From Ancylomarina subtilis (GTDB lineage: Bacteria; Bacteroidota; Bacteroidia; Bacteroidales; Marinifilaceae): a stretch of 64,000 bases of DNA. The notes below the pieces were generated by a model. It did no database searches and was not told the DNA's origin. It worked only from the letters and a program-made list of their open reading frames with translations. Both the position numbers and the translations under genes were made by a program. The stretch lies in the NCBI RefSeq assembly GCF_004217115.1, contig NZ_SHKN01000001.1, positions 933,781 to 997,780 of the forward strand, written 5' to 3'. Position 1 is the stretch's first letter. Each line of letters opens with the position of its first letter. This document shows positions 1 to 64,000 of this stretch, one piece after another.

Positions 1-117
1 AAAAGAATGATGATAAGAGGTGTGTCAAGTCTGGAAATGGCAGATGAGGCTCCTCAGATTGAATTCGAAAAAATCAAACTTGAATGCCAGATCATGGTGC
101 GTTTCGAACTGAAATAA
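1..117 (+). CDS. C-terminal end of a protein cut by the window edge; possibly SIMPL (DUF541) family
   Basis: An open frame enters from the left edge and stops at TAA 115-117, giving 38 residues ending in IMVRFELK. The tail, with an IEFEKIKLECQIMVRFEL pattern after an SSLEMADEAP stretch, resembles the last beta-strand of SIMPL (DUF541) proteins, which usually end in a 'PG.I.vsa.v.v.F.l' pattern. Too little is present for a firm call. A strong terminator hairpin lies 55 bp downstream, consistent with a real gene end. Confidence 0.45.
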   Translation, partial: KRMMIRGVSSLEMADEAPQIEFEKIKLECQIMVRFELK

Positions 118-171
118 GCTGACTTATAGAAAAGTAAATTCTTATATCGAAAGTATTATTCCGATATTTAC

Positions 172-203
172 AAACGATAGTTGAAAATCAACTATCGTTT
201 TTT
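172..203 (+). terminator. Rho-independent terminator after the partial first gene
   Basis: A perfect 13-bp stem (AAACGATAGTTGA pairing with TCAACTATCGTTT, AAA loop) ends in a T-run. It closes the partial gene at the left edge. Confidence 0.85.
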
Positions 204-210
204 AATTTTG
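203..210 (+). promoter_or_regulatory. Candidate -7 box of a Bacteroidota promoter
   Basis: TAATTTTG fits the Bacteroidota -7 consensus TAnnTTTG. It lies directly after the terminator hairpin and about 95 bp before the acyltransferase ATG. I see no clear -33 TTG, so this is tentative. Confidence 0.35.
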
Positions 211-305
211 TGCAGTTTAAAATTTAAGGATTCGATAGAACTTAAGCTTGATAAAACGAATCGCAACAGATACATTAATTAAATCGCATAAAATATTTCT
301 TATTG

Positions 306-1040
306 ATGAAAAAGTTACTGTCATATATAAGCACCCCACTTTTCTATTTTTCATTCATCCTGGCTTTAGTGGTTTTTCATCCCATACAAGTGATTTGCAG
401 AACCCTATTCGGCTATAAAGCCCATAAGGTTTCTGTTGATATCCTGAATTATATCCTGATGCGATTGGTCATCCTTATCGGCTTCAGAGTAAAATTCAAT
501 AATAGAGTTGATCTACCAACAGATCGCCCCATTATTGTTGTATCAAACCATCAGGGAACCTACGATATCCCTCCCATTGTTTGGATGTTCAGAAAACACC
601 ATCCCAAGTTTATTTCAAAAATCGAACTGGCTAAAAATTTACCCAGTATCTCCTACAACCTGCGTCATTCAGGAGCTGCCCTAATCAATCGCAAGAACAG
701 AACACAGGCTTTGGCAGAAATCCGAAAGCTTGGAAAATTAATTGCTGATAATAATTATTGTGCGTGTATCTTTGCAGAAGGAACACGAAGCAGAACAGGT
801 AAACTGAAACAATTTAAGTCGGGCGGACTGGCAACTTTATTGGAAGAAGCTCCCAATGCTCTAGTTGTCCCTTTTGTGGTTGATGGCAACTATAAAATCG
901 AAAAAAATGGTAAATTTCCACTCTCTTTTGGTGAGAAAGGAACCTACACCGTATTGGAACCAATTGAACCTTCTGCCTACACGCCTGAGGATTTAACCCT
1001 GAAAATTGAAAACCTTATCCGAACCGAACTCGGTCAATAA
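306..1040 (+). CDS. plsC: 1-acyl-sn-glycerol-3-phosphate acyltransferase (PlsC-like)
   Basis: This 244-residue membrane-associated acyltransferase would transfer a fatty acyl chain to lysophosphatidic acid in phospholipid synthesis. Seen in sequence: a hydrophobic N-terminus (about residues 10-30) and a second hydrophobic stretch (45-60); the catalytic HX4D motif NHQGTYD (H82, D87); and the substrate-binding EGTRS motif (E158-R161) followed by FKSGG. The length is typical of the family. A TTG lies one codon upstream at 303, but ATG 306 is the natural start. The stop is 10 bp before the ATG of the patatin gene, so the two are probably co-transcribed, which suits a shared role in lipid turnover. 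Related acyltransferases cannot be excluded as the exact substrate class. Confidence 0.88.
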   Translation: MKKLLSYISTPLFYFSFILALVVFHPIQVICRTLFGYKAHKVSVDILNYILMRLVILIGFRVKFNNRVDLPTDRPIIVVSNHQGTYDIPPIVWMFRKHHPKFISKIELAKNLPSISYNLRHSGAALINRKNRTQALAEIRKLGKLIADNNYCACIFAEGTRSRTGKLKQFKSGGLATLLEEAPNALVVPFVVDGNYKIEKNGKFPLSFGEKGTYTVLEPIEPSAYTPEDLTLKIENLIRTELGQ

Positions 1041-1050
1041 AAACTATGTT

Positions 1051-1893
1051 ATGCCAGCAAAAACTGCTTTAGTTGTCGAAGGAGGTGCCATGAGAGGCAT
1101 ATTCTCAGCTGGAATCATGGACCAATTCCTTGAAGATCAATTTAATCCATTCGATATAATTATCGGCGTTTCGGCAGGTTCAATTAATGCAGCAGCCTAT
1201 CTGGCAGATCACAAAGGACGTAACTTTGAAGTTTATACCAACTACTCGCTCCATCCCGGATACATTAGTCTTAAAAACTTTATAAAGGGAAAACATTTTA
1301 TCGATCTCGATTGGCTCTGGCAGGTTACCGAAAAGGAACTTCCCATCAACACAGACTTGCTGTTTGAAAAAGATATTGATTTTGAAATTGGTTTTACAAA
1401 AAATGAAAGTGGAGAAGCCTTCTTTCTAAATCCAAATGCAGAAAACCTAAGCCATTACCTCAAAGCCTCGTGCACGATTCCGCTCTTCTATCGTAATTTT
1501 CTTAAAGTAGATGGACAGATTGTTTCTGATGGCGGTGTTGCAGCCCCTATTCCTGTTGAACGAGCCTATGAAAAAGGCGCTACTCGTATTATGGTGCTGC
1601 GTTCGAGACCCGAATCGTACCGCATGCAGAACGGTTTTGAATTCAAACTAGCCAACCTGATATTTGGCAAACACAAGGGACTTCTGGAAGCCATCAAGAA
1701 TCGTTACAAAGTTTACAATCAATCTATCGATTTCATGAAAAATCCGCCTGAGGGCGTCGAAATAATAGAAATATGTCCTCCGGAACATTTCAAGACCACC
1801 CGATTCACTCAAGACTACGAAACCCTTATTACAGATTATGAAATCGGTAAAAAGATGGGCAAAGTTGCCATTGAAAAATTCAACCAGATCTAA
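1051..1893 (+). CDS. Patatin-like phospholipase
   Basis: A 280-residue patatin-family lipid acyl hydrolase with a Ser-Asp dyad. Seen: the oxyanion-hole stretch EGGAMRG (residues 10-16), the nucleophile elbow GVSAG (S41) and the dyad motif DGG (D160) followed by PIPVERA. The frame stays open upstream to a TTG at 1006 that overlaps plsC, but ATG 1051 puts the patatin core at the usual distance from the N-terminus and 10 bp after the plsC stop. There is no signal peptide, so it is probably cytoplasmic, like the YjjU/RssA-type bacterial patatins. Its substrate is unknown. Confidence 0.88.
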   Translation: MPAKTALVVEGGAMRGIFSAGIMDQFLEDQFNPFDIIIGVSAGSINAAAYLADHKGRNFEVYTNYSLHPGYISLKNFIKGKHFIDLDWLWQVTEKELPINTDLLFEKDIDFEIGFTKNESGEAFFLNPNAENLSHYLKASCTIPLFYRNFLKVDGQIVSDGGVAAPIPVERAYEKGATRIMVLRSRPESYRMQNGFEFKLANLIFGKHKGLLEAIKNRYKVYNQSIDFMKNPPEGVEIIEICPPEHFKTTRFTQDYETLITDYEIGKKMGKVAIEKFNQI

Positions 1894-1933
1894 TTCAATG
1901 AAGACTTCAATCCAATAAGAAACCTTTAGATAT

Positions 1934-1964
1934 AAAAAAAGCCTTCCAAATGGAAGGCTTTTTT
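1934..1964. terminator. Bidirectional terminator between patatin and rplS
   Basis: GCCTTCCA and TGGAAGGC form a stem with an A-run on the left and a T-run on the right, so it can serve both convergent genes. Confidence 0.85.
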
Positions 1965-1983
1965 CAATATTCTTAAAAGCTGA

Positions 1984-2331
1984 TTAGAATCTTCTTTCTT
2001 TAATTCTAGCTTTTTTACCAGTAAGAGCACGTAAGTAGAAAATTCTAGCTCTACGAACACGACCTCTTTTGTTCACTTCAATCTTATCGATGAATGGAGA
2101 ACTCATTGGAATAATTCTTTCAACTCCAACGTTACCAGACATTTTACGAATAGTAAAAGTTTTGGTTGTACCAGTACCTTTAATTTGGATAACTACACCT
2201 CTAAAGATTTGAATTCTTTCTTTGTTACCCTCTTTAATTTTGTAAGAAACACTAATAGTGTCACCTGCTCCGAAAGCAGGAATCTCAACGCCTGTAGCAA
2301 ATGCTTGCTCAGCAACTTTAATTAAATCCAT
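1984..2331 (-). CDS. rplS: Large-subunit ribosomal protein L19 (bL19)
   Basis: A 115-residue basic protein of the 50S subunit at the 30S-50S interface. The hallmark stretches are all present: [53 protein letters not shown] and the C-terminal [14 protein letters not shown]. The frame is open for eight more codons to an ATG at 2355, but bacterial L19 proteins of this phylum begin MDLI, which matches the ATG at 2331. It stands alone here, not with rpsP-rimM-trmD, as is common in Bacteroidota. Confidence 0.96.
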
Positions 2332-2474
2332 CGTATTGATTTTTTTTAGATTCACGAACGCAATATAAACATATAACTGTCTTGATGCCAGAGATTACGC
2401 ACGAATTCGCCGCAAATGTAAGGATTTTTTCTCAATCTGCAAGAGTAAAAATTAAGCAAATAACAATAAAGCAT

Positions 2475-2502
2475 AAAAAAAGTCCGAACACTAATTCGGA
2501 CT
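2475..2502 (-). terminator. Terminator after the dihydroorotate-dehydrogenase-like gene
   Basis: AGTCCGAA and TTCGGACT form an 8-bp stem. On the minus strand it is followed by a run of seven T, 22 bp past the stop codon. Confidence 0.85.
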
Positions 2503-2523
2503 ATAGTATGATAGCAAGACGTT

Positions 2524-3528
2524 CTATTGCAGAACCTCTTTTTTAGAATTTGAAAAATATTTCATAAACTGAGCTCTTTCATACATTGCTGAATCCTCAA
2601 CACTGCCATAACTCAATTTACCTCTAAATTCGTCAACTGTTTTATATTCCTTCTCTTGCATCCACTTGGTAATATCAGTGATGATATCAGACACTCTGTC
2701 AAAACCATTTTCGTAAATCGTAGAGCAAACCTGAACTGTTTGAGCACCTGCTAACAACTGCTTAATTGCCGCTTTACCATCGTGAATACCGGTAGATGCC
2801 GAAATGTCGATACCACGAATTTTATCGCTGATCATTCCAACAAAACGCAATGATTTACGGATATCAGCAGGAGAACTCAACACTTCAGCTGTAGTCATTT
2901 CCATCTTGTCGATATCAATATCCGGCTCGTAAAAGCGGTTGAACAAAACTAAAGCATCTGCACCATCTCCATTCAAACGGTTAGCAACAGCCATCATATT
3001 GGTAAAATAGATCCCCAATTTCATTGCAATCGGAATAGTCACCTGCTTTTTTACTGCTGAGAAAACATCGAAATACAACTTTTCATACGCCTCTGAAGAT
3101 TTGTTTTTATCGTTGGGTACAATAAATACATTCAACTCGATAGCATCAGCACCAGCCTTCTCAATCTCTTTTGCAAAGGATGTCCAATCTTTGGCTGACA
3201 CACAGTTGATACTAGCAATTACAGGAATCGAAACAGCCTTTTTGGCTTCACGAATCAGTTCCAGATAGTTCGAAATTGAATTCCCTTTCACATAATTAAC
3301 AATATAATCTTCAGCCTCAGGATAGGCCGTATTTTTAGGATCTGAAGAAATTAAATGCGACGCTTCATTGGTGATTTGCTCTTCAAACAGAGATTTCAAA
3401 ACAACAGCGCCAGCACCTTTTTCTTCCAATATTTTAATTTTACGAACAGAGTTGGTTAAACCAGAACTGCTAACTACAATGGGATTTTTTAAAGTCAATC
3501 CCATATAGGTGGTTTCAAGATTTATCAT
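2524..3528 (-). CDS. Dihydroorotate dehydrogenase-like FMN protein, probably not a true PyrD
   Basis: A 334-residue TIM-barrel protein of the PyrD/PreA fold. Seen: the N-terminal NPIVVSSSGLTNS segment that cradles FMN in the class 1 family, IPVIASINCVS, PIAMKLG, and the C-terminal GAQTVQVCSTIYENG phosphate-binding region. In genuine class 1 enzymes the segment after 'ElN' reads SCPN and supplies the catalytic base; here it reads ELNVFIVPND (131-140), with no Cys or Ser at that place. The enzyme is therefore unlikely to oxidise dihydroorotate and may be an FMN reductase of unknown substrate. The start at ATG 3528 is preferred over 3561, because homologous barrels begin just before the first strand. 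The gene stands alone with its own terminator. Confidence 0.8.
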   Translation of the reverse strand: MINLETTYMGLTLKNPIVVSSSGLTNSVRKIKILEEKGAGAVVLKSLFEEQITNEASHLISSDPKNTAYPEAEDYIVNYVKGNSISNYLELIREAKKAVSIPVIASINCVSAKDWTSFAKEIEKAGADAIELNVFIVPNDKNKSSEAYEKLYFDVFSAVKKQVTIPIAMKLGIYFTNMMAVANRLNGDGADALVLFNRFYEPDIDIDKMEMTTAEVLSSPADIRKSLRFVGMISDKIRGIDISASTGIHDGKAAIKQLLAGAQTVQVCSTIYENGFDRVSDIITDITKWMQEKEYKTVDEFRGKLSYGSVEDSAMYERAQFMKYFSNSKKEVLQ

Positions 3529-3662
3529 GCTAGTATTCTTTATTTTTTTTGATTGAAACAAATATAATTAATTCAAGGAATCAATTATCATTTAAACGGA
3601 CTTAATCCTATATCAAACAAGAATTAAGATCCTTTAAGATTAACAGGTTTACACCACAAAAC

Positions 3663-4325
3663 TTATCTGGCACCGAAAATTGAGCTTCCTACTCGTACCA
3701 TCGTACTGCCCTCTTCAATGGCCAATTCGTAATCACCGGACATTCCCATGGATATTTCTTTAAAATCAGCCTTATCTTTGAAAAACTCCGTTTTTAGTAT
3801 TTCAAAATTGGTTTTCAGTTGTTTAAATTCCGAACGCACCTGATCCTGGTCATCGGTAAACGTTGCCATCCCCATTACACCAACAATATTGATGCCCTCA
3901 AGATTTTTAAACTCCTCTGAATTCAACATTTCTCTGGCTTCATCTAAAGCATATCCAAATTTACTCTCCTCCATGGCGATATGAAATTGCAATAAACAAT
4001 TGATAACACGATTGTGTTTCAGAGCCTGCTTATTGATCTCCTTTAGAAGTTTCAGACTATCTACAGCATGAATAAGATGAACAAATTCTGCAATATATTT
4101 AACCTTATTGGTCTGTAGATGTCCAATAAAATGCCATTCAATATCTTTAGGAAGATCTTCAAATTTTTGTTTTAACTCCTGAGGCTTATTCTCGCCAAAA
4201 ATCCGGTATCCCCCTTCGTAAGCCTCTACAATATCCTCTTTCGGTTTAGTCTTTGATACCGCAATAAGCTTAACTCTTTCCGGGATGCTTTTTAAAACCT
4301 GCTCTATATTCTTTGAAATACTCAT
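3663..4325 (-). CDS. yggS: YggS family PLP-binding protein (PLPBP)
   Basis: A 220-residue PLP-homeostasis protein that binds pyridoxal phosphate without known catalysis and buffers amino-acid and keto-acid pools. Seen: the PLP lysine in LIAVSKTKP, then GENKPQEL, WHFIGHLQTNK, HAVDS, GMATFTDD, and the C-terminal SMGMSGDYELAIEEGSTMVR and VGSSIFG. These cover the full alanine-racemase-like N-terminal barrel. The length is normal for the family. It is separated from both neighbours by more than 100 bp and seems to be transcribed alone. Confidence 0.93.
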   Translation of the reverse strand: MSISKNIEQVLKSIPERVKLIAVSKTKPKEDIVEAYEGGYRIFGENKPQELKQKFEDLPKDIEWHFIGHLQTNKVKYIAEFVHLIHAVDSLKLLKEINKQALKHNRVINCLLQFHIAMEESKFGYALDEAREMLNSEEFKNLEGINIVGVMGMATFTDDQDQVRSEFKQLKTNFEILKTEFFKDKADFKEISMGMSGDYELAIEEGSTMVRVGSSIFGAR

Positions 4326-4481
4326 TTTATCATATTTAAAATCCTCCCCAAAATTACAATTTTAGAAAGGATATTGAAATTTAGCAACACAATAATTGGG
4401 ATCGCTTTTATCTATATGCAGATCGAATTTATTTTTTCGTTTTCAAAAAACATCAAATACCCTAAATCTTTTCAAAAAAGC

Positions 4482-5183
4482 CTATTTGGTACCATCACTC
4501 AAAATAAAACCAACCCCATGCACATTTTCAATCTTAATGGCCGGATCCGGTTTTAGATGCTTTCGTAATTTCGTGATAAACACATCAAGGCTTCGACCCA
4601 TAAAATAATCATTCTCACCCCAAACCTTCACCAGAATATCTTCACGCTTAACCAATGAATTTCGATTATTGCAAAGCATAATCAAAACATCAGCCTCTTT
4701 TTTGGTAATACGAGTCGTCTCGCCCTTGTAGGTGAGCTCAAGATTTGAATGGTCAAATTCAAACTTCCCAATTTTACATTTGCATTCTTCCTCAACAACA
4801 GGCTTAAACGAACGCTTAAGTACGGCATGAATTCGCCTAACCAATTCATCTTCATCAAAAGGTTTCGTAATGTAATCGTCACCACCTAAATCAAAACCAT
4901 TCAACTTATCTTCCTTTAAGGATTTTGCAGTTAAAAAGATAATCGGAATATTGTCGTTCTTTTTTCGAATCTTACGCGCCAATGTAAAACCATCCATCAG
5001 AGGCATCATCACATCCAAAAGGCAGAGATCAAATGTATTAGACATAAAGGTCGATAAGCCCTCAACGCCGTCACGTGCCAGCGTTACAGTAAAACCTTCC
5101 ATGCCAAGAAAATCTTTCATTAATGAGCCTAAGCTGGGATCGTCTTCTACCAGAAGGATATTGGGAATTTTTATCGTACTCAT
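4482..5183 (-). CDS. OmpR/PhoB-type response regulator (RprY-like)
   Basis: A 233-residue regulator. The receiver domain (about 8-122) has acidic residues E13-D15, phospho-acceptor D57 in LLDVMMP, T85 and K107 in DDYITKPF. The winged-helix DNA-binding domain (about 135-230) carries KEADVLIMLCNN and the DVFITKLRKHL recognition helix. Its start is 5 bp from the stop of the upstream kinase, so the two form one operon and a cognate pair. The layout matches RprX/RprY of Bacteroides. Target genes cannot be read from the sequence. Confidence 0.93.
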   Translation of the reverse strand: MSTIKIPNILLVEDDPSLGSLMKDFLGMEGFTVTLARDGVEGLSTFMSNTFDLCLLDVMMPLMDGFTLARKIRKKNDNIPIIFLTAKSLKEDKLNGFDLGGDDYITKPFDEDELVRRIHAVLKRSFKPVVEEECKCKIGKFEFDHSNLELTYKGETTRITKKEADVLIMLCNNRNSLVKREDILVKVWGENDYFMGRSLDVFITKLRKHLKPDPAIKIENVHGVGFILSDGTK

Positions 5184-5188
5184 AAAAT

Positions 5189-6421
5189 TTAGCTTAATGG
5201 TAATATAACAGTAAATGTACTACCAATATTCTTTTTACTCCAAACTTTAATGCATCCTTTATGCGCGTCAATAATCATTTTCGAATAGGATAAACCGATT
5301 CCAAATCCTTTTACATTATGAACATCACCAGTCTGCGCTCTGTAATAACGATCAAAAATATGCTTCTGTACCTCCCTTGTCATACCAATGCCTTTGTCAC
5401 TGATTGAAACCAGAAGCTGGTCATTTTTATTTTCAGTACAAATTTTTATTTGCGGATGACCATCTGAATACTTGATAGCATTGTCTATCAAATTCTTGAA
5501 CACATCCTGAAGCAGATCTTTATCCACATTCACACAATCATGATCGGCTTTCAAATCGTATTCGATTTGCCCTTGCTTTTCTTTCAATTGAATATCAAGA
5601 CAAACAGCACATTCAGTAAGTAAATTGTGAATAGACACTTCATTGGTATTGAGCTTCAATTCGCCCCTTTCTATACAGGCCAATTTGAGCAATTGCTCGA
5701 CCTGTGATCGTAATCGATTATTCTCAGTGTGTATAATATCAGAATAATGCGCTACATTTTCCGGTTGTGATAAAACCTTCTCACGTTTAAGCATGCCACA
5801 TGCCAGTGCAATACTCGCCATGGGTGTTTTAAATTCGTGAGCAATATTATTGATAAGATCTGTGGTTCTACCCAAAATCTTCTTATCTCTCATTAAGGAT
5901 AAAACCGTGATTCCAAAAAGCGTAAATAAAATGATAATCGCGATCAAAGATGCCATAAACATGGTACCCATACGATCAAGCAAGTTTCTTTCACGTTTAT
6001 CAAAATAGACATTCAACATGGCTTTATCATCACTCAAAGCCTTTTGCATGCTGTAATAAAAACATCGACTATGAGGTTGCTTATCAGCTTTGGATAAAAC
6101 TTCTATTGTATAGCTCGATTCAATCTGATGCTGTTTAAACTTATTATCGATTATCGTATTCAGGCGTTTTATTTCAGACTTTAACCTGGCACTATCCGAC
6201 TTGGATTTGAGCTTTTTCATACACTCACTCATCTCATAACACGACTGCTGATCCTTCATGAATTCACTTACCGATTCATGAAGAGCAAGTCCTACAACAT
6301 GCCTGAACTGTTCTTCATTCAATCTTCTGGCCTGATTAATCCATTGAACTTGTATCATCAATAGAATGATCAAAACTAAAATAGAGACGCCTATAAATAT
6401 TTGAGATTTATATCGATTCAT
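5189..6421 (-). CDS. Membrane sensor histidine kinase (RprX-like)
   Basis: A 410-residue kinase. TM1 is at about 7-27, a periplasmic sensor of about 125 residues follows, and TM2 is at about 152-176. The HisKA domain has H195 in NNIAHEFKTP, and the ATPase domain has the N-box NLIDNAIKYS, G1 box DKGIGM and G2 box GFGIGLSYS. The periplasmic part contains three cysteines (in CYEMSEC and SRCF), which could make it redox sensitive, but that is only a guess. There is no HAMP domain. The response regulator follows directly. The signal is unknown. Confidence 0.93.
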   Translation of the reverse strand: MNRYKSQIFIGVSILVLIILLMIQVQWINQARRLNEEQFRHVVGLALHESVSEFMKDQQSCYEMSECMKKLKSKSDSARLKSEIKRLNTIIDNKFKQHQIESSYTIEVLSKADKQPHSRCFYYSMQKALSDDKAMLNVYFDKRERNLLDRMGTMFMASLIAIIILFTLFGITVLSLMRDKKILGRTTDLINNIAHEFKTPMASIALACGMLKREKVLSQPENVAHYSDIIHTENNRLRSQVEQLLKLACIERGELKLNTNEVSIHNLLTECAVCLDIQLKEKQGQIEYDLKADHDCVNVDKDLLQDVFKNLIDNAIKYSDGHPQIKICTENKNDQLLVSISDKGIGMTREVQKHIFDRYYRAQTGDVHNVKGFGIGLSYSKMIIDAHKGCIKVWSKKNIGSTFTVILPLS

Positions 6422-6723
6422 ATGTATTCTTTAAAAAAGAGTGAAACAAGCCCACTTTCATTCTGTTAAAATTTCAAATTTATTCGGAATTTAAACGATA
6501 AAAAAGATGATAAACAGATTCCTATTCACACTGAGGGTCAAAACCTCCAATCAGGTTAAAACTCTTTTAATCAACCGAATTATGATTCAAAAATAGCCTT
6601 TATTTATTAAAAGTTGAGTCCATTAACAATTCGTTAACAGAGGACTCGTATATCTTTTTATTATCTTTAGCATACAATTTTGAACTGGAATTGAATTTTA
6701 TAAACTATTTTAAATTAATAATT
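6422..6723. other. Intergenic region, divergent between the two-component pair and the Cys-rich gene
   Basis: About 300 bp carrying the divergent promoters of the kinase operon (minus) and the Cys-rich protein gene (plus). Apart from the -7-like box listed separately I see no structured element. Confidence 0.5.
6662..6670 (+). promoter_or_regulatory. Candidate -7 box for the Cys-rich protein gene
   Basis: TATCTTTAG resembles the Bacteroidota -7 TAnnTTTG with one change and lies 54 bp before the ATG at 6724. The same TAnCTTTA form recurs before msrA and before the Moco riboswitch in this window. Confidence 0.35.
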
Positions 6724-7131
6724 ATGAAAAAATTAGTATTCGGACTTCTGTTTGTTTTCTCAATGAGTTTAGTAAGTGTTGCAGCTAACCAAATTACGAG
6801 TTCTGACTCAGATATCACTCTAACTCAACAACAAGATCAGAAAAAAGACACTAAAAAAACTGATAAGAAAGCATGTTGTAAAAAAGCTGAGAAGAAGGCT
6901 TGCTGTACAAAAGCTGACAAAAAAGAGTGCAAAGCTGATTGCACAAAAGCATGTTGCACTAAAGCTGCAAAAAAAGAATGTACTAAAGCGGACAAAAAAG
7001 CGTGTTGTACTAAAACTGTTAAAAAAGAATGCTCTAAAGCAGACAAAAAAGCGTGTTGTACTAAAGAAGCAAAAACAGCTTGTAAGGCTGATTGCACAAA
7101 AGCTTGTTGTAAAAAAGAAGCTAAGAAATAA
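6724..7131 (+). CDS. Secreted Cys/Lys-rich repeat protein of unknown function
   Basis: A 135-residue protein of no family I recognise. Residues 1-21 are a signal peptide (MKKLVFGLLF..., cleavage near SVA-AN). A Gln/Ser linker to about residue 40 follows, then a repetitive tail of units such as KKACCTKADKK, KKECTKA and KADCTKACC. The tail carries 18 cysteines, mostly as CC pairs spaced by 6-8 residues, and is otherwise nearly all Lys, Ala and Thr. This looks like a metal- or sulfane-sulfur-binding polypeptide, or a disulfide-rich envelope protein. It converges on the sulfur-reduction operon and shares a bidirectional terminator with it, so a role in handling polysulfide or thiophilic metals is possible but unproven. 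The repeats also create long antisense open frames that are not genes. Confidence 0.75.
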   Translation: MKKLVFGLLFVFSMSLVSVAANQITSSDSDITLTQQQDQKKDTKKTDKKACCKKAEKKACCTKADKKECKADCTKACCTKAAKKECTKADKKACCTKTVKKECSKADKKACCTKEAKTACKADCTKACCKKEAKK

Positions 7132-7157
7132 GCTTGCTAAAGCTAAAAACAAAAAAA

Positions 7158-7187
7158 GTGCTTACCAATCGGTGAGCACTTTTTTTT
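7158..7187. terminator. Bidirectional terminator between the Cys-rich and rhodanese-like genes
   Basis: GTGCTTACC, loop AATC, GGTGAGCAC, with seven A before and eight T after. It serves both convergent transcripts. Confidence 0.85.
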
Positions 7188-7209
7188 ATACTTGATGGTG
7201 CCAAAAAGA

Positions 7210-7833
7210 TTAACATCCTCCCGCAGCACGTTTTTTCTTCTTTCTTCTCTTAACAACAGGTTTAGATGAACTCAACACTTTATTGTCTGTAGTGCTAACA
7301 CTACCACCTCCGCCAAGAGCCATACCTGCTCCTTTACGGAAATCGTATTTTGCTATTTCATCATCCGGACTGGTTGATGCCGGAGCTGTTGGGTTCATAA
7401 TGGTTTCAACCCAATAGTTCAAACCACCCTGCATTACATAATTATTTTCAAAGCCCAATTGACGAGTAATCATCCAAGCCTCATTCGCTTTTAAACTTCC
7501 ATTTGAATAAAAAACATTCATCTTCACATCCTGATCCAAAACATCAGCCCAGTCTTCAGATAAAATCTCAGAGATAGGAATATTGATGGCATTGGGTAAA
7601 TGAAACTTCTCAAATTCATTCTGAGCTCTCACATCAATCAGCTGAAACGATGGGTCTTTCTGTATTACCCTATCAGCAATTTCATCGGTACTCATAAACT
7701 GTGCACCTTCCTGTGCTTCCACAAGCAACTCTTCAGCCGTCAGTTTATAAGCCTTTGTCGTATTTTCAGGTACAGCTGCAATGATTAATCCCAAGGGTAA
7801 AAATACTGCGGCTAATTTTAATCTTATATTCAT
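7210..7833 (-). CDS. Exported rhodanese-like protein lacking the catalytic cysteine
   Basis: A 207-residue protein with a signal peptide (1-20). Its single rhodanese domain spans about 45-150: QLIDVRAQNEFEKFHLPNAINIPI, then the active-site loop, then the GFENNYVMQGGLNYW finish. In active rhodaneses the loop reads C-x-x-G-x-R/S; here it is VFYSNGSLKANEAW, so the cysteine place is S110. The only cysteine is the very last residue (C207), after a basic KRRKKKKRAAGGC tail and a Gly-rich linker. It cannot use the usual persulfide chemistry unless the C-terminal Cys takes that role. It is the last gene of the minus-strand polysulfide-reductase/YeeE-YedE operon, which suggests a periplasmic sulfur-binding or scaffold job. 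Confidence 0.82.
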   Translation of the reverse strand: MNIRLKLAAVFLPLGLIIAAVPENTTKAYKLTAEELLVEAQEGAQFMSTDEIADRVIQKDPSFQLIDVRAQNEFEKFHLPNAINIPISEILSEDWADVLDQDVKMNVFYSNGSLKANEAWMITRQLGFENNYVMQGGLNYWVETIMNPTAPASTSPDDEIAKYDFRKGAGMALGGGGSVSTTDNKVLSSSKPVVKRRKKKKRAAGGC

Positions 7834-7901
7834 GATTGTAGAATTACAAATTTTAAATTACGAATCAAGAATTTATTCCAAAATCGTAATTCCTAATTGA
7901 T

Positions 7902-8492
7902 TTAATACTCTTCTCTTGGAAATTTTTTCTCAGCCCATTCGCCAACCCAAAACATACCAAATGCTGCAGCAATTAAACCAAAAGAAAATAACCCACGAGA
8001 TAATCCTAAAAATTCATTAATGGTTGGAGTTCCCATAAACTCAGCCTTATAAAGCTCTTCAAACATAGGGTAACCTTCAGTAAAGAAGATAATTCCTAAT
8101 AATAATCCTCCAATAAATGCTAATGCATCCAGTTTTCCTATCGAAACGGCACAAACTGCAGTCCCCGGACAAAAACCACCCATGATAAAACCAGCTCCCA
8201 TAATAATTCCCCCAACAATGGCAGAATGTAAATAAGTTGGATTAATATAAACCAGACTCAAATCAATCCATCCAAACAGGCTAAAAAATAACATGCCTAA
8301 CAAAGCTGTGATGGCAGCCGTGAAAAACACTTTTAATACGGTTGTATCGTAGCCATAAAACATCCCCGCCAATTTTCTGCTGGATGAAAAACCACTCGAC
8401 TCTAACACAAATCCAAAACCAATACCTATTAAAAAGGCTAAGAACAAATTGGTTTCGGGAGAAATTAATTCATTTACTATTAATGGTCCCAT
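7902..8492 (-). CDS. YeeE/YedE family sulfur transporter, second half-size protein
   Basis: A 196-residue inner-membrane protein with about five hydrophobic helices, of the YeeE/YedE (sulfur transport, DUF395) family that imports thiosulfate in E. coli. Seen: GFVLESSGFSSSRKLAG near the N-terminus and the conserved cysteine in GGFCPGTAVCAVSIGKLDAL. It resembles half of the single-chain YeeE; the other half is the gene upstream. The conserved Cys is in the position proposed to relay thiosulfate through the pore. The two halves probably pair as a heterodimer in this sulfur-respiration operon. The start at ATG 8492 leaves 69 bp to the upstream stop. Confidence 0.88.
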   Translation of the reverse strand: MGPLIVNELISPETNLFLAFLIGIGFGFVLESSGFSSSRKLAGMFYGYDTTVLKVFFTAAITALLGMLFFSLFGWIDLSLVYINPTYLHSAIVGGIIMGAGFIMGGFCPGTAVCAVSIGKLDALAFIGGLLLGIIFFTEGYPMFEELYKAEFMGTPTINEFLGLSRGLFSFGLIAAAFGMFWVGEWAEKKFPREEY

Positions 8493-8561
8493 AATATTTT
8501 TTTATTTTGATTTCAGAATCTAACTTTTCAATCTTATAAGTTAATTCTTAGAAACTAATTT

Positions 8562-9083
8562 TTAAATCCAGTTTTTACGGAAGAAATAAGCCAAAGCGAA
8601 TGCCGTTCCGAAAATAAAAGCCATTGTGATAAATCCTCCCAAGGATAAGACAGCCATTCCGCTCAATGCAGAACCGGAAGTACACCCCCGACCTAACTGG
8701 GAACCAAATCCGAATAAAACACCACCAATAACGGCAAAAATCAACCTTCTTTTAGACGAAATTTTGGGAGAATGCTCCACTTTAAATTTTAACCGCTTGG
8801 CAAAAGTTCCCGATAAAAATCCACCAACCAAAACGCCTAGCACTTCAAACACCAACCACGATTTCATTGGGCTTTTATGACTTGCGTTGTAGTCTTTATA
8901 AAAAGTCGCATTCTCAGTATGACTAGGTGCAACTGTATTGGCCGTGCTCACAACCACTGATTTTAATGCTCCGCTGGCACCCAATCCTCTACCCGAGATA
9001 AAATTGGCTGACAACAAAACCAAACCCAATAGGATACCACCAATATATGGGTTCAGATATTTCGTTTTCTTTACTTCGTTCAT
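8562..9083 (-). CDS. YeeE/YedE family sulfur transporter, first half-size protein
   Basis: A 173-residue membrane protein with about four hydrophobic segments. Seen: GGILLGLVLLSANFISGRGLGASG (positions 15-38), the membrane segment around VFEVLGVLVGGFLSG, and the signature GSQLGRGCTSGSALSGMAVLS with the conserved Cys. Together with the next gene it makes up a complete YeeE-like channel. A periplasmic loop of about 40 residues lies between the first two helices. It sits directly after the NrfD-like subunit in the operon, so the transporter probably moves thiosulfate or another sulfane sulfur species for, or away from, the reductase. Confidence 0.88.
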   Translation of the reverse strand: MNEVKKTKYLNPYIGGILLGLVLLSANFISGRGLGASGALKSVVVSTANTVAPSHTENATFYKDYNASHKSPMKSWLVFEVLGVLVGGFLSGTFAKRLKFKVEHSPKISSKRRLIFAVIGGVLFGFGSQLGRGCTSGSALSGMAVLSLGGFITMAFIFGTAFALAYFFRKNWI

Positions 9084-9150
9084 ATGATTTATATTTTACT
9101 ATCCCGGTAGACGAGACAAGATTATAAACTCTTCTTTTCTTAGTCTTAAA

Positions 9151-10092
9151 TTAGTATAACCAACGACTGGCTTGACCTGCATAGGCGATTACAAAACGCA
9201 GCATTAAACTTCCGAATAAGACCAAAACAACTGGAATGGCCACCGGAATTTTAAACTTCCGCAATTCTAAAATCTCAAGAATAGCTGGAACAATCATACC
9301 AAGGATTACTACAAAAATCCAGAATGGAGCCGTATAAACACCACCTAAGAACAAATTTGCTGCCTCAATTTGCACCTGTGAACTCGCCATAAATCCCATA
9401 AACATGTGAATGATTAAAAACAGTTCAATGCCAATAATCATCAAATCAAGTTGGGCAAAACGCTTTCTTTCTGCATGGTTTTTCGACAACCAAATGGTAA
9501 TAGCGGATCCCGCAGACAAACCGGAAGCCAAGAATAGTGGGCCTAATATTGATGTATTCCAAAGAGGACGAGCATTGAAGGCCGAGAACAGGATTCCCGT
9601 ATAAATACCCAGGATACCAGATGAAACCAACATGACCCAAGCCAAAACTTTTTTGTTCTTCTCGAAAAAAGCCAACACATCTTTTATAATATCAAATTTC
9701 CAATCCCACCTTGGGAAAAGTTCTTTGATATGTAAAGCACACCACAAGATTGACAAAGGGGTAACCAGCATAAGGGTCCAAGCTCCCCACGACATAGGTG
9801 ATTCCAACTTAATCGTTGTGTAAAGTTGCCAAAAATATAACTTATGATGCAGGTCTAATAACAGAGCAAGCAGACCAACAATAAGAGCAACAGGTGTTAC
9901 AAAAGGAGCAATCTTTACTGCAGTTCGGTAATCATCTTCTCTGTTTCTGATGGTATATAAAGCAGCAAAAAACAAGACTCCGGCTGCCAGTCCTCCTAAA
10001 AACAGATACAAGGGAATCTCCCAATGCCAAATCTGAAGCTGAGGATCGATAAGCAGATTGTTTCTACCACTAACAATTATTTCTTCACGCAT
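9151..10092 (-). CDS. NrfD/PsrC-type quinol-linked membrane subunit of the sulfur reductase
   Basis: A 313-residue integral membrane protein with about eight transmembrane helices. It is the NrfD family subunit that passes electrons between menaquinol and the ferredoxin subunit. Seen: WHWEIPLYLFLGGLAAGVLF at the N-terminus (the typical NrfD opening), LLLDLHHKLYFWQLY, SPMSWGAWTL, and the late SAGSAITIWL helix. The start is 21 bp after the stop of the ferredoxin gene. Together with the two upstream genes it forms a three-subunit enzyme of the polysulfide/thiosulfate/tetrathionate reductase class. The sequence alone does not say which sulfur compound is used. Confidence 0.9.
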   Translation of the reverse strand: MREEIIVSGRNNLLIDPQLQIWHWEIPLYLFLGGLAAGVLFFAALYTIRNREDDYRTAVKIAPFVTPVALIVGLLALLLDLHHKLYFWQLYTTIKLESPMSWGAWTLMLVTPLSILWCALHIKELFPRWDWKFDIIKDVLAFFEKNKKVLAWVMLVSSGILGIYTGILFSAFNARPLWNTSILGPLFLASGLSAGSAITIWLSKNHAERKRFAQLDLMIIGIELFLIIHMFMGFMASSQVQIEAANLFLGGVYTAPFWIFVVILGMIVPAILEILELRKFKIPVAIPVVLVLFGSLMLRFVIAYAGQASRWLY

Positions 10093-10113
10093 GATATTAA
10101 ATCGTTATTTAGG

Positions 10114-10647
10114 TTAGATTAAAAAGTATAATTGAGGATTGGTTCCTGCTTCAGGAATTAAAGTCTTCCATTTTCTCTTTTTAAGAATCATAGAAACCTC
10201 AGATCTGGGATCATCCAAATCACCAAAATACATACACTTAGTTGGGCAAACAGAAACACAAGCCGGTTTCATCCCTTTTTTAACACGATGTAAGCAAAAT
10301 GTACACTTATCAACATAGCCTTCAGGATGAACAAAACGCGCATCGTAAGGACAGGATGTAATACAAGCGCTACAACCTATACATTTGTCTTTTTCAACCA
10401 GAACAATGCCGCCTTCGTTATAATGACTGGCACCTGTGGGGCAACAACGCACACATGGGGAATTCTTACAGTGATTGCATCGCTCTGAACGAATTTCCAT
10501 TTCAAGCTGCGGATAAGTACCATCCATCACCTCTACGACCCAATCCCGACAGTAACCAATCGGCACATCATTCTCGGTTTGACAAGCCACTACACAGTCG
10601 CTGCAGCCCACACACTTTTTGGTATCGATAGCCATTGCATATCTCAT
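10114..10647 (-). CDS. 4Fe-4S ferredoxin subunit of the sulfur reductase (PsrB-like)
   Basis: A 177-residue protein with sixteen cysteines in four ferredoxin motifs: CVGCSDCVVAC near the N-terminus, CNHCKNSPCVRCCP, CIGCSACITSCP, and the split CTFC ... ACVSVCPTKC. It can hold four [4Fe-4S] clusters and wire the catalytic subunit to the membrane subunit. It has no signal of its own; such subunits are carried across the membrane with the Tat-exported catalytic partner. Its ATG is 3 bp from the stop of the catalytic gene, so the two are translationally coupled. Confidence 0.93.
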   Translation of the reverse strand: MRYAMAIDTKKCVGCSDCVVACQTENDVPIGYCRDWVVEVMDGTYPQLEMEIRSERCNHCKNSPCVRCCPTGASHYNEGGIVLVEKDKCIGCSACITSCPYDARFVHPEGYVDKCTFCLHRVKKGMKPACVSVCPTKCMYFGDLDDPRSEVSMILKKRKWKTLIPEAGTNPQLYFLI

Positions 10648-10650
10648 AGT

Positions 10651-12885
10651 TTAGGCCTCCTTTTTATTATCAAATCTAAATGTTACAAAATTTCCTCTCA
10701 TTCCGGTTCCACCCATAATTGGATCCGTCATCACATTGGTGATAAGCTGCGTATCACTGGCACCTTTACCAAAACAACGTTTCATTCGCTTGTCTGCATG
10801 TCCAAATCCATGAACCATGTAAACAGAGTCGAATCGGATACGTTCTGTAACTCTTACCTTAATTGAGAAATCGGAAATAATGCCATCTTGATTTTCCAGA
10901 TAGACATATTGATCATTTTTCAATCCCCACTCCTTAGCAACTTTAGGATTAACCCAAACGGTATTCTCATCCATCAAGTCTGTCAGGTTAGGATTGTTGG
11001 CCGTACGGCTAAAGGTGTGCATAGGTGCACGTCCATAGATTAAACGGTAGTAACCTTCCTGTGGTTCAGGATGCTGAACAAATACAGGCATTGGCTCAAA
11101 ACCTTCATCAGCAAGTGCCGTAGAATAAAGCTCAATTTTACCAGTATTGGTGTTGAATTCTACATCTTCATCCTTAGCAAAATACAGGTCATCAACTTCA
11201 CGTTTGATACGCTTAACACCAATTCGTTGCATTTCTTCCAATGAAGTCCCTACCTGCTGTAATTCCCAATCTATTTCATCTTCCAGATTTTCAAATGGGA
11301 AATAGTCCAATAAATCTAGTTTCTTAGCCAATTCTCTTGCCATCCAATAAGCTGGCTTCGTATTATATTTAGGCTCAACCGCAGGCATTCTAAGCGCAAT
11401 ACTTGGCTCTCTACCTTGTGATACTCTTAAAGAATCATAGCGCTCCAAGTAAGTGCACTCCGGTAAAACCACATCTGCATAACCTGTAATCTCCATCGGC
11501 ATGGTATCCACCACCGCAATAAGATCAAGTGCCTGAATCGCTTTAAGTGTATTGGCTTGATCAGGTAAAGTGTTAATTAAATTAGTCCCATTTACAATCC
11601 AGGCTTTAATTTGATGCCCCAATTCAGGTGTTGGCATAGAGGCATCGCAAAGACCTGAAGCCAGTGCCAAGTCAGCAAGATTATACTTCCCTCCTAAAGC
11701 CTCGCGCCAGGATTTATTTGGTTTTGGAAACTTGGGTAGTTTATAATGTGGAACAGATGCTTTTTCAGGATTGTAAAAGCCACCACGTCTTCCCCAAGAA
11801 CCCAATAAGGCATTCAAAATAGCGACAGCTCTTATTCGCTGCGTATCATCTCCATACCAGGTAACATGACGTCCTGGATGAACAATTACAGCAGGAGCAG
11901 CATCAGCCATAGCCCGTGCCGTTTCTCTTATTTGTTGCGGCTTCAGGGTTGTTACACCATAAGCCCATTCAGGGGTATACTGTTGGACATGCTGTTTTAG
12001 TTGTTCAAATCCATAGCAATAACGCTGAACGTAGTCTTTATCGTAAAGTTCTTCATTGATGATTACATTCATCCAAGTCAAAAGCAACGCAATATCCGTT
12101 GATGGTTTAATCGGTAACCAAAATTTTGATTTACTTGCTGCGGTTGAAAAACGGGGATCTACAGTAATGATGGTAGCTCCTTTGTCAATCGCATCAGACA
12201 TTTCCTGAACCTGACCATTGTGCATATTCTCACCAATATGAGAACCAATTAGAACCAAACACTTGGTGTCGCGAATATCTGTATTCTCGGGCGAGTTAAC
12301 ACCTTGTCCGTAAGTTGCAATAAAAGCAACCTCGCGGGGACCTCTGCATTGTGCATAGGATGGGGCTGCAATATTATTTGAGCCTAAGCCCTTTAATACT
12401 TTGCCAAAATACTTCCCTCCTGAACCGTGAGAAAAAAGAGCTAATGATTCCGGACCATATTCATCCTTAACTTTAGTCAGTTTTTTAGCGATGTAATCAA
12501 AAGCTTCATCCCATGTAGCTTCACGAAACGTTTGCTTTCCTCTTTCTTCTGTTCGAATCAAAGGCGTCTTTAATCTATCCTCATCGTTGTACATACCAAC
12601 ACCGCCGGTACCACGAGGACAAAAACGTCCATTACAGTTCGGATCATCATTGTTACCAATGATCTTCTTTATGCGACCATTCTCATCCTTATAAACCCAA
12701 CCGGCACACTTCCAAAAACATACTTCACAGTAGGTAGGGGTGCGTGTAAAATCGAAGGGTCCCTTAAAATGGGATGGATTGGTTTTAACCAGATTGCTGG
12801 CGAAAGCATCTAAAAGGCTTCCTCCAAAGATTAATCCGGCAGCGCTTAAAGAACTAATTTTTAAAAATTGTCTTCTGCTATTCAT
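10651..12885 (-). CDS. Molybdopterin oxidoreductase catalytic subunit, polysulfide/thiosulfate reductase type (PsrA/PhsA-like)
   Basis: A 744-residue DMSO-reductase-family enzyme. Seen: a Tat signal (SRRQFLKIS, residues 3-11) followed by a hydrophobic segment; a [4Fe-4S] motif C53-x2-C56-x3-C60-x28-C89; and the probable Mo-ligating cysteine C180 in SYAQCRGPRE, the ligand used by PsrA, PhsA and periplasmic nitrate reductases. The C-terminal molydop-binding domain has GRAPMHTFSRTANNPNL and TERIRFDSVYMVHGFGH. It would reduce polysulfide, thiosulfate or tetrathionate in the periplasm with quinol electrons. It heads an operon with the ferredoxin, NrfD, YeeE/YedE and rhodanese-like genes, and mobA lies upstream on the same strand. 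An arsenate or selenate reductase role is less likely given the sulfur-handling neighbours. Confidence 0.9.
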   Translation of the reverse strand: MNSRRQFLKISSLSAAGLIFGGSLLDAFASNLVKTNPSHFKGPFDFTRTPTYCEVCFWKCAGWVYKDENGRIKKIIGNNDDPNCNGRFCPRGTGGVGMYNDEDRLKTPLIRTEERGKQTFREATWDEAFDYIAKKLTKVKDEYGPESLALFSHGSGGKYFGKVLKGLGSNNIAAPSYAQCRGPREVAFIATYGQGVNSPENTDIRDTKCLVLIGSHIGENMHNGQVQEMSDAIDKGATIITVDPRFSTAASKSKFWLPIKPSTDIALLLTWMNVIINEELYDKDYVQRYCYGFEQLKQHVQQYTPEWAYGVTTLKPQQIRETARAMADAAPAVIVHPGRHVTWYGDDTQRIRAVAILNALLGSWGRRGGFYNPEKASVPHYKLPKFPKPNKSWREALGGKYNLADLALASGLCDASMPTPELGHQIKAWIVNGTNLINTLPDQANTLKAIQALDLIAVVDTMPMEITGYADVVLPECTYLERYDSLRVSQGREPSIALRMPAVEPKYNTKPAYWMARELAKKLDLLDYFPFENLEDEIDWELQQVGTSLEEMQRIGVKRIKREVDDLYFAKDEDVEFNTNTGKIELYSTALADEGFEPMPVFVQHPEPQEGYYRLIYGRAPMHTFSRTANNPNLTDLMDENTVWVNPKVAKEWGLKNDQYVYLENQDGIISDFSIKVRVTERIRFDSVYMVHGFGHADKRMKRCFGKGASDTQLITNVMTDPIMGGTGMRGNFVTFRFDNKKEA

Positions 12886-13226
12886 ATGATACTAATTTTC
12901 ATATTTAGGTCGTATGGAAATATCCATAGAATTTAGGTCTTCTTATTTATCTATTTCAAATACAAGCATCCTGCAGGTGATAAAAATTTGGCTTAAATAA
13001 ATTTTGAAATCTTTAGCTAATAAGGCTTCAAGCTCAAAACCTACACACATCAACACATCTAGAAACTTACATTTATGTATGTAAACATATATAAAAAGAC
13101 CAATGGAAAAAATGTTTTAAAATCACAGATAATATTTTAGATCAGTTCTAAAGAACAAAAAACATCAATCACCTTGAAATTAGCAATGTACAGATCTATT
13201 TAGATCGTTAATAAATAGAATTATAT
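12886..13226. other. Intergenic region between mobA and the sulfur reductase operon
   Basis: About 340 AT-rich bases that should contain the operon promoter on the minus strand. A short palindrome TATGTAAACATA (13078-13089) is the only symmetric site I see; it could be an operator for a regulator. No ORF or RNA structure is evident. Confidence 0.4.
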
Positions 13227-13811
13227 TCATACTTTAGAGTCTGAAATATCACCCATACTGTTGTAGTTTGAGAAGATTTTTGAAGCGTAATAATCAAGAT
13301 CTGAAGATGGCTTAAAATAGAGTGCCCCCATACTTGAAAGGAGATGCATCATTTTCAAACTCCTGGATTCAAGCGCTTTATGGAAGAAATCTGATGCTGA
13401 TGAAGCGTAGGCCGCAGCTAAAGGTTGCTTACGGCCTGATTCGTCTATGGGAACAATAGCATTGCCCTTCAATTGATTCAATAAATCAGTGAACAATTCG
13501 GTAGGTATATGAGGGGTATCGCATGAAATAACAAGATAGACATCTGCCTCAATAGCCTTCATACAAGTACTGATTCCGCCAATCGGTCCACAATCAGGAA
13601 TTTCATCGGCAATCATAGGTAAATCAAGATAGGAATAAGCGTCATTAGCAGTGCTGATTACCAAGTCATGACAAAGTGGTCTCAAACTATCAATGGCATA
13701 CTCGATCAAAGCTTTGCCTTTGTACTTCACCAAGCCTTTTTCCTGCCCCATCCTCCTGCTTTTACCGCCGGATAATACGATTCCTACAATTTTGATATCC
13801 TTATTTTGCAT
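13227..13811 (-). CDS. mobA: Molybdenum cofactor guanylyltransferase (MobA)
   Basis: A 194-residue nucleotidyltransferase that attaches GMP to Mo-molybdopterin to make the bis-MGD cofactor. Seen: the GTP-binding signature LSGGKSRRMGQEKG (13-26), an Asp-containing metal-binding strand VYLVISCDTPHIP, and PLAAAY further on. The length is typical. It is oriented with and placed before the sulfur reductase operon, which is its obvious client, and far from the moa/moe cluster at 43-47 kb. Confidence 0.9.
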   Translation of the reverse strand: MQNKDIKIVGIVLSGGKSRRMGQEKGLVKYKGKALIEYAIDSLRPLCHDLVISTANDAYSYLDLPMIADEIPDCGPIGGISTCMKAIEADVYLVISCDTPHIPTELFTDLLNQLKGNAIVPIDESGRKQPLAAAYASSASDFFHKALESRSLKMMHLLSSMGALYFKPSSDLDYYASKIFSNYNSMGDISDSKV

Positions 13812-13944
13812 GCTTAAAACTAAATAAAAATATCCTTTTATAATCCTATGAATAATGAAAATACTTAAGTAGAATTCATCAAATCAATCCTGATAATTAA
13901 CCAGACATTAACATCTTTTTATTTTATTTTCATCCCTAAGTTCG

Positions 13945-13953
13945 TACCTTTAG
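13945..13953 (+). promoter_or_regulatory. Candidate -7 box for msrA
   Basis: TACCTTTAG resembles the Bacteroidota -7 TAnnTTTG and lies 57 bp before the msrA ATG. Confidence 0.4.
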
Positions 13954-14009
13954 AATGATTTCAAATAAGAGTTTTTATTTCAACTGAGAACTTCAAAAAC
14001 TGAAAAAAA

Positions 14010-14624
14010 ATGAAACTTAAACTAGTAATAATAGGCCTGTTAATCTCTATATTTAGTCAGGCCAACACACAATCAGGAATGGAAAAAAAGAATACTGAAA
14101 TAGCTACACTAGGAGCGGGTTGCTTTTGGTGTGTCGAAACAATTTTTGAAGAATTACAGGGTGTTATTGAAGTTGAATCGGGCTATATGGGAGGAGAAAC
14201 ACGCAACCCGAGCTATAAAGATGTTTGTACAGGAGAGACAGGGCATGCTGAGGTTTGTCAGATAACATTTGATCCCAATGTTATTGGTTTTGAAGAACTT
14301 CTCGAAGTTTTTTGGCAAATTCACAATCCAACAACTCTAAACAGACAAGGGGCTGATGTTGGAACCCAATACCGTTCCGTTATTTTCTATCACAGTGATA
14401 GCCAAAAACAAATTGCTGAAGATCTTTTAAATACCCTTGATAAATCAGGAGCTTGGGACGATCCAATTGTCACAGAAATTTCTCCTGCTACAGAATTCTA
14501 TAAGGCAGAAAATTATCACCAGGATTATTATAACCTGAATAAAACACAACCCTACTGTAGTTTTGTAATAAAACCCAAACGTGATAAGTTCAGAAAAGCA
14601 TTTAAGAGTAAACTAAAAAATTAA
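14010..14624 (+). CDS. msrA: Peptide methionine (S)-S-oxide reductase MsrA, exported
   Basis: A 204-residue repair enzyme that reduces methionine-S-sulfoxide. The catalytic motif GAGCFWC (nucleophile C38), ESGYMGGE, GHAEVCQI, GADVGTQYRS and AENYHQDYY are all present. An N-terminal hydrophobic segment (3-18, MKLKLVIIGLLISIFS) looks like a signal peptide, so it probably works in the periplasm. A second ATG at codon 24 would give a cytoplasmic form. The second in-loop cysteine (C41) and others could act as resolving residues. There is no MsrB fusion or neighbour. Confidence 0.94.
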   Translation: MKLKLVIIGLLISIFSQANTQSGMEKKNTEIATLGAGCFWCVETIFEELQGVIEVESGYMGGETRNPSYKDVCTGETGHAEVCQITFDPNVIGFEELLEVFWQIHNPTTLNRQGADVGTQYRSVIFYHSDSQKQIAEDLLNTLDKSGAWDDPIVTEISPATEFYKAENYHQDYYNLNKTQPYCSFVIKPKRDKFRKAFKSKLKN

Positions 14625-14665
14625 TACCTTGATGTGGTGATTTGATAATGTGAAGATGTGAGGAT
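14625..14665. repeat. Short repeat-like stretch shared with 45685-45722
   Basis: Just after msrA there is a run of 'gatgtg/gatttgataatgtgaggatt' words; a related run follows moaA at 45685-45722 (shared GATAATGTGAGGATTAA-like core). This looks like a dispersed low-complexity intergenic repeat. Confidence 0.4.
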
Positions 14666-14763
14666 TAATAAACAAAAGAGCCTTATATCGATCTACACTA
14701 GCACAATACTTGCTGTTTGGTGCAATGAAAACACAATATGCAAATTGAAATAAAAAGAACATC

Positions 14764-15342
14764 ATGAATAAACTCATCACTTTACTGGCTCTTAGTGTAC
14801 TCAGCTTTGCCTCTGTTGAGGCTCAGAATGTAGAGCGCTATAAAAATTACCACGACAAGGGTAGAATGTTGATTTTGGAGGGCAAGTATCAAGAAGCGAT
14901 TGCTCAATTAGATACGGCGATTATAATCATGCCCTATTATGCCAGAATCTTTCAAGACCGAGGTTATGCCTATATGCAACTTAAAAATTACAAGCTTGCT
15001 GTCCGGGATTTTGATCACGTCTTAAAAAAACAACCCTACTTGAATGAGGTCAAATTACAAAGAGGCATGGCTCTTTATCATTTAAACTATCTGGATGATG
15101 CAGAAAAAGATCTCATCAGTGTAAGAAAAGCAAGACCAGATAAAAATTATGAAGCTGAGTATTATCTGGATAATATCTATAAAGAAAAAGAATTATTACG
15201 CTATCAGGAACAGGAAAGAATCAATGAATTGAGGTATCAAGCAGAATGTCGCCGATTGGAAAGAGCCAGACACAGAGAAGATGTCATTTGGAATACGGTT
15301 GTTCCGTTGGCTTTTTGGACCTCGCTTTTTTTAAGCTGGTAA
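14764..15342 (+). CDS. Exported TPR-repeat protein
   Basis: A 192-residue protein with a signal peptide (1-20, cleavage near VEA-QN). Two or three tetratricopeptide repeats follow (about 25-125: GKYQEAIAQLDTAI, RDRGYAYMQLKNYKLAVRDF, LQRGMALYHLNYLDDAEKDL). Next comes a charged, probably coiled-coil Arg/Glu segment (140-172), and the protein ends in a hydrophobic stretch WNTVVPLAFWTSLFLSW that may insert in a membrane. TPRs mediate protein-protein contacts; the partner is unknown. It has no operon partner and ends at a convergent terminator. Confidence 0.8.
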   Translation: MNKLITLLALSVLSFASVEAQNVERYKNYHDKGRMLILEGKYQEAIAQLDTAIIIMPYYARIFQDRGYAYMQLKNYKLAVRDFDHVLKKQPYLNEVKLQRGMALYHLNYLDDAEKDLISVRKARPDKNYEAEYYLDNIYKEKELLRYQEQERINELRYQAECRRLERARHREDVIWNTVVPLAFWTSLFLSW

Positions 15343-15381
15343 ACCAAGAACTCAGTTATACTTTTCAGAAGATAAACAAAA

Positions 15382-15411
15382 AGCTCCACCCAGTTTGGGT
15401 GGAGCTTTTAT
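15382..15411. terminator. Bidirectional terminator between the TPR gene and the carboxyltransferase gene
   Basis: AGCTCCACCCA and TGGGTGGAGCT make an 11-bp stem flanked by A and T runs, between convergent genes. Confidence 0.85.
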
Positions 15412-15433
15412 CTGGAGTAAAACTACAAAGAGA

Positions 15434-18400
15434 TTATTCCCCTTTAAGTTTACTTTTAGGCTTTTCACGATTCAGCATATCAATGGTTTTTTGATCAAGT
15501 TTTGACACTTTCCATTCGGGTTGCTCAATCTCTGTTTTTTCCTGAGCGGTCAACCATTCGAAGTTATACAGTCCTTTCAAAACTTTCTCTTCCTTCTCTT
15601 CTGCTGACATACCATCAAAGGCAGCACGACGCTCAGCCGCTTCTTTTTGCTTCTGTTCTTCAATCTCAGCCTGTTCGTTATAGAAAGCTTCAGCTCTAAG
15701 ATTCTTAAGATAAGGCAAGGCTACTGTTGGGAATAATTCCAACAACAACATTTCCTTCTCAGTCTGAGCCAACTTCACACCACCAAACTCTTCCAATACA
15801 AAGTTTTCAGGTGCTTTATATTTACTTACGTCATACGACGTTGCTTCACGCTGACCACAGATTTTCTGACGGAATTCCGGATCGATATCGATTGGCGTTT
15901 CGCCATACTCCCCTTTCACCAAATTGAAGAACTGATTGTTCACATTGGTATAAGGTGCTTTGCCGCTATTCACATCCAAAACGTAGTTAACAGCCTGAAC
16001 CCCGATAATTTGTGACGATGGTGTAACCAAAGGAGGACAACCTGCTGCCACACGAACCTCAGGCACTTTCTTAAGTACGGTTGGCAATAAGTCTTCAAGA
16101 CCCAATCCTTTCAACTGAGCCAACATATTGGTGTACATTCCACCTGGAATCTCAGCATCTTTAACCGCTTCATTGGGTGCAGGGAAATTGAACCAGGCAT
16201 CAATGGCATTACAAACCTCAAGTAGCTCGGCCTCCTTATCAGCCTTAGCCAATACAATTGCCTTCTCGAAAAGCGCATCGATATCAGCAGGTAAATAATC
16301 TGCAGTGATATCGAACTCTCGAGGGAACATTTTGTAAGAATCAAATTCAGCAATTCGCTCACGAATACCTTTCAATTCTGCATTAATCTTCACAACAGCA
16401 TCCAAATCAACACCAGTATCCAAGCCAAGCTTATCAGCAAAAATCTGAATGATCTCGAAAGCAGGAGCTGCAGGTCCGCCAGCAAAGTTTAAAATATTAG
16501 TATCAACAATATCAACACCATTTACAATAGCCATCAATACAGCTCCCAGACCATAACCCGGTGTACAATGCGTATGGAAATCGATAGGCACCTTTACCTC
16601 GTTCTTCAGACGCTTCACAATTTTTCCTGAAAGTGATGGAGGAATCAATCCCGCCATATCCTTTACAGAAATCATATCAGCACCCAAAGCTTCCATCTGC
16701 TTCGCTTTATTTATGAAGTAATCAACATCAAAAATCTTCTTAGGCAACTTTTTACCCGAAAACATGGCTTTAATGCGCTGCTTACGTGTGAATTTCGGAT
16801 CAACCGTATAACACACAGCACAGTCAGCAATACCGCCTGCTTCCTTAATATATTTAATGGTGGTTTCCATATTATTAACGTCATTCAGACAATCGAAAAT
16901 ACGCATAATACCCAAACCACTTTTTACTGCATTTTTATTGAAACCTTCAATTACCGATTCCGGATATGGGCTATATCCAAACAGGTTACGACCACGAGAA
17001 AGAGCAGTCAGATAAGAAACGTCTCCAATCTCTTTCTTAATTGATTCCAGACGATACCATGGATCCTCATTGAGGTAACGCATTACGGAATCTGGAATGG
17101 CACCACCCCAAACTTCCATGGCATAGAAATTAGCTGCTTTATAATAAGGCAATACTTTCTCAATCTCATGCTGAGGTACACGGGTTGCAAATAAAGACTG
17201 CTGACCATCACGCAAGGTCAAGTCACGAATTTTAAGCTTGCGGGTACGTTTGATTTTTGATCTTTCAGCAGCAATTGCCTTTCTGTTAGCCTCACGCTTC
17301 GCCTCAAATTCAGCCTTACGCTTACCTTCCAAATAGCCTTTTGCTACCAGTGGGAATAATTCCAATAACATGAACTCTTTATCGTCCGTAGCCAATTTCA
17401 CATCGCCATATTGGGATAAAATGGGGTTCTCAGGAGACTGATATTTGCTCACGTCATAATCTTCTTTCTCAGCCTTACCTGTAATTTTTTCACGGAATTC
17501 AGGAGCAATCTCGATAGGTGTTGTACCGTATTCGCCCTTTACAAGACTGAAAAATTGGTTGGAAACATTGGTGTAAAACTGACGACCGGAATTCTCATCG
17601 ATCACACAATTTACAGCCTGTACCCCAATGATTTGAGAAGAAGGAGTTACCAATGGCGGACAACCTGCATCCAGGCGCACCACTGGTACAACTTCCAACA
17701 CTCTCTCGAGCAGGGTTTCCAAACCTAAAGCTTTCAACTGGTTCAGCATGTTGGTATACATACCGCCAGGAATCTCGGCTTTCTTAACCATTTCGTTAGG
17801 AGCCGGGAAATTAAAATATTTTTCGATAGCATGACAAGCTGCTAAAAGCTCATCTTCTTTATCTTCATTAGCATACTTAATTGCATCATCGAATAATTGA
17901 TCGATATCAGCAGGTAGCTTATCTTTAGTTATATCAAATTCGATAGGGAATTGCTTGTAGCTATCAACTTCAGCCAAAGCACCCAAACGAATTTCTTTTA
18001 GTATTTTATTAATCTCAACAACCGTTTTAGCATCTCCATCCAATTCAATGCCCAATTTCTGACAGAAAAGATAGATCAACTCGTAGGCAGGAGCCGCAGA
18101 ACCACCAGCAAAGTTCATGATGTTTGTATCGATAATATCAACACCATTAATTATCGCTGTAAGAGCTGAAGCCAACCCATAACCCGGGGTTGAATGAGAA
18201 TGAAAGTCAACAGGAACAGTTAACTCCTCTTTGAATCGGCGAATAATCTGACCGGCACGCGAAGGTGAAGCCAAACCTGCCATATCCTTTAAAGAAATCA
18301 TATCGGCACCCATAGCCTCTAATTTCTTTGCCAGATTTACGAAATACTCAAGATCAAAAATCTGATCAGGTAGATTCTTTACAGTCAATCGGTCACGATC

Positions 18401-18880
18401 TTCTTTTTTCTCAGGGAATTTTGAATCCACCGTATAACAAACCGCACAATCGGCAATACCACCAGCAGCTTTCACATACTTAATGGTTGATTTCATGTTC
18501 TCGATATCGTTAAGACAATCGAAAATACGCATGATCCCCAGACCTGATTTAACTGATTGTGTATTGAACTTTTCAATCACCGACTCAGGATAAGGACTGT
18601 AACCAAACAAATTTCGTCCACGCGACAAAGCAGTCAGTTTAGAAACATCACCAATCTCTTTTTTAATCGATTCAAGACGGTACCAAGGATCCTCGTTCAA
18701 ATAACGCATCACCGAGTCAGGAACAGCACCACCCCATACTTCCAAAGCATAAAAACCCGCTTTTTTATACAAATGAAGAACCTTCTCAATTTCTGCCTGA
18801 GGCATTCTTGTCGCAAAAAGCGATTGTTGTCCATCTCTTAAGGTAAGATCTCTAACTAGTAATTTCCTATTTTTAATCAT
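15434..18880 (-). CDS. Tandem-duplicated oxaloacetate decarboxylase alpha / pyruvate carboxylase B-type carboxyltransferase
   Basis: A 1148-residue protein made of two full copies (about 1-546 and 547-1148) of the carboxyltransferase plus PYC/OADA domain, which moves a carboxyl group between biotin and pyruvate/oxaloacetate. Each copy has LTLRDGQQSLFATR, EVWGGA(V/I)PDSVMRYL, MRIFDCLND, ADCAVCYTVD, a metal-site lysine in I-S-(L/V)-KDMAGL, metal-binding histidines in DFH(S/T)H-x-TPGYG and the late GCPPLVTPSSQIIGVQAVN. Ordinary OadA/PycB chains are about 600 residues and often end in a biotinyl domain with AMKM; neither copy has one, so a separate biotin carrier must serve it. The C-terminus is a charged helical tail. 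No beta/gamma membrane subunits are adjacent, so whether it decarboxylates oxaloacetate as a Na+ pump or carboxylates pyruvate is open. Confidence 0.88.
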   Translation of the reverse strand: MIKNRKLLVRDLTLRDGQQSLFATRMPQAEIEKVLHLYKKAGFYALEVWGGAVPDSVMRYLNEDPWYRLESIKKEIGDVSKLTALSRGRNLFGYSPYPESVIEKFNTQSVKSGLGIMRIFDCLNDIENMKSTIKYVKAAGGIADCAVCYTVDSKFPEKKEDRDRLTVKNLPDQIFDLEYFVNLAKKLEAMGADMISLKDMAGLASPSRAGQIIRRFKEELTVPVDFHSHSTPGYGLASALTAIINGVDIIDTNIMNFAGGSAAPAYELIYLFCQKLGIELDGDAKTVVEINKILKEIRLGALAEVDSYKQFPIEFDITKDKLPADIDQLFDDAIKYANEDKEDELLAACHAIEKYFNFPAPNEMVKKAEIPGGMYTNMLNQLKALGLETLLERVLEVVPVVRLDAGCPPLVTPSSQIIGVQAVNCVIDENSGRQFYTNVSNQFFSLVKGEYGTTPIEIAPEFREKITGKAEKEDYDVSKYQSPENPILSQYGDVKLATDDKEFMLLELFPLVAKGYLEGKRKAEFEAKREANRKAIAAERSKIKRTRKLKIRDLTLRDGQQSLFATRVPQHEIEKVLPYYKAANFYAMEVWGGAIPDSVMRYLNEDPWYRLESIKKEIGDVSYLTALSRGRNLFGYSPYPESVIEGFNKNAVKSGLGIMRIFDCLNDVNNMETTIKYIKEAGGIADCAVCYTVDPKFTRKQRIKAMFSGKKLPKKIFDVDYFINKAKQMEALGADMISVKDMAGLIPPSLSGKIVKRLKNEVKVPIDFHTHCTPGYGLGAVLMAIVNGVDIVDTNILNFAGGPAAPAFEIIQIFADKLGLDTGVDLDAVVKINAELKGIRERIAEFDSYKMFPREFDITADYLPADIDALFEKAIVLAKADKEAELLEVCNAIDAWFNFPAPNEAVKDAEIPGGMYTNMLAQLKGLGLEDLLPTVLKKVPEVRVAAGCPPLVTPSSQIIGVQAVNYVLDVNSGKAPYTNVNNQFFNLVKGEYGETPIDIDPEFRQKICGQREATSYDVSKYKAPENFVLEEFGGVKLAQTEKEMLLLELFPTVALPYLKNLRAEAFYNEQAEIEEQKQKEAAERRAAFDGMSAEEKEEKVLKGLYNFEWLTAQEKTEIEQPEWKVSKLDQKTIDMLNREKPKSKLKGE

Positions 18881-19400
18881 ATCCCTAAACTTGATTAGAA
18901 ATGCAACAAATGCTGCATTTAATTAATTATGTGCGTACGTGAATTCAAAACAACATTTCCTGTTTGTCTTTCGATTCCAAATTTATAAATACTTTCATAT
19001 TAAAGAAACAATTCTTCATTTAACCATCTATGTTCTACAATACCTGCACTTAATGATTTACATGACTTTTATCATTAATGATTTTTTTCAATATTAAATG
19101 CATTTTATTGCAAACGATATAGACCCATTGATGGATTTTACAGTAATTTCACACAACAATCTCATGACCAAAAACATAACCCCACAAACAAGAAACACAA
19201 ATACATAATTAACCTTAATTTTGTACTGTTAATAATTAAGTTTGTAATTATATTTCATTTAAAATGATCTGAAGTCCGAATCTGTTCTACAACATGATAC
19301 AAACATGATTTTTTATTCAAATTCTTTTATTAAAACCGAGCTACAAGTCTAAAAATCATTTCTTATTTTGCATTGAAGCTCCAATTTATCCTCTTTTAAT
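18881..19400. other. Intergenic region between divergent carboxyltransferase and MFS genes
   Basis: About 520 AT-rich bases. A TAATTTTG box at 19216-19223 fits the Bacteroidota -7 consensus on the plus strand, though 178 bp from the MFS start. I see no ORF, RNA structure or repeat; it probably holds the two divergent promoters. Confidence 0.4.
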
Positions 19401-20630
19401 ATGAATATTAAGCTTAAAAATTCCCAATACCGAAAGTTCTGTGCCTATGGCTTCCTTAAAAACCTCCGTTTTTTTGATGCCTTTCTCATCCTTTTTCTTT
19501 TAGATAAAGGAATGAGCTACACCCAAATCGGGACACTTTATGCTGTCAGAGAAATTATTACAAATCTGTTCGAGATTCCTTCCGGACTGATTGCTGATAA
19601 TTACGGACGGAAAAAATCTCTGGCTGGAGCTCTTCTTATATTCACACTCTCCTTCCTCATATTCTGGCTATCAAACAATTTCTGGTTTTATCTGCTAGGC
19701 TTTGTTATATTTGGTATGGCCGATGCCTTCCGTTCGGGTTCACACAAAGGCATGATGATGGATTATCTGAAACTAAATAATTGGATGGACTTCAAATCTG
19801 AATATTACGGACATACCCGATCGTGGTCACAACGTGGCTCTGCCCTATCTTCACTTATTGCAGGACTTTTAGTTTTAATCGATGGTAATTACCAGAACAT
19901 ATTTATCTATTCTGTGATTCCCTACGGCATCAACTTCATTCTAATCCTAAGCTACCCTTCTGATATTGACAAGGCCATTAATCACAAACAAAAAGAAGAT
20001 AAGTCTTTAATAAAAAGCTTTTACAGTTTATACAAGGTGATGAAGCAAAAATCAGTATTCAAACTAGTAAGTACTTCTGCATTCCATACCGCTTATCTGA
20101 AGGCTTTAAAAGATTACATACAAGCTATCATGCTGGCAATTGCTCTTCTGATTCCTAATTTTATTGATCTTGACCAGGATAGACAAAACGGACTAATCAT
20201 AGGAGTCCTCTATTTTATTATTTATTTACTGACAGCCTACGCATCTCAGTATTCTGCCTTCATCCAGCAAAAAGCACCTTCCAATTTCGTCAGAAAAACG
20301 CTCTTTTTAGGCCTCAGTTTTGGTGTTGTTTGTGGTATTTTCTATGTCTCAGAAATGTGGATTGGCGCTTTTATAGCCTTTACCCTTATCTATATTATAG
20401 AGAATGTTCGCAAACCCATTTTAACTTCATTTGTTGCTGACCATGTTCCCAATGAACTCCTAACTTCCGTTTACTCTTCACAATCACAAATCCGAACCTT
20501 ATTTTCAGCTGGTATCGCCTTTATTTTTGGAATCAGCGCCGATATTTGGGGTATTGGTTTATCCCTGATTATTGTCTCCGGAACACTAATTGTACTTGCC
20601 GGTTTAATCAGTTACAGAAAGAAATCTTAA
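19401..20630 (+). CDS. Major facilitator superfamily transporter
   Basis: A 409-residue protein with about twelve transmembrane helices. It begins with FFDAFLILFLLDKGMSYTQIG and carries the MFS loop 2-3 motif as DNYGRKKSLAGALL (about residues 65-78), then GFVIFGMADAFRSGSHKGMMMDYL in the fourth to fifth helix region. This form is typical of uncharacterised DHA1-like drug/metabolite exporters in Bacteroidota. It stands 102 bp before glutaminase on the same strand, so the two may be co-transcribed, but its substrate cannot be told. Confidence 0.85.
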   Translation: MNIKLKNSQYRKFCAYGFLKNLRFFDAFLILFLLDKGMSYTQIGTLYAVREIITNLFEIPSGLIADNYGRKKSLAGALLIFTLSFLIFWLSNNFWFYLLGFVIFGMADAFRSGSHKGMMMDYLKLNNWMDFKSEYYGHTRSWSQRGSALSSLIAGLLVLIDGNYQNIFIYSVIPYGINFILILSYPSDIDKAINHKQKEDKSLIKSFYSLYKVMKQKSVFKLVSTSAFHTAYLKALKDYIQAIMLAIALLIPNFIDLDQDRQNGLIIGVLYFIIYLLTAYASQYSAFIQQKAPSNFVRKTLFLGLSFGVVCGIFYVSEMWIGAFIAFTLIYIIENVRKPILTSFVADHVPNELLTSVYSSQSQIRTLFSAGIAFIFGISADIWGIGLSLIIVSGTLIVLAGLISYRKKS

Positions 20631-20731
20631 AAAATATGTCAAGCCGAAAAGGATGTAAAACTTGTTTGATGAATCATCTTCACACATTAACAAATTCATT
20701 ACTTTTGAGCCATACAACATATTTATAAAAA

Positions 20732-21646
20732 ATGGAATTTAAACAGATACTTCACGACATCTACTCCGAGCTTGCAGAGAAAAATGACAATGGACAAGTT
20801 GCAAGTTATATACCAGAATTGGCTAATGTTGATCCCAATAAGTTTGGCATTCATTACAGTTCACTTGAAGGGAATAGTTATGGTCTGGGCGATCATCAGG
20901 AAAAGTTTTCATGCCAGAGTATCATTAAGGTTTTATCACTTTGTCTGGCAATTAAAAACGAAGGTGTGGGAATATGGAAACGCGTGGGTGTTGAGCCATC
21001 AGGTACTCCATTTAACTCCTTAGTTCAGTTGGAATACGAACACGGCATTCCTAGAAACCCATTTATTAATGCAGGTGCCATCGTTATTTGTGATATTTTG
21101 ATGAGTCAACTCGAAAATCCAAAGGCCGATTTTCTGGCTTTTGTACAAAAACTGGCTTTTAACTCAAATATCAATTACAATCCCAAAATTTCAGCATCTG
21201 AAAAAGCGCATGGTTACAGGAATGCAGCGCTCATCAACATGATGAAATCTTTTGACAATATCGAGAATTCAATTGAAGACGTTTTAGACTTCTACTACGA
21301 CATCTGTTCCATTGAAATGACTTGCGAAGAATTGGCACAAACCTTTCTGCTTTTCGCAAATAATGGTTGCATTCCAAACTCAAATGAAAGAATAATCACA
21401 ACCAGTCAATCCAAACGTATTAATGCCATTATGCAATGTTGTGGTTTTTACGACGAAGCGGGTGAATTTTCATTCAAGGTGGGTTTACCTGGTAAATCTG
21501 GAGTCGGAGGTGGTATAGTGGCTATTCATCCGGGTAAATATTCAGTAGCCGTTTGGAGTCCCCGATTAAATAAGAAAGGGAATTCGTACAAGGGCATTTT
21601 AGCTTTAGAAATGCTGACCACAAAATCAGAACTTTCAATATTCTAA
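20732..21646 (+). CDS. glsA: Glutaminase A
   Basis: A 304-residue enzyme of the serine-dependent beta-lactamase-like glutaminase family that hydrolyses L-glutamine to glutamate and ammonia. Seen: the SxxK catalytic motif SCQSIIKVLSL (S63, K66), EYEHGIPRNPFINAGAI, SEKAHGYRNAAL, and the C-terminal GLPGKSGVGGGIVAIHPGK. The length matches E. coli YbaS/YneH. It has no signal peptide, so it is cytoplasmic. It ends at a perfect 15-bp terminator hairpin. Confidence 0.95.
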   Translation: MEFKQILHDIYSELAEKNDNGQVASYIPELANVDPNKFGIHYSSLEGNSYGLGDHQEKFSCQSIIKVLSLCLAIKNEGVGIWKRVGVEPSGTPFNSLVQLEYEHGIPRNPFINAGAIVICDILMSQLENPKADFLAFVQKLAFNSNINYNPKISASEKAHGYRNAALINMMKSFDNIENSIEDVLDFYYDICSIEMTCEELAQTFLLFANNGCIPNSNERIITTSQSKRINAIMQCCGFYDEAGEFSFKVGLPGKSGVGGGIVAIHPGKYSVAVWSPRLNKKGNSYKGILALEMLTTKSELSIF

Positions 21647-21665
21647 AATCTTATTATTCCACGAA

Positions 21666-21699
21666 AAAGCCGCGAATCAAACAATTGATTCGCGGCTTT
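21666..21699. terminator. Bidirectional terminator between glsA and the cysteate-synthase-like gene
   Basis: Perfect 15-bp stem (AAAGCCGCGAATCAA with its complement, ACAA loop) between convergent genes. It is followed by a short tandem repeat of TTTATCC at 21697-21718. Confidence 0.9.
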
Positions 21700-21724
21700 A
21701 TCCTTTATCCTTTATCCTTCAAGA

Positions 21725-23014
21725 CTAGAATAACTTTTCCAGCACTTCTTTTACAGTTTCCATATCAGGATCGATATCAAAAACATGTGAAGGCTTAAGA
21801 TAAGTCACTTCTTTTTCTCTTTTAATTCTCTCTTCACCACCTCCGGTAATATTTAGCATGATGCAGGCATCTTTATCAAGCTTGCCTTCCTGAATTTGTT
21901 TAACCAAGGTAGCAACTGCAACAGCAGCTGCGGGATGAATATCGTTTCCTTCGGTTTCAAGAAATAGTTGAGCAGCTTCAAGTGCTTCCTCATTGCTGGC
22001 AACCAAAACATCACCACCTGCGTCTTTCATCGCATCGAACAAACCTCCTGCAATTGGATAGGGCGGTTTACGATTCGACAAGACTTTAGCATCAATCTCT
22101 TCAACTTGCTTACGAGCCAACTCATCCTCCAATGGCAACATAGCACGGGAATCAGCTTTCCAGGCATCATAAATTGGAAGGAATGGCGCATTTTGAGAAA
22201 CCATCAATTTCATTTTATTCTGACCATAACGACCATCCTCGATAAAACGAAGATTCGCTTCCCAGGCAGCAATAGCACCTGTTCCACTCCCAACAGCCTG
22301 AAAGTAATAATCAGGAATCTGACCAATCTCGCTAACTGCTGACAGAACCGTAGTTCCCATACCATCGCGACGAGCCACATTTTTGGCTCCACCTTCGGCC
22401 ACAAAGCCATCCAAAGCACAAGCCAGATTTGACAAATGTATCGCATCGAAGTAATCACTACCCGATTTGGTTGCAATTAAACGCACATTATCTTTAATCG
22501 GCTCATCGAACCAAAGTGCTGACAAGTTATCTTCCGGAACCGAAAGAAGTAATGGAATATTATTATCAGAACAAACACGGGCAAAAGCTCTGGCTGTATT
22601 ACCGGCTGAGGCAACTACTAAAACCTGATCGGTTGAATTTAATCGACCACTAACAGCATATGCTTCAGTTTCTTTAAATGAACACGTACGAAAATTGGCT
22701 CCTTTCTCAGGCCAATAACCGCTGAAAGTGATATACAAATTAGTTAAGCCTAAATACTTTGCTAAACCTTCACTCTTATAAGTTGCAGGCGCAGAAGAAC
22801 CTTTTAGAGTTTTACGAATTGGTAGCCAATCAGAAAATTTATAAATCCCTAGAGAATTATCTTTCACTTCCAATTGTTTATTTTCATAAATCGCTCGAAT
22901 TAAAGTAGGATAACTTTCGCCCGGTGCATCCAAAGTCCAACCTTCATCTTCAAATTGTTTACCTGTTTTTACGGATTCCAGTTTATATTGAGTCGCTTGA
23001 AATTCTTTTGTCAT
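21725..23014 (-). CDS. Cysteate synthase family PLP enzyme (threonine-synthase fold)
   Basis: A 429-residue fold-type II PLP enzyme. Cysteate synthase converts O-phospho-L-serine and sulfite to L-cysteate. Seen: GIYKFSDWLPI, ITFSGYWPEKGANFRTCSFKETEAY with PLP lysine K114, ASAGNTARAFA (136-146), EGGAKNVARRDGMGTTVL and YYFQAVGSGTGAIAAWEA. As I recall them, these segments match the methanosarcinal cysteate synthase closely and differ from housekeeping threonine synthase. In Bacteroidota, cysteate is the head-group precursor of sulfonolipids (capnoids); in archaea it leads to coenzyme M. It is transcribed alone here, so the pathway it serves is inferred. A divergent threonine synthase is the main alternative. 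Confidence 0.78.
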   Translation of the reverse strand: MTKEFQATQYKLESVKTGKQFEDEGWTLDAPGESYPTLIRAIYENKQLEVKDNSLGIYKFSDWLPIRKTLKGSSAPATYKSEGLAKYLGLTNLYITFSGYWPEKGANFRTCSFKETEAYAVSGRLNSTDQVLVVASAGNTARAFARVCSDNNIPLLLSVPEDNLSALWFDEPIKDNVRLIATKSGSDYFDAIHLSNLACALDGFVAEGGAKNVARRDGMGTTVLSAVSEIGQIPDYYFQAVGSGTGAIAAWEANLRFIEDGRYGQNKMKLMVSQNAPFLPIYDAWKADSRAMLPLEDELARKQVEEIDAKVLSNRKPPYPIAGGLFDAMKDAGGDVLVASNEEALEAAQLFLETEGNDIHPAAAVAVATLVKQIQEGKLDKDACIMLNITGGGEERIKREKEVTYLKPSHVFDIDPDMETVKEVLEKLF

Positions 23015-23283
23015 GCTTAGTAATGTTTAATTTTTTTTGAGACCCTAAAAATAGCAATTGATTATTAGATATCAATTAAGTCTCTTCAGAATCTATTAAC
23101 TGAAAGTTAAAAGCTGGAAACTCCCAGCATAATTCACCCTTTCAGAACCGCAAGATCAATGCAAATTACGGTATTTATGATTCAATTAACAATTATTGAC
23201 GTTTCAATTCATGAGATCGGCTATTTTAATTCCAATATTTTGTAATTTTCAGCTTTGAAATTTTTCACCTATCAGTTATACAC

Positions 23284-24726
23284 ATGAAATTACTTTACAG
23301 ATCTTTCATGCTGCTTTCTGCAGTTATTCTTGGAAGTTTTAGCAGTCATGCTCAAAACTTAAAAATTGATATCAAGCTTGAGAATGTTAGTGATAGCTCT
23401 GCTTACCTTGCCCACTATCTGGATGGGCGAATTTTTGCCGATGATACCACCCAACTTGTCAACGGAGTTGGTTTATTTCAAAAAGACAGTTTACTGGATC
23501 AAGGCATCTACGTGGTCTATTTACCTTCACAAAAATATTTCGATCTCTTAATTGGCAATGACCAGGAATTCTCAATCAAATCGAACTCGGCTGATTTTGT
23601 CAACATGCTTACGATTAAGGGTTCTAAAGAAAGTGAGGCTTTTGCTGATTTCCAAAAATTTATGAAAGCTAAAACTGAAAACAGCAGAAAACTCCAGGCC
23701 GAATATAAAGACAAACTTAAAGACGAAAAAGCTAAGGCTGAATACCGTGAACTTTTTAAAAAAGCCGACAAGGAAGTTAAAGCCTATATCAAAACCTTGA
23801 ACGAAAAATTCCCTAAACCCAGCTTTGTATCCGAATTTGCCAACTTCACGCTTTCTCCTGAAGCTCCGGATTTCAACGATTCTATTGCTGCTGATTTTCC
23901 TGATCGTGATAAAGAAATTAAACTCAGAAATTACCTTTGGACAAAAAATCATTATTTATCGAATCTGAATCCTGCCGACGATAGATACCTTCGCACCCCT
24001 TTGCTAAAAGATAAGCTGAAGTTTTTCTTCGAAAACATACTCATTCAACAACGCGATTCCATCGTTAAAGAATCAGTCAAGCTGATTGAGCAAGCTCGTC
24101 CCAACAAAAAATGCTTTCAATATTACACCCAATATGCGCTTAACTATGCCATTAAATCAAAAATTATGGGTGTCGATGCTGCTTTTGTCGATTTGGCCAG
24201 ACGTTATTATTTGAGTGGACAAGCCACCTGGGCTGATTCAACACTGATGGCCAATATAAAAGAACGAGTGATTAAACTTCAATACAATTTACTTGATATG
24301 AAGGCTCAGGACTTGGCTCTTGAAACCATTGATGGCGAATTTGTAAGGCTTCACGAAGTTGATGCCAACTACACCATTCTGTATTTCTTTGAAACCGATT
24401 GTGGTCACTGTAAAAAAGTAACCCCTCGCCTAATACCTGAAATACTTGAGCCTTATAAAGACTTAGGCCTCAAAATAATGGCCATTTACACGCAGCAAGA
24501 TAAAGAAGCATGGCAAAAATACATTGAAGATAACGAACTCTACGATTTTGTAAATTGCTATGATCCCAATTATCAAAGCAATTTTAGAATCTTTTTCGAT
24601 GTGTATTCAACCCCAACCATCTACCTTCTAGATAAAAATAAAAAGATCATTGCTAAACGATTGGATTTAGAAAACTTAAAGGGTTTTCTTGATCATGAAC
24701 GAAAAATGAAAGCAGAGAAATCGTAA
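23284..24726 (+). CDS. Exported thioredoxin-fold protein with CGHC motif (DUF5106-like)
   Basis: A 480-residue protein with a signal peptide (1-23, SSHA-QN). An N-terminal beta domain of DUF4369-like type (about 24-115) precedes a helical, Lys/Glu-rich middle of DUF5106 type (about 120-340). The C-terminal thioredoxin fold (about 345-480) has the redox motif DCGHCKK and cis-Pro in STPTIYLL. It belongs to the TlpA/ResA-like periplasmic disulfide reductases common in Bacteroidota. A terminator follows. Its target is unknown; it is separate from the thioredoxin-fold genes on the other strand at 25.7-29.7 kb. Confidence 0.85.
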   Translation: MKLLYRSFMLLSAVILGSFSSHAQNLKIDIKLENVSDSSAYLAHYLDGRIFADDTTQLVNGVGLFQKDSLLDQGIYVVYLPSQKYFDLLIGNDQEFSIKSNSADFVNMLTIKGSKESEAFADFQKFMKAKTENSRKLQAEYKDKLKDEKAKAEYRELFKKADKEVKAYIKTLNEKFPKPSFVSEFANFTLSPEAPDFNDSIAADFPDRDKEIKLRNYLWTKNHYLSNLNPADDRYLRTPLLKDKLKFFFENILIQQRDSIVKESVKLIEQARPNKKCFQYYTQYALNYAIKSKIMGVDAAFVDLARRYYLSGQATWADSTLMANIKERVIKLQYNLLDMKAQDLALETIDGEFVRLHEVDANYTILYFFETDCGHCKKVTPRLIPEILEPYKDLGLKIMAIYTQQDKEAWQKYIEDNELYDFVNCYDPNYQSNFRIFFDVYSTPTIYLLDKNKKIIAKRLDLENLKGFLDHERKMKAEKS

Positions 24727-24748
24727 GCCGTTTAAAATTAAAACACTT

Positions 24749-24777
24749 AAGCTATCCTTCTGGGGTAGCTTTTTTTA
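24749..24777 (+). terminator. Terminator after the CGHC protein gene
   Basis: A stem AAGCTATCC / GGGGTAGCTT followed by seven T, about 25 bp after the stop codon. Confidence 0.75.
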
Positions 24778-24809
24778 AGTCATTCTCAACAAAAAACAGC
24801 CCCCTCGAG

Positions 24810-25157
24810 ATGAATACAAGCGAACTCCTGCATATTCTGCAAGTCATTGTTCATTACGGCTTACATCTTTTATTTCCCGGAGCTGTAGCCTGGTTTTTCT
24901 TCAAAAATCAATGGAAAAAGGCTTGGTTGATTATGCTTGCGACCATGCTGGTTGATTTGGATCACTTATTGGCCACACCCATATTCGAAGCAGGACGATG
25001 CAGTATTGGTTTTCATCCCCTACACTCCTATTACGCTATAGCGGCTTATTTTATCATGGTTTTCTTTCCAAAATTCCGAATAGTAGCCATCGGCTTACTA
25101 CTGCACATGTTTACCGATTTTCAGGATTGTTTGTGGCTTACGATTCTTAACAAATAA
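24810..25157 (+). CDS. DUF6122 family membrane protein
   Basis: A 115-residue integral membrane protein with about four hydrophobic segments. It has a conserved set of charged and His residues: MLVDLDHLLATPIF, GFHPLHSYYAI and GLLLHMFTDFQDCLW. This His/Asp pattern (DLDHL, HP-H, H-TD) is that of DUF6122 and recalls YdjM-like metal-dependent membrane hydrolases, but no activity is established. It ends at a terminator shared with the convergent SRPBCC gene. Confidence 0.8.
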   Translation: MNTSELLHILQVIVHYGLHLLFPGAVAWFFFKNQWKKAWLIMLATMLVDLDHLLATPIFEAGRCSIGFHPLHSYYAIAAYFIMVFFPKFRIVAIGLLLHMFTDFQDCLWLTILNK

Positions 25158-25160
25158 AAA

Positions 25161-25193
25161 AAGCTCGATAGATTCTATATCTATCGAGCTTTT
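25161..25193. terminator. Bidirectional terminator between the DUF6122 and SRPBCC genes
   Basis: AAGCTCGATAG / CTATCGAGCTT stem with flanking A and T runs between convergent genes; also the end of the long minus-strand nutrient locus. Confidence 0.85.
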
Positions 25194-25217
25194 AAATTGG
25201 TAGTTAGTCGGTTCTTC

Positions 25218-25739
25218 TTAGTTTTCCATGTATTTTTTCAAACCTTTTAAGGTTTTAGAAAATTCAGATCCCAACTGTGCAATTAATTTACCTTCCGATA
25301 CACCTTCTTTTGCTTTTAAGTAACCTTTAAAAATCACCTTACACTTATTAGGTCCGTAGGCTGTTACATAATAATGAACAGCAACATATTCAGCAGGCAT
25401 ATACTCATCAAATGGCGTAAAACAGATGTGCTTATTATCTGGATCGAAAACCAATACAGTTTCCAATCTTGGCGTTCCATCTGCCATTACCATTTCACGA
25501 ACCGCATCTAGTCCATTACCATCAGCCAAAGATGATTTAACCAAAGACGGAACATATTCTTCTACTTTTTCAAGAGAAGCAATCAGTTTCCAAACATCGT
25601 TAGCCGAAGCTTTAATGGTTACTTCTCTCTTAACCTTTGGAGGTAACATTTTAGCAGGTTTCATTTGTGCAGAAACACATCCAAACAGACCACAAACCAT
25701 CAAAAAGAGTAGGGCTATTTTTAATTTTGAATTCTTCAT
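25218..25739 (-). CDS. SRPBCC (START-like) lipoprotein
   Basis: A 173-residue protein. The N-terminus is a lipoprotein signal with lipobox LFGC (C21). The rest (about 38-172) is an SRPBCC fold: VKREVTIKASANDVWKLIASLEKVEEYVP at the first strand and helix, TVLVFDPDNKHICF, and the long C-terminal helix. Members bind hydrophobic ligands in a deep cavity. It follows the TlpA gene by 5 bp and is the last gene of the minus-strand SusC/D-thioredoxin run. The ligand is unknown. Confidence 0.8.
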   Translation of the reverse strand: MKNSKLKIALLFLMVCGLFGCVSAQMKPAKMLPPKVKREVTIKASANDVWKLIASLEKVEEYVPSLVKSSLADGNGLDAVREMVMADGTPRLETVLVFDPDNKHICFTPFDEYMPAEYVAVHYYVTAYGPNKCKVIFKGYLKAKEGVSEGKLIAQLGSEFSKTLKGLKKYMEN

Positions 25740-25744
25740 ACCTC

Positions 25745-26875
25745 TTATTTAATTGTTTCTTCTAATTTCTTAGTTAAAGATTCACCACGTAATTGCTTAC
25801 CCACAATCTTACCTTCTTTATCCAACAGAATAATGTAAGGGATTCCAGAGAACTGATACTCTTTCATAATATCTTTTCCAGAACCCGGAGCTTGAATTTG
25901 TGGCCAAGGCATATTTTCCTGACGCATTGCTTTTTTCCAGGCATTCTTACTTTTATCAATAGATACACTTAAAAACTCAACACCTTTATCTTTATACACC
26001 TCATACAATTCTTTCAAATGAGGAATTTCGTTTCGACATGGTCCACACCACGACGCCCAAAAATCAACAACCAAATACTTACCTCTAAAACCCTTAAGGC
26101 TAACCATTTGACCATCCTTAGTTGGAAATTCAAAAATTGGAGCTTCTTTACCAATAGCCAATCTCTCTTTTTGTGCTTTAGCTTCTGCTCTAGCTTTCTT
26201 ATAATCTAACAATGGCTGGTAATTCGGATTCTTTGCCTCCAAAGTTTTAATAATTTTCTCAACCAAAGGTTTATCACTTTCTTTTCTTAAAGAACTCAAT
26301 AAAGAGATAATTGAATTGCGATCAGAATAATGCTCAGCTATATAACGGGTTCTGGCATCCAGATCATCATAACAAGCGTTATAACCTTTACCGGCAACTT
26401 CTTTCCACTTTTCACAATCTGATAATGATGCTTCATACATAAGTTTTCCTGCCGCAATCATACTTTGGTAATTACGGTAGTAATTAAAGGCTATTAAATT
26501 CATCACCTCATTGTTTTTCCCACCATTAATATACACGTAAGGTGGATTCTTAATCTTCATTTTAGCAGTATCCTGACCTCTGAAATCAACCTTCAAATCC
26601 TCATCTTCAGCCCAAAACTGAACTGACTGCCACTTCTGACAATCCAATGTGTAAACACCTGGCTTATCTACCTTCATCTCAAACTTATAAGTCCCATCAG
26701 GATTCACAGTTACAGAATCAATTATGGTTTTATCAAAACCATTTCGCTTAATAATATTCATTTTAAAACGATTATCAGGAAACTTAACATTTCCCTGAAT
26801 CGTAATAGTATCTTTTACTGGTGCCTGGCACGAGCAAAGAATTAAAGCTATAAAAGCAACAAGTAAATTTTTCAT
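25745..26875 (-). CDS. TlpA-family thiol:disulfide oxidoreductase lipoprotein (DUF4369 + thioredoxin)
   Basis: A 376-residue protein with a lipoprotein signal (LILCSC, about residue 16). A DUF4369 beta domain (about 22-120: ITIQGNVKFPDNRFKMNII) and a helical linker precede a TlpA-like thioredoxin domain (about 240-376) with WASWCGPCRNEIPHL and cis-Pro in SGIPYIILL. It likely reduces disulfides on the periplasmic face of a membrane. It is the third thioredoxin-fold gene in a row behind the SusC/SusD pair, which suggests the locus handles a disulfide-containing substrate or keeps its own machinery reduced. Confidence 0.9.
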   Translation of the reverse strand: MKNLLVAFIALILCSCQAPVKDTITIQGNVKFPDNRFKMNIIKRNGFDKTIIDSVTVNPDGTYKFEMKVDKPGVYTLDCQKWQSVQFWAEDEDLKVDFRGQDTAKMKIKNPPYVYINGGKNNEVMNLIAFNYYRNYQSMIAAGKLMYEASLSDCEKWKEVAGKGYNACYDDLDARTRYIAEHYSDRNSIISLLSSLRKESDKPLVEKIIKTLEAKNPNYQPLLDYKKARAEAKAQKERLAIGKEAPIFEFPTKDGQMVSLKGFRGKYLVVDFWASWCGPCRNEIPHLKELYEVYKDKGVEFLSVSIDKSKNAWKKAMRQENMPWPQIQAPGSGKDIMKEYQFSGIPYIILLDKEGKIVGKQLRGESLTKKLEETIK

Positions 26876-27019
26876 TTTTTATTTTTTTATTCCATCCAAA
26901 GATGGGATGATCGCTAGTTTACGTTAAGATTCTGCCAAACCTAAATTTTTAGCAATCGATTAAAATTTATTCCAGAGTGAATAGGGCTTGTCGAATTAAT
27001 AATAATCAACAAGCTTTAT

Positions 27020-28285
27020 TTATTTCTTCTTTCCTTTTGCAGATTTCATTCCACCCATTTTAAATGCCGGGATTGAAATTATTTTTGTACCTGCTTTCTC
27101 TGCCTCTAGATCCGCTTTTTTAGAAGCTGATTGTGTTGCCTTAGCTTCTTCAGCATGACCAACTAACTCCAACAAAATAGCTTTTGTTGCTAAATAACCA
27201 GATTTATGCTCAGGGCGAGTCTCGTTTACTGAAGCGTAGTCTGCCCAACGTAGTGCTCTCTCTAGCATCATTTTATCTTTTGACACTTTAGCAATGGTCG
27301 AAGCTGCAGAATCAAAATATCTATACTTATTTTCGTTCTTATTCAATAAAGAAAAATCAAGAGCAGCATCAACAGTGTATACATATTTGTCCCAATCATT
27401 CAAACGAGAGTATTCATTCTTTAAAGCAATAGCGATCAACTCAGAAGCCCTATCATAATTTGAATTTTGCAGATCAATAATTAAAGTATCGAAACCAGCT
27501 TTGTCATACTCACGCCCTTCACCTGGATAGAAATAAGAGTATTCTTCAATTTTCTTATTGTAGGTTTTATAGATTTTTGAATCGATTTCATCAGCGCCAA
27601 CAACTTCTGCTAATTGGTTTCTATTTTTCACAACAAAACGAAATTCATTGGTTGCCGGATTTCTCATAAAATACTTCACAATATTCCAGTTCTCTTTCTT
27701 CAACAAATCTTCTTTGTTTAAGCTAGATATATAAGCATCGGCTTTTTCAGCTTCCTCTTTACCCAAATTTGCCATACGCAATGATCTTAAATAAGAAAAC
27801 ATGAATTCTCCGTCGCGTTTCCCCGCTTCGTACTCTTTTTGCAAAGCAGCAAAATTTTTGTCATCCGATTGCGCTTCTTTTATATAAGCGATAAACTCGT
27901 CAGCACTATAAGCTCCGACAACACGATGAATAACTTCACCTTTAGCATTAATTACCAGAAAAGTAGGATAAGCATTAATTTTCCAACCTGGCTTTAGAGC
28001 AGGCCCCTCTCCTTTTTCCATATCGAGCTTATAGTTCACAAAATTGGCATTGAAATAATCAGCAACATGATCCTGTGTAAACACATCCTTGGCCATCATC
28101 TTACATGGTCCACACCAAGAAGTATAGCAGTCAACAAAAATCAATTTATTGCTCTTCTTAGCCTTTTTTAAAACCTTGTCCCATTTTGCATGTTCAAACT
28201 CAACAGAACGATTCTGTGCCATTGAAGCTGTAGAAATAAAAAGCCCCAAAAGAGCCAATACAATCACTGTTAGTAAATTTTTCAT
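27020..28285 (-). CDS. Exported thioredoxin-domain protein with helical C-terminal extension
   Basis: A 421-residue protein with a signal peptide (1-23, SMA-QN). An N-terminal thioredoxin domain (about 28-140) carries VDCYTSWCGPCKMMAKDVF and cis-Pro in NAYPTFLVI. The remaining 280 residues are mostly helical and TPR-like without a clear family, ending in a Lys-rich tail. It is a paralogue of the next gene upstream, with the same order of domains and the same CGPCKMMAK motif, so the two arose by duplication. It may be a periplasmic disulfide reductase or chaperone. Both neighbours on the strand are also thioredoxin-fold genes. Confidence 0.88.
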   Translation of the reverse strand: MKNLLTVIVLALLGLFISTASMAQNRSVEFEHAKWDKVLKKAKKSNKLIFVDCYTSWCGPCKMMAKDVFTQDHVADYFNANFVNYKLDMEKGEGPALKPGWKINAYPTFLVINAKGEVIHRVVGAYSADEFIAYIKEAQSDDKNFAALQKEYEAGKRDGEFMFSYLRSLRMANLGKEEAEKADAYISSLNKEDLLKKENWNIVKYFMRNPATNEFRFVVKNRNQLAEVVGADEIDSKIYKTYNKKIEEYSYFYPGEGREYDKAGFDTLIIDLQNSNYDRASELIAIALKNEYSRLNDWDKYVYTVDAALDFSLLNKNENKYRYFDSAASTIAKVSKDKMMLERALRWADYASVNETRPEHKSGYLATKAILLELVGHAEEAKATQSASKKADLEAEKAGTKIISIPAFKMGGMKSAKGKKK

Positions 28286-28512
28286 GTTATTATTTTAAAT
28301 AAGTATTCTATTGCCGAGACGAAACAGCCTGCCAGCTGCCAAAGCCATAAAGTAGATCGTCCGATAATAATTAATAGATTATAATCCTTTTAGTTACGAC
28401 GAGATATGCGTCACTCATCCAAAGCAAATTTCCCGTCATCAGTTTAAAGACCCTAAATTTTGATTTATACCTTAATTAAGACATGGTAATTTTCACGTTT
28501 ATTTTTAATATT

Positions 28513-29658
28513 TTATTTTTCCCCTAATAGATCAGCTTTCAATTTTAGAAATGCATTTTTAAAACCAGTATTCAAATTTTTAGTTGCCAAGCCCATATCA
28601 CACCACTTAGCTGCCTCTTCACGAAGAGTTTTATCTTCTGTTGCTTTATTTATAGGCAGAGCATAATTATATAGCGACATCAGGCTCTTATCAATTAAAC
28701 CCGATTCCAAGTATTTAGAGACTGTGCTTACAAAAACCATCCAATCTTTAAGAGTTCTAGCTGTTGCGATCTCTGAATAAGCCAAAATATTGGCTTTATC
28801 CTTAATCTTAAATTTTTCAAGATCAGATTCGAATTGTAACTTTCTTGCAAGATTCAGGTGAAAATCTCCCGATTCACATTTATCACAAAGCTGATTCCCT
28901 TGACGTAAAAATGTGAAGTAAATCTTCTCGGCAACTTCTTTTTCACCATACAAACCTTCAAACTGCTCTCTATTTGTCAATAAATACTGAAAAGCTTTAT
29001 TATCTGTATTATTGATATACTTTTTTACCAGATCCCAGTTTTCCCGGCTTAGTAACTTATCAGAAGTCAAGTCATCAAAATATTTTACGATAACCATCTT
29101 CAACTTTGCATTTTCACCTGCAGATTCAAGCACCTTCAAGTAATTAACCAGAAACTTGTAATCAAAAACGCCTTCTTTTTCATAAATTTCGTTGTAATCA
29201 GAAAGATTCATCTCACCATTTAAAGCTTTATTAGCAAATTTCAGGAAGTCAGATTTAGGCATGGAACCAACAGCCTTATGGTCAATTTTTTCGTTAGCAT
29301 CGATAAAAATCAAAGTTGGATAGGCAGTAACCCGCAGTTTTGATTTCAGACTTAAACCTGGTTCTTTCTCCATATCTAACTTCACATTCACAAAGTTTTG
29401 ATTAAATAAGTCTCCCACTTCAATATCTGTAAAGACGTTTTTAGCCATCATTTTACAGGGACCACACCAGCTTGTATAAGCATCAATAAAAATGAGTTTG
29501 TTTTCATTTTTAGCCTTCTTAAGAATCTCCTGCCAAGAGCTATGCACAAATTTAATCCCGGTATAATCTTTACTATCTGATTGCAGTTGAGCGTATGATT
29601 CCTGACAAAAAAACAGACAGAAAGACAAGCAAACAAGTATTGTTTTAATTTTATTCAT
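28513..29658 (-). CDS. Exported thioredoxin-domain protein, paralogue of the 27.0-28.3 kb gene
   Basis: A 381-residue protein starting at ATG 29658; an ATG nine codons upstream (29685) would put extra residues before the signal peptide MNKIKTILVCLSFCLFF. The thioredoxin domain (about 35-145) has IDAYTSWCGPCKMMAKNVF and VTAYPTLIFI. A helical, repeat-like C-terminal region of about 230 residues has no family I recognise. It directly follows susD in the same direction, so it is likely part of that transcript. Confidence 0.87.
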   Translation of the reverse strand: MNKIKTILVCLSFCLFFCQESYAQLQSDSKDYTGIKFVHSSWQEILKKAKNENKLIFIDAYTSWCGPCKMMAKNVFTDIEVGDLFNQNFVNVKLDMEKEPGLSLKSKLRVTAYPTLIFIDANEKIDHKAVGSMPKSDFLKFANKALNGEMNLSDYNEIYEKEGVFDYKFLVNYLKVLESAGENAKLKMVIVKYFDDLTSDKLLSRENWDLVKKYINNTDNKAFQYLLTNREQFEGLYGEKEVAEKIYFTFLRQGNQLCDKCESGDFHLNLARKLQFESDLEKFKIKDKANILAYSEIATARTLKDWMVFVSTVSKYLESGLIDKSLMSLYNYALPINKATEDKTLREEAAKWCDMGLATKNLNTGFKNAFLKLKADLLGEK

Positions 29659-29790
29659 CAGTAAAAATTTAGGAATAGAATTCACCTGACACCCGGAAAA
29701 ACTTGTATCATCAAGTTTCTCCTGATATCAGGAATGATTGTATTCAATTAAGTTGAAAAGAAACAGTCAAATAAATGACTGAGTTGAGAT

Positions 29791-31239
29791 TTACAAGTAG
29801 CCCGGATTCTGAACCAAACTCCCTTTTGTAATATCGATTTCTCGCTTGGGAATTGGTAATACATAACGACCAGCAGGCACATCCTCGTATACACCATCAC
29901 CATTTTTAAACTGAAGTTTTCTCCCGGTACGGATAATATCGTAACGATGTAATCCTTCAAAAGCCAGTTCTTTCTCGCGCTCAAGCAGAATACGATCAAT
30001 TAAATCCTCAGTTGTAGCAAAATCAGAAAGATTGTAATCAACAAAAGCAGCATCAGCACGACTAGCAATTCGATTCAATAAGTCAACAGATTCCTGCACC
30101 TTGCCTTCTGTTCTGGCCAAAGCTTCAGCACGTATCAAATACATTTCTGACAGGCGAATCATAGGGATATTATCACGTCCATCTTTGTGATTAAACTTAC
30201 TGGTTGTAAATTTACCCGGGTTGTATGTTGATAAAGGATTCCCTTCCCAGATCAAATCTGTTATTCTTTGATCGGTACCAGAAAATTTTCCTAAATAATC
30301 ATCGGATACATAACCAACCGATTTTGAATAATAGGGATAATAATGTGTACCAAACTGATGATCTCCCCCATTGAAAGTTAAAGGGATTGCATAAATAAAC
30401 TCTTCATCTAAATCTACATCAACCCCACTGCTAATTGGAAATACAGAACGAAGATAAGGTGCTAATCTATAAGTAGAGTTATTAACAAAAAATGCAGATT
30501 CTTCCGCTGCTTTTTGAAAATTCCCCATATATAAATACACTCTTGAAAGTAATGCATGTACACTTCCCTTCGTTGCGCGAGCTCTGGTTTCTAAATCATC
30601 ATCGTATTCAACCCTCAAATCGGGTAAAGCATCTGTCAAATCTTTAACTATTTGGATGTAAACTTCATCATTTGTAGAACGCTTCAATGCATTATTTGAA
30701 ACAAATTCTGTTCCCGCATAGGGAGTAAGCTGTAAGGGTAAACATAAGCCATCCTTTTTTCCTTCCAAAGCTCCATCCCCGTACAAACGCAGCATAACTA
30801 AATAATTGTAAGCTCTTAAAAATTTAGCTTCAGCCACGTGCTGCTTCTCAAGATCCTCATTATAGGTTCCCAACTCAGGAACTGACTTTATGATAACATT
30901 AGCCACATTTATTGCCGAATAGGTCTTAGACCATATTTCTTCAGCCGTATAATCATCTGTTAATAACTTACCTGACACCAAGGCCATACTGTATGTGCTC
31001 GTCACCTCAATAAGTCTTGTTGTCACATCTCCTATGGTATAAGCAGTTTGCTTATTCGCCTCATAGGTTTTATTGTAAACATCCATTAAGGCTGATTCGG
31101 CGGAAGCTGCAGTCTGAAAAACTTCAGATTCAACAGTAGTATCCTCTGGAGCAAGATCAAGTTGTTTATCACAAGCTGTTAAGCTACCAACAATAGCTAA
31201 CAGAACAAGACCATATATATTAATAACTCTATTTTTCAT
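29791..31239 (-). CDS. SusD/RagB family outer-membrane nutrient-binding lipoprotein
   Basis: A 482-residue surface lipoprotein. It has a lipobox LTAC (C23), then the N-terminal SusD-like region (QLDLAPEDTTVESEVFQTAASAES, as motif positions 26-49), the TPR-like AEAKFLRAYNYLVMLRLYGD, and the C-terminal RagB domain with IPMIRLSEMYLIRAEALAR and ILLEREKELAFEGLHRYD. It caps the SusC channel encoded just upstream (66 bp gap) and captures the substrate. The cargo cannot be read from the sequence, and no glycoside hydrolase is nearby, so a peptide- or protein-derived substrate is as likely as a glycan. Confidence 0.94.
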   Translation of the reverse strand: MKNRVINIYGLVLLAIVGSLTACDKQLDLAPEDTTVESEVFQTAASAESALMDVYNKTYEANKQTAYTIGDVTTRLIEVTSTYSMALVSGKLLTDDYTAEEIWSKTYSAINVANVIIKSVPELGTYNEDLEKQHVAEAKFLRAYNYLVMLRLYGDGALEGKKDGLCLPLQLTPYAGTEFVSNNALKRSTNDEVYIQIVKDLTDALPDLRVEYDDDLETRARATKGSVHALLSRVYLYMGNFQKAAEESAFFVNNSTYRLAPYLRSVFPISSGVDVDLDEEFIYAIPLTFNGGDHQFGTHYYPYYSKSVGYVSDDYLGKFSGTDQRITDLIWEGNPLSTYNPGKFTTSKFNHKDGRDNIPMIRLSEMYLIRAEALARTEGKVQESVDLLNRIASRADAAFVDYNLSDFATTEDLIDRILLEREKELAFEGLHRYDIIRTGRKLQFKNGDGVYEDVPAGRYVLPIPKREIDITKGSLVQNPGYL

Positions 31240-31305
31240 TTTTTTGAAATTAGTATCTTGACACTATACTTTGCATCAGGAATAATTACAATAAACTCTC
31301 TTATA

Positions 31306-34300
31306 TTATCTTAAACCAATTTTAAGCCCAATCTGTATGGCCTTTTGCTGAGGTATGGTCAATTCATCATTTCCTGCATAAGCAGCTGATGAGCCAAAGG
31401 CACTCACCTCAGGATCAGGACCAGAATAATTCGTCCAGGTTAGTAAATTCGATCCTTTCGCATAAAGTACCAAACTTTCTAATCCCAGTTTACGAATTCT
31501 ATCCGTATTAAAGCGATAAGATAATGAAACATTTTTCAAACGCACAAAAGACCCATCTTCCAGGAAACGGTCAGTCTCCCTACTAACAGTGTAATCTGTA
31601 CCTCCTCCAATTTTTCCAGGAGTAGACAGATTATACTTTTTCGGAATCTCAGTTTTATGTCCTGCAATTATCCACTCATCCAAAATTTCAGTACTCAGAT
31701 TCCTGTTTTTATTATCCGTATACGTTAAAAGTTCGGCACGAGTTCCGTTCATTATTTTTCCACCATAGGAAAAACTCAACAGCGTACTCAATTCAAGATT
31801 CTTATACGTAAATATATTTGTAAATCCACCTGTAAATTCTGGCATTCTATCGCCCATTACAAATTTATTATCGTACGCTTCCTTATTATTTATAGATGCT
31901 GGAGGTGTGGTCGAAATGCTCCCATCTGAATACCTCCATAAAGGATTACCCGTAAGAGGATCAACACTATGCCAATCGTACAAAAACCATGCTGTTGCCG
32001 ATTCTCCAACCTGATAATAGGCATAGCCAATTTCTGATCCTCCTGCAACATATCCCTTCAGGTTAAGTTTTGTTACCTTATTGGTATTCCTTGCAAAATT
32101 TAAATTCGAAGTCCACTTAAATTCTTTATCGATATTTACACTGGTCAATGATATCTCTATCCCCTTATTTTCCATATCAACCAGATTTTGTATTTGAGAA
32201 GAATAGCCTGAATATAAGGGTACACTTGAACCAATTAACATGTCGATACTTTTCTTATTATAATAATCAAACGTTAAAGAAAACCTCGATTCAAATAACG
32301 ATACGTCTAATCCTATGTCAACGGTATGCGTTTTTTCCCATTTCAGGTCAGGATTACTAGCTTGCTGCACTTCAAGAATATTAGTATTACCGTACTGTTT
32401 AGCGTAGTCTCTAGCCACATATTGACCTTGATTGCCGTAATAGCCACCTGAACCGGAGATACCTGAAAATCCTAAACTCGCACGAAATTTCAGATCATCA
32501 ACCCATAGGTATGGTTCCATAAATTGTTCCTCAGAAATTCGCCAACCTACCGAAAATGATGGGAAACCAACATATCTTTCGTTTTTATTAAATCGAGAAG
32601 AACCATCTACACGATAGGTTACTCCTGCCATATATTTGTCTTTCCAACGGTAGTTCATTCTACCAAAAAACGAGACCATAGCCCATTCTCTTAAAACGGC
32701 ACCATCAACTCGAGAATCGTTAGCCGAACCAATACTTAAGACATCGTTCGTTGGAAAATCTGTAGCTGCAATCCGAACATAGTCTTCCTTTGAAGTTTCG
32801 AAGCTTTGACCTATAACACCCGTGAATACATGCTCACCAAATTCTTTATATATTGATGCTGTGTTATTAATAACAAGCTTTAAATTATTAATATTTGTTT
32901 GACTTGCACTTCCTTGAATAATCTCAACCTCTTTACCCGCATCAATCCCTTTGTATTCTTTATTACGATTATAAGCTTTTGAAGACATTAAATCAATACC
33001 AACTTCAGTCTTAAGGGTTAACCACGACAAAGCTTTGTATTCAGCATATAAATTACCTATAACACGCTTATCCTTAACGAAGTTTATATCCTCCTTAGCT
33101 TTGGCAATTGGATTAAATCTATCGCGATCGCTCTGAACAAAAACGTAATCTCCATTATCATCTTTAATGCGTGTATTGGGAGCAGCAAGTAATGAATTCC
33201 GATAAACACTACCTGAGTTCAATGAGTTATTATCGGTATAAGACAAACTTATATTATTTCCAAAACGAAATTTCTCGCTTGATTTATACTCATAATTAAT
33301 TCGGGCGGTATAACGTTTAAAATCATTATTAATCACATACGAATCCTGGTCCAGATAATTTAGAGATAAAAAATACGTACTTTTGTCTGTTCCTGCAGAA
33401 ACCGTTGCCGAAATATTATTGGTTACTGCCGTACGTGTTGCAGCATCGAACCAATCCGTATTATACCCCTTGGTAAATGGATAAATACCATTGGTATTTG
33501 CCCCTAAAAAACTATTATAAAAATCAACATATTGATCTCCATTCAAAACATCAGGAACATCAATAGGACTAGCAACTGAAGTAGAAATATTAAGGTCAAC
33601 TTTAGGTAAACCTTTTTTTCCTTTTTTAGTCGTAATCAGGATAACACCAGCAGCACCTCTCGATCCATAAATAGCCGTCGCATAGGCATCTTTCAACACC
33701 TCGATGGATTCAATATCATCCATATTCAAACTCGCCAAAGGGTTTCTCTCGAATTCAGATGTTGCCCCAATAGAGCCTGATGTCGTATTCCCACCCATTG
33801 CAACCATGGGAACACCTCCGGACTGAAAAGAAGTTGAAGCTCCGGCACCAACTCCATATACAGGAACCCCATCAATAATATAAAGCGGGTTATTATCAGC
33901 AGAAAGCGATGTAATTCCTCGAATAGTTATCGCTGTAGCACTGCCAGGAGTTCCACTTGCAGAATTAACCTGCACGCCCGCAATTTGACCTGAAAGTGCA
34001 TTATCAACACTTAATGCAACTTGATCGATCTGTTCAATATTAACAGATGATACCGCACCTGTTAAGTCGCGTCTTTCCTGTACACCGTAACCAATTACGG
34101 CTATTTCTTTAAGCGATATATTATCGGGACTCAGGATCAAATCGAAATGCGTTTTAGTCCCAATTTTAATTTCTTTTGATGTATAACCTATTGACGAAAT
34201 CAATAAAACGTCGCCTGGGTTAGCCACAATAATAAAGTTACCATCAAAATCGGCTGCTACACCATTGGTTGTTCCTTTTACGATAATTGTAGCACCAACT

Positions 34301-34443
34301 ACAGGCTGATTATCTTCCGAACATTTGAGTGTGCCCGTAATCTTAATTTTCTTTAATTCCTGAGCTTTAGTAATTTGAGCCTTAACACTCAAAGTCGATA
34401 AGGACAGTAATATGGAAAAAAGGGCTAAGAGTATTTTATACAT
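31306..34443 (-). CDS. SusC/RagA family TonB-dependent outer-membrane transporter (first)
   Basis: A 1045-residue TonB-dependent receptor. Signal peptide 1-23; carboxypeptidase-like regulatory domain (about 33-110, ITGTLKCSEDNQPVVGATIIVKG); plug domain (about 115-275) with the SusC hallmark VGYGVQERRDLTGAVSSV, DNALSGQIAGVQV and LKDAYATAIYGSRGAAGVILITTKKG; then a beta-barrel with the late FVRLKNVSLSYRF. It is paired with the SusD gene immediately downstream and imports its bound substrate using TonB energy. There is no STN domain, unlike the second SusC at 36-40 kb, so anti-sigma signalling probably runs through the other one. Confidence 0.94.
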   Translation of the reverse strand: MYKILLALFSILLSLSTLSVKAQITKAQELKKIKITGTLKCSEDNQPVVGATIIVKGTTNGVAADFDGNFIIVANPGDVLLISSIGYTSKEIKIGTKTHFDLILSPDNISLKEIAVIGYGVQERRDLTGAVSSVNIEQIDQVALSVDNALSGQIAGVQVNSASGTPGSATAITIRGITSLSADNNPLYIIDGVPVYGVGAGASTSFQSGGVPMVAMGGNTTSGSIGATSEFERNPLASLNMDDIESIEVLKDAYATAIYGSRGAAGVILITTKKGKKGLPKVDLNISTSVASPIDVPDVLNGDQYVDFYNSFLGANTNGIYPFTKGYNTDWFDAATRTAVTNNISATVSAGTDKSTYFLSLNYLDQDSYVINNDFKRYTARINYEYKSSEKFRFGNNISLSYTDNNSLNSGSVYRNSLLAAPNTRIKDDNGDYVFVQSDRDRFNPIAKAKEDINFVKDKRVIGNLYAEYKALSWLTLKTEVGIDLMSSKAYNRNKEYKGIDAGKEVEIIQGSASQTNINNLKLVINNTASIYKEFGEHVFTGVIGQSFETSKEDYVRIAATDFPTNDVLSIGSANDSRVDGAVLREWAMVSFFGRMNYRWKDKYMAGVTYRVDGSSRFNKNERYVGFPSFSVGWRISEEQFMEPYLWVDDLKFRASLGFSGISGSGGYYGNQGQYVARDYAKQYGNTNILEVQQASNPDLKWEKTHTVDIGLDVSLFESRFSLTFDYYNKKSIDMLIGSSVPLYSGYSSQIQNLVDMENKGIEISLTSVNIDKEFKWTSNLNFARNTNKVTKLNLKGYVAGGSEIGYAYYQVGESATAWFLYDWHSVDPLTGNPLWRYSDGSISTTPPASINNKEAYDNKFVMGDRMPEFTGGFTNIFTYKNLELSTLLSFSYGGKIMNGTRAELLTYTDNKNRNLSTEILDEWIIAGHKTEIPKKYNLSTPGKIGGGTDYTVSRETDRFLEDGSFVRLKNVSLSYRFNTDRIRKLGLESLVLYAKGSNLLTWTNYSGPDPEVSAFGSSAAYAGNDELTIPQQKAIQIGLKIGLR

Positions 34444-34453
34444 GATATTGAAT

Positions 34454-34469
34454 TTTACTACATGTTATT
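34454..34469 (-). promoter_or_regulatory. Shared 16-bp motif before the first SusC gene
   Basis: TTTACTACATGTTATT (plus-strand reading) lies 10 bp before the SusC ATG and recurs exactly at 39813-39828 before the second SusC; a near copy is at 36272-36289. Its position close to the start codon suggests a leader or translational element rather than a -10 box. Confidence 0.4.
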
Positions 34470-34545
34470 TGAATACAAATGATAACCTCAACAGAAGTTT
34501 ATTTTAGGAGGCCACCTGCCAGTAACCTCCTAGTCGAAATTCAAA

Positions 34546-35988
34546 TTAATTTAATGTTCCTTTCCAAGAATCTGTCAGTATTTTAGCTGTACCATCAGCT
34601 TCAGCACCTTTCCCACCAAAAATATGAACCACATTTCCATCTTTGACAAATGCATGACCTGCACGTCCTGCAAAACCCTCTGGCAATGCACCTTCAGTAA
34701 CCTTTGTCCAGTTTAAACCTGCATCTTCTGAAACCCAGGTTGCATTCGATGGTACTGCAATTTCAGTGCTTTCATCCATCTCACCTGTAGCCACATTACC
34801 ACCTATTAAATAGAATCTGTCGTTATACACATAGCAAATATGACCGGCACAGGCATCAAATGGTTTTTCCACAGCTAATTTTGTCCAGTTAATGCCATCA
34901 GCTGACTTATATACATCGTTAAAATATTGATTCGGATATCCTGTACGTCCACCAATCAGATATAATTCATCATTATAAACCACCAATTGACTTTTAGCTC
35001 TGGCAACAAAGTCTGCTCCAAAATCAGCTTCCAAATTAGTCCAGGTAGCCCCACCGTCGGTCGATTTCCATGCATCAGCAATCGCACCTTGAGGAGCACC
35101 ATAAGCTACTGAAAAACCACCAACCACATATAAATCACCATTCATATTGGCAACGGTTGGTTCAGTTCTTATTGAAAAGGAATTAACTTCAGGTGCTGCA
35201 CCCCAACCTTCGTAGTCGGTTTGTGTAGTTGTAATCTTCTCCCAAGTAGCCCCGTCTGTTGAAGTCCATACTTTATTAACACCATTACCATCACCGGTTC
35301 CGCCACCAAAATAATCTGAGTATGACAAACCTCCCAGTAGTAATTGCTTATCGCCATGTTTCACAGTTGCAGATCCAACTGCAATACCATAATCCTGGAA
35401 AATAGTAGAAGAAACTTCAGTAAAGGCGACACCATCAGTAGATGAATAAATTCCTGCTTCATGATCACCATAAACTGCAGCTCCTTTAAGACCTCCTACA
35501 ACAAAATACTTACCATCCAATTCGAAAGCTGTCATTTGAGTATACAATGGGAAGCCTGCATTAGGGGATAAATTTGTCCAGGCAGACAACTCGTTAGCTA
35601 CATTAACTCTTACGGTGTAACTGATTGTATTATCACCATTCTCAGCAACAACAGTAAAAACAACATCATTTGTAAAATCCATACTTATTGATCCACTTAC
35701 CTGAGGAATACCATCGATATTTACTTGAGCCAAAGGTGCAGCACTAAATACTGGTGTTAATGCAGAAGCGTCAAATCCGTATGGCAAAGCAATTTGATTG
35801 GTAATAACATTATCGCTCCCAATGGTAAACTCATAATTTTCAAGAGCTTCATCAGCAAATCCAAAGTTTAAAAATCCTGTTAAATCACTCAATTTTTTCT
35901 CATCATCGCTACAAGAAGTGAACACACTACTCAATAAGATGGCCATAAGTGGTAAAGCCATTTTCCATGAAATTCTTAAATTTTTCAT
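34546..35988 (-). CDS. DUF6242 / Kelch- and Asp-box-repeat lipoprotein
   Basis: A 480-residue surface lipoprotein with lipobox VFTSC (about C26). The N-terminal domain (30-130) is Ig-like, with an 'ITYTVRV' end, as in DUF6242 and DUF5018-type cell-surface modules. The rest is a beta-propeller built from Kelch-type 'VVGG' strands and Asp-box-like turns: STDGATWEKI, STDGGATWTNL, SADGINWTKL and SEDAGLNWTKV. Such propellers bind ligands or proteins. It lies between the two SusC genes on the same strand and takes the place a surface-glycan-binding protein would hold in a PUL. Confidence 0.85.
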   Translation of the reverse strand: MKNLRISWKMALPLMAILLSSVFTSCSDDEKKLSDLTGFLNFGFADEALENYEFTIGSDNVITNQIALPYGFDASALTPVFSAAPLAQVNIDGIPQVSGSISMDFTNDVVFTVVAENGDNTISYTVRVNVANELSAWTNLSPNAGFPLYTQMTAFELDGKYFVVGGLKGAAVYGDHEAGIYSSTDGVAFTEVSSTIFQDYGIAVGSATVKHGDKQLLLGGLSYSDYFGGGTGDGNGVNKVWTSTDGATWEKITTTQTDYEGWGAAPEVNSFSIRTEPTVANMNGDLYVVGGFSVAYGAPQGAIADAWKSTDGGATWTNLEADFGADFVARAKSQLVVYNDELYLIGGRTGYPNQYFNDVYKSADGINWTKLAVEKPFDACAGHICYVYNDRFYLIGGNVATGEMDESTEIAVPSNATWVSEDAGLNWTKVTEGALPEGFAGRAGHAFVKDGNVVHIFGGKGAEADGTAKILTDSWKGTLN

Positions 35989-36311
35989 AAACTTTAATTT
36001 TAGGTTTTAATTGGGTTTATTATTCGGATTCTATCGTTCAAAATTCGATTTCTATGACTGACTCAGACTCTTGTTTTATCAATCTTTTCATCACATTTTC
36101 ACTTCTAACAATCCATTTTCTGTTTAACTTAACTCACCTAACACCTCAAAAACATAGAAAAAGTCTATCCCAATTACCAGCTGTGAAGCTGATATTATGT
36201 AATCTTTGATATGTTTCTTAAGATTTTTTCCGGTGCGGTTATCTTATCCTGCCAGATTCAATAACCTTTCATTTACTACATATATTATTTATTTTTACTT
36301 GACAAGTTTGT
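35989..36311. other. Intergenic region with TTTACTAC-like motif and partial palindrome
   Basis: About 320 bp between the STN-SusC stop and the DUF6242 start. Near the SusC end it holds TTTACTACATATATTATT (36272-36289) and TTTACTTGACAAGTTTG (36294-36310), near copies of elements found upstream of the SusC gene at 39.8 kb. The rest shows no ORF. Confidence 0.45.
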
Positions 36312-39300
36312 TTATAAGTTAATTCTTAAGCCCAAGCTAAAAGACTTTGACTGCGGCATGGTTACTTCATCGTAACCTGAGAGTAACGAAGATGAACCAA
36401 AAGCGCTCACTTCGGGGTCCACTCCTGAATAGTTTGTAATTGTAAATAAGTTAGTTGCCTGAGCGTAAAATTTAACGCCTTCAAGTTTCATTTTTTTCAC
36501 AATCGATTTAGGTAAATAATAAGCCAACACAAGCCTTTTAAGACGAATAAATGAGGCATCCTCATAAAAACGTGAGCTTGTTCGACTGGTGATATAATTG
36601 TTTGTACTGGTTATTGATTGATTCAATAAGGCAGGTTGATTCGTCATATCCCCCTCATTTTTCCAATAATTTAATACATCCGGTGATAAATTATAGGCCT
36701 CACTTGTTGAATAAGTATGTAAAAGAGCTGCTGTTCCATTCATCATTTTTTTACCCGATACAAATATTAATGATGTATTTAATTCAAAACCTTTATATGA
36801 CAGGCAGTTATTTATCCCACCTGTAAACGTTGGAATTCCTGAACCAAAAGCTTTTCTATCTGTATTATCCGACGGTGGTATTTCACTTAAAATCCCATTT
36901 TCATATTGCCATATCGGATTGCCGGTGGCAGGATTGACACCCTTCCAATCATAAAGGTAAAACTGAGCAGCTTCCTTTCCTTCCTTGAAATATTTATAAG
37001 CCTGATCAGCTCCCCATACCTCTTCTCCAATATAATTAATCGCAACCACTTCGTTTTTATTATAGGCGGTAGACAACAGCATGCTCCATTTAAATTTCCG
37101 ATCAATTAATTGACAATCCAGATTCATTTCAATTCCTGTATTCTTCATCTTCCCCACATTCACCCATTGTTGCTCGTACCCCGAAACAGCAGTAACATCT
37201 GTAAATAGAAGTAAATTATTGACCTCTTTGGAATAATAATCCAAACTTGTCTTTAACTTCTCATGAAAAAAAGACAAATCAAGTCCAAAATCAAAATTCT
37301 TTGTTTTTTCCCATGAAATATCCAATTCGGCACCATTATCTTCAGATAATATAGGCGTACCTGCATAATTCAGATTATTGGGATGTGTTTGATATGTCCG
37401 CAAAGCACCATAGGTATAAGTCGATTGCTCCACACCCGAATAACCAAAACTTGAACGTAGCTTGAATAAGTTTAAAAGTGAATTTTCAACATCAGACTTT
37501 ATGATCCAACCGAGTGAGAATGCAGGAAACATTTGATAACGGTTACTTTTTCTGAAACGAGACGAACCATCAATCCGATATGAGAGACCCGCGAATAACT
37601 TCTGCTTGTAATTATAATTCAAACGACCAAACCATGAAGCCAGAGCAAACTTACGCCTATCCATTGTATAATTACTCAAATCAAGATTCCCACTAGTGTT
37701 TAAGCCCCATAAATCTTCAAAAAACACTTCTTCTTCTTTTTGTCTGGATTGCTCAAAACTCTGACCTAAAACAAATTTCATCGAATGATCTTCAAAAGAA
37801 TGAGAACCATTTATTGTATTGGTTACAATCCATTTACGAGAATAACCATTACTTTCGATTGAATTTTTTTTATCAGGGCTGAATCCATTTCTATAAGCCG
37901 AAATGGCATCAGTTTCAATCAAATTAATGCCAAAATCGAATCGATATGACAACCAATTAGTCAATTCTAAGTCGAAATAAACATTAGCTATAGTATAGGT
38001 ATCATTCACTTCTCCTCTGCCTGTTGTTGCCATGGCAAGCGGATTTTCATAATATGTTCCATACGGATTGCCCATATTCACGAAACGATAATCCCCCTCT
38101 TCAGTATAAACTGGCACATTGGGCGCTTTCAGGATCGCATCGCGATAAATTTTAGGTGCTAATAAAGCATTGTTCTTTTCTGAAGTAATTGCCAGATTTG
38201 CACCAATCCGGACCCTTTCCTGTACTCTTTGTTGGAAATTAAAGCGTCCCGTATATCTTTTATAGTCAGAATTGATAATGTAACTCTCCTGATTCAGTTG
38301 CGAAAAACTCATATAAAAGAAGCCGTTATGTTTTTTGCTCTGAACTGCTAAACTCAATTTATTCCCAACAGCATTTCGAACGACCAAATCATACCAATTT
38401 GTATTGATCTGATTTGGAAACACAACTTCTTCATTTTTTAATTCGCTATAATAGTTACTATATAAGCTGGCATACTCATTGGCATTCATTAATTCAGGTT
38501 TCCCAACCGGTTTTGACAGACTCGACTCATATAAAAAACTGGCACTTATCCCTTTTTTCTTCGGTTTTTTAGTTGTAATTAAAATTACTCCTGCAGCACC
38601 TCTGGACCCGTATATTGAAGTTGAATAGGCGTCCTTGAGTACTGAAACAGATTCAATATCCTCAGGATTAACCATATTCAGGGCATTCTTTCTAAACTCA
38701 CTTGTCTCCCTAATATCATCATAGACATAATTATTAAGCAATCCAAAGGCGGAACCATCCTGCGACTTAACTGTTATTTGATTCAAATTCTCTTCGCTAG
38801 AAAAAAGAGGCACACCATCTACCACAATAAGAGGACTATTGGCATCAGGCTGAAGGGATGTCACACCTCGTATAGCTATTGTTGAAGCACTTCCCGGTGC
38901 TCCTGAACTTTTCTGAAACCACAACCCACTGGTACTGCCTGCCAGTATATCATCAAAATTATTAGGAACTTCACCACTAACCAAAGGAGATATTGAACTA
39001 ACAGCACCTAGTAATTCTCGAGTTTCTTCTTCGCCATACCCAATAACATTGACCTCTTTCAGACTGATCATATTGGGTTTTAAACGAATGTCCTCTATAA
39101 TATTTAAACCAACAACCGTTTCAAAACTAACAAAACCTATCGCTGTAACTAAAAGTGTATCACCCACATTACACTTCAGATTGTAATACCCATCTTTATC
39201 ACTAGCAGTCCCATAAACCTGATTTCTCACACGAATGGATGCCCCAACAATTGGTTGACTGTCATCATCACACAGGACACGTCCTAAAACAATCTTCTCT

Positions 39301-39758
39301 ACCCTAAGTATTTCAGACTTCTCAATCAGGTTGGAAGATTTAATCAAAGTCATAGGTATACCTTCCCCCCTTTCTTTAATGATGATTTTATCCCTGTAAA
39401 TAATAAAATTTAAACCAATAGGTGTTAAAACATAGTTAAGCAACGACTCAATAGGCATGCTTTCTTGAGGAAGAGACTTGATTTTCAGATTTTGGAATTT
39501 CGCTGAATTATAGACAAAAGAAAAGTCAGATTGTGCTTCGAGAGTTTCAACAAAAACCTCAAAACTCATACCAACTCTCATGCCTTCCAAAGAAATAAGA
39601 TTAGATTGTGAAAAGCTTACAGAAGTAGTAAATAAACATAAAAAAAACAAAATTGAGAACACACCCATCTTTAAACCAGCCTGAATAACAGTGGCTTTAC
39701 AAACAAAAACTGATTTGTTCGTATAGTATGGATATTTTTTCTTAATTTTGTGACACAT
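36312..39758 (-). CDS. SusC/RagA TonB-dependent transducer with N-terminal STN domain (second)
   Basis: A 1148-residue receptor that combines transport with signalling. After an extended N-terminus and signal segment (about 30-50) comes an STN (secretin/TonB short N-terminal) domain (about 55-128: GMSFEVFVETLEAQSDFSF, LNFIIYRDKIIIKE). A carboxypeptidase-like domain follows (about 155-230), then the plug with VIGYGEEETRELLGAVSS and LKDAYSTSIYGSRGAAGVILITTKKP, then the barrel. STN domains contact a FecR anti-sigma factor; the fecR and ECF sigma genes lie directly upstream in the same direction. It has no SusD gene of its own. ATG 39758 sits far before the signal peptide, so a start some 30 codons downstream (GTG/ATG near residue 32) is possible. 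Confidence 0.92.
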   Translation of the reverse strand: MCHKIKKKYPYYTNKSVFVCKATVIQAGLKMGVFSILFFLCLFTTSVSFSQSNLISLEGMRVGMSFEVFVETLEAQSDFSFVYNSAKFQNLKIKSLPQESMPIESLLNYVLTPIGLNFIIYRDKIIIKERGEGIPMTLIKSSNLIEKSEILRVEKIVLGRVLCDDDSQPIVGASIRVRNQVYGTASDKDGYYNLKCNVGDTLLVTAIGFVSFETVVGLNIIEDIRLKPNMISLKEVNVIGYGEEETRELLGAVSSISPLVSGEVPNNFDDILAGSTSGLWFQKSSGAPGSASTIAIRGVTSLQPDANSPLIVVDGVPLFSSEENLNQITVKSQDGSAFGLLNNYVYDDIRETSEFRKNALNMVNPEDIESVSVLKDAYSTSIYGSRGAAGVILITTKKPKKKGISASFLYESSLSKPVGKPELMNANEYASLYSNYYSELKNEEVVFPNQINTNWYDLVVRNAVGNKLSLAVQSKKHNGFFYMSFSQLNQESYIINSDYKRYTGRFNFQQRVQERVRIGANLAITSEKNNALLAPKIYRDAILKAPNVPVYTEEGDYRFVNMGNPYGTYYENPLAMATTGRGEVNDTYTIANVYFDLELTNWLSYRFDFGINLIETDAISAYRNGFSPDKKNSIESNGYSRKWIVTNTINGSHSFEDHSMKFVLGQSFEQSRQKEEEVFFEDLWGLNTSGNLDLSNYTMDRRKFALASWFGRLNYNYKQKLFAGLSYRIDGSSRFRKSNRYQMFPAFSLGWIIKSDVENSLLNLFKLRSSFGYSGVEQSTYTYGALRTYQTHPNNLNYAGTPILSEDNGAELDISWEKTKNFDFGLDLSFFHEKLKTSLDYYSKEVNNLLLFTDVTAVSGYEQQWVNVGKMKNTGIEMNLDCQLIDRKFKWSMLLSTAYNKNEVVAINYIGEEVWGADQAYKYFKEGKEAAQFYLYDWKGVNPATGNPIWQYENGILSEIPPSDNTDRKAFGSGIPTFTGGINNCLSYKGFELNTSLIFVSGKKMMNGTAALLHTYSTSEAYNLSPDVLNYWKNEGDMTNQPALLNQSITSTNNYITSRTSSRFYEDASFIRLKRLVLAYYLPKSIVKKMKLEGVKFYAQATNLFTITNYSGVDPEVSAFGSSSLLSGYDEVTMPQSKSFSLGLRINL

Positions 39759-39795
39759 AATGTTTTTTGAAGTAAATCCTTTTATTTCAACGACA

Positions 39796-39812
39796 TTTAC
39801 TTGACAAGTAAA
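39796..39812. promoter_or_regulatory. 17-bp palindrome upstream of the STN-SusC gene
   Basis: TTTACTTGACAAGTAAA has 8-bp perfect arms around one base, extendable by one more pair on each side (39795-39813). It lies 37 bp before the SusC start, directly next to the TTTACTACATGTTATT motif. It could be an operator or a short leader hairpin; a degenerate copy is at 36294-36310. Confidence 0.5.
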
Positions 39813-39828
39813 TTTACTACATGTTATT
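39813..39828 (-). promoter_or_regulatory. Shared 16-bp motif before the second SusC gene
   Basis: An exact copy of the element at 34454-34469. It lies 55 bp upstream of the SusC ATG, next to the palindrome. Confidence 0.4.
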
Positions 39829-39830
39829 CA

Positions 39831-39863
39831 GATACCGAAAAGCTGCCACTTTTCGGTATTTTT
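39831..39863. terminator. Hairpin between fecR and the STN-SusC gene
   Basis: ATACCGAAAAG and CTTTTCGGTAT form an 11-bp stem. The T-run is on the plus-strand side, so for the minus-strand fecR transcript it is a hairpin without a U-tail. It could attenuate or stabilise the message rather than end it. Confidence 0.5.
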
Positions 39864-40871
39864 TTATTTAAATTTCCCAACTCCTCCAATTAGAATTACA
39901 TCATCTTCAATCTTGTATGAAAATTCATTGGTCATCTCAAGAATTTTGAAGAGTTCATCAAGTCTTTCATTTTCGAATTTTGCTGTGATTTTTAAATCTT
40001 TAAGACTGCCATCCAAAAATTTAAGTTTCACACCATACATCCGGTATAATGATTTTGCCATCTCTGACAAACTCGTGTTTTCAAAATATAATGCTTTTTT
40101 CATCCAGGCTACATCCATGGCATTATCCACATCGAGTTTAGCCATCGTGTTTTTAGCCTTATCAATAATTCCCTTATTACCTGGAATAAGTATTAATGAT
40201 TTTGATGCTTCAAAAGCAACCCGTCCGCTTATAACAGAAGTGGAAATCTGTTCATCCTCAGAATATGCTTTTATATTAAAAGATGTTCCTAAAACCTGAA
40301 CATGACTGTCCTCCAGACCAATTACAAAAGGCTTGCTCTCATCTCTTGCAACATCAAAAAATGCTTCACCTTCAAGATAAAGTGTACGTTCATTGGCTTC
40401 AGAATCAATCTTATATTTCAAACGACTATCACCATTCAGATAAACAGTTGACCCATCGGCTAATAACTGTGTTTGTTGAACACCAGCCTCTGTTTCAACT
40501 AAATTGTATCCAATTAAATTTAAATGTGAAAAAGGATACGTTATTTCATAATAGCTCAAAGCTCCCAATGAAATAAAACTCACAACAGAGGCTGCAACTT
40601 TCATCCATCTTATCGATTTCTTTCGATCAACATGCTTATTAAAATCAACAACTTTAGTCTCTTGATTGATTTTATTTTTAATATCTGTAAAAACGCGTTT
40701 TTTATCTTTATCGTCAACTATCAGAAGCATCTCTTCCCATTGTTGACGTCTTAATTCAAAGTCCTGCTTATTCTCCGGCTTTTCCCTCAGCCAGTCATCA
40801 AGCAGACTTTTCTCCTCATTACTAGCACTATTGGCTAATACCTTGGTTATTATATGATGAATATCGTTCAT
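39864..40871 (-). CDS. FecR-family anti-sigma factor (FecR + DUF4974)
   Basis: A 335-residue single-pass inner-membrane regulator. A cytoplasmic N-terminal helix region (1-85) would hold the sigma factor; a TM segment lies at about 90-110 (MKVAASVVSFISLGALSYY). The periplasmic FecR domain (about 125-220) contains TQLLADGSTVYLNGDSRLKY, LYLEGEAFFDVARDESKPFVI and VQVLGTSFNIKAY. The C-terminal DUF4974 domain (about 260-332) has LYFENTSLSEMAKSLYRMYGV and resembles an STN fold. It relays the signal from the STN domain of the adjacent SusC to the ECF sigma factor encoded just upstream. Confidence 0.94.
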   Translation of the reverse strand: MNDIHHIITKVLANSASNEEKSLLDDWLREKPENKQDFELRRQQWEEMLLIVDDKDKKRVFTDIKNKINQETKVVDFNKHVDRKKSIRWMKVAASVVSFISLGALSYYEITYPFSHLNLIGYNLVETEAGVQQTQLLADGSTVYLNGDSRLKYKIDSEANERTLYLEGEAFFDVARDESKPFVIGLEDSHVQVLGTSFNIKAYSEDEQISTSVISGRVAFEASKSLILIPGNKGIIDKAKNTMAKLDVDNAMDVAWMKKALYFENTSLSEMAKSLYRMYGVKLKFLDGSLKDLKITAKFENERLDELFKILEMTNEFSYKIEDDVILIGGVGKFK

Positions 40872-41011
40872 TTTATTATTTCGAAATAATAGCTTTTAAC
40901 CTTAAGACCCCAAGACCAATAAATATCCCTAAAAAAAATTGATCTTTTTTATAAAAATTTTCAAGATTAAAAACAAAATACTAAAAAAAGAGAAGTGTGA
41001 GAGCTTTTGAC

Positions 41012-41596
41012 CTATCGCTTCTTTATTGTGAAATCCCCCAAAGATTGACTAATGCGTTTAATTGCAATTCTCATTTGAGTATCCACAGTATTGACTGAAA
41101 TATTTAATTCAGAAGCAACTTCTTTGTATTTAAGGCCATCGAAACGAATCATTTTAAAAATTGCTTTGCATTTTTTTGGCAAGTTTTCAATAGAATCGTT
41201 AAGTAATTCTTGTAGCTCATGCGCTTGCATTACTTCATCTGGAAGTGCAACCGGATCTGAAATATGATATGCCTGTTCATCCAAAGATTCGTTACTAAGT
41301 CTGGAATTATTTCTGATATAATTTAAAGACAAATTGCGAACAGAAATAAACAAGTAGCTTTCAAAATTTTTAATCTGATCCAATTCTAATCGCTTTTTCC
41401 ATATCCGACAAAACACATCAGAAACAACCTCCTCAGCTAAGGGTTTATTTTTAAGATATTGAAAAGCCGTGGCATACATTTTTGAGTAGAACAGATCAAA
41501 AATTTGCTCAAACGCACGCTCATCATCTTTTGAGGAAAGTTGATGAATTAGATTCTTAATATGATTTTGGTCAACAGACAAACTAGGGTAAATCAT
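41012..41596 (-). CDS. ECF RNA polymerase sigma factor (sigma-70 family, Bacteroidota FecI-like)
   Basis: A 194-residue sigma factor. Region 2 (about 30-95) has YSKMYATAFQYLKNKPLAEEVVSDVFCRIWKKR (as motif positions 42-74), and region 4 (about 130-185) has LPKKCKAIFKMIRFDGLKYKEVASELNISVNTVDTQ (as positions 140-175), the helix-turn-helix that reads the -35 element. It is transcribed in the same direction as fecR and the STN-SusC gene, the classic trans-envelope signalling set. It probably drives the SusC/SusD locus to its left. ATG 41596 leaves a short, normal N-terminus. Confidence 0.94.
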   Translation of the reverse strand: MIYPSLSVDQNHIKNLIHQLSSKDDERAFEQIFDLFYSKMYATAFQYLKNKPLAEEVVSDVFCRIWKKRLELDQIKNFESYLFISVRNLSLNYIRNNSRLSNESLDEQAYHISDPVALPDEVMQAHELQELLNDSIENLPKKCKAIFKMIRFDGLKYKEVASELNISVNTVDTQMRIAIKRISQSLGDFTIKKR

Positions 41597-41740
41597 TTAA
41601 ATTTGGGCTCCGTAAAAGTGCAAAATAATGTTAATTTCTCTACACGAAATCAATATTTTTTTTGAACACAGATAACGTCATGCTCACACAAATGACATAA
41701 TAATAGACAATAACAACTTTAAATCAGCAAACTAAAGATC

Positions 41741-42676
41741 CTACTTACTATCCTGATTAACCATGCTTTCATCGCCACAAAAACCATTGATCTCAGGCTG
41801 AAGGGTGACGTGATTGATGTCAAATTTATCGTTTAGAATATGCTCCACCTGATGGAGAATTTCATTGACTTTACTCAAACGAATATCTTCCTTAAAACTG
41901 ATATGTGCCTCAAAATTGATTTGTTTATCATCAAGCTGCCAAACATGAACATGATGCATATTATTGACTTCAGGTATGTTCTGCAATTCTTTATTTATTT
42001 CTTCAAGATCGACTTTCGATGGAGCAAACTGCATCAAAATTCGAACACTCTCCTTTACCAAATCCCAACTTGAATAAACCAAATACAAAGCGATTCCAAT
42101 AGATAAAACTGAGTCCACCCAAGCAACATCCCACAAATACATAGCCAATCCCCCTAATACAACGGCAATAGATGAAATCATATCCGAAAGCAAATGCAAA
42201 TAGGCCGAACGCATATTCATATTATCCTGGGCATCTTTCTGAACCAACAAAACACTCAAGCCGTTTAATACAATTGACAGGCCACCCAAAATCATGATCC
42301 AACCCGTTTGAACGTCAACAGGATCAGAAAAACGAGAAATAGCCTCCTTCAATAAAAAGAAAGCAATTACGATTAAGGAAACCGCATTGATTAAAGCTGC
42401 TAATATTTCGGCGCGTTTGTAGCCATAGGTTTGCGAAGGGGTTTGGTCCTTTTTTGAAAGCTTACTAGCAAACCAGGAAATAATCAAAGCCAATACATCA
42501 CTAAAGTTATGCATGGCATCTGACATCAAGGCCAAACTTCCCGAAATAAAACCTCCTACAACTTGCGCTAAAGTGATACCAACATTTAACAAAATAGCTA
42601 TCCCAAGATTTCGTCCTTTTAAATCACCATGGCTGTGCGAATGGCTATGCTCATGCTTATGATTGTGTTTTTCCAT
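41741..42676 (-). CDS. Cation diffusion facilitator (CzcD/ZitB-type zinc exporter)
   Basis: A 311-residue CDF transporter that exports Zn2+, and perhaps Co2+ or Cd2+, by proton antiport. Seen: a His-rich N-terminus (nine His in the first 17 residues), six transmembrane helices, the HD-type metal site in helix 2 (SDAMHNFSDVLAL), the matching site in helix 5 (LHLLSDMISS), and the cytoplasmic C-terminal domain with INKELQNIPEVNNMHHVHVWQLD. It is followed by nothing on its strand and diverges from the Moco operon. Confidence 0.94.
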   Translation of the reverse strand: MEKHNHKHEHSHSHSHGDLKGRNLGIAILLNVGITLAQVVGGFISGSLALMSDAMHNFSDVLALIISWFASKLSKKDQTPSQTYGYKRAEILAALINAVSLIVIAFFLLKEAISRFSDPVDVQTGWIMILGGLSIVLNGLSVLLVQKDAQDNMNMRSAYLHLLSDMISSIAVVLGGLAMYLWDVAWVDSVLSIGIALYLVYSSWDLVKESVRILMQFAPSKVDLEEINKELQNIPEVNNMHHVHVWQLDDKQINFEAHISFKEDIRLSKVNEILHQVEHILNDKFDINHVTLQPEINGFCGDESMVNQDSK

Positions 42677-42933
42677 ATTTCTTTAAACAATGTATTATCT
42701 AAAATAGTAGGCAAAAGCCTTGTGTGCGAGCAAAAAAGCCAGACACATAAAGATAAACAGATTATTTTTATCGAAATTAATTATAAATAATAATTCTTCT
42801 TAAATCCGAATAAAAAAATCAACACATCACAACTCATTCATATTGAATCATCTTACCCCATTTTTTAATTCAATCCAACAAGAAGATCTTACACATCCTA
42901 ACATATACATATTTCTAGATTCATTAATATTTC
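42677..42933. other. Intergenic region upstream of the Moco operon promoter
   Basis: About 255 AT-rich bases between divergent genes, carrying the CDF promoter on the minus strand. Nothing else recognisable. Confidence 0.4.
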
Positions 42934-42941
42934 TATCTTTA
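42934..42941 (+). promoter_or_regulatory. Candidate -7 box of the Moco operon
   Basis: TATCTTTA, Bacteroidota -7-like, ends 16 bp before the first pairing base of the riboswitch, which puts a transcription start at the expected place. Confidence 0.45.
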
Positions 42942-42956
42942 CCTCCATCATGAAGA

Positions 42957-43061
42957 CTCCGAGTTATTAATAACTAAGCCTTTGGTACGTTTTAATAACC
43001 GATGGGTAAGGTAGGAAACTTAATTACCTCCCGCAGGACTGGATCCTAAATTGGAAAGGAG
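42957..43061 (+). ncRNA. Probable molybdenum-cofactor (Moco) riboswitch
   Basis: A structured leader of about 105 nt directly before the Moco genes. P1 is CTCC (42957-42960) with GGAG (43058-43061); a perfect second helix is GTTATTA (42963-42969) with TAATAAC (42993-42999). Then come a TAAGGTAGG...TTACCTCCC stem and a small hairpin AGGA-CTGGA-TCCT. The opening CTCCGAG and the GGTAAGGT...CCTCCCGCAGGA core are the features I remember for the Moco RNA motif (RF01055), which senses Moco or tungsten cofactor and shuts off synthesis genes. I see no terminator after it, so control of translation of the first gene is likely. A covariance search was not possible. Confidence 0.68.
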
Positions 43062-43174
43062 AGATATGTGATTTGGCTTCTGGGCTCTATACACCAATAA
43101 AATAAAACCCAATATGCTAAATAACAGACAACTCCATCTAATAATTAAAATAGAGTTTTCTTAAATTTAGCAGA

Positions 43175-43720
43175 GTGGAAAATATTTACAAGAATATATT
43201 ACTAATAGCCGGAACCGGGCAAAACGTTGGCAAAACACTGTTTGCCAGCAAAGTCATTGCACACTTTGCCAGCAGGTTTCCTATTGTAAGTATTAAAATA
43301 TCTCCCCATTTTCATTTTCTCGATCCGGATATCGTCATCTTGGACAAAACTGCGGACTATACCATTAGTAAGGAAACAAATCCCAATGGTAATAAAGACA
43401 GTCAACGATTTCTTATCGCAGGATCGAAGGAAGTTTATTACATTCAGTGTTTGGATAATAGATTACATCTGGCTTTTAACAAACTTGTTCAATATCTTCC
43501 TGAAAACTCGCCAATAATATGTGAGTCTGGAGGATTAAGACAATTAATTAAACCGGGTGTATTTTTAATAATCAATAAAAAAAGCAGTACTAACATAAAA
43601 CCCCAAGCTATCAGAAACAGAGAACTTGCTGATAAATGGATTGAATTCGATGAAGCCGACTTTGATTTCAAGCCTGACAATCTTCAATTTTCTAATCTTG
43701 GCTGGACCATTCAAATCTAA
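43175..43720 (+). CDS. MobB-like P-loop NTPase of molybdenum-cofactor biosynthesis
   Basis: A 181-residue protein with a Walker A loop IAGTGQNVGKTLFA (G13-T21) followed by KISPHFHFLD and KDSQRFLIAGSKEVYYI. The latter echo the 'KD(S)..H..AGA' segment of MobB, the GTPase partner of MobA. It starts at GTG 43175, the first codon after the riboswitch leader with a sensible N-terminus, and stops 4 bp before the moeA ATG. As the first gene of the riboswitch-controlled operon it should aid cofactor assembly, but the match to MobB is loose and another P-loop carrier role is possible. Confidence 0.7.
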   Translation: MENIYKNILLIAGTGQNVGKTLFASKVIAHFASRFPIVSIKISPHFHFLDPDIVILDKTADYTISKETNPNGNKDSQRFLIAGSKEVYYIQCLDNRLHLAFNKLVQYLPENSPIICESGGLRQLIKPGVFLIINKKSSTNIKPQAIRNRELADKWIEFDEADFDFKPDNLQFSNLGWTIQI

Positions 43721-43724
43721 CCCT

Positions 43725-44900
43725 ATGATTACATTTAATGAGGCTTTAAAAACTGTAAAACACGCAACTAAAAAGTTGGAAAAAGAACATATTGAGCTAT
43801 CAAAATGTTTGAATCGTGTATTGGCTGAAGATGTCGTATCGACCATTTCCATTCCTCCATTCAACAAATCTGCGATGGATGGTTTTGCCTGCCGACAAAC
43901 TGATTTAGCAGAGACTCTGGAAATTCTTGAAACCATTCCGGCTGGAACACCTCCAACAAAGGTGATTGGAAAGAATCAATGTTCCAGAATTATGACCGGA
44001 GCAATGGTTCCTGAGGGTGCTGATTGTGTGGTTATGGTTGAAAAAAGCGAGATTGTAGATCCGAATCATGTTCGGTTTACGGATACAAAAACAAAAACGA
44101 ACATCTGCATAAAGGGCGAGGATATTCAAGAGAATGATGTGGTTCTAAAAAAGGGGACTCGCATTAAAGCACAACATATATCTGTTTTAGCAGAAATTGG
44201 TTGTGCCAAACCTCTGGTTTACCAAAGGGTAAAAGTTGGAGTTATTGCAACAGGCAGCGAATTGGTTGAACCACACGAAACGCCAGGATCAACACAAATC
44301 AGAAATGTCAATTCATGGCAATTATTGGCTCAACTTGAGAAAATTGGCATTACTGCTAACTATTATGGTATTGTTGCCGATTCAAAAGAAACAACAAAAG
44401 AAGTGATAGCCAAATGCATTGAAGAAAATGATATGCTGCTTATCACAGGAGGCGTTTCGGTTGGAGAATATGATCATATTCCACAAATATTGAAGGAATT
44501 AGAATTCAATATTTGGTTCCACACACTAAGCGTAAAACCTGGTAAACACACTGTTTTTGCAACCCGTCAGGGGAAATATGTATTTGCAATGCCAGGCAAT
44601 CCGGTTTCCTCATTTGTTCAATTCGAACTTCTAGGGAAAGCACTTGTCTTCCGCCTGATGGGACACGATTACAAACCGGCTATTGTTCGCTTGCCAATTT
44701 CATGCGATTACAAGCGTAAGCGCACAGATCGTTTGGAATTTATACCCGTGCGCTTAAATGCCAACAATCAGGTTATTCCGGTCAGCTATAATGGTTCGGC
44801 CCATATTAATGCATTCACTCAGGCTGATGGAATAATGGCTATTCCTCGTGAAGTTGATGAGTATACAGAAGGAGAATTCGTACATGTTAGACAAATATAA
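43725..44900 (+). CDS. moeA: Molybdopterin molybdenumtransferase (MoeA)
   Basis: A 391-residue enzyme that inserts molybdate into adenylylated molybdopterin. Seen: the MoeA N-terminal region (SIPPFNKSAMDGFACR), MTGAMVPEGADCVVMVE, the MogA-like domain with IATGSELVEP, ITGGVSVGEYDH and FAMPGNPVSSFVQFE, and the C-terminal barrel. The frame is open upstream to 43626 inside the previous gene, but ATG 43725 (MITFNEALK) matches the family start. Its end overlaps the moaA start by 17 bp, so the two are coupled. Confidence 0.94.
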   Translation: MITFNEALKTVKHATKKLEKEHIELSKCLNRVLAEDVVSTISIPPFNKSAMDGFACRQTDLAETLEILETIPAGTPPTKVIGKNQCSRIMTGAMVPEGADCVVMVEKSEIVDPNHVRFTDTKTKTNICIKGEDIQENDVVLKKGTRIKAQHISVLAEIGCAKPLVYQRVKVGVIATGSELVEPHETPGSTQIRNVNSWQLLAQLEKIGITANYYGIVADSKETTKEVIAKCIEENDMLLITGGVSVGEYDHIPQILKELEFNIWFHTLSVKPGKHTVFATRQGKYVFAMPGNPVSSFVQFELLGKALVFRLMGHDYKPAIVRLPISCDYKRKRTDRLEFIPVRLNANNQVIPVSYNGSAHINAFTQADGIMAIPREVDEYTEGEFVHVRQI

Positions 44901-45684
44901 CCGAAACATAAGTTACCTCAGAATTTCAGTTACGGACCGATGCAATCTTCGTTGCACCTATTGCATGCCCGAGGAAGGCATCGATCTGATAGCACACGAA
45001 GAGATGCTCAGTTTTGAGCAAATTATCGACTTTGTAGAAGAAGCCGTTAAAACGGGCATTACAAAAATTCGTTTAACGGGAGGAGAACCTTTAGTTCGAA
45101 AAGGCATTGTTGAACTGGTCAGACTTATTGCCAATGTTGAAGGAGTGGAAGACCTGGCTCTCACTACAAATGGTATTTTACTCGAAAAATATGCTGAACA
45201 ATTGGCTAGTGCAGGCCTTAATAGAGTCAATATTAGTTTAGATACACTTAATCCTGCCATATACAGAGAAATAACCCGCTGTGGCGATATTAATGATGTC
45301 TTTAAAGGAATCGACGCAGCAAAGAAAGCGGGTCTTACACCCATAAAAATCAATTGTGTGCGCATGCCGGATAGTAGCGAGACTGAATTAATCGCTCTGA
45401 AAGCTTTTTGCCAAAACAACGAGCTCGACTTACGCTTTATCAGACAAATGGATCTTGAATCCGGAGATTTTTCAATTGTTGAAGGCGGTGAAGGTGGCAA
45501 TTGTAAAATATGCAATCGCATTCGATTAACTGCCAATGGCAAAGTAAAACCCTGTCTTTTCAACAATAACGAATTCGATATCAAAAGACTTGGTGCTAAA
45601 GACGCCATAAAAAAAACGATAGAGAGCAAGCCTCAAGAAGGAAGTCAAAACAAAATTGGGAAATTTTATAATATTGGAGGATAA
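44884..45684 (+). CDS. moaA: GTP 3',8-cyclase MoaA, shortened form
   Basis: Radical-SAM enzyme for the first step of Moco synthesis, turning GTP into 3',8-cyclo-GTP. The N-terminal cluster motif is C20-x3-C24-x2-C27 and the C-terminal cluster is C207-x2-C210-x13-C224 within CNRIRLTANGKVKPCLF. The functional GG tail is kept (NIGG at the end). The protein is only 266 residues, against about 320-340 in most MoaA: the linker between LRFIRQMDL (183-191) and the second cluster is missing about 50 residues. All known catalytic elements seem present, so it may be a compact functional lineage. The start at ATG 44884 overlaps moeA. Confidence 0.9.
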   Translation: MLDKYNRNISYLRISVTDRCNLRCTYCMPEEGIDLIAHEEMLSFEQIIDFVEEAVKTGITKIRLTGGEPLVRKGIVELVRLIANVEGVEDLALTTNGILLEKYAEQLASAGLNRVNISLDTLNPAIYREITRCGDINDVFKGIDAAKKAGLTPIKINCVRMPDSSETELIALKAFCQNNELDLRFIRQMDLESGDFSIVEGGEGGNCKICNRIRLTANGKVKPCLFNNNEFDIKRLGAKDAIKKTIESKPQEGSQNKIGKFYNIGG

Positions 45685-45722
45685 TGTTGATACGCTGATT
45701 AGATAATGTGAGGATTAAGGAT
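45685..45722. repeat. Short repeat-like stretch shared with 14625-14665
   Basis: A 'gctgattagataatgtgaggattaagg' run after moaA resembles the stretch after msrA. Probably a dispersed intergenic repeat. Confidence 0.4.
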
Positions 45723-45813
45723 AGATGTTTATACACGAAAGAAACAAACAGCCCGCTCCTCCACCTCAAAAACAGAACACTTTTTCACCATTTCACACTT
45801 TTACAAATAAAAT

Positions 45814-46272
45814 ATGACCACTAATAAATTCAGCCATATCGATAAAGACGGCAAAGCCAATATGGTAGATGTCGGACATAAATCTCAGCAAATCAGAGAA
45901 GCAAAAGCCTCAGGTAAAATCATTTTATCAGCAAAAACAGTCGAACTGATTCGCGATAACAATCTGAAGAAAGGTGATGTTTTAACCATTGCTGAAATTG
46001 CAGGAATTCAGGCAGCAAAACAAACAAGCCAACTCATCCCCCTTTGTCATACCCTTCTCATCACAAAAGCTGAAGTCAAATGCAAACTAATCGACAATGG
46101 CGTTCAAGTAAATACACGTGTAAAATGTATCGGACAAACGGGTGTTGAGATGGAAGCCCTTACCGCTGCTAGTGTGGCCTTATTAACCATATACGACATG
46201 TGTAAAGCCGTAGATAAAAACATGGTTATGGAAAACATCAAATTAGATGAGAAAACAAAGCTTGATATTTAA
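45814..46272 (+). CDS. moaC: Cyclic pyranopterin monophosphate synthase (MoaC)
   Basis: A 152-residue enzyme completing cPMP formation after MoaA. Seen: FSHIDKDGKANMVDVGHKSQQIREAKASGKI (as motif positions 6-36), AAKQTSQLIPLCHTLLI, and GQTGVEMEALTAASVALLTIYDMCKAVDK with the catalytic lysines of the family. Slightly shorter than E. coli MoaC (161) but complete. It sits 129 bp after moaA on the same strand. Confidence 0.95.
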   Translation: MTTNKFSHIDKDGKANMVDVGHKSQQIREAKASGKIILSAKTVELIRDNNLKKGDVLTIAEIAGIQAAKQTSQLIPLCHTLLITKAEVKCKLIDNGVQVNTRVKCIGQTGVEMEALTAASVALLTIYDMCKAVDKNMVMENIKLDEKTKLDI

Positions 46273-46317
46273 GCTTTTTAACAAACATCAAACCGGCAAT
46301 AACCAATCCAAATAAAC

Positions 46318-47253
46318 ATGACAAAAATAGATATACTCTCAGTTAATATTTCTGATAAAAAAGGGATCATTAAAAAACCAGTCCCGTCAATCGAATTAAA
46401 TGCAAGAGGTGTTGCAAAAGACGCACATGCCGGAAATTGGCACCGACAAGTGAGTTTACTGGCTCAGGAAAGTATCGATAAATTTTCAGAACAGGCAAAA
46501 CGTAAAATTGCTTTTGGTGAATTCGCTGAAAACATCACAACACAAGGTCTTGTTTTGCACAAAACAGCTCCCTTAGATCGATTTATCATGGGTGAAATGG
46601 TTTTAGAAGTGACTCAGATCGGTAAAAAATGCCATGGTGATAACTGCAGTATTTTTCGTGAGGTTGGAAATTGTGTGATGCCCAAAGAAGGTATTTTTTG
46701 TCGTGTACTCAAAGGAGGTGAGCTAAAAGCAGGTGATCAACTGAAATATCAGCCTCGAATCATGAAAACACTTATTATAACACTAAGTGATCGGGCAAGC
46801 AAAGGTGAATATGTTGACAAGAGTGGTCCTCTTCTTAAAAAACTGACTGAAGATTTCTTTAAATCAAAAAACCGCCATTATGAAATTGAAACCCTGATCA
46901 TTCCTGACAATGAAGAACAGTTAAAAACGATTCTGTTAAAAGCTCAGTCAGAAAAATACGATATGGTTTTCACAACTGGTGGAACAGGAATTGGACCTAA
47001 AGATATTACGCCCGATGTGGTTAAACCATTATTGACCAAAGAGATTCCTGGCATCATGGAATTGATTCGTGTGAAATATGGTATGGAAAAAGCCAATGCA
47101 CTTGTGAGTAGAGGAATAGCCGGAGTTATGAATAAAACATTGATTTACACACTTCCAGGTAGCCCTAAAGCTGTAAATGAATACTGTTGTGAAATTTTCA
47201 AAACTATTGAACACTCACTATACATGCTGAATGAGCTGGATTTACATGGTTAA
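46318..47253 (+). CDS. MOSC domain - MogA/MoaB molybdopterin adenylyltransferase fusion
   Basis: A 311-residue two-domain protein. The N-terminal MOSC domain (about 1-148) has [23 protein letters not shown] and [15 protein letters not shown], and a conserved Cys in [13 protein letters not shown]; this fold handles Moco sulfur chemistry or binding. The C-terminal Mog domain (about 149-311) has [34 protein letters not shown] and [10 protein letters not shown], the adenylyltransferase that activates molybdopterin for MoeA. The two activities are separate proteins in E. coli. It is the last gene of the Moco operon; no moaD/moaE appear here. Confidence 0.93.
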
Positions 47254-47389
47254 GTATTTTTTACCAATTCTTATTCTGATAATCAAAGCATTCGAATAAA
47301 TATTGAATACAAGTGCATTTTTTATTTGGTAGAAGTGCATTTTTGACTTACATTTGCACCCGTTATCAGAACAGATAATAAGACATATT

Positions 47390-47474
47390 GGAGAGATGGC
47401 AGAGTGGTCGAATGCGGTAGTCTTGAAAACTATTGTGCGGCAACGTACCGGGGGTTCGAATCCCTCTCTCTCCG
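47390..47474 (+). tRNA. tRNA-Ser (anticodon TGA)
   Basis: An 85-nt class II tRNA. Acceptor stem GGAGAGA/TCTCTCC with discriminator G at 47474, D-arm with GAGTGGTCGAAT, anticodon loop CTTGAAA with TGA at 47424-47426, long variable arm, and T-arm GGGGGTTCGAATCCC. No CCA is encoded. The long variable arm and TGA anticodon identify serine. Confidence 0.96.
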
Positions 47475-47481
47475 CTGAATG

Positions 47482-47616
47482 AAGCATCAAGGTAGGAATA
47501 CTTTGATGCTTTTTTTATAGCATAAACTTTCATGGGATGAGAACGCCAAAAGGGGTTCGTAACATGTTCACGACGAGCTTGCCAGGAGTCATCCCTCTCT
47601 CTCTCTCTCCGCCTTC
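47482..47616. repeat. Post-tRNA direct repeat, copy 1 (includes terminator)
   Basis: About 135 bp that recurs at 47719-47846. It begins with a terminator hairpin (GCATCAAGGTA / TACTTTGATGC plus T-run, to 47516) that ends the tRNA transcript. Then come TTATAGCATAAACTTTCATG, GGGGTTCGTAACATGTTCACGACG and CTTGCCAGGAGTCATCC, and a CT-rich end CTCTCTCCGCC that echoes the 3' end of the tRNA. Confidence 0.9.
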
Positions 47617-47646
47617 GCCCGACATAGCAACAGCTGTGTCGGGCTT
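47617..47646 (+). terminator. Hairpin between the two repeat copies
   Basis: GCCCGACA, ten-base loop, TGTGTCGGGC, then TTTCTT. Looks like a terminator. Confidence 0.65.
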
Positions 47647-47718
47647 TCTTATGCATTAAACCCCAATACGAAGTCGGATAAAAACAGTTTATGGGCTACG
47701 GCGGAAACATCCGCTTTA

Positions 47719-47846
47719 AAGCATCAAGGTAGGAATACTTTGGTGCTTTTTTTTATAGCATAAACTTTCATGGGATGCGAACACAAAGGGGTTCGTAACA
47801 TGTTCACGACGAGCTTGCCAGGAGTCATCCCCCTCTCTCCGCCTTC
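47719..47846. repeat. Post-tRNA direct repeat, copy 2
   Basis: A near-identical copy of 47482-47616 with small changes (TTTGGTGC for TTTGATGC, fewer CT units). The interval between the copies is about 100 bp and is not coding. No ORF follows until 48159. Confidence 0.9.
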
Positions 47847-48158
47847 ACGCGCCAGAGCAATTTACTGCAATGACAGTTTTTTTCATTTTATTAAGTCAGA
47901 ACAATAAAACTCAGATTCGGGCCACATCTGATACATCTACATCATATTCGCCCACCAAAGAAAATTTGAATTAACTCAACACCCATATTATACATAACGA
48001 AATCTAACAAAACTCAATATTACTCTTTCTTATGTCAAGAATAAATTAAACGAAACACATGAACTTATTGTACAACAAGGAGATTGATGTTTATTTATAT
48101 TGATTTTAAATAAAAAGAACAGGATAGCTTGAACTAAAAATTATAATACTTTCGACGA
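47847..48158. other. Intergenic region before the PAS/GAF kinase
   Basis: About 310 AT-rich bases with no ORF, repeat or RNA fold that I can see. It must hold the kinase promoter. Confidence 0.4.
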
Positions 48159-50609
48159 ATGAAGGATAAAAAAGGATTCAGATTGGATGTTTTAGAGAAG
48201 TTGTACAGAGGGGAATCTAAAGCCTGTATTTTAAACCTGATCATTACACAAGCAAAAACAATTATACCAGAATCAACCTGTTTCATACATAGTATGGACG
48301 ATATGGTAAAAGATTTATTATATGAAACTGCCACAGTTTTAGCAGACTCTTGTGACAAAGCCAATTACGAACACCTTACTACAAATGGAATAAGATCTTG
48401 TTGCTCTAATCACTCTATAGATATTAGTGTAGTTGAAGAAGATATTCAAACTCCTCCCTTTGGGATGAATTACGAGGACTTCGCTCAACAAACGGATTTA
48501 ATCGTTTGCTGGGCAGAACCCATAAAAGATCCTTCTGGAGAAGTATTGGGAACTCTCACCATCTATCATCAAAGCTATACTACCCCCAAAAAAAATGAAC
48601 TTGATTTGATTGCAGAACTCGCTGATTTAACGGCTATTGTTCTTGACCGATTCAAAATTATCAAACAACTAGAGGATAGCGAAAGTAAATATCAAAAGTT
48701 AGCTAACGCGAGTAACGATGGAATCTTTATTATAAAAGGCGACAAAATTATTGAGGTAAATAAACGTGCCGAAGAGATGACCGGCTATTCCGAAATGGAA
48801 CTATCAAACATGTCTATTTTTAATTTCATGGGCGAAGAAAACTGGTCGTCAGACTACATTCCGGATCTACCCGGGGAAAGACATCATATAGAAGCCACCG
48901 CCATAAACAGAGCTAAAGAGAAATTAAATGTGAGTGTTAACATCAAGGAGTCAACCTTCAACGGTGAAACGGTCTGTTTACTTTCTGTCAGCGATCACAC
49001 AGATATAAGACGGGCTGAAAAAGAACTCAAAAAACTTTCACAAACGGTTATCCAAAGTCCTGTTTCGGTCGTTGTAACCGACTGCGAAGGCCATATTGAA
49101 TATGTTAACCCGAAATTCATGGAACTCACGGGATATGATTTAAATGAAATTAAAGGTCAAACCCCAAGTATTCTAAGTTCAGGCAACACGCCTTTATTTA
49201 CCTATAAAAAACTATGGAAAACAATCAAATCAGGGGAGAATTGGAGTGGTGAATTGCAAAACAAGAAAAAAAATGGTGAGCTATTTTGGGAAAATGCCAC
49301 CATTTCAGCTCTAAAAGACAAGAGCGGTCAAATCACTCATTTTATAGGCGTTAAAGAGAATATCACCCAAAGAAAACGACAAGATCAAATTAAGGAAATC
49401 ATTTTCAATATCTCCAATGCAGTCCTGTCTCAATCGACACTAGTCGACTTTATTCTATTTATTAAGAAAGAGTTAAGCAAACTGATTAACACAAAAAATT
49501 TCTTTGTTGCCCTATATGATGAAACAAAAGAATGTTTTCATATGCCTTATCATGATGATGAATTCGATTCTATTGAAACTTTTCCTAAAGGAAAATCCAT
49601 ATCAGGCTGGGTAATTGATCATGGTGAAGCTCTGCTTGCAGATAATGAAACCTTAGATGCCATGCAGGCAAAAGGTGAAGTCGAACTTTTCGGAGAACCA
49701 TCGAAAATATGGTTGGGTATGCCATTAAAAGAGAAAGGAAAAACCATAGGCGTACTGGTGATACAAAGCTATGATAATGAAAAAGCAGTCACCGAAGAGG
49801 ACAAAGAAATATTAGAATTGGTCTCACATCAAATTAGTATTTCAATTGAGAAAAAAAGAACAGAAGAACAACTTAACAAAGCCTTATTAGATGCCAGAGA
49901 ATCTGATCGTTTAAAATCCGTTTTTCTCACGACTATGTCTCACGAATTACGCACTCCCTTAAACGCCGTTTTGGGTTTTTCCAGTATCGTTGACATGGAT
50001 ACTCCCATAGAAACAGCCGTTGATTTTTGCAAAATGATTCACCAAAGCGGAGAACATTTGTTGAATATTGTTGAAGATTTGTTTGATATCTCCCTAATTG
50101 AAACGGGAAAGATCAGAATGACCTACAGCACAAACTCTCTTTCGGGATTATTAAATGAAATTCATGATATGATTATTGCCGAACAAATCAGCATGAATAA
50201 AACGAATATTGATTTGAAACTGGTTATCCCCGACAGTGCTTCCTTGTTTATGCTTAAAACGGATCCCAAACGTTTCAAACAAATCTTTCTGAATCTTTTA
50301 AAAAATGCCCTAAAGTATACCGAAAGTGGGCTAATAGAATATGGATTAAAAGATTATGACTCCCAATCAGAATTGCCTTTTCAGTTTTATGTGAAAGATA
50401 CGGGCATGGGAATTCCTGAGAACTTACAAAAAAGTATTTTTGGTATCTTCCGACAAGCCAATGAAACCCTTGCCCGAGAACATAACGGTATTGGCTTAGG
50501 CTTATCTCTTTCTCAAAATCTGGTTGAACTACTGGGTGGGAAAATCTGGGTTGAATCAAAACTTGGAGAAGGTTCTACCTTTTACTTTACACATTCATCC
50601 TGCTTATAA
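48159..50609 (+). CDS. Soluble multi-sensor histidine kinase (GAF-PAS-PAS-GAF-HisKA-ATPase)
   Basis: An 816-residue kinase without transmembrane segments. Domains in order: GAF-like (about 15-165), PAS (about 175-288, with IIEVNKRAEEMTGYSEMEL), PAS/PAC (about 293-410, YVNPKFMELTGYDLNEIKGQ, ENATISALKD), GAF (about 420-575, FFVALYDETKECFHMPYHDDE), HisKA (about 590-655, phospho-His in TTMSHELRTPLNAVLGFSS) and HATPase (KRFKQIFLNLLKNALKYTE, GMGIPENL, GIGLGLSLSQ). The first GAF has a Cys cluster (SCCSNHS). There is no receiver domain and no adjacent response regulator, so it is an orphan kinase that probably senses a cytoplasmic cue. Confidence 0.92.
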   Translation: MKDKKGFRLDVLEKLYRGESKACILNLIITQAKTIIPESTCFIHSMDDMVKDLLYETATVLADSCDKANYEHLTTNGIRSCCSNHSIDISVVEEDIQTPPFGMNYEDFAQQTDLIVCWAEPIKDPSGEVLGTLTIYHQSYTTPKKNELDLIAELADLTAIVLDRFKIIKQLEDSESKYQKLANASNDGIFIIKGDKIIEVNKRAEEMTGYSEMELSNMSIFNFMGEENWSSDYIPDLPGERHHIEATAINRAKEKLNVSVNIKESTFNGETVCLLSVSDHTDIRRAEKELKKLSQTVIQSPVSVVVTDCEGHIEYVNPKFMELTGYDLNEIKGQTPSILSSGNTPLFTYKKLWKTIKSGENWSGELQNKKKNGELFWENATISALKDKSGQITHFIGVKENITQRKRQDQIKEIIFNISNAVLSQSTLVDFILFIKKELSKLINTKNFFVALYDETKECFHMPYHDDEFDSIETFPKGKSISGWVIDHGEALLADNETLDAMQAKGEVELFGEPSKIWLGMPLKEKGKTIGVLVIQSYDNEKAVTEEDKEILELVSHQISISIEKKRTEEQLNKALLDARESDRLKSVFLTTMSHELRTPLNAVLGFSSIVDMDTPIETAVDFCKMIHQSGEHLLNIVEDLFDISLIETGKIRMTYSTNSLSGLLNEIHDMIIAEQISMNKTNIDLKLVIPDSASLFMLKTDPKRFKQIFLNLLKNALKYTESGLIEYGLKDYDSQSELPFQFYVKDTGMGIPENLQKSIFGIFRQANETLAREHNGIGLGLSLSQNLVELLGGKIWVESKLGEGSTFYFTHSSCL

Positions 50610-51036
50610 AAATCTCAGTATTTTTTTAACTCATCACACCCTATTTTCAAGAATAAAAAGGTGCAGCCTTTCAGCTGCACCCATCTATTTTAACCCCATT
50701 AAAATAGATATAAAAACCTTTTTGATTGAATTGAAATCCTATTCAGCAACCCTAGCTTTTAATAAGATTATCATCATTTTTTAAAAATGATGCAAAAATT
50801 GAGTAATGGTTGCGTCAGAATTTTAAAAAATCAAATTTTAATAAAGACACTTCCCTCCTTCTTCTTCATCAAAAATTTTGGCAAAAAACAGAATTAAGTC
50901 TAATGATAATTTGATCTGATTACAAATAGAACTTCGATTCAGAAAATTGGTTTATAGAATTCAAAAGCATTCTTAATATTATTAAATTGGTCTATTGCTT
51001 GCAGTGAATGAAACAGAAGCCAATAAAAAAACGGAT
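50610..51036. other. Intergenic region with two hairpins
   Basis: A hairpin GGTGCAGC-CTTTCA-GCTGCACC (50659-50680) and an ATCATTTTTTAAAAATGAT palindrome (about 50772-50790) follow the kinase gene and probably end its transcript. The remaining sequence up to the DUF5808 gene shows nothing else. Confidence 0.5.
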
Positions 51037-51249
51037 ATGAAACGAAAAAATGAGAATTACGATATCATGAGTAAAAATCCGGCAAACTGGAGAGGTATTT
51101 TTTATTACAATCGTAAGGATCCAAGAATAAGAGTTCCCAAACAAGATCCCAGATTAGGTTGGACTCTAAACTTTGCAAGTCCCTATGCCTACCTCTTTAT
51201 AATTGCCATAATGGCTATTATTGCACTTTCTATATATTTGGGTTTATAG
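51037..51249 (+). CDS. Small DUF5808-like membrane protein
   Basis: A 70-residue protein (ATG 51037; GTG 51004 and ATG 51067 are alternatives). The core NPANWRGIFYYNRKDPRIRVPKQDPRLGWTLNF (as motif positions 13-45) matches the DUF5808 pattern, a short soluble segment usually attached to a membrane anchor. A single C-terminal helix (about 51-69, YLFIIAIMAIIALSIYL) follows. Function unknown. Confidence 0.75.
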   Translation: MKRKNENYDIMSKNPANWRGIFYYNRKDPRIRVPKQDPRLGWTLNFASPYAYLFIIAIMAIIALSIYLGL

Positions 51250-51307
51250 CTTATACATTGATTGCCTAACTCCTTAATACTTGGAATGCAACCCTGAGTA
51301 TTACAAA

Positions 51308-54300
51308 CTAGATATTCCTTTTCTCGCAAGGGATGGTAAAAAAGAAGCTTGTGCCTTTACCTATTTGGCTTTCGCACCAAATGGCTCCATAATTTTTTTG
51401 CACAAATTCGTGACAAAGTATTAACCCCAAACCTGTTCCCTTCTCTCCTGAAGTTCCAACTGTTTTATACTTCACATCAATACGAAAGAGCTTTTCCATA
51501 TTTTCAGATGAGATGCCAACTCCCTCATCTTTAACTTCTATCTCCAGAAACTTTTGTTCTTTTCTAACATTAACTTCAACAAGCTTGCCTGAATTGGTGA
51601 ATTTTACGGCATTGTTTATCAGATTACGCAAAACCGTATTAATCATCTGGCGATCGGCATAAGCCATATAACTTTCGGTCAAATTGGTTTTTAGGTGAAC
51701 CCCTTTCTTCTCAGCAGGAATACGATGCAAATTGATATTCTCTTCAATCTGCAAAGAGAGATCAAACTCCGAAGGCGAATACTCAATAAGACCTCTTTGC
51801 GATTTGGACCATGTGAGCAAATTCTCCAATAAATTATAAATCAACTCGGCAGACTGATGAACACGCTTTAGAGCAATCAGCTTATCCTCCTCATCCAAAT
51901 TATTATAATTCTCATCAAGGACCTGGCTCAAAGAATACAGACTGGCAAAAGGATTTTTCAAATCATGAGCTAATATGGAGAAGAACTTATCCTTAGTGGC
52001 ATTCAGCTCATCAAGTTCTTCTTTTTGCTGACGCAATCGCTGTTCGGCTTCCTTCCGTTCGGTGATGTGACGCGAAACGATGGTAATACCCGTGAGGTCA
52101 GCTTGTGCATTCCGGCGTGGACTAATTTTTGCATTAAACCAACACATACCTTCCTGATTGACACAATAATCGAATTCATGAATCAAATCACTGTCCTGAA
52201 GCCGATCAAAAGCGATATCTAATTCCTCCACAACACGTTTGGGAAATCCAACTTGGGTATAATGCTTCTGCAAAAAGAAATCCGGATTTTCATAAAGGGG
52301 ATCCTGGTTACCAGGATTATAAAATTCCTGAAAAATGCCATCACGATCGAGAACAAAAACCAAATCATTTAAAGAAGAGATGGTCGATTTCAATTTCTCT
52401 TCGCTTTCTTCAACTCTTTCCTTTTGCAAAGCAATCTCTTTTGTGCGTTCACGAATCCCTTTTTCAAGAATACGTTTTTCACGTTTCAGATTTCTAAGTC
52501 TCAACCTCATGATTCCCATCACCAAGAGAAATCCCAATAAAATATAAACTGCATAAGCGTAAGGACTAAGCCACCAGGGGGGTAAAATCCGAATCTCAAG
52601 CTTAGTAGGAACCTCATTCCATCTGCCATCATTATTAGTTCCCTTTACAAGGAAGGTGTAGTGTCCACTAGGCAAATTGGTGAAATGCACGAAATGTTGA
52701 TTCCCCAGCTCAAGCCACTCATCTACAAGCCCCTCCATTTTGTAGGCATATCTATTTTTAAAAGGTTTAGTAAAATCTAAAGCGGCATAAGAAATGGTAA
52801 ATGAATAATCCTTGTAAGTAAGATTCAATCTATCGGCATAAACATTGAGTTTTTGCTTTTTGCCTCCCCTTTCTTTTTCAAAAGAAGTAATAACAACCGG
52901 AGGTATAAAGTTATTATCCTGAAGAGAATCCGGGTGAAATGAAATCAAGCCATCCATACCACCAAAATAGACTGTTCCCTTTTCATCCTGATAAACAGCC
53001 TTTAAATTAAATTCCCCGCCTTGAAGCCCCTCATTGACAGAGTACGATTTTATCGCATTTGTTTTTGTATTCAACATGGCCAAGCCATTTCCCGTAGAAA
53101 ACCAAAGATTCCGGTTTTTATCCTCAATGATATCATAAATGATATTACTGGGCAAACCCTCTTTCATGGAATAATACGTAAATACAGAATCCTTTTTATT
53201 GAACCGATTGATCCCGGTACTGGTACCAACCCAAATATCACCTTTATTATCCTCACAAAGTGAAATCGTGAAATTATCACAAAGAGTATTGGGGTGCCCA
53301 TCCTGATGTGAATAATGCAACATTCGATTCTCGTGAGGCTGGTAGCAATCCATACCATTCAATGTCGCAATCCAAACAAGACCATCACGATCCTCCAATA
53401 TAGAATAAACCAGATTGCTGCTGATACCATAAGGTTCCTCAGCGCCGGAGCGAAAAAAGCGCCTTGTTTTGGTCTCAGGATTAAATTGTATGATTCCATT
53501 CCCAGTCCCAATCCATATTTTTCCATCTGAATTCTCTGTGATGCAATAAACCCGATTGTTTTCAAAAAAATCTAGCGTATCTATGTCGAAATACGTATTA
53601 AAAGGAATAAAGCTTTGCTTTTGCTTATTAAAGAGACTAACCCCATTGCGAGTTCCCATCCAAATTCTGGATTCACGGTCTTCAAACAAAACATGCACAT
53701 GATTGTTTGAAATATACCTGTCCCCTTCGAATTCCGAAGAATAATGCAACATTTCCCTGGTTTCAGGATTATAGATATTCAAGCCTTTAGCCCAATTTCC
53801 AACCCAAAGCCGCTTATCCTTATCAATATAAATAGACCCAATAATATTATCCAACAGATCTAGTGATTTCGGATCATCTGTTTTCTTATAGCTTTGAAAT
53901 TTCTTCATTTTTAAATCGGCTCTATCGAGACCGGCAATCGTTCCTACCCAAAGATTCTTCGAGCTGTCTTCAAAGAGAGAATACACAATATCATGCCCAA
54001 TATAATTCGTATTATTGGGTCCGCTTCGATACAGACTCAAGTCAAATTCACCCGTTTCCCAACTCCACTCCATACGGTTCAGACCACCCTCCTCAGTCCC
54101 AATCCAGTACACCCCATTACTGTCCTGAATAATGGACCGAATATAGCTTGTACTTAACACATGAGCCGTATCGCCTTCATTCCCTAAACGAAAAAAATCC
54201 TGAGTCTGATTCTTATAAAAATTGAGTCCATCTTCAGTTCCGACCACAATATTTCCAATCAGATCTTCGTAGAGAGCCGTGATGTGATTATGGGAAATGG

Positions 54301-54958
54301 AATGAGGATCAGAAGCCTCATGACGGAAATTGATAAAGGTTTTATTTATTGGATCAAACACACTTAGTCCATCCGAAGAACCTAACCAAATCATTCCCTT
54401 ACTACTCTTAAGTACAGGAAAACCAATATCATGTAAAGCACCGTCGTATTGCAAGTTATTGGTAAAACTCTCCAAACTATCGGTCAGATAATTATATCGG
54501 GATAAAACCGGGGGAAAATTGATGTAAACAAACTGATCATCAGCAACGACACCATACACAAACTTATCGGGCACAATAGAATCACTGAGTTTGTGGGGGA
54601 TCACTGAGAAAGCTCCCGTTCTTTTATCATATCGGTTCAATCCCTCTTTAGTTCCAAGCCAAATGTTACCCTTTGCGTCTTCGGTAATATCAAATACCCA
54701 GTTGTTGGAAATTGAGGTTTTGTCCGTGGGGTCGTAAAAGAAATTCTCGAAGCTATAACCATCAAACTTATTTAAACCATTTTGAGTGGCAAACCACAAA
54801 TAGCCTTCTGAATCCTGAAAAATGCGTTTAATCTCACTTTGTGAAATACCATCCTCAACCCCGTAATGCTTAAAGGTCATCAATTGAGCCTGTACATTTA
54901 AAGCCTGACACAATAGAAAACTACAATTAAAAAGAACTATTAGGAATCGGAAATTCAT
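51308..54958 (-). CDS. Giant beta-propeller sensor histidine kinase (Reg_prop - Y_Y_Y - PAS - HisKA - ATPase)
   Basis: A 1216-residue envelope-spanning kinase. Signal peptide 1-24, then about twelve two-component-regulator propeller repeats (motifs such as LWFATQNGLNKFD, IWLGTKEGLNRYD, LWVGNWAKGLNIY; about 35-720). Next are a Y_Y_Y domain (about 735-795, FKNRYAYKMEGLVDEWLELG), one TM helix (about 800-822), a PAS domain (about 865-985), HisKA with the His in FFSILAHDLKNPFASL, and HATPase (LRNLINNAVKFTN, DEGVGI, GTGLGL). Unlike Bacteroides hybrid two-component systems it lacks receiver and AraC domains. It lies 107 bp downstream of the five-gene amino-acid operon on the same strand and may report on that pathway. 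Confidence 0.93.
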   Translation of the reverse strand: MNFRFLIVLFNCSFLLCQALNVQAQLMTFKHYGVEDGISQSEIKRIFQDSEGYLWFATQNGLNKFDGYSFENFFYDPTDKTSISNNWVFDITEDAKGNIWLGTKEGLNRYDKRTGAFSVIPHKLSDSIVPDKFVYGVVADDQFVYINFPPVLSRYNYLTDSLESFTNNLQYDGALHDIGFPVLKSSKGMIWLGSSDGLSVFDPINKTFINFRHEASDPHSISHNHITALYEDLIGNIVVGTEDGLNFYKNQTQDFFRLGNEGDTAHVLSTSYIRSIIQDSNGVYWIGTEEGGLNRMEWSWETGEFDLSLYRSGPNNTNYIGHDIVYSLFEDSSKNLWVGTIAGLDRADLKMKKFQSYKKTDDPKSLDLLDNIIGSIYIDKDKRLWVGNWAKGLNIYNPETREMLHYSSEFEGDRYISNNHVHVLFEDRESRIWMGTRNGVSLFNKQKQSFIPFNTYFDIDTLDFFENNRVYCITENSDGKIWIGTGNGIIQFNPETKTRRFFRSGAEEPYGISSNLVYSILEDRDGLVWIATLNGMDCYQPHENRMLHYSHQDGHPNTLCDNFTISLCEDNKGDIWVGTSTGINRFNKKDSVFTYYSMKEGLPSNIIYDIIEDKNRNLWFSTGNGLAMLNTKTNAIKSYSVNEGLQGGEFNLKAVYQDEKGTVYFGGMDGLISFHPDSLQDNNFIPPVVITSFEKERGGKKQKLNVYADRLNLTYKDYSFTISYAALDFTKPFKNRYAYKMEGLVDEWLELGNQHFVHFTNLPSGHYTFLVKGTNNDGRWNEVPTKLEIRILPPWWLSPYAYAVYILLGFLLVMGIMRLRLRNLKREKRILEKGIRERTKEIALQKERVEESEEKLKSTISSLNDLVFVLDRDGIFQEFYNPGNQDPLYENPDFFLQKHYTQVGFPKRVVEELDIAFDRLQDSDLIHEFDYCVNQEGMCWFNAKISPRRNAQADLTGITIVSRHITERKEAEQRLRQQKEELDELNATKDKFFSILAHDLKNPFASLYSLSQVLDENYNNLDEEDKLIALKRVHQSAELIYNLLENLLTWSKSQRGLIEYSPSEFDLSLQIEENINLHRIPAEKKGVHLKTNLTESYMAYADRQMINTVLRNLINNAVKFTNSGKLVEVNVRKEQKFLEIEVKDEGVGISSENMEKLFRIDVKYKTVGTSGEKGTGLGLILCHEFVQKNYGAIWCESQIGKGTSFFFTIPCEKRNI

Positions 54959-55065
54959 ATATTCAGAACGGGTTAATGTTTAAGCATTAGTAATTTACGT
55001 TTTTTTTATCACATCAGAAGTTTCATTCAATTTATTAAATCCAAGATGATTAGTAAAATTAAGGC

Positions 55066-56268
55066 TTATACCTTTTCAAGCACAAGGGCAATTCCCTGGC
55101 CTACGCCGATGCACATGGTACAAAGGGCTTTTTTTGAATTCGAACGCTGAAGTTGATAGAAGGCCGATGTCACAATTCTGGCTCCACTCATTCCCAGTGG
55201 ATGCCCCAGGGCAATAGCGCCACCTAGAGGATTAATCCGAGAATCATAGTCATCCAGACCAAGTTCACGGATACATGCAAGTGCTTGTACAGCAAAAGCC
55301 TCATTCAACTCAATAATATCCATATCATCCAGTTTCAAACCTAAATATTTTAACAGCTTTTGGGTTGCCGGAACGGGTCCCATTCCCATAATACGAGGTA
55401 ACACACCCGCAGGTTTCATTCCCAGAATTTTAGCTTGAGCCTGCAACCCATATTTCTTCACGGCTTTCTCCGAAGCTATAATCAATGCAGCTGCGCCGTC
55501 GTTCACGCCTGAAGCATTCCCGGCTGTTATGTTTCCATTTTCACGGATGAGAGTCTTCAAGGAAGCCAGTTTTTCAAGTGAACTTAAGCGAGGATGTTCA
55601 TCTTGGTCAACAATTAGGGGCTCACCTTTTCGTTGAGGAATCCTAACAGGAATAATTTCTTCAGCAAAAAATCCCTGGCTTTGTGCATCATGGGCTTTCT
55701 CCTGACTCCAATGTGCAAACTTATCCTGATCCTCTCTGCTGATTTTAAATTTATCAGCTATATTTTCTGCCGTCTCTATCATCGATTCGGTTCCATACAT
55801 TTTGTCCAAAGCTGAATTCACAAAGCGCCAGCCTATGGTGGTGTCATAAAATTTCTGCGATCGCGAAAAAGCCGTTGGCGCCTTCCCCATAACAAAAGGA
55901 GCACGCGACATACTTTCAATCCCCCCCGCAATAATCAAATCAGCTTCACCTGCTTTTATGGCTCGTGCAGCGCTTCCAATAGCATCCATCCCCGAACCAC
56001 ATAAACGATTGATGGTTGCTCCGGATACCGTTTCGGGATAACCCGCCAGTAATAAAGCCATTCGGGCGATATTTCGATTATCTTCGCCTGCCTGATTGGC
56101 ACAACCCATCAAAACATCATCAATATCAGACGGAATTATATTGGGGTTTCGTTCCAATAAGGCTTTCAAGGGAATTGCGGCAAGATCATCGGCTCTTACC
56201 AAAGACAAAGCACCGCCATACTTGCCTACGGGGGTTCTTACAGCATCGCATATATATACATCAGTCAT
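55066..56268 (-). CDS. pcaF: 3-oxoadipyl-CoA thiolase-like acetyl-CoA acyltransferase
   Basis: A 400-residue thiolase that splits a 3-oxoacyl-CoA with CoA. Seen: the acyl-enzyme cysteine C90 in NRLCGSGMDAIGSAARAI, H356 in GHPLGMSGARI and the proton-transfer C386 in CTMCIGVGQG. The N-terminal MTDVYICDAVRTPVGKYGG, GCANQAGEDNRNIARM and FYDTTIGWRFVN are features I associate with the PcaF/PaaJ (3-oxoadipyl-CoA) clade rather than acetoacetyl-CoA thiolases. The expected products would be acetyl-CoA and succinyl-CoA. It starts 18 bp after the aminotransferase and ends the operon, as the last step of the proposed pathway. Confidence 0.9.
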   Translation of the reverse strand: MTDVYICDAVRTPVGKYGGALSLVRADDLAAIPLKALLERNPNIIPSDIDDVLMGCANQAGEDNRNIARMALLLAGYPETVSGATINRLCGSGMDAIGSAARAIKAGEADLIIAGGIESMSRAPFVMGKAPTAFSRSQKFYDTTIGWRFVNSALDKMYGTESMIETAENIADKFKISREDQDKFAHWSQEKAHDAQSQGFFAEEIIPVRIPQRKGEPLIVDQDEHPRLSSLEKLASLKTLIRENGNITAGNASGVNDGAAALIIASEKAVKKYGLQAQAKILGMKPAGVLPRIMGMGPVPATQKLLKYLGLKLDDMDIIELNEAFAVQALACIRELGLDDYDSRINPLGGAIALGHPLGMSGARIVTSAFYQLQRSNSKKALCTMCIGVGQGIALVLEKV

Positions 56269-56286
56269 AGTCTTATTCTTTTATAA

Positions 56287-57639
56287 TTATTGAAGAGAGT
56301 CCAATTGTGGTTTAAAGCGTTTAAACATATTTAAAAAGGCCTGGGATAAAATATCAATCTCTTTTTGGGTCATCGCCGTTGAAAACATGCAGGCAAGCGT
56401 ATTGATCATCATTATTTTTTCCTCATAAAAAAGATAATCCAACATCTCATTGACCAGTACTTTAGCTTCCTGATTTTGATAAGCCTCTCGATAAGTTGTA
56501 GGAGCCTTTGATTTTAAATGCAAACGAAACATCGATCCCGCTCCGGTTATAGAAACCGGAACATCCGCAATTTGAATGGCTTCCCTTATTTGAACAATGG
56601 CTTTTTGTGTTAATGCATTTAATTTCAACACAGCCTTTTCATCGAAAAGTTCCATAGCAACCCGACCAGCTGTCATACTTACGGGGTTTGCTGAAAAAGT
56701 TCCCGAATGAGGAAAAAGAAGTTTGCTTTCTCTTGGATCGAGAACTTTCATAATATCGGAACGACCTGCAAAAGCCCCCACAGGAAAACCGCCACCAATT
56801 ATTTTACCTAAAGCCGTCAGGTCAGGTTTTACGGTATAGTTTTGTTGTGCGCCAGCATAACTCACACGGAATGTCACCACTTCGTCAAAAGCAAGAAGGG
56901 CTCCATTTTTGCGTGTCCATTTATAAATGGCTTCAATAAATTCAGGCTTTCCTGGCATGAGTCCCACACGATGAGGTACCGGATCAACCAAAACACAGGC
57001 AATTTCATCAGCGTGTTCATCAAGTATGGCTATGGTTCTTTCAATATCATTGTAGGGATAAACAATAACATCATTTAATGCCCCCTGAGGCGTACCATTG
57101 GCGAGAGGAACACTATTCGGATGATTTATATCCCCCCAGTTTGTTGGATTGGCATTTTGACTCACTTCTGCATAATCATAGGTGCCATGATAGGCGCCCT
57201 CGGCCTTGGCTATTTTCGCTCGTCCTGTATAAGCACGTGAAGCTTTTATCACGGCCATCACCGCTTCGGTTCCCGAATTGACGAATCGGATTTTCTCAAA
57301 GCCCGGCGCCCTGTCGCATAACAATTGAGCATGAAGCACTTCAGCCTCAGTTGCCAGTGTGTATGCCGTTCCTTTCCTAATTTGTTCGATAACAGCATCC
57401 ACAATCTTGGGATGTGCATGACCATGTATTAATGCAGCCATATTGTTTGCAAAATCCAGTCTCTGAACACCTTCAATATCGGTTACATAACAGCCACTTG
57501 CATGACTAATATAATGAGGATAAGGTTCATGAAAAAGCGTATTTCGACTAACACCTCCCGGTATAAACTGACAAGCCTGATTGTATATTTCTTCACTGCT
57601 TCGTTTTTGCTTACGAGAAAGAATATGAGGATTATCCAT
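56287..57639 (-). CDS. Class III (GSAM-like) aminotransferase, probably acting on a beta-amino acid
   Basis: A 450-residue PLP enzyme of the glutamate-1-semialdehyde aminomutase / beta-amino-acid transaminase group. Seen: the FVNSGTEAVMAVIKASRAYTG PLP region, AYHGTYDY, D252 in LLAFDEVVTFR and PLP lysine K279 in LTALGKIIGGGFPVGA. A true HemL would sit with heme genes; this one is inside an operon with a KamA-type aminomutase, CoA-transferase and thiolase. It is likely to remove the amino group from a beta-amino acid to give a beta-keto acid; known class III beta-transaminases are close to HemL. The frame is open upstream to 57729, but ATG 57639 is 32 bp after the CoA-transferase stop and fits the fold. 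Confidence 0.85.
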   Translation of the reverse strand: MDNPHILSRKQKRSSEEIYNQACQFIPGGVSRNTLFHEPYPHYISHASGCYVTDIEGVQRLDFANNMAALIHGHAHPKIVDAVIEQIRKGTAYTLATEAEVLHAQLLCDRAPGFEKIRFVNSGTEAVMAVIKASRAYTGRAKIAKAEGAYHGTYDYAEVSQNANPTNWGDINHPNSVPLANGTPQGALNDVIVYPYNDIERTIAILDEHADEIACVLVDPVPHRVGLMPGKPEFIEAIYKWTRKNGALLAFDEVVTFRVSYAGAQQNYTVKPDLTALGKIIGGGFPVGAFAGRSDIMKVLDPRESKLLFPHSGTFSANPVSMTAGRVAMELFDEKAVLKLNALTQKAIVQIREAIQIADVPVSITGAGSMFRLHLKSKAPTTYREAYQNQEAKVLVNEMLDYLFYEEKIMMINTLACMFSTAMTQKEIDILSQAFLNMFKRFKPQLDSLQ

Positions 57640-57671
57640 AATTATAAATGAATGAGTTTGACAGAATTTCG

Positions 57672-58334
57672 CTATTGTTCGTACCGATTGAGTTTGGCAT
57701 CCGTTATTTTTTGCAAGTCGTCGAAACAAATGCCAGGTGCCATTTCTCTAACATAAAGACCATCTGGCTTGACATCAATAATCGCCAGATTGGTGTAAAT
57801 GCAATCCACAACGGCCTTTCCTGTTAATGGATAAGTACAGCTTTCAACAATTTTTGATTTGCCCGTTTTTGTTGTGTGCTGCGTGATAACCAATATGGTT
57901 TTAACACCAGCAACCAAATCCATCGCCCCACCAACCGAAGGGACTGCACCTGGTTCCCCTGTGGACCAATTGGCAAGATCACCCCTTTGAGACACTTGCA
58001 AAGCACCCAGCACACAGATATCAATATGACGGCCTCTAATCATGGTAAAACTATCGGCATGATGAAAGAAGCAGGCCCCTTTTATACTTGTAATGCTCTT
58101 TTTCCCTGCATTAATCAATTCCGGATCTTCTTTCCCAACTTCGGGTGCAGGTCCCATTCCAAGCAAACCATTTTCGGTATGATAAATCACCTCTCTACCT
58201 TCAGGAACATAGTCTGCAACCAATTCGGGCATACCAATTCCCAAATTCACATAAACGCCATCCGGAATATCCAAGGCCACCTTTTGTGCCATCTCATTCC
58301 GATTCCATCCCTTTTTAATCATCTTTAGCTCCAT
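57672..58334 (-). CDS. 3-oxoacid CoA-transferase subunit B (PcaJ/ScoB-like)
   Basis: A 220-residue beta subunit of a family I CoA-transferase. The catalytic glutamate is E54 in YHTENGLLGMGPAP, preceded by VYVNLGIGMPELVADYVP. FHHADSFTMIRGRHIDICVLGALQVS and GDLANW...GAVPSVGGAMDLVAG follow. These last patterns resemble 3-oxoadipate CoA-transferase as well as succinyl-CoA:acetoacetate transferase. It would activate the beta-keto acid by moving CoA from succinyl-CoA or acetyl-CoA. It overlaps the A subunit by 10 bp, showing translational coupling and 1:1 assembly. Confidence 0.92.
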   Translation of the reverse strand: MELKMIKKGWNRNEMAQKVALDIPDGVYVNLGIGMPELVADYVPEGREVIYHTENGLLGMGPAPEVGKEDPELINAGKKSITSIKGACFFHHADSFTMIRGRHIDICVLGALQVSQRGDLANWSTGEPGAVPSVGGAMDLVAGVKTILVITQHTTKTGKSKIVESCTYPLTGKAVVDCIYTNLAIIDVKPDGLYVREMAPGICFDDLQKITDAKLNRYEQ

Positions 58335-59041
58335 GGGTACCTCCTATCTTCAGCAACAAGTTTGGCTTCATCAGCCGGTTTTGTGATTTCAACAAGCCGT
58401 TTGACAAAAATCCCTGGTGTTACCACACATTCCGGATCAATCTCGCCCAGCTCAACAATTTTTCTTGTTTGTACAATCGTCACATCTGCTGCGGTACACA
58501 TGACGGGGCCAAAATTCCGCGCCGTTTTATTGTAGATTAAATTGCCATAGCGGTCAGCAGCTTCGCATTTCACCAAAGAAAAATCAGCCTTTATTCCATA
58601 TTCCATCACACAAGTCAAGTCATTAAATATTCGGCTTTCTTTTCCTTCTGCCAAAGGTGTGTTAACCGAAGTGGGTGTATAAAAAGCCGGAATACCTGCT
58701 CCTCCTGCTCGTATTCTTTCGGCTAGTGTCCCTTGAGGGACCAGTTCCAATTCAATCTCTCCTTTGGTATACAAATCGGGGAAAACCGTAGAGTTCGCTG
58801 TTCTGGGGAAAGAACAAATCATCTTCCTGACGCGTTTGTGTGCAATCAGTGCCGCAAGACCAACCTGCCCGCTTCCGGTATTATTACTGACTATCGTTAG
58901 CTCTTTAGCCCCCTGATCAATAAGAGCATGAATGAGTTCAATCGGTGTGCCGGCATTACCAAATCCACCAATCATGATGATGGCTCCATCAAAAATATCT
59001 GCGACAGCATCGGCTGCTGATTTTACAATTTTATTTATCAT
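58325..59041 (-). CDS. 3-oxoacid CoA-transferase subunit A (PcaI/ScoA-like)
   Basis: A 238-residue alpha subunit. Seen: the CoA-binding IIMIGGFGNAGTPIELI (about 21-37), ELTIVSNNTGSGQVGLAALI, VRKMICSFPR, LVPQGTLAERIRAGGAGIPAFYTPT and the late GEIDPECVVTPGIFVKRLV. It pairs with the overlapping B subunit. It follows the aminomutase by 36 bp. Substrate range is inferred from neighbours: a beta-keto acid, 3-oxoadipate being the best match to the thiolase. Confidence 0.92.
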   Translation of the reverse strand: MINKIVKSAADAVADIFDGAIIMIGGFGNAGTPIELIHALIDQGAKELTIVSNNTGSGQVGLAALIAHKRVRKMICSFPRTANSTVFPDLYTKGEIELELVPQGTLAERIRAGGAGIPAFYTPTSVNTPLAEGKESRIFNDLTCVMEYGIKADFSLVKCEAADRYGNLIYNKTARNFGPVMCTAADVTIVQTRKIVELGEIDPECVVTPGIFVKRLVEITKPADEAKLVAEDRRYPWS

Positions 59042-59077
59042 TAGTGGTCTATTAAAATGAAATTGATCAACTTAAAA

Positions 59078-60622
59078 TCATAACTTATTCAGTCTTCTCC
59101 CCAAAGCTTCCTGCTTCTCGTTTTCTATCTCGATCAGTTCGTCTTCAAAGAAATGTTTTTCCCCTTCGAAAGGAATGAGTTTTTCAAGCGTGTTTTCCTT
59201 CTCATCGTATTTAGCAAGGAAAACCGGATCCATCCATTCCATATTTCTCGATTCGTTGAATTTTAAAGCAAAGACTTTTTGCCCCTGAATATCAAGGGTA
59301 CCCAGTATAGATATCTTTCCTGCCGATGAGGTCATGGTAATGTATCGTGAAGGTCGATTGATAGAAGGCAATGAACGGTAGATCTTACAGAACACCTTAT
59401 TTATCTCAGACAAGGGAACCGTAAAATAGTGATGTTCTCCGGTTGGTCGGGCACAATAGATGGAATGGAAACCTACTGAAAGCATCGCAAAGATATTTCC
59501 AAGGTCGATCCAGTTTTGTGCAGAACGTTCAATATCCACTTTGCCCTTTTCATCCGTGAATAGACTAATGTGGTTCATCATCGGACTCTGACTCTTTACA
59601 ACAACACCATATAAGCGCAAACGACGTATGGCAGCAATCGTTGTTGGGTTTAAAACTTCGCGTGGGGTTGAGAAATGCGACATCCAAACCAACTGAACAC
59701 CATTATCAGTTAAGATTTTAAAGAGCTCCAGAATCTTCTGATAGTCGTGCGTTAAAAACAGATCAGGTTGGTAACTCAATGCTCTCGATCCAATCCTTAA
59801 GGTTTTAATATGAATCAGTTCCGGATCTTCAACCAGTGGCATCGCATAGGCTTTGAGTCTTTCGTAGGGCATGTATCCCCCATCACCACCCGTCAACAGC
59901 AAATCGGTCACTTCCTTATGCTTCCTCAGGTAATCGTGAACGGGTTTGATATCGATCTGATTAAACATATCCTCGTCTCCTCGTACCTGTGCATGACGAA
60001 AACAATAGGTACAAAATGCAAAACAGGACTGAGTCGTTTGATCAAAAATAAGCTGGCATTGCGGGTATTTGTGCTGACTTCCTTCCAGAACAACCAAGTC
60101 TCCCTCGTCATTTTCGAACCAGGGTTTGTTTAACTGTTGTTTCCCATCGTGAGGGTTGGTGTTTCTTCTAATATAATCCGTAATTAGACTTTGTCTCTCC
60201 TCTTCAGATTTGGCTTCTTTATAAGCCTTAAGGGTTTGAGGGTTCATCATCCCCGGCTGTGGAAAAACGAGCTGAAAAAGAGAATCCTGTTCATAGTTTT
60301 TCCAATTAATGGCATTCAATACAAATTGGGTTGCTAAAAAACGATAAACCTGAATAAAAAGTTCACGTTCCAGTTTATACCCTATATCAATACCATGGTG
60401 ATTGAGTATGTCAACAATTTCACGAAAGCCATTTAATCCCGCATAATGTTTTTGGGTCTTAAACATGAGCTCCCGCGACTCCATTATCGCCGAATGATTG
60501 GGATAGTTGGCATGCAGACGATTCAACAGGCCCAGAGGCAACAGGTTTTCTTTTTCAATAATCGAAGAGCTCTCATTACTGAAGTGTTGTCTCTCCAAAA
60601 TGCTTTTCAAAGTATTTTCCAT
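59078..60622 (-). CDS. KamA-family radical-SAM amino-acid 2,3-aminomutase of unknown substrate
   Basis: A 514-residue enzyme. It shows the radical-SAM cluster motif C200-x3-C204-x2-C207, LLLTGGDGG (242-250), IGSRALSYQPDLF, VVKSQSPMMNH and the PLP lysine K436 in SSAGKISIL, which takes the place of the PGGGGK motif of lysine 2,3-aminomutase. By eye, the two Asp that bind lysine's epsilon-amine in KamA are absent: the QCD position reads CAR (390-392) with R392 close by, and the Asp seven residues before the PLP lysine is T429. So lysine is unlikely and an acidic side chain is possible. It has a longer N-terminus than KamA or EpmB. It is the first gene of the operon. An EpmB-like role is unlikely given the length and neighbours. 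Confidence 0.85.
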   Translation of the reverse strand: MENTLKSILERQHFSNESSSIIEKENLLPLGLLNRLHANYPNHSAIMESRELMFKTQKHYAGLNGFREIVDILNHHGIDIGYKLERELFIQVYRFLATQFVLNAINWKNYEQDSLFQLVFPQPGMMNPQTLKAYKEAKSEEERQSLITDYIRRNTNPHDGKQQLNKPWFENDEGDLVVLEGSQHKYPQCQLIFDQTTQSCFAFCTYCFRHAQVRGDEDMFNQIDIKPVHDYLRKHKEVTDLLLTGGDGGYMPYERLKAYAMPLVEDPELIHIKTLRIGSRALSYQPDLFLTHDYQKILELFKILTDNGVQLVWMSHFSTPREVLNPTTIAAIRRLRLYGVVVKSQSPMMNHISLFTDEKGKVDIERSAQNWIDLGNIFAMLSVGFHSIYCARPTGEHHYFTVPLSEINKVFCKIYRSLPSINRPSRYITMTSSAGKISILGTLDIQGQKVFALKFNESRNMEWMDPVFLAKYDEKENTLEKLIPFEGEKHFFEDELIEIENEKQEALGRRLNKL

Positions 60623-60813
60623 AATCCATGCCCTTCTTTAGATTCGAAGTCTCTTAAATTTATGAAAATCAGATACACAAAGCAACTTTAAAAGAACTTC
60701 TTTATGATCAAAGCACACAAAAGCATCTCACATGATACGGGAAAGACACACATCTATAAGTAAAGAGAAGAATTTCTTTGAAGAGGATATAGCCCCGATT
60801 TACTCTCATAAAA

Positions 60814-60842
60814 AAAAGTGTAGCCTCAGGACCACACTTTTT
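60814..60842 (-). terminator. Terminator between the BatD-like gene and the aminomutase operon
   Basis: AAAAGTGT and ACACTTTT pair around a twelve-base loop, with A and T runs on both sides. It ends the upstream minus-strand gene and isolates the five-gene operon as its own transcript. Confidence 0.75.
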
Positions 60843-60896
60843 ATACACTAATATAGTGTTCTTATTTTATTTTTTCTGACAATCCTCTATCGGACA

Positions 60897-61547
60897 TCAA
60901 TTCACTTCAAAAACAAAGGGTTCAACCTGAACATCTTCAGGTAAATTCTTAAACATACTTTTGTCCAGTTTAAAAATCCCCGCTTTTTTCAGAATGATGT
61001 TTAATGTTATTTGCTTTGTCCACTCACCATTTACAATTTGTGTTGAACTGGCACGGCCTACAACCTGAAAAATATCGGTCTGCTTTAGCTCTATAGAATA
61101 ATCTGAAAATGAGTGATTGGTTAATTTAATTTCAGCCTCCCCTTCCAACCTGCAGGTCTTAGGCATAAGGATTTTGACACATTCCATTTGACGCTCAATC
61201 CCATAAATACGAACAACATTTGATATGAATTCCCGACCAAGCATCTTGATTTTATAGGGACCAAAGCTATTCGATCCCAAAGCGGTCGGTTTCACCGAGA
61301 TAAAAGTCGAAAAGTTATTCCCAACATGGTTGGGATTGAATATCGCTCTAAGAGTTTGCGACATGGATGCCCCTTCTTCTTGTTCCAGAGCCTCACATTC
61401 AATACCTTCAAGAACAAACCTCAACTTAACCTGATCACCTATAACTACTGTATCCTTAACTGCCTGAACAACAAACTTCACATCATTTTGTCCGTAAACC
61501 ATTGGAATAAAACAGAAGGATAATACAACAATTAATACGCTTTTCAT
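60897..61547 (-). CDS. Exported protein resembling the N-terminal part of BatD
   Basis: A 216-residue protein with a signal peptide (1-19, VYG-QN) and two predicted beta-sandwich domains. VKFVVQAVKDTVVIGDQVKLRFVLEG and later FSTFISVKPTALGSNSFGPYKIKMLGREFISNVVRIYG follow the BatD (oxygen tolerance) pattern, where an Ig-like domain with 'G..f.l.y.l' precedes repeats. It lacks BatD's C-terminal TM region and is not beside batA/batB. Function unknown. It follows the 61.6 kb gene on the same strand. Confidence 0.65.
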   Translation of the reverse strand: MKSVLIVVLSFCFIPMVYGQNDVKFVVQAVKDTVVIGDQVKLRFVLEGIECEALEQEEGASMSQTLRAIFNPNHVGNNFSTFISVKPTALGSNSFGPYKIKMLGREFISNVVRIYGIERQMECVKILMPKTCRLEGEAEIKLTNHSFSDYSIELKQTDIFQVVGRASSTQIVNGEWTKQITLNIILKKAGIFKLDKSMFKNLPEDVQVEPFVFEVN

Positions 61548-61578
61548 ATCCGTTTTTTATTTGATTATCATTTTCACG

Positions 61579-62181
61579 CTATCCTATTATTTTCAGATCA
61601 GCTAGTCTATCAATAATAAGCATATGCAGATCAATTAAACCACAAACAAAGTTTTTACATCCCGCTTTTCTTTGAATAACAGACAACCATTCTGCTTTTT
61701 GTAATTCTAAATCGGTTTTATAGGCTGCAGAATAGATATTGTACTCTAAAAATGCCTCTTGAATCTCTTTCGTTAATAATCTCTTCAGTAAATCCGGCTG
61801 AGAGCTTTTAATCAGGTAACGCTTATCGAAAGCGTAAGAATCAACTTCAATTTCGGGTTCACCAAATTTCTTAAAAATCCTTTCAATAAAATCCTCCCAG
61901 CTAAGAAGCATGTCAAAATCAAGCCTTGATCTAAAATCCATTTGAAACTTCATCGGTCTGGTATCTGAAACAGAAATATGAATGGTCCATTTTTTATATG
62001 GGATCCTAATTTGATGAATCTCTAGCTCACAACCCGAATTGAATTTAATCTTAAACTCCCCATTATAGAGTTTAGCAACCTCTTTCCACATATCACGTTT
62101 CGGGAAATTATCGGTATAGCCATAGGATGGTGACTGTAAGATCTCTTGAAGCAAGCTCTTTTCATCTTTTTCTTCTTTCAT
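61579..62181 (-). CDS. Uncharacterised 200-residue protein
   Basis: No family recognised. It has no signal peptide or TM helix; it is a soluble alpha/beta protein with a WTIHISVSD strand pattern in the middle and a Leu-rich C-terminal region (LIDLHMLIIDRLADL). It is 19 bp from the alpha/beta hydrolase stop and 31 bp before the next gene, so it lies in a three-gene transcript. Codon use looks normal for the window, so I take it to be a real gene. Confidence 0.6.
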   Translation of the reverse strand: MKEEKDEKSLLQEILQSPSYGYTDNFPKRDMWKEVAKLYNGEFKIKFNSGCELEIHQIRIPYKKWTIHISVSDTRPMKFQMDFRSRLDFDMLLSWEDFIERIFKKFGEPEIEVDSYAFDKRYLIKSSQPDLLKRLLTKEIQEAFLEYNIYSAAYKTDLELQKAEWLSVIQRKAGCKNFVCGLIDLHMLIIDRLADLKIIG

Positions 62182-62200
62182 TTTATAACTTATTGGTTCT

Positions 62201-63637
62201 TTAATTCGTACCCAAAGAACTTATCTGCTCTTTTATCCAAACCGACATATCATTCAAAACCTCTTCAGAAATGGTTTCTTCGATTGCCTCAACTTCGTCG
62301 AGATATCCGGTATGGCAATGCTGAAAGAAATGATTCAGATTTGGGTAAGATTTGATTTTGTAATTGGTTTTTCCACTCGCATTAAAGATGCGTTTAAAAC
62401 CACTTAAGTTTAAATCAGCTAAAACCTGCGTATCCTTTTCTCCATTAAGAACCAAGAAGGGAGCTTTCACCTTAGGCAGATATTCTGATGGTTTATAAGC
62501 AATGAAATAACGAAACCAGGGGATCATCATCATCTTATAACGCGCTAATGCAGGTTTCGTATCAATGGTTTCAAAACCATCTACCGTCTTCATGTCAAAA
62601 TAGTCCTTTACTTCAGCATCCTGATTTGCAATCCAGGGACCAATCAAAGCTTGCTTAATACTAAGCTCAGCCCGCTTGTCATCCTCCTGGTGCATGATAA
62701 TATTCAGGGCTCTCTTCTCGAAAGAGATAATACTGTCAACCGTTACAGTAGGCAGACTGCGTATTAAGGATTTCTTTATTTGTGAACTGATAATTCGATC
62801 GCCGGATACACCCACTCCAGCCAGGGAAACGATAAAAGCCAAATCGTTCCGTTTCGATCCAATAATAGACGCAATCAGACCGCCTTCGCTGTGACCGATC
62901 AAACCAATATTCTGCAAATCCACATCGGATCTGCTTTGCAAATACTTAATTCCCGCAACAACATCCATAGCAAAATCATAAGATGTGGCATTTTTCAATG
63001 TCTCCCGACCTGTGCTGGCGCCCACACCTCTGTCATCTACTCGCAATACAGCAATTCCTTGTCGGGTGAGATAATCAGCAATCACTAAAAAGGGTTTATG
63101 TCCCATTATGGACTCATCTCTATCCTGCTGTCCGCTACCTGTAATCAAAATAGCCACAGGATGTTTACCTGCTTTTTTAGGAATCGTCAGCGTCCCTGCC
63201 AATTGTATACTTTTATCAAAATTGAAATAAGATACCGCCTCTTGTTTATAAGTTAGAGGTCCTCGGGGATTCTGAGGTCTTTTAAGTTCGATTTTCTTTC
63301 TCAGTTTCAAAGGAAAGCTTTGACCCGACTGCAACCAATTGCCTTCAATCAAAGTATCGCCCTGATATTCGCCAATAAACTGCGCATGAAGCATACCCGA
63401 AAACGAAATCCGAAGGCTATCACCCTCAATCATGCATTCAGAGGATACGTAATCCTTCAGCCCTTGCATGGGCACATCAAGCAGACAGGTATCCTGATCG
63501 AGTTTAAAAATTAATTTCAGCTCAAAACCTTGAACGAGCAAAGCGCCCTCCCATTTTGCAGGTTCCCTTTTTGTTGATGCCAGACTCGAAATTGAAAAGC
63601 TAAGGACTAATGTTATAAAAATAAGCAGCTGTTTCAT
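62201..63637 (-). CDS. Exported alpha/beta hydrolase with N-terminal beta domain
   Basis: A 478-residue protein with a signal peptide (1-20). A lipocalin-like beta domain (about 25-115, EGALLVQGFELKLIF) precedes an alpha/beta-hydrolase domain (about 135-478). The latter has the oxyanion stretch LITGSGQQDRDES, VDDRGVGAS, the nucleophile elbow GHSEGG (S250), and a late His in NLNHFFQHC. This architecture is common in Bacteroidota exported esterases and peptidase-like hydrolases. The substrate is unknown. It is the first gene of a minus-strand transcript leading to the two small genes downstream. Confidence 0.88.
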   Translation of the reverse strand: MKQLLIFITLVLSFSISSLASTKREPAKWEGALLVQGFELKLIFKLDQDTCLLDVPMQGLKDYVSSECMIEGDSLRISFSGMLHAQFIGEYQGDTLIEGNWLQSGQSFPLKLRKKIELKRPQNPRGPLTYKQEAVSYFNFDKSIQLAGTLTIPKKAGKHPVAILITGSGQQDRDESIMGHKPFLVIADYLTRQGIAVLRVDDRGVGASTGRETLKNATSYDFAMDVVAGIKYLQSRSDVDLQNIGLIGHSEGGLIASIIGSKRNDLAFIVSLAGVGVSGDRIISSQIKKSLIRSLPTVTVDSIISFEKRALNIIMHQEDDKRAELSIKQALIGPWIANQDAEVKDYFDMKTVDGFETIDTKPALARYKMMMIPWFRYFIAYKPSEYLPKVKAPFLVLNGEKDTQVLADLNLSGFKRIFNASGKTNYKIKSYPNLNHFFQHCHTGYLDEVEAIEETISEEVLNDMSVWIKEQISSLGTN

Positions 63638-63762
63638 CTTTTGTTTCTTTGTTCTACCTGTCCCGACCGACAGGTTTATATTTTGTTATTGAATCTTATT
63701 CTTTAAATGCCGACCACTTTTCTCCACCTCTTGGTTTCTGAACGGAGACAATTAACTCCAAC

Positions 63763-63942
63763 ACCACCCCGCCAAGCAGAGCTTGGCACCCCTCCTCTGC
63801 CGGAGGGGAAACTTATTGACAGCTCCAAATTTTTCTCCTCTTGGTTACAAAGGAAACAATCAACTCTACAGCTTCATTATAAAGACAAGCCTTTCCCCTC
63901 CTTTACAAGGAGGAGTACCCGAACGCGTTCGGGGAGGTGGTT
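63763..63942. repeat. Intergenic inverted-repeat element
   Basis: Two arms of about 50 bp in opposite orientation (63763-63812 and 63892-63942), each carrying an ACCACC...CCGC word, an inner hairpin and a CCCCTCC...GGAGGGG-type stem. Flanking direct repeats (63721-63765 and 63833-63871, with TTGGTT...AACTC words) surround them. It resembles the dispersed extragenic palindromic repeats of Bacteroidota genomes. No ORF is supported here. Confidence 0.7.
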
Positions 63943-64000
63943 CAACTTTAAACTCCAATGACTATTTGAACAGATGATTCGTTTTACGATTCACATTTCG

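Follow-up and report, generated by a model that had tools for sequence, protein, structure and literature searches.

A conserved five-gene operon in Ancylomarina subtilis with a proposed role in lysine degradation below 2-aminoadipate

Results

A Five-Gene Operon Conserved in Order and Strand

The window that we analyzed, a 64,000-nucleotide stretch of the Ancylomarina subtilis genome, contains five genes on a single strand (minus) between positions 55066 and 60622, in the order aminomutase, CoA-transferase A, CoA-transferase B, aminotransferase and thiolase. The first gene (59078..60622) encodes a 514-aa KamA-related radical SAM/PLP aminomutase. It is followed by the two subunits of a 3-oxoacid CoA-transferase, A (58325..59041, 238 aa) and B (57672..58334, 220 aa), a class III aminotransferase (56287..57639, 450 aa when counted from ATG) and a 3-oxoadipyl-CoA thiolase of the PcaF type (55066..56268, 400 aa). 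The gaps are +36 between the aminomutase and CoA-transferase A, -10 between A and B, and +18 between the aminotransferase and the thiolase. As listed, the aminotransferase ORF has a TTG start at 57729 and overlaps CoA-transferase B by 58 bases; starting at its first ATG, at 57639, leaves a gap of +32. With this start, the spacing of +36 to -10 given in the original prediction is matched, while the ORFs and family-model searches bear out the five families, their order and their common strand. A scan for promoters and terminators found sites no more numerous than in shuffled sequences.

Conserved co-occurrence had been named as a test that could refute the original prediction, which withstood it. 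All five genes, with order and strand kept, are found in 64 of the 80 relative loci that we fetched, and 14 of the 16 loci without the full set end at a contig edge. Because so many loci keep the five genes in order, the arrangement is not a product of chance. The hosts carry 13 phylum labels, many of them derived from metagenome bins. Within the phylum of one carrier (L105), the operon was found in a single genome out of 198, that of L105 itself.

The Aminomutase Is KamA-Like but Distinct from Lysine 2,3-Aminomutase

The aminomutase gave zero matches in a Pfam search and passed no curated NCBIfam cut-off. Its best NCBIfam model is TIGR00238 (KamA family), with 64.1 bits, under the cut-off of 199.2; the models for lysine (TIGR03820, 57.5 bits against a cut-off of 525.4), arginine (TIGR04468, 53 against 600) and glutamate 2,3-aminomutases (TIGR04368, 49.8 against 650) also remain below theirs. 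A Foldseek search with the predicted structure returned, at E <0.001, only the two chains of 2a5h, a lysine 2,3-aminomutase (E 4e-12, TM-scores of 0.47 and 0.58), the cluster loop being a low-confidence part of the model. Cys200, Cys204, Cys207, Arg209, Arg392 and Lys436 are invariant in all 63 operon aminomutases. The three cysteines and Lys436 align with the cluster cysteines and the PLP lysine of two canonical KamA proteins, and Arg209 is likewise shared with lysine 2,3-aminomutase. By motif and by fold, the protein thus belongs to the radical SAM 2,3-aminomutase superfamily.

However, it differs from KamA in two side-chain positions. Arg392 and residue 429, which is Thr in 36 and Ser in 27 of the 63 sequences, both replace an Asp of the two canonical KamA proteins; in KamA, these two Asp bind the lysine side chain. 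In addition, the operon aminomutases group in a clade of their own, apart from lysine 2,3-aminomutase, and the Ancylomarina subtilis genome encodes a separate, canonical KamA. Judged by family score, clade, these residues and the separate KamA, the enzyme is not a lysine 2,3-aminomutase. Arg392 also occurs in 29 of 29 sister sequences without the operon, and since these share it, the residue suggests an acidic substrate rather than 2-aminoadipate as such. Around the sister paralogs (stretches of ~4 kb at 28 loci, L003-L030), the most frequent neighbor recurs in six.

Family Assignments of the CoA-Transferase, Aminotransferase and Thiolase

The thiolase passes the pcaF model TIGR02430 with 680 bits (cut-off 597), and its second-best solved structure is the beta-ketoadipyl-CoA thiolase 6pca. 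Both CoA-transferase subunits match PF01144 and fit the PcaIJ family models, A with 338.4 bits for TIGR02429 (cut-off 128.5) and B with 300.5 bits for TIGR02428 (cut-off 243.55), but these models cover ScoAB as well as PcaIJ, and a preference for 3-oxoadipate over acetoacetate is putative; we propose 3-oxoadipate or 3-aminoadipate as the substrate. Elsewhere in the genome, in or near the lysine-fermentation region, there are a separate thiolase, 45% identical to that of the operon, and a separate CoA-transferase subunit (42%). Because of these two, enzymes of the operon acting on acetoacetate only are less likely, and we did not retain that reading. Among plasmids, the best match to CoA-transferase A, from Tistrella (66.8%), has an HGLS-family gene and a gene for AASA dehydrogenase at a distance of ~2 kb, while the next annotated matches (Pseudosulfitobacter) are near an ExaC-type aldehyde dehydrogenase, so that only part of its close plasmid relatives have a lysine context.

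The aminotransferase matches PF00202 (class III) with 193.6 bits. Its best NCBIfam model is hemL (TIGR00713), at 348.1 bits under the cut-off of 527.3, and the best solved structures are 6k8h, ForI and HemL enzymes, with the beta-transaminases 4ao9 and 2yku ranking lower. We propose that it may act as a beta-transaminase on 3-aminoadipate or on the corresponding CoA ester. A Kat candidate in a carrier genome, identified by position only, shares 24.7-31.3% identity with 68 operon aminotransferases.

Genes for 2-Aminoadipate Formation in Flanks and Genomes

Genes that lead from lysine to 2-aminoadipate flank eight of the 80 loci, in three lineages. Two loci (L047 and L051) have a saccharopine dehydrogenase gene and a gene similar to that for lysine-ketoglutarate reductase (LKR) directly upstream, and six (L087, L088, L101, L105, L106 and L110) have an AASA (piperideine-6-carboxylate) dehydrogenase gene in the flanks. 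A pipecolate-oxidase-like gene is also found in the flanks (458.6 bits, under the cut-off of 600). In Ancylomarina subtilis, LKR, saccharopine dehydrogenase and AASA dehydrogenase are all encoded in the genome, away from the operon. The genes of canonical lysine fermentation for lysine 5,6-aminomutase, Kdd and Kce are absent from the five of the operon; they lie together with the canonical KamA gene in another cluster of the genome.

Across genomes, some counts favor a lysine link and others speak against it. At the thresholds used, none of the three upstream enzymes was found in 18 of 50 carriers, 13 of which are labeled gammaproteobacteria. AASA dehydrogenase exceeds its cut-off in 21 of the 50 carriers and in 153 of 296 genomes of a phylum sample, and is thus not commoner in carriers. 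LKR was found in 24/50 carriers (E <1e-50, L051 protein as query) and in 76/296 genomes of the sample (E <=1e-40, Ancylomarina subtilis protein as query), counts that are not strictly comparable since queries and thresholds differ. Among 58 close relatives, LKR and AASA dehydrogenase are both present in all six carriers and in 12 of 52 noncarriers (Fisher p 0.0005), the six carriers representing two genera. In view of the AASA dehydrogenase counts and of these two genera, we do not accept genome-wide co-occurrence as proof of a lysine link. Kce scores above its cut-off in three of the 50 carriers, while PF07063 (HGLS) has matches in 32, including Ancylomarina subtilis, reaching at least 140 bits in just three.

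Discussion

A Proposed Route from 2-Aminoadipate to Succinyl-CoA and Acetyl-CoA

We propose that the operon is probably responsible for the lower part of lysine breakdown, running from 2-aminoadipate through 3-aminoadipate and 3-oxoadipyl-CoA to succinyl-CoA and acetyl-CoA. We infer every substrate and every reaction of this scheme from gene content, gene order, clade, residue replacements and neighbors. Lysine would be converted to 2-aminoadipate by LKR, saccharopine dehydrogenase and aminoadipate-semialdehyde dehydrogenase, encoded elsewhere in the genome. The aminomutase, a proposed 2-aminoadipate 2,3-aminomutase by its weak KamA-family scores, residues, clade and fold, would then turn 2-aminoadipate into 3-aminoadipate by an amino shift between C2 and C3. 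From this product, the CoA-transferase with its two subunits and the aminotransferase would together produce 3-oxoadipyl-CoA, with either step first, 2-oxoglutarate being the likely amino acceptor and succinyl-CoA the likely CoA donor. The thiolase would finally cleave 3-oxoadipyl-CoA to succinyl-CoA and acetyl-CoA. These steps include neither a decarboxylation nor a net oxidation.

The original prediction had favored 2-aminoadipate as the substrate, a choice supported by comparative evidence: the flanks of eight of 80 loci, the upstream genes in the genome, the pcaF cut-off passed by the thiolase, and the replacement of two Asp, one of them by Arg. The pathway that it laid out is supported too, except that its placing of transamination before CoA activation may have to be reversed: gene order and the existence of Kat, a known CoA-ester transaminase, allow CoA transfer to come first.

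Other substrates fit the same enzyme classes less well. Glutamate could be converted via 3-aminoglutarate to 3-oxoglutarate, followed by CoA activation and thiolysis to malonyl-CoA and acetyl-CoA. Glutamate 2,3-aminomutases exist (TIGR04368), and Arg392 is compatible with any acidic side chain. Nevertheless, the low score for that very model, a thiolase that passes the 3-oxoadipyl-CoA model and flanking metabolic genes of the lysine/2-aminoadipate type make this route unlikely, and glutamate would presumably not need such a detour. Quite unlikely is a divergent lysine 2,3-aminomutase. Its product, beta-lysine, would undergo transamination, activation and cleavage, possibly following N-acetylation as with the kamA-yod genes of Bacillus and in the old beta-lysine pathway of Pseudomonas. 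While Bacillus has a similar set (KamA, aminotransferase and CoA-transferase) and some neighbor genes are related to lysine, the score lies far under the lysine 2,3-aminomutase cut-off, both Asp are replaced in 63/63 sequences and the five genes include neither an acetyltransferase nor a deacetylase. An aminomutase acting only on lysine is also less likely because of the separate canonical KamA, and on score, residues and this KamA we set lysine aside as the substrate. Leucine or another neutral amino acid, degraded via its beta isomer, would be chemically possible with these enzyme classes but is very improbable given the charged Arg392 at the side-chain position, the dicarboxylic type of the thiolase and the neighbors from the lysine pathway. 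Equally improbable is an operon working in reverse, from succinyl-CoA and acetyl-CoA to 2- or 3-aminoadipate: the reactions are reversible in principle, but thiolase condensation is unfavorable, and the flanking saccharopine dehydrogenase, AASA dehydrogenase and pipecolate-oxidase-like genes indicate breakdown.

Relation to Known Systems

The original prediction knew of no described pathway with this gene set, and we found none among the open papers that we searched, although partial precedents exist in the Bacillus kamA-yod genes and in lysine fermentation with Kat. Bacillus subtilis kamA-yodPQRST brings together an aminomutase, a class III aminotransferase and CoA-transferases A and B, but it includes a true lysine 2,3-aminomutase, an acetyltransferase and a deacetylase, and no thiolase; the operon has a thiolase and lacks the acetyltransferase and deacetylase. 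KamA and YodT are given as putative enzymes in PMC6522883. Fermentation with Kat (PMC3149608) resembles the proposed route in that lysine breakdown starts with an aminomutase, a transaminase similar to HemL works on a beta-amino compound, and both a CoA-transferase and a thiolase take part. It differs in that 3-aminobutyryl-CoA is reached there by way of KamA, lysine 5,6-aminomutase, Kdd and Kce.

The CoA-transferase and thiolase steps would correspond to the last two of the beta-ketoadipate pathway (PcaIJ and PcaF), with the same CoA-transferase family and a thiolase passing the pcaF model. Aromatic compounds supply 3-oxoadipate in that pathway; here, the aminomutase and aminotransferase would take the place of this supply. 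2-Aminoadipate is also the entry compound of the known bacterial sink via 2-oxoadipate (HglS). On the 2-oxoadipate route, 2-aminoadipate loses its C2 amino group as well as CO2, whereas the operon route would shift the amino group to C3 and keep the carbons.

Among the matches listed for the open-licence literature, none describes 3-aminoadipate in lysine degradation; of the two listed papers that contain the term, one deals with meteorite amino acids and the other has it only in the title of a reference. Enzymes that act on 2-aminoadipate by an amino shift would be of practical interest: according to PMC7241714, no enzymes are known that deaminate 2-aminoadipate in the conversion of lysine to adipate.

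We consider it reasonably likely that the aminomutase defines a 2-aminoadipate 2,3-aminomutase family and that the operon provides lysine degradation with an end not yet described, kept as a five-gene unit in hosts of ~13 phyla, in which the CoA ester may form before transamination, gene order matching reaction order. Genomes that carry it may be misread as having no 2-aminoadipate sink, and its aminomutase may be mistaken for a lysine 2,3-aminomutase. If our proposal is correct, it would explain a conserved operon whose aminomutase passes no curated NCBIfam or Pfam cut-off, radical SAM aminomutases would gain a new specificity, and lysine degradation would gain an end that keeps its carbon.

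A Conserved Five-Gene Operon

The simplest reading that accommodates the set of genes, the residue replacements, the kind of thiolase and the neighboring genes is that the operon at 55066-60622 breaks down 2-aminoadipate via 3-aminoadipate to succinyl-CoA and acetyl-CoA; all of this chemistry is inferred. Among the papers listed by searches of an open-licence library, none describes this route. The five ORFs filling this minus-strand segment are identified by family models, in transcription order, as a KamA-related radical SAM protein, two 3-oxoacid CoA-transferase subunits, a class III aminotransferase and a PcaF-type thiolase, exactly as the original prediction had it. For the aminotransferase, the probable start is the ATG at 57639, not the listed TTG at 57729, which gives gaps of +36, -10, +32 and +18. 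No excess of promoter- or terminator-like sites over shuffled sequence is seen.

Scanning genome contigs with the aminomutase and one ortholog gave 154 relatives, from which 80 loci were kept. The conserved co-occurrence expected by the original prediction is borne out, with all five genes on one strand in the same order in 64 of the 80 loci; in 14 of the remaining 16, a contig end truncates the operon. At L087, the aminotransferase is followed by an aminoadipate-semialdehyde (AASA) dehydrogenase and then the contig end, and at L101 the thiolase is absent from the next 7 kb. For the five proteins, pairwise identity values are correlated across the 64 complete loci (r 0.70 to 0.79). Distribution is patchy: the operon occurs in 6 of 58 close relatives, matches above 60% identity in a 296-genome phylum sample are limited to the window's own genome and G070, and in the phylum of locus L105 the only carrier among 198 genomes is the one on which that sample was centered. 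The closest named relative is Ancylomarina salipaludis (96%). Host labels in the aminomutase tree span 13 phyla, and single labels, many from metagenome bins, may be wrong in places.

The Aminomutase

The aminomutase has no match in a Pfam search and passes no curated NCBIfam cut-off, scoring 57.5, 49.8 and 53 against the lysine, glutamate and arginine 2,3-aminomutase models (cut-offs 525.4, 650 and 600, respectively). Its AlphaFold2 model (mean pLDDT 83.5, weak near the cluster loop and at 393-398) best matches lysine 2,3-aminomutase (KamA) 2a5h (E 4e-12), two chains of which are the only matches below 0.001. In a 102-row tree, built by a quick method without bootstrap, a single branch (support 97) separates the 63 operon aminomutases from all other rows; 29 Bacteroidota paralogs (98) lie next to them, and KamA is distant from both.

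Aligned with two canonical KamA, the operon enzymes retain the three cysteines, Arg209 and the PLP lysine (436), and all 63 replace two Asp, which in KamA bind the lysine side chain, with Arg392 and Thr/Ser429. Glutamate 2,3-aminomutase likewise alters these two Asp. The charge reversal at Arg392 is in keeping with a distal carboxylate on the substrate; since Arg392 is also found in 29/29 paralogs, it argues for an acidic substrate but not for 2-aminoadipate specifically.

Members of this sister clade, which share about 33-40% identity with the operon enzyme, are common across Bacteroidota; one lies in the window's genome (L112:8129-9454), with relatives in L003-L030. They retain the PLP lysine, show little neighborhood conservation and may also act on an acidic substrate. 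A further KamA-like group of about 390 aa occurs in L115-L122 and L128; the four members placed in the tree form one fully supported clade.

The Downstream Enzymes

The thiolase exceeds the pcaF model cut-off, and among solved structures its second-best match is a beta-ketoadipyl-CoA thiolase. The models place the CoA-transferase in the PcaIJ/ScoAB family without separating the two members, and the solved structures closest to it are succinyl-CoA:3-ketoacid CoA-transferases. The best plasmid match of subunit A, from Tistrella, has an AASA dehydrogenase and a gene of the HGLS family (PF07063, 2-oxoadipate enzymes) about 2 kb away; the next annotated plasmid matches adjoin an ExaC-type aldehyde dehydrogenase.

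The aminotransferase is HemL-like, yet under the HemL cut-off. Kat, the transaminase of lysine fermentation, is HemL-like too and is described in PMC3149608 as requiring a CoA-type thioester, so by analogy the operon transaminase may actually act on 3-aminoadipyl-CoA. In carrier G314, a HemL-like aminotransferase gene (L140:6013-7260) adjoins CoA-transferase-like genes, Kce, Kdd and KamA and is, by position only, a candidate for the Kat of PMC3149608; at 24.7 to 31.3% identity to 68 operon aminotransferases, it is not their ortholog.

Lysine-Pathway Genes

Lysine-pathway genes flank 8 of the 80 loci. These eight belong to three lineages: Cloacimonadota, one Ramlibacter bin and a five-member clade mostly labelled Desulfuromonadales or Deltaproteobacteria. 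L047 and L051 have a saccharopine dehydrogenase and a lysine-ketoglutarate reductase (LKR)-like gene immediately upstream on the same strand, and an AASA (piperideine-6-carboxylate) dehydrogenase over the curated cut-off flanks L087, L088, L101, L105, L106 and L110, from directly adjacent to about 5 kb away. L105 and L106 also encode a putative lysine 6-dehydrogenase, which has the saccharopine dehydrogenase fold, shares 25.8% identity with the L051 protein and has 3abi as its best solved relative. L088 encodes a pipecolate-oxidase-like protein (458.6 bits, below the cut-off of 600). No lysine-pathway gene lies within the available flanks, short in many cases, of the other 72 loci. LKR-, saccharopine-dehydrogenase- and AASA-dehydrogenase-type genes cluster together in the L083 genome, and LKR adjoins AASA dehydrogenase in that of L052.

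A gene for a helix-turn-helix and cupin-domain regulator (L039:950-1588) has relatives at 13 other loci; 13 of the 14 have the gene upstream of the operon, and L106 has it 7.7 kb downstream. A LysR-type gene recurs in its place at 18 loci, some gammaproteobacterial.

Genome-wide, at the thresholds used, at least one of LKR, saccharopine dehydrogenase and AASA dehydrogenase is present in 32 of 50 carriers, and all three in 12. The mere presence of AASA dehydrogenase or LKR is weak evidence, since they occur in 153/296 and 76/296 genomes of the phylum sample. Among the 58 relatives, both are present in 6/6 carriers vs. 12/52 non-carriers (Fisher p 0.0005, ignoring shared ancestry, with carriers from two genera). 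All three genes are missing at these thresholds in 18 carriers, 13 of them labelled gammaproteobacteria, and the main gap in the 2-aminoadipate reading is that no source of this compound was found in gammaproteobacterial carriers. The HGLS family, which belongs to the known bacterial 2-aminoadipate sink through 2-oxoadipate, is matched in 32/50 carriers, with at least 140 bits in three, a result that speaks neither for nor against a second sink. In ten gammaproteobacterial carriers (G313, G319, G320, G321, G322, G324, G328, G330, G331 and G338), the gene for a short HGLS-family protein is at most about 1 kb away from that for an aldehyde dehydrogenase scoring far under the AASA dehydrogenase cut-off, a pair that perhaps belongs to a different amino-acid pathway.

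In the window's genome, LKR (best solved relatives, AASS LKR domains), saccharopine dehydrogenase and AASA dehydrogenase are encoded at three sites apart from the operon. Kce exceeds its cut-off in just 3/50 carriers. The window's genome has a separate canonical lysine-fermentation cluster (L114:787-10870, contig C1) with KamA (630.6, over the cut-off of 525.4), lysine 5,6-aminomutase, Kdd and Kce, and the organism may therefore have two routes of lysine breakdown.
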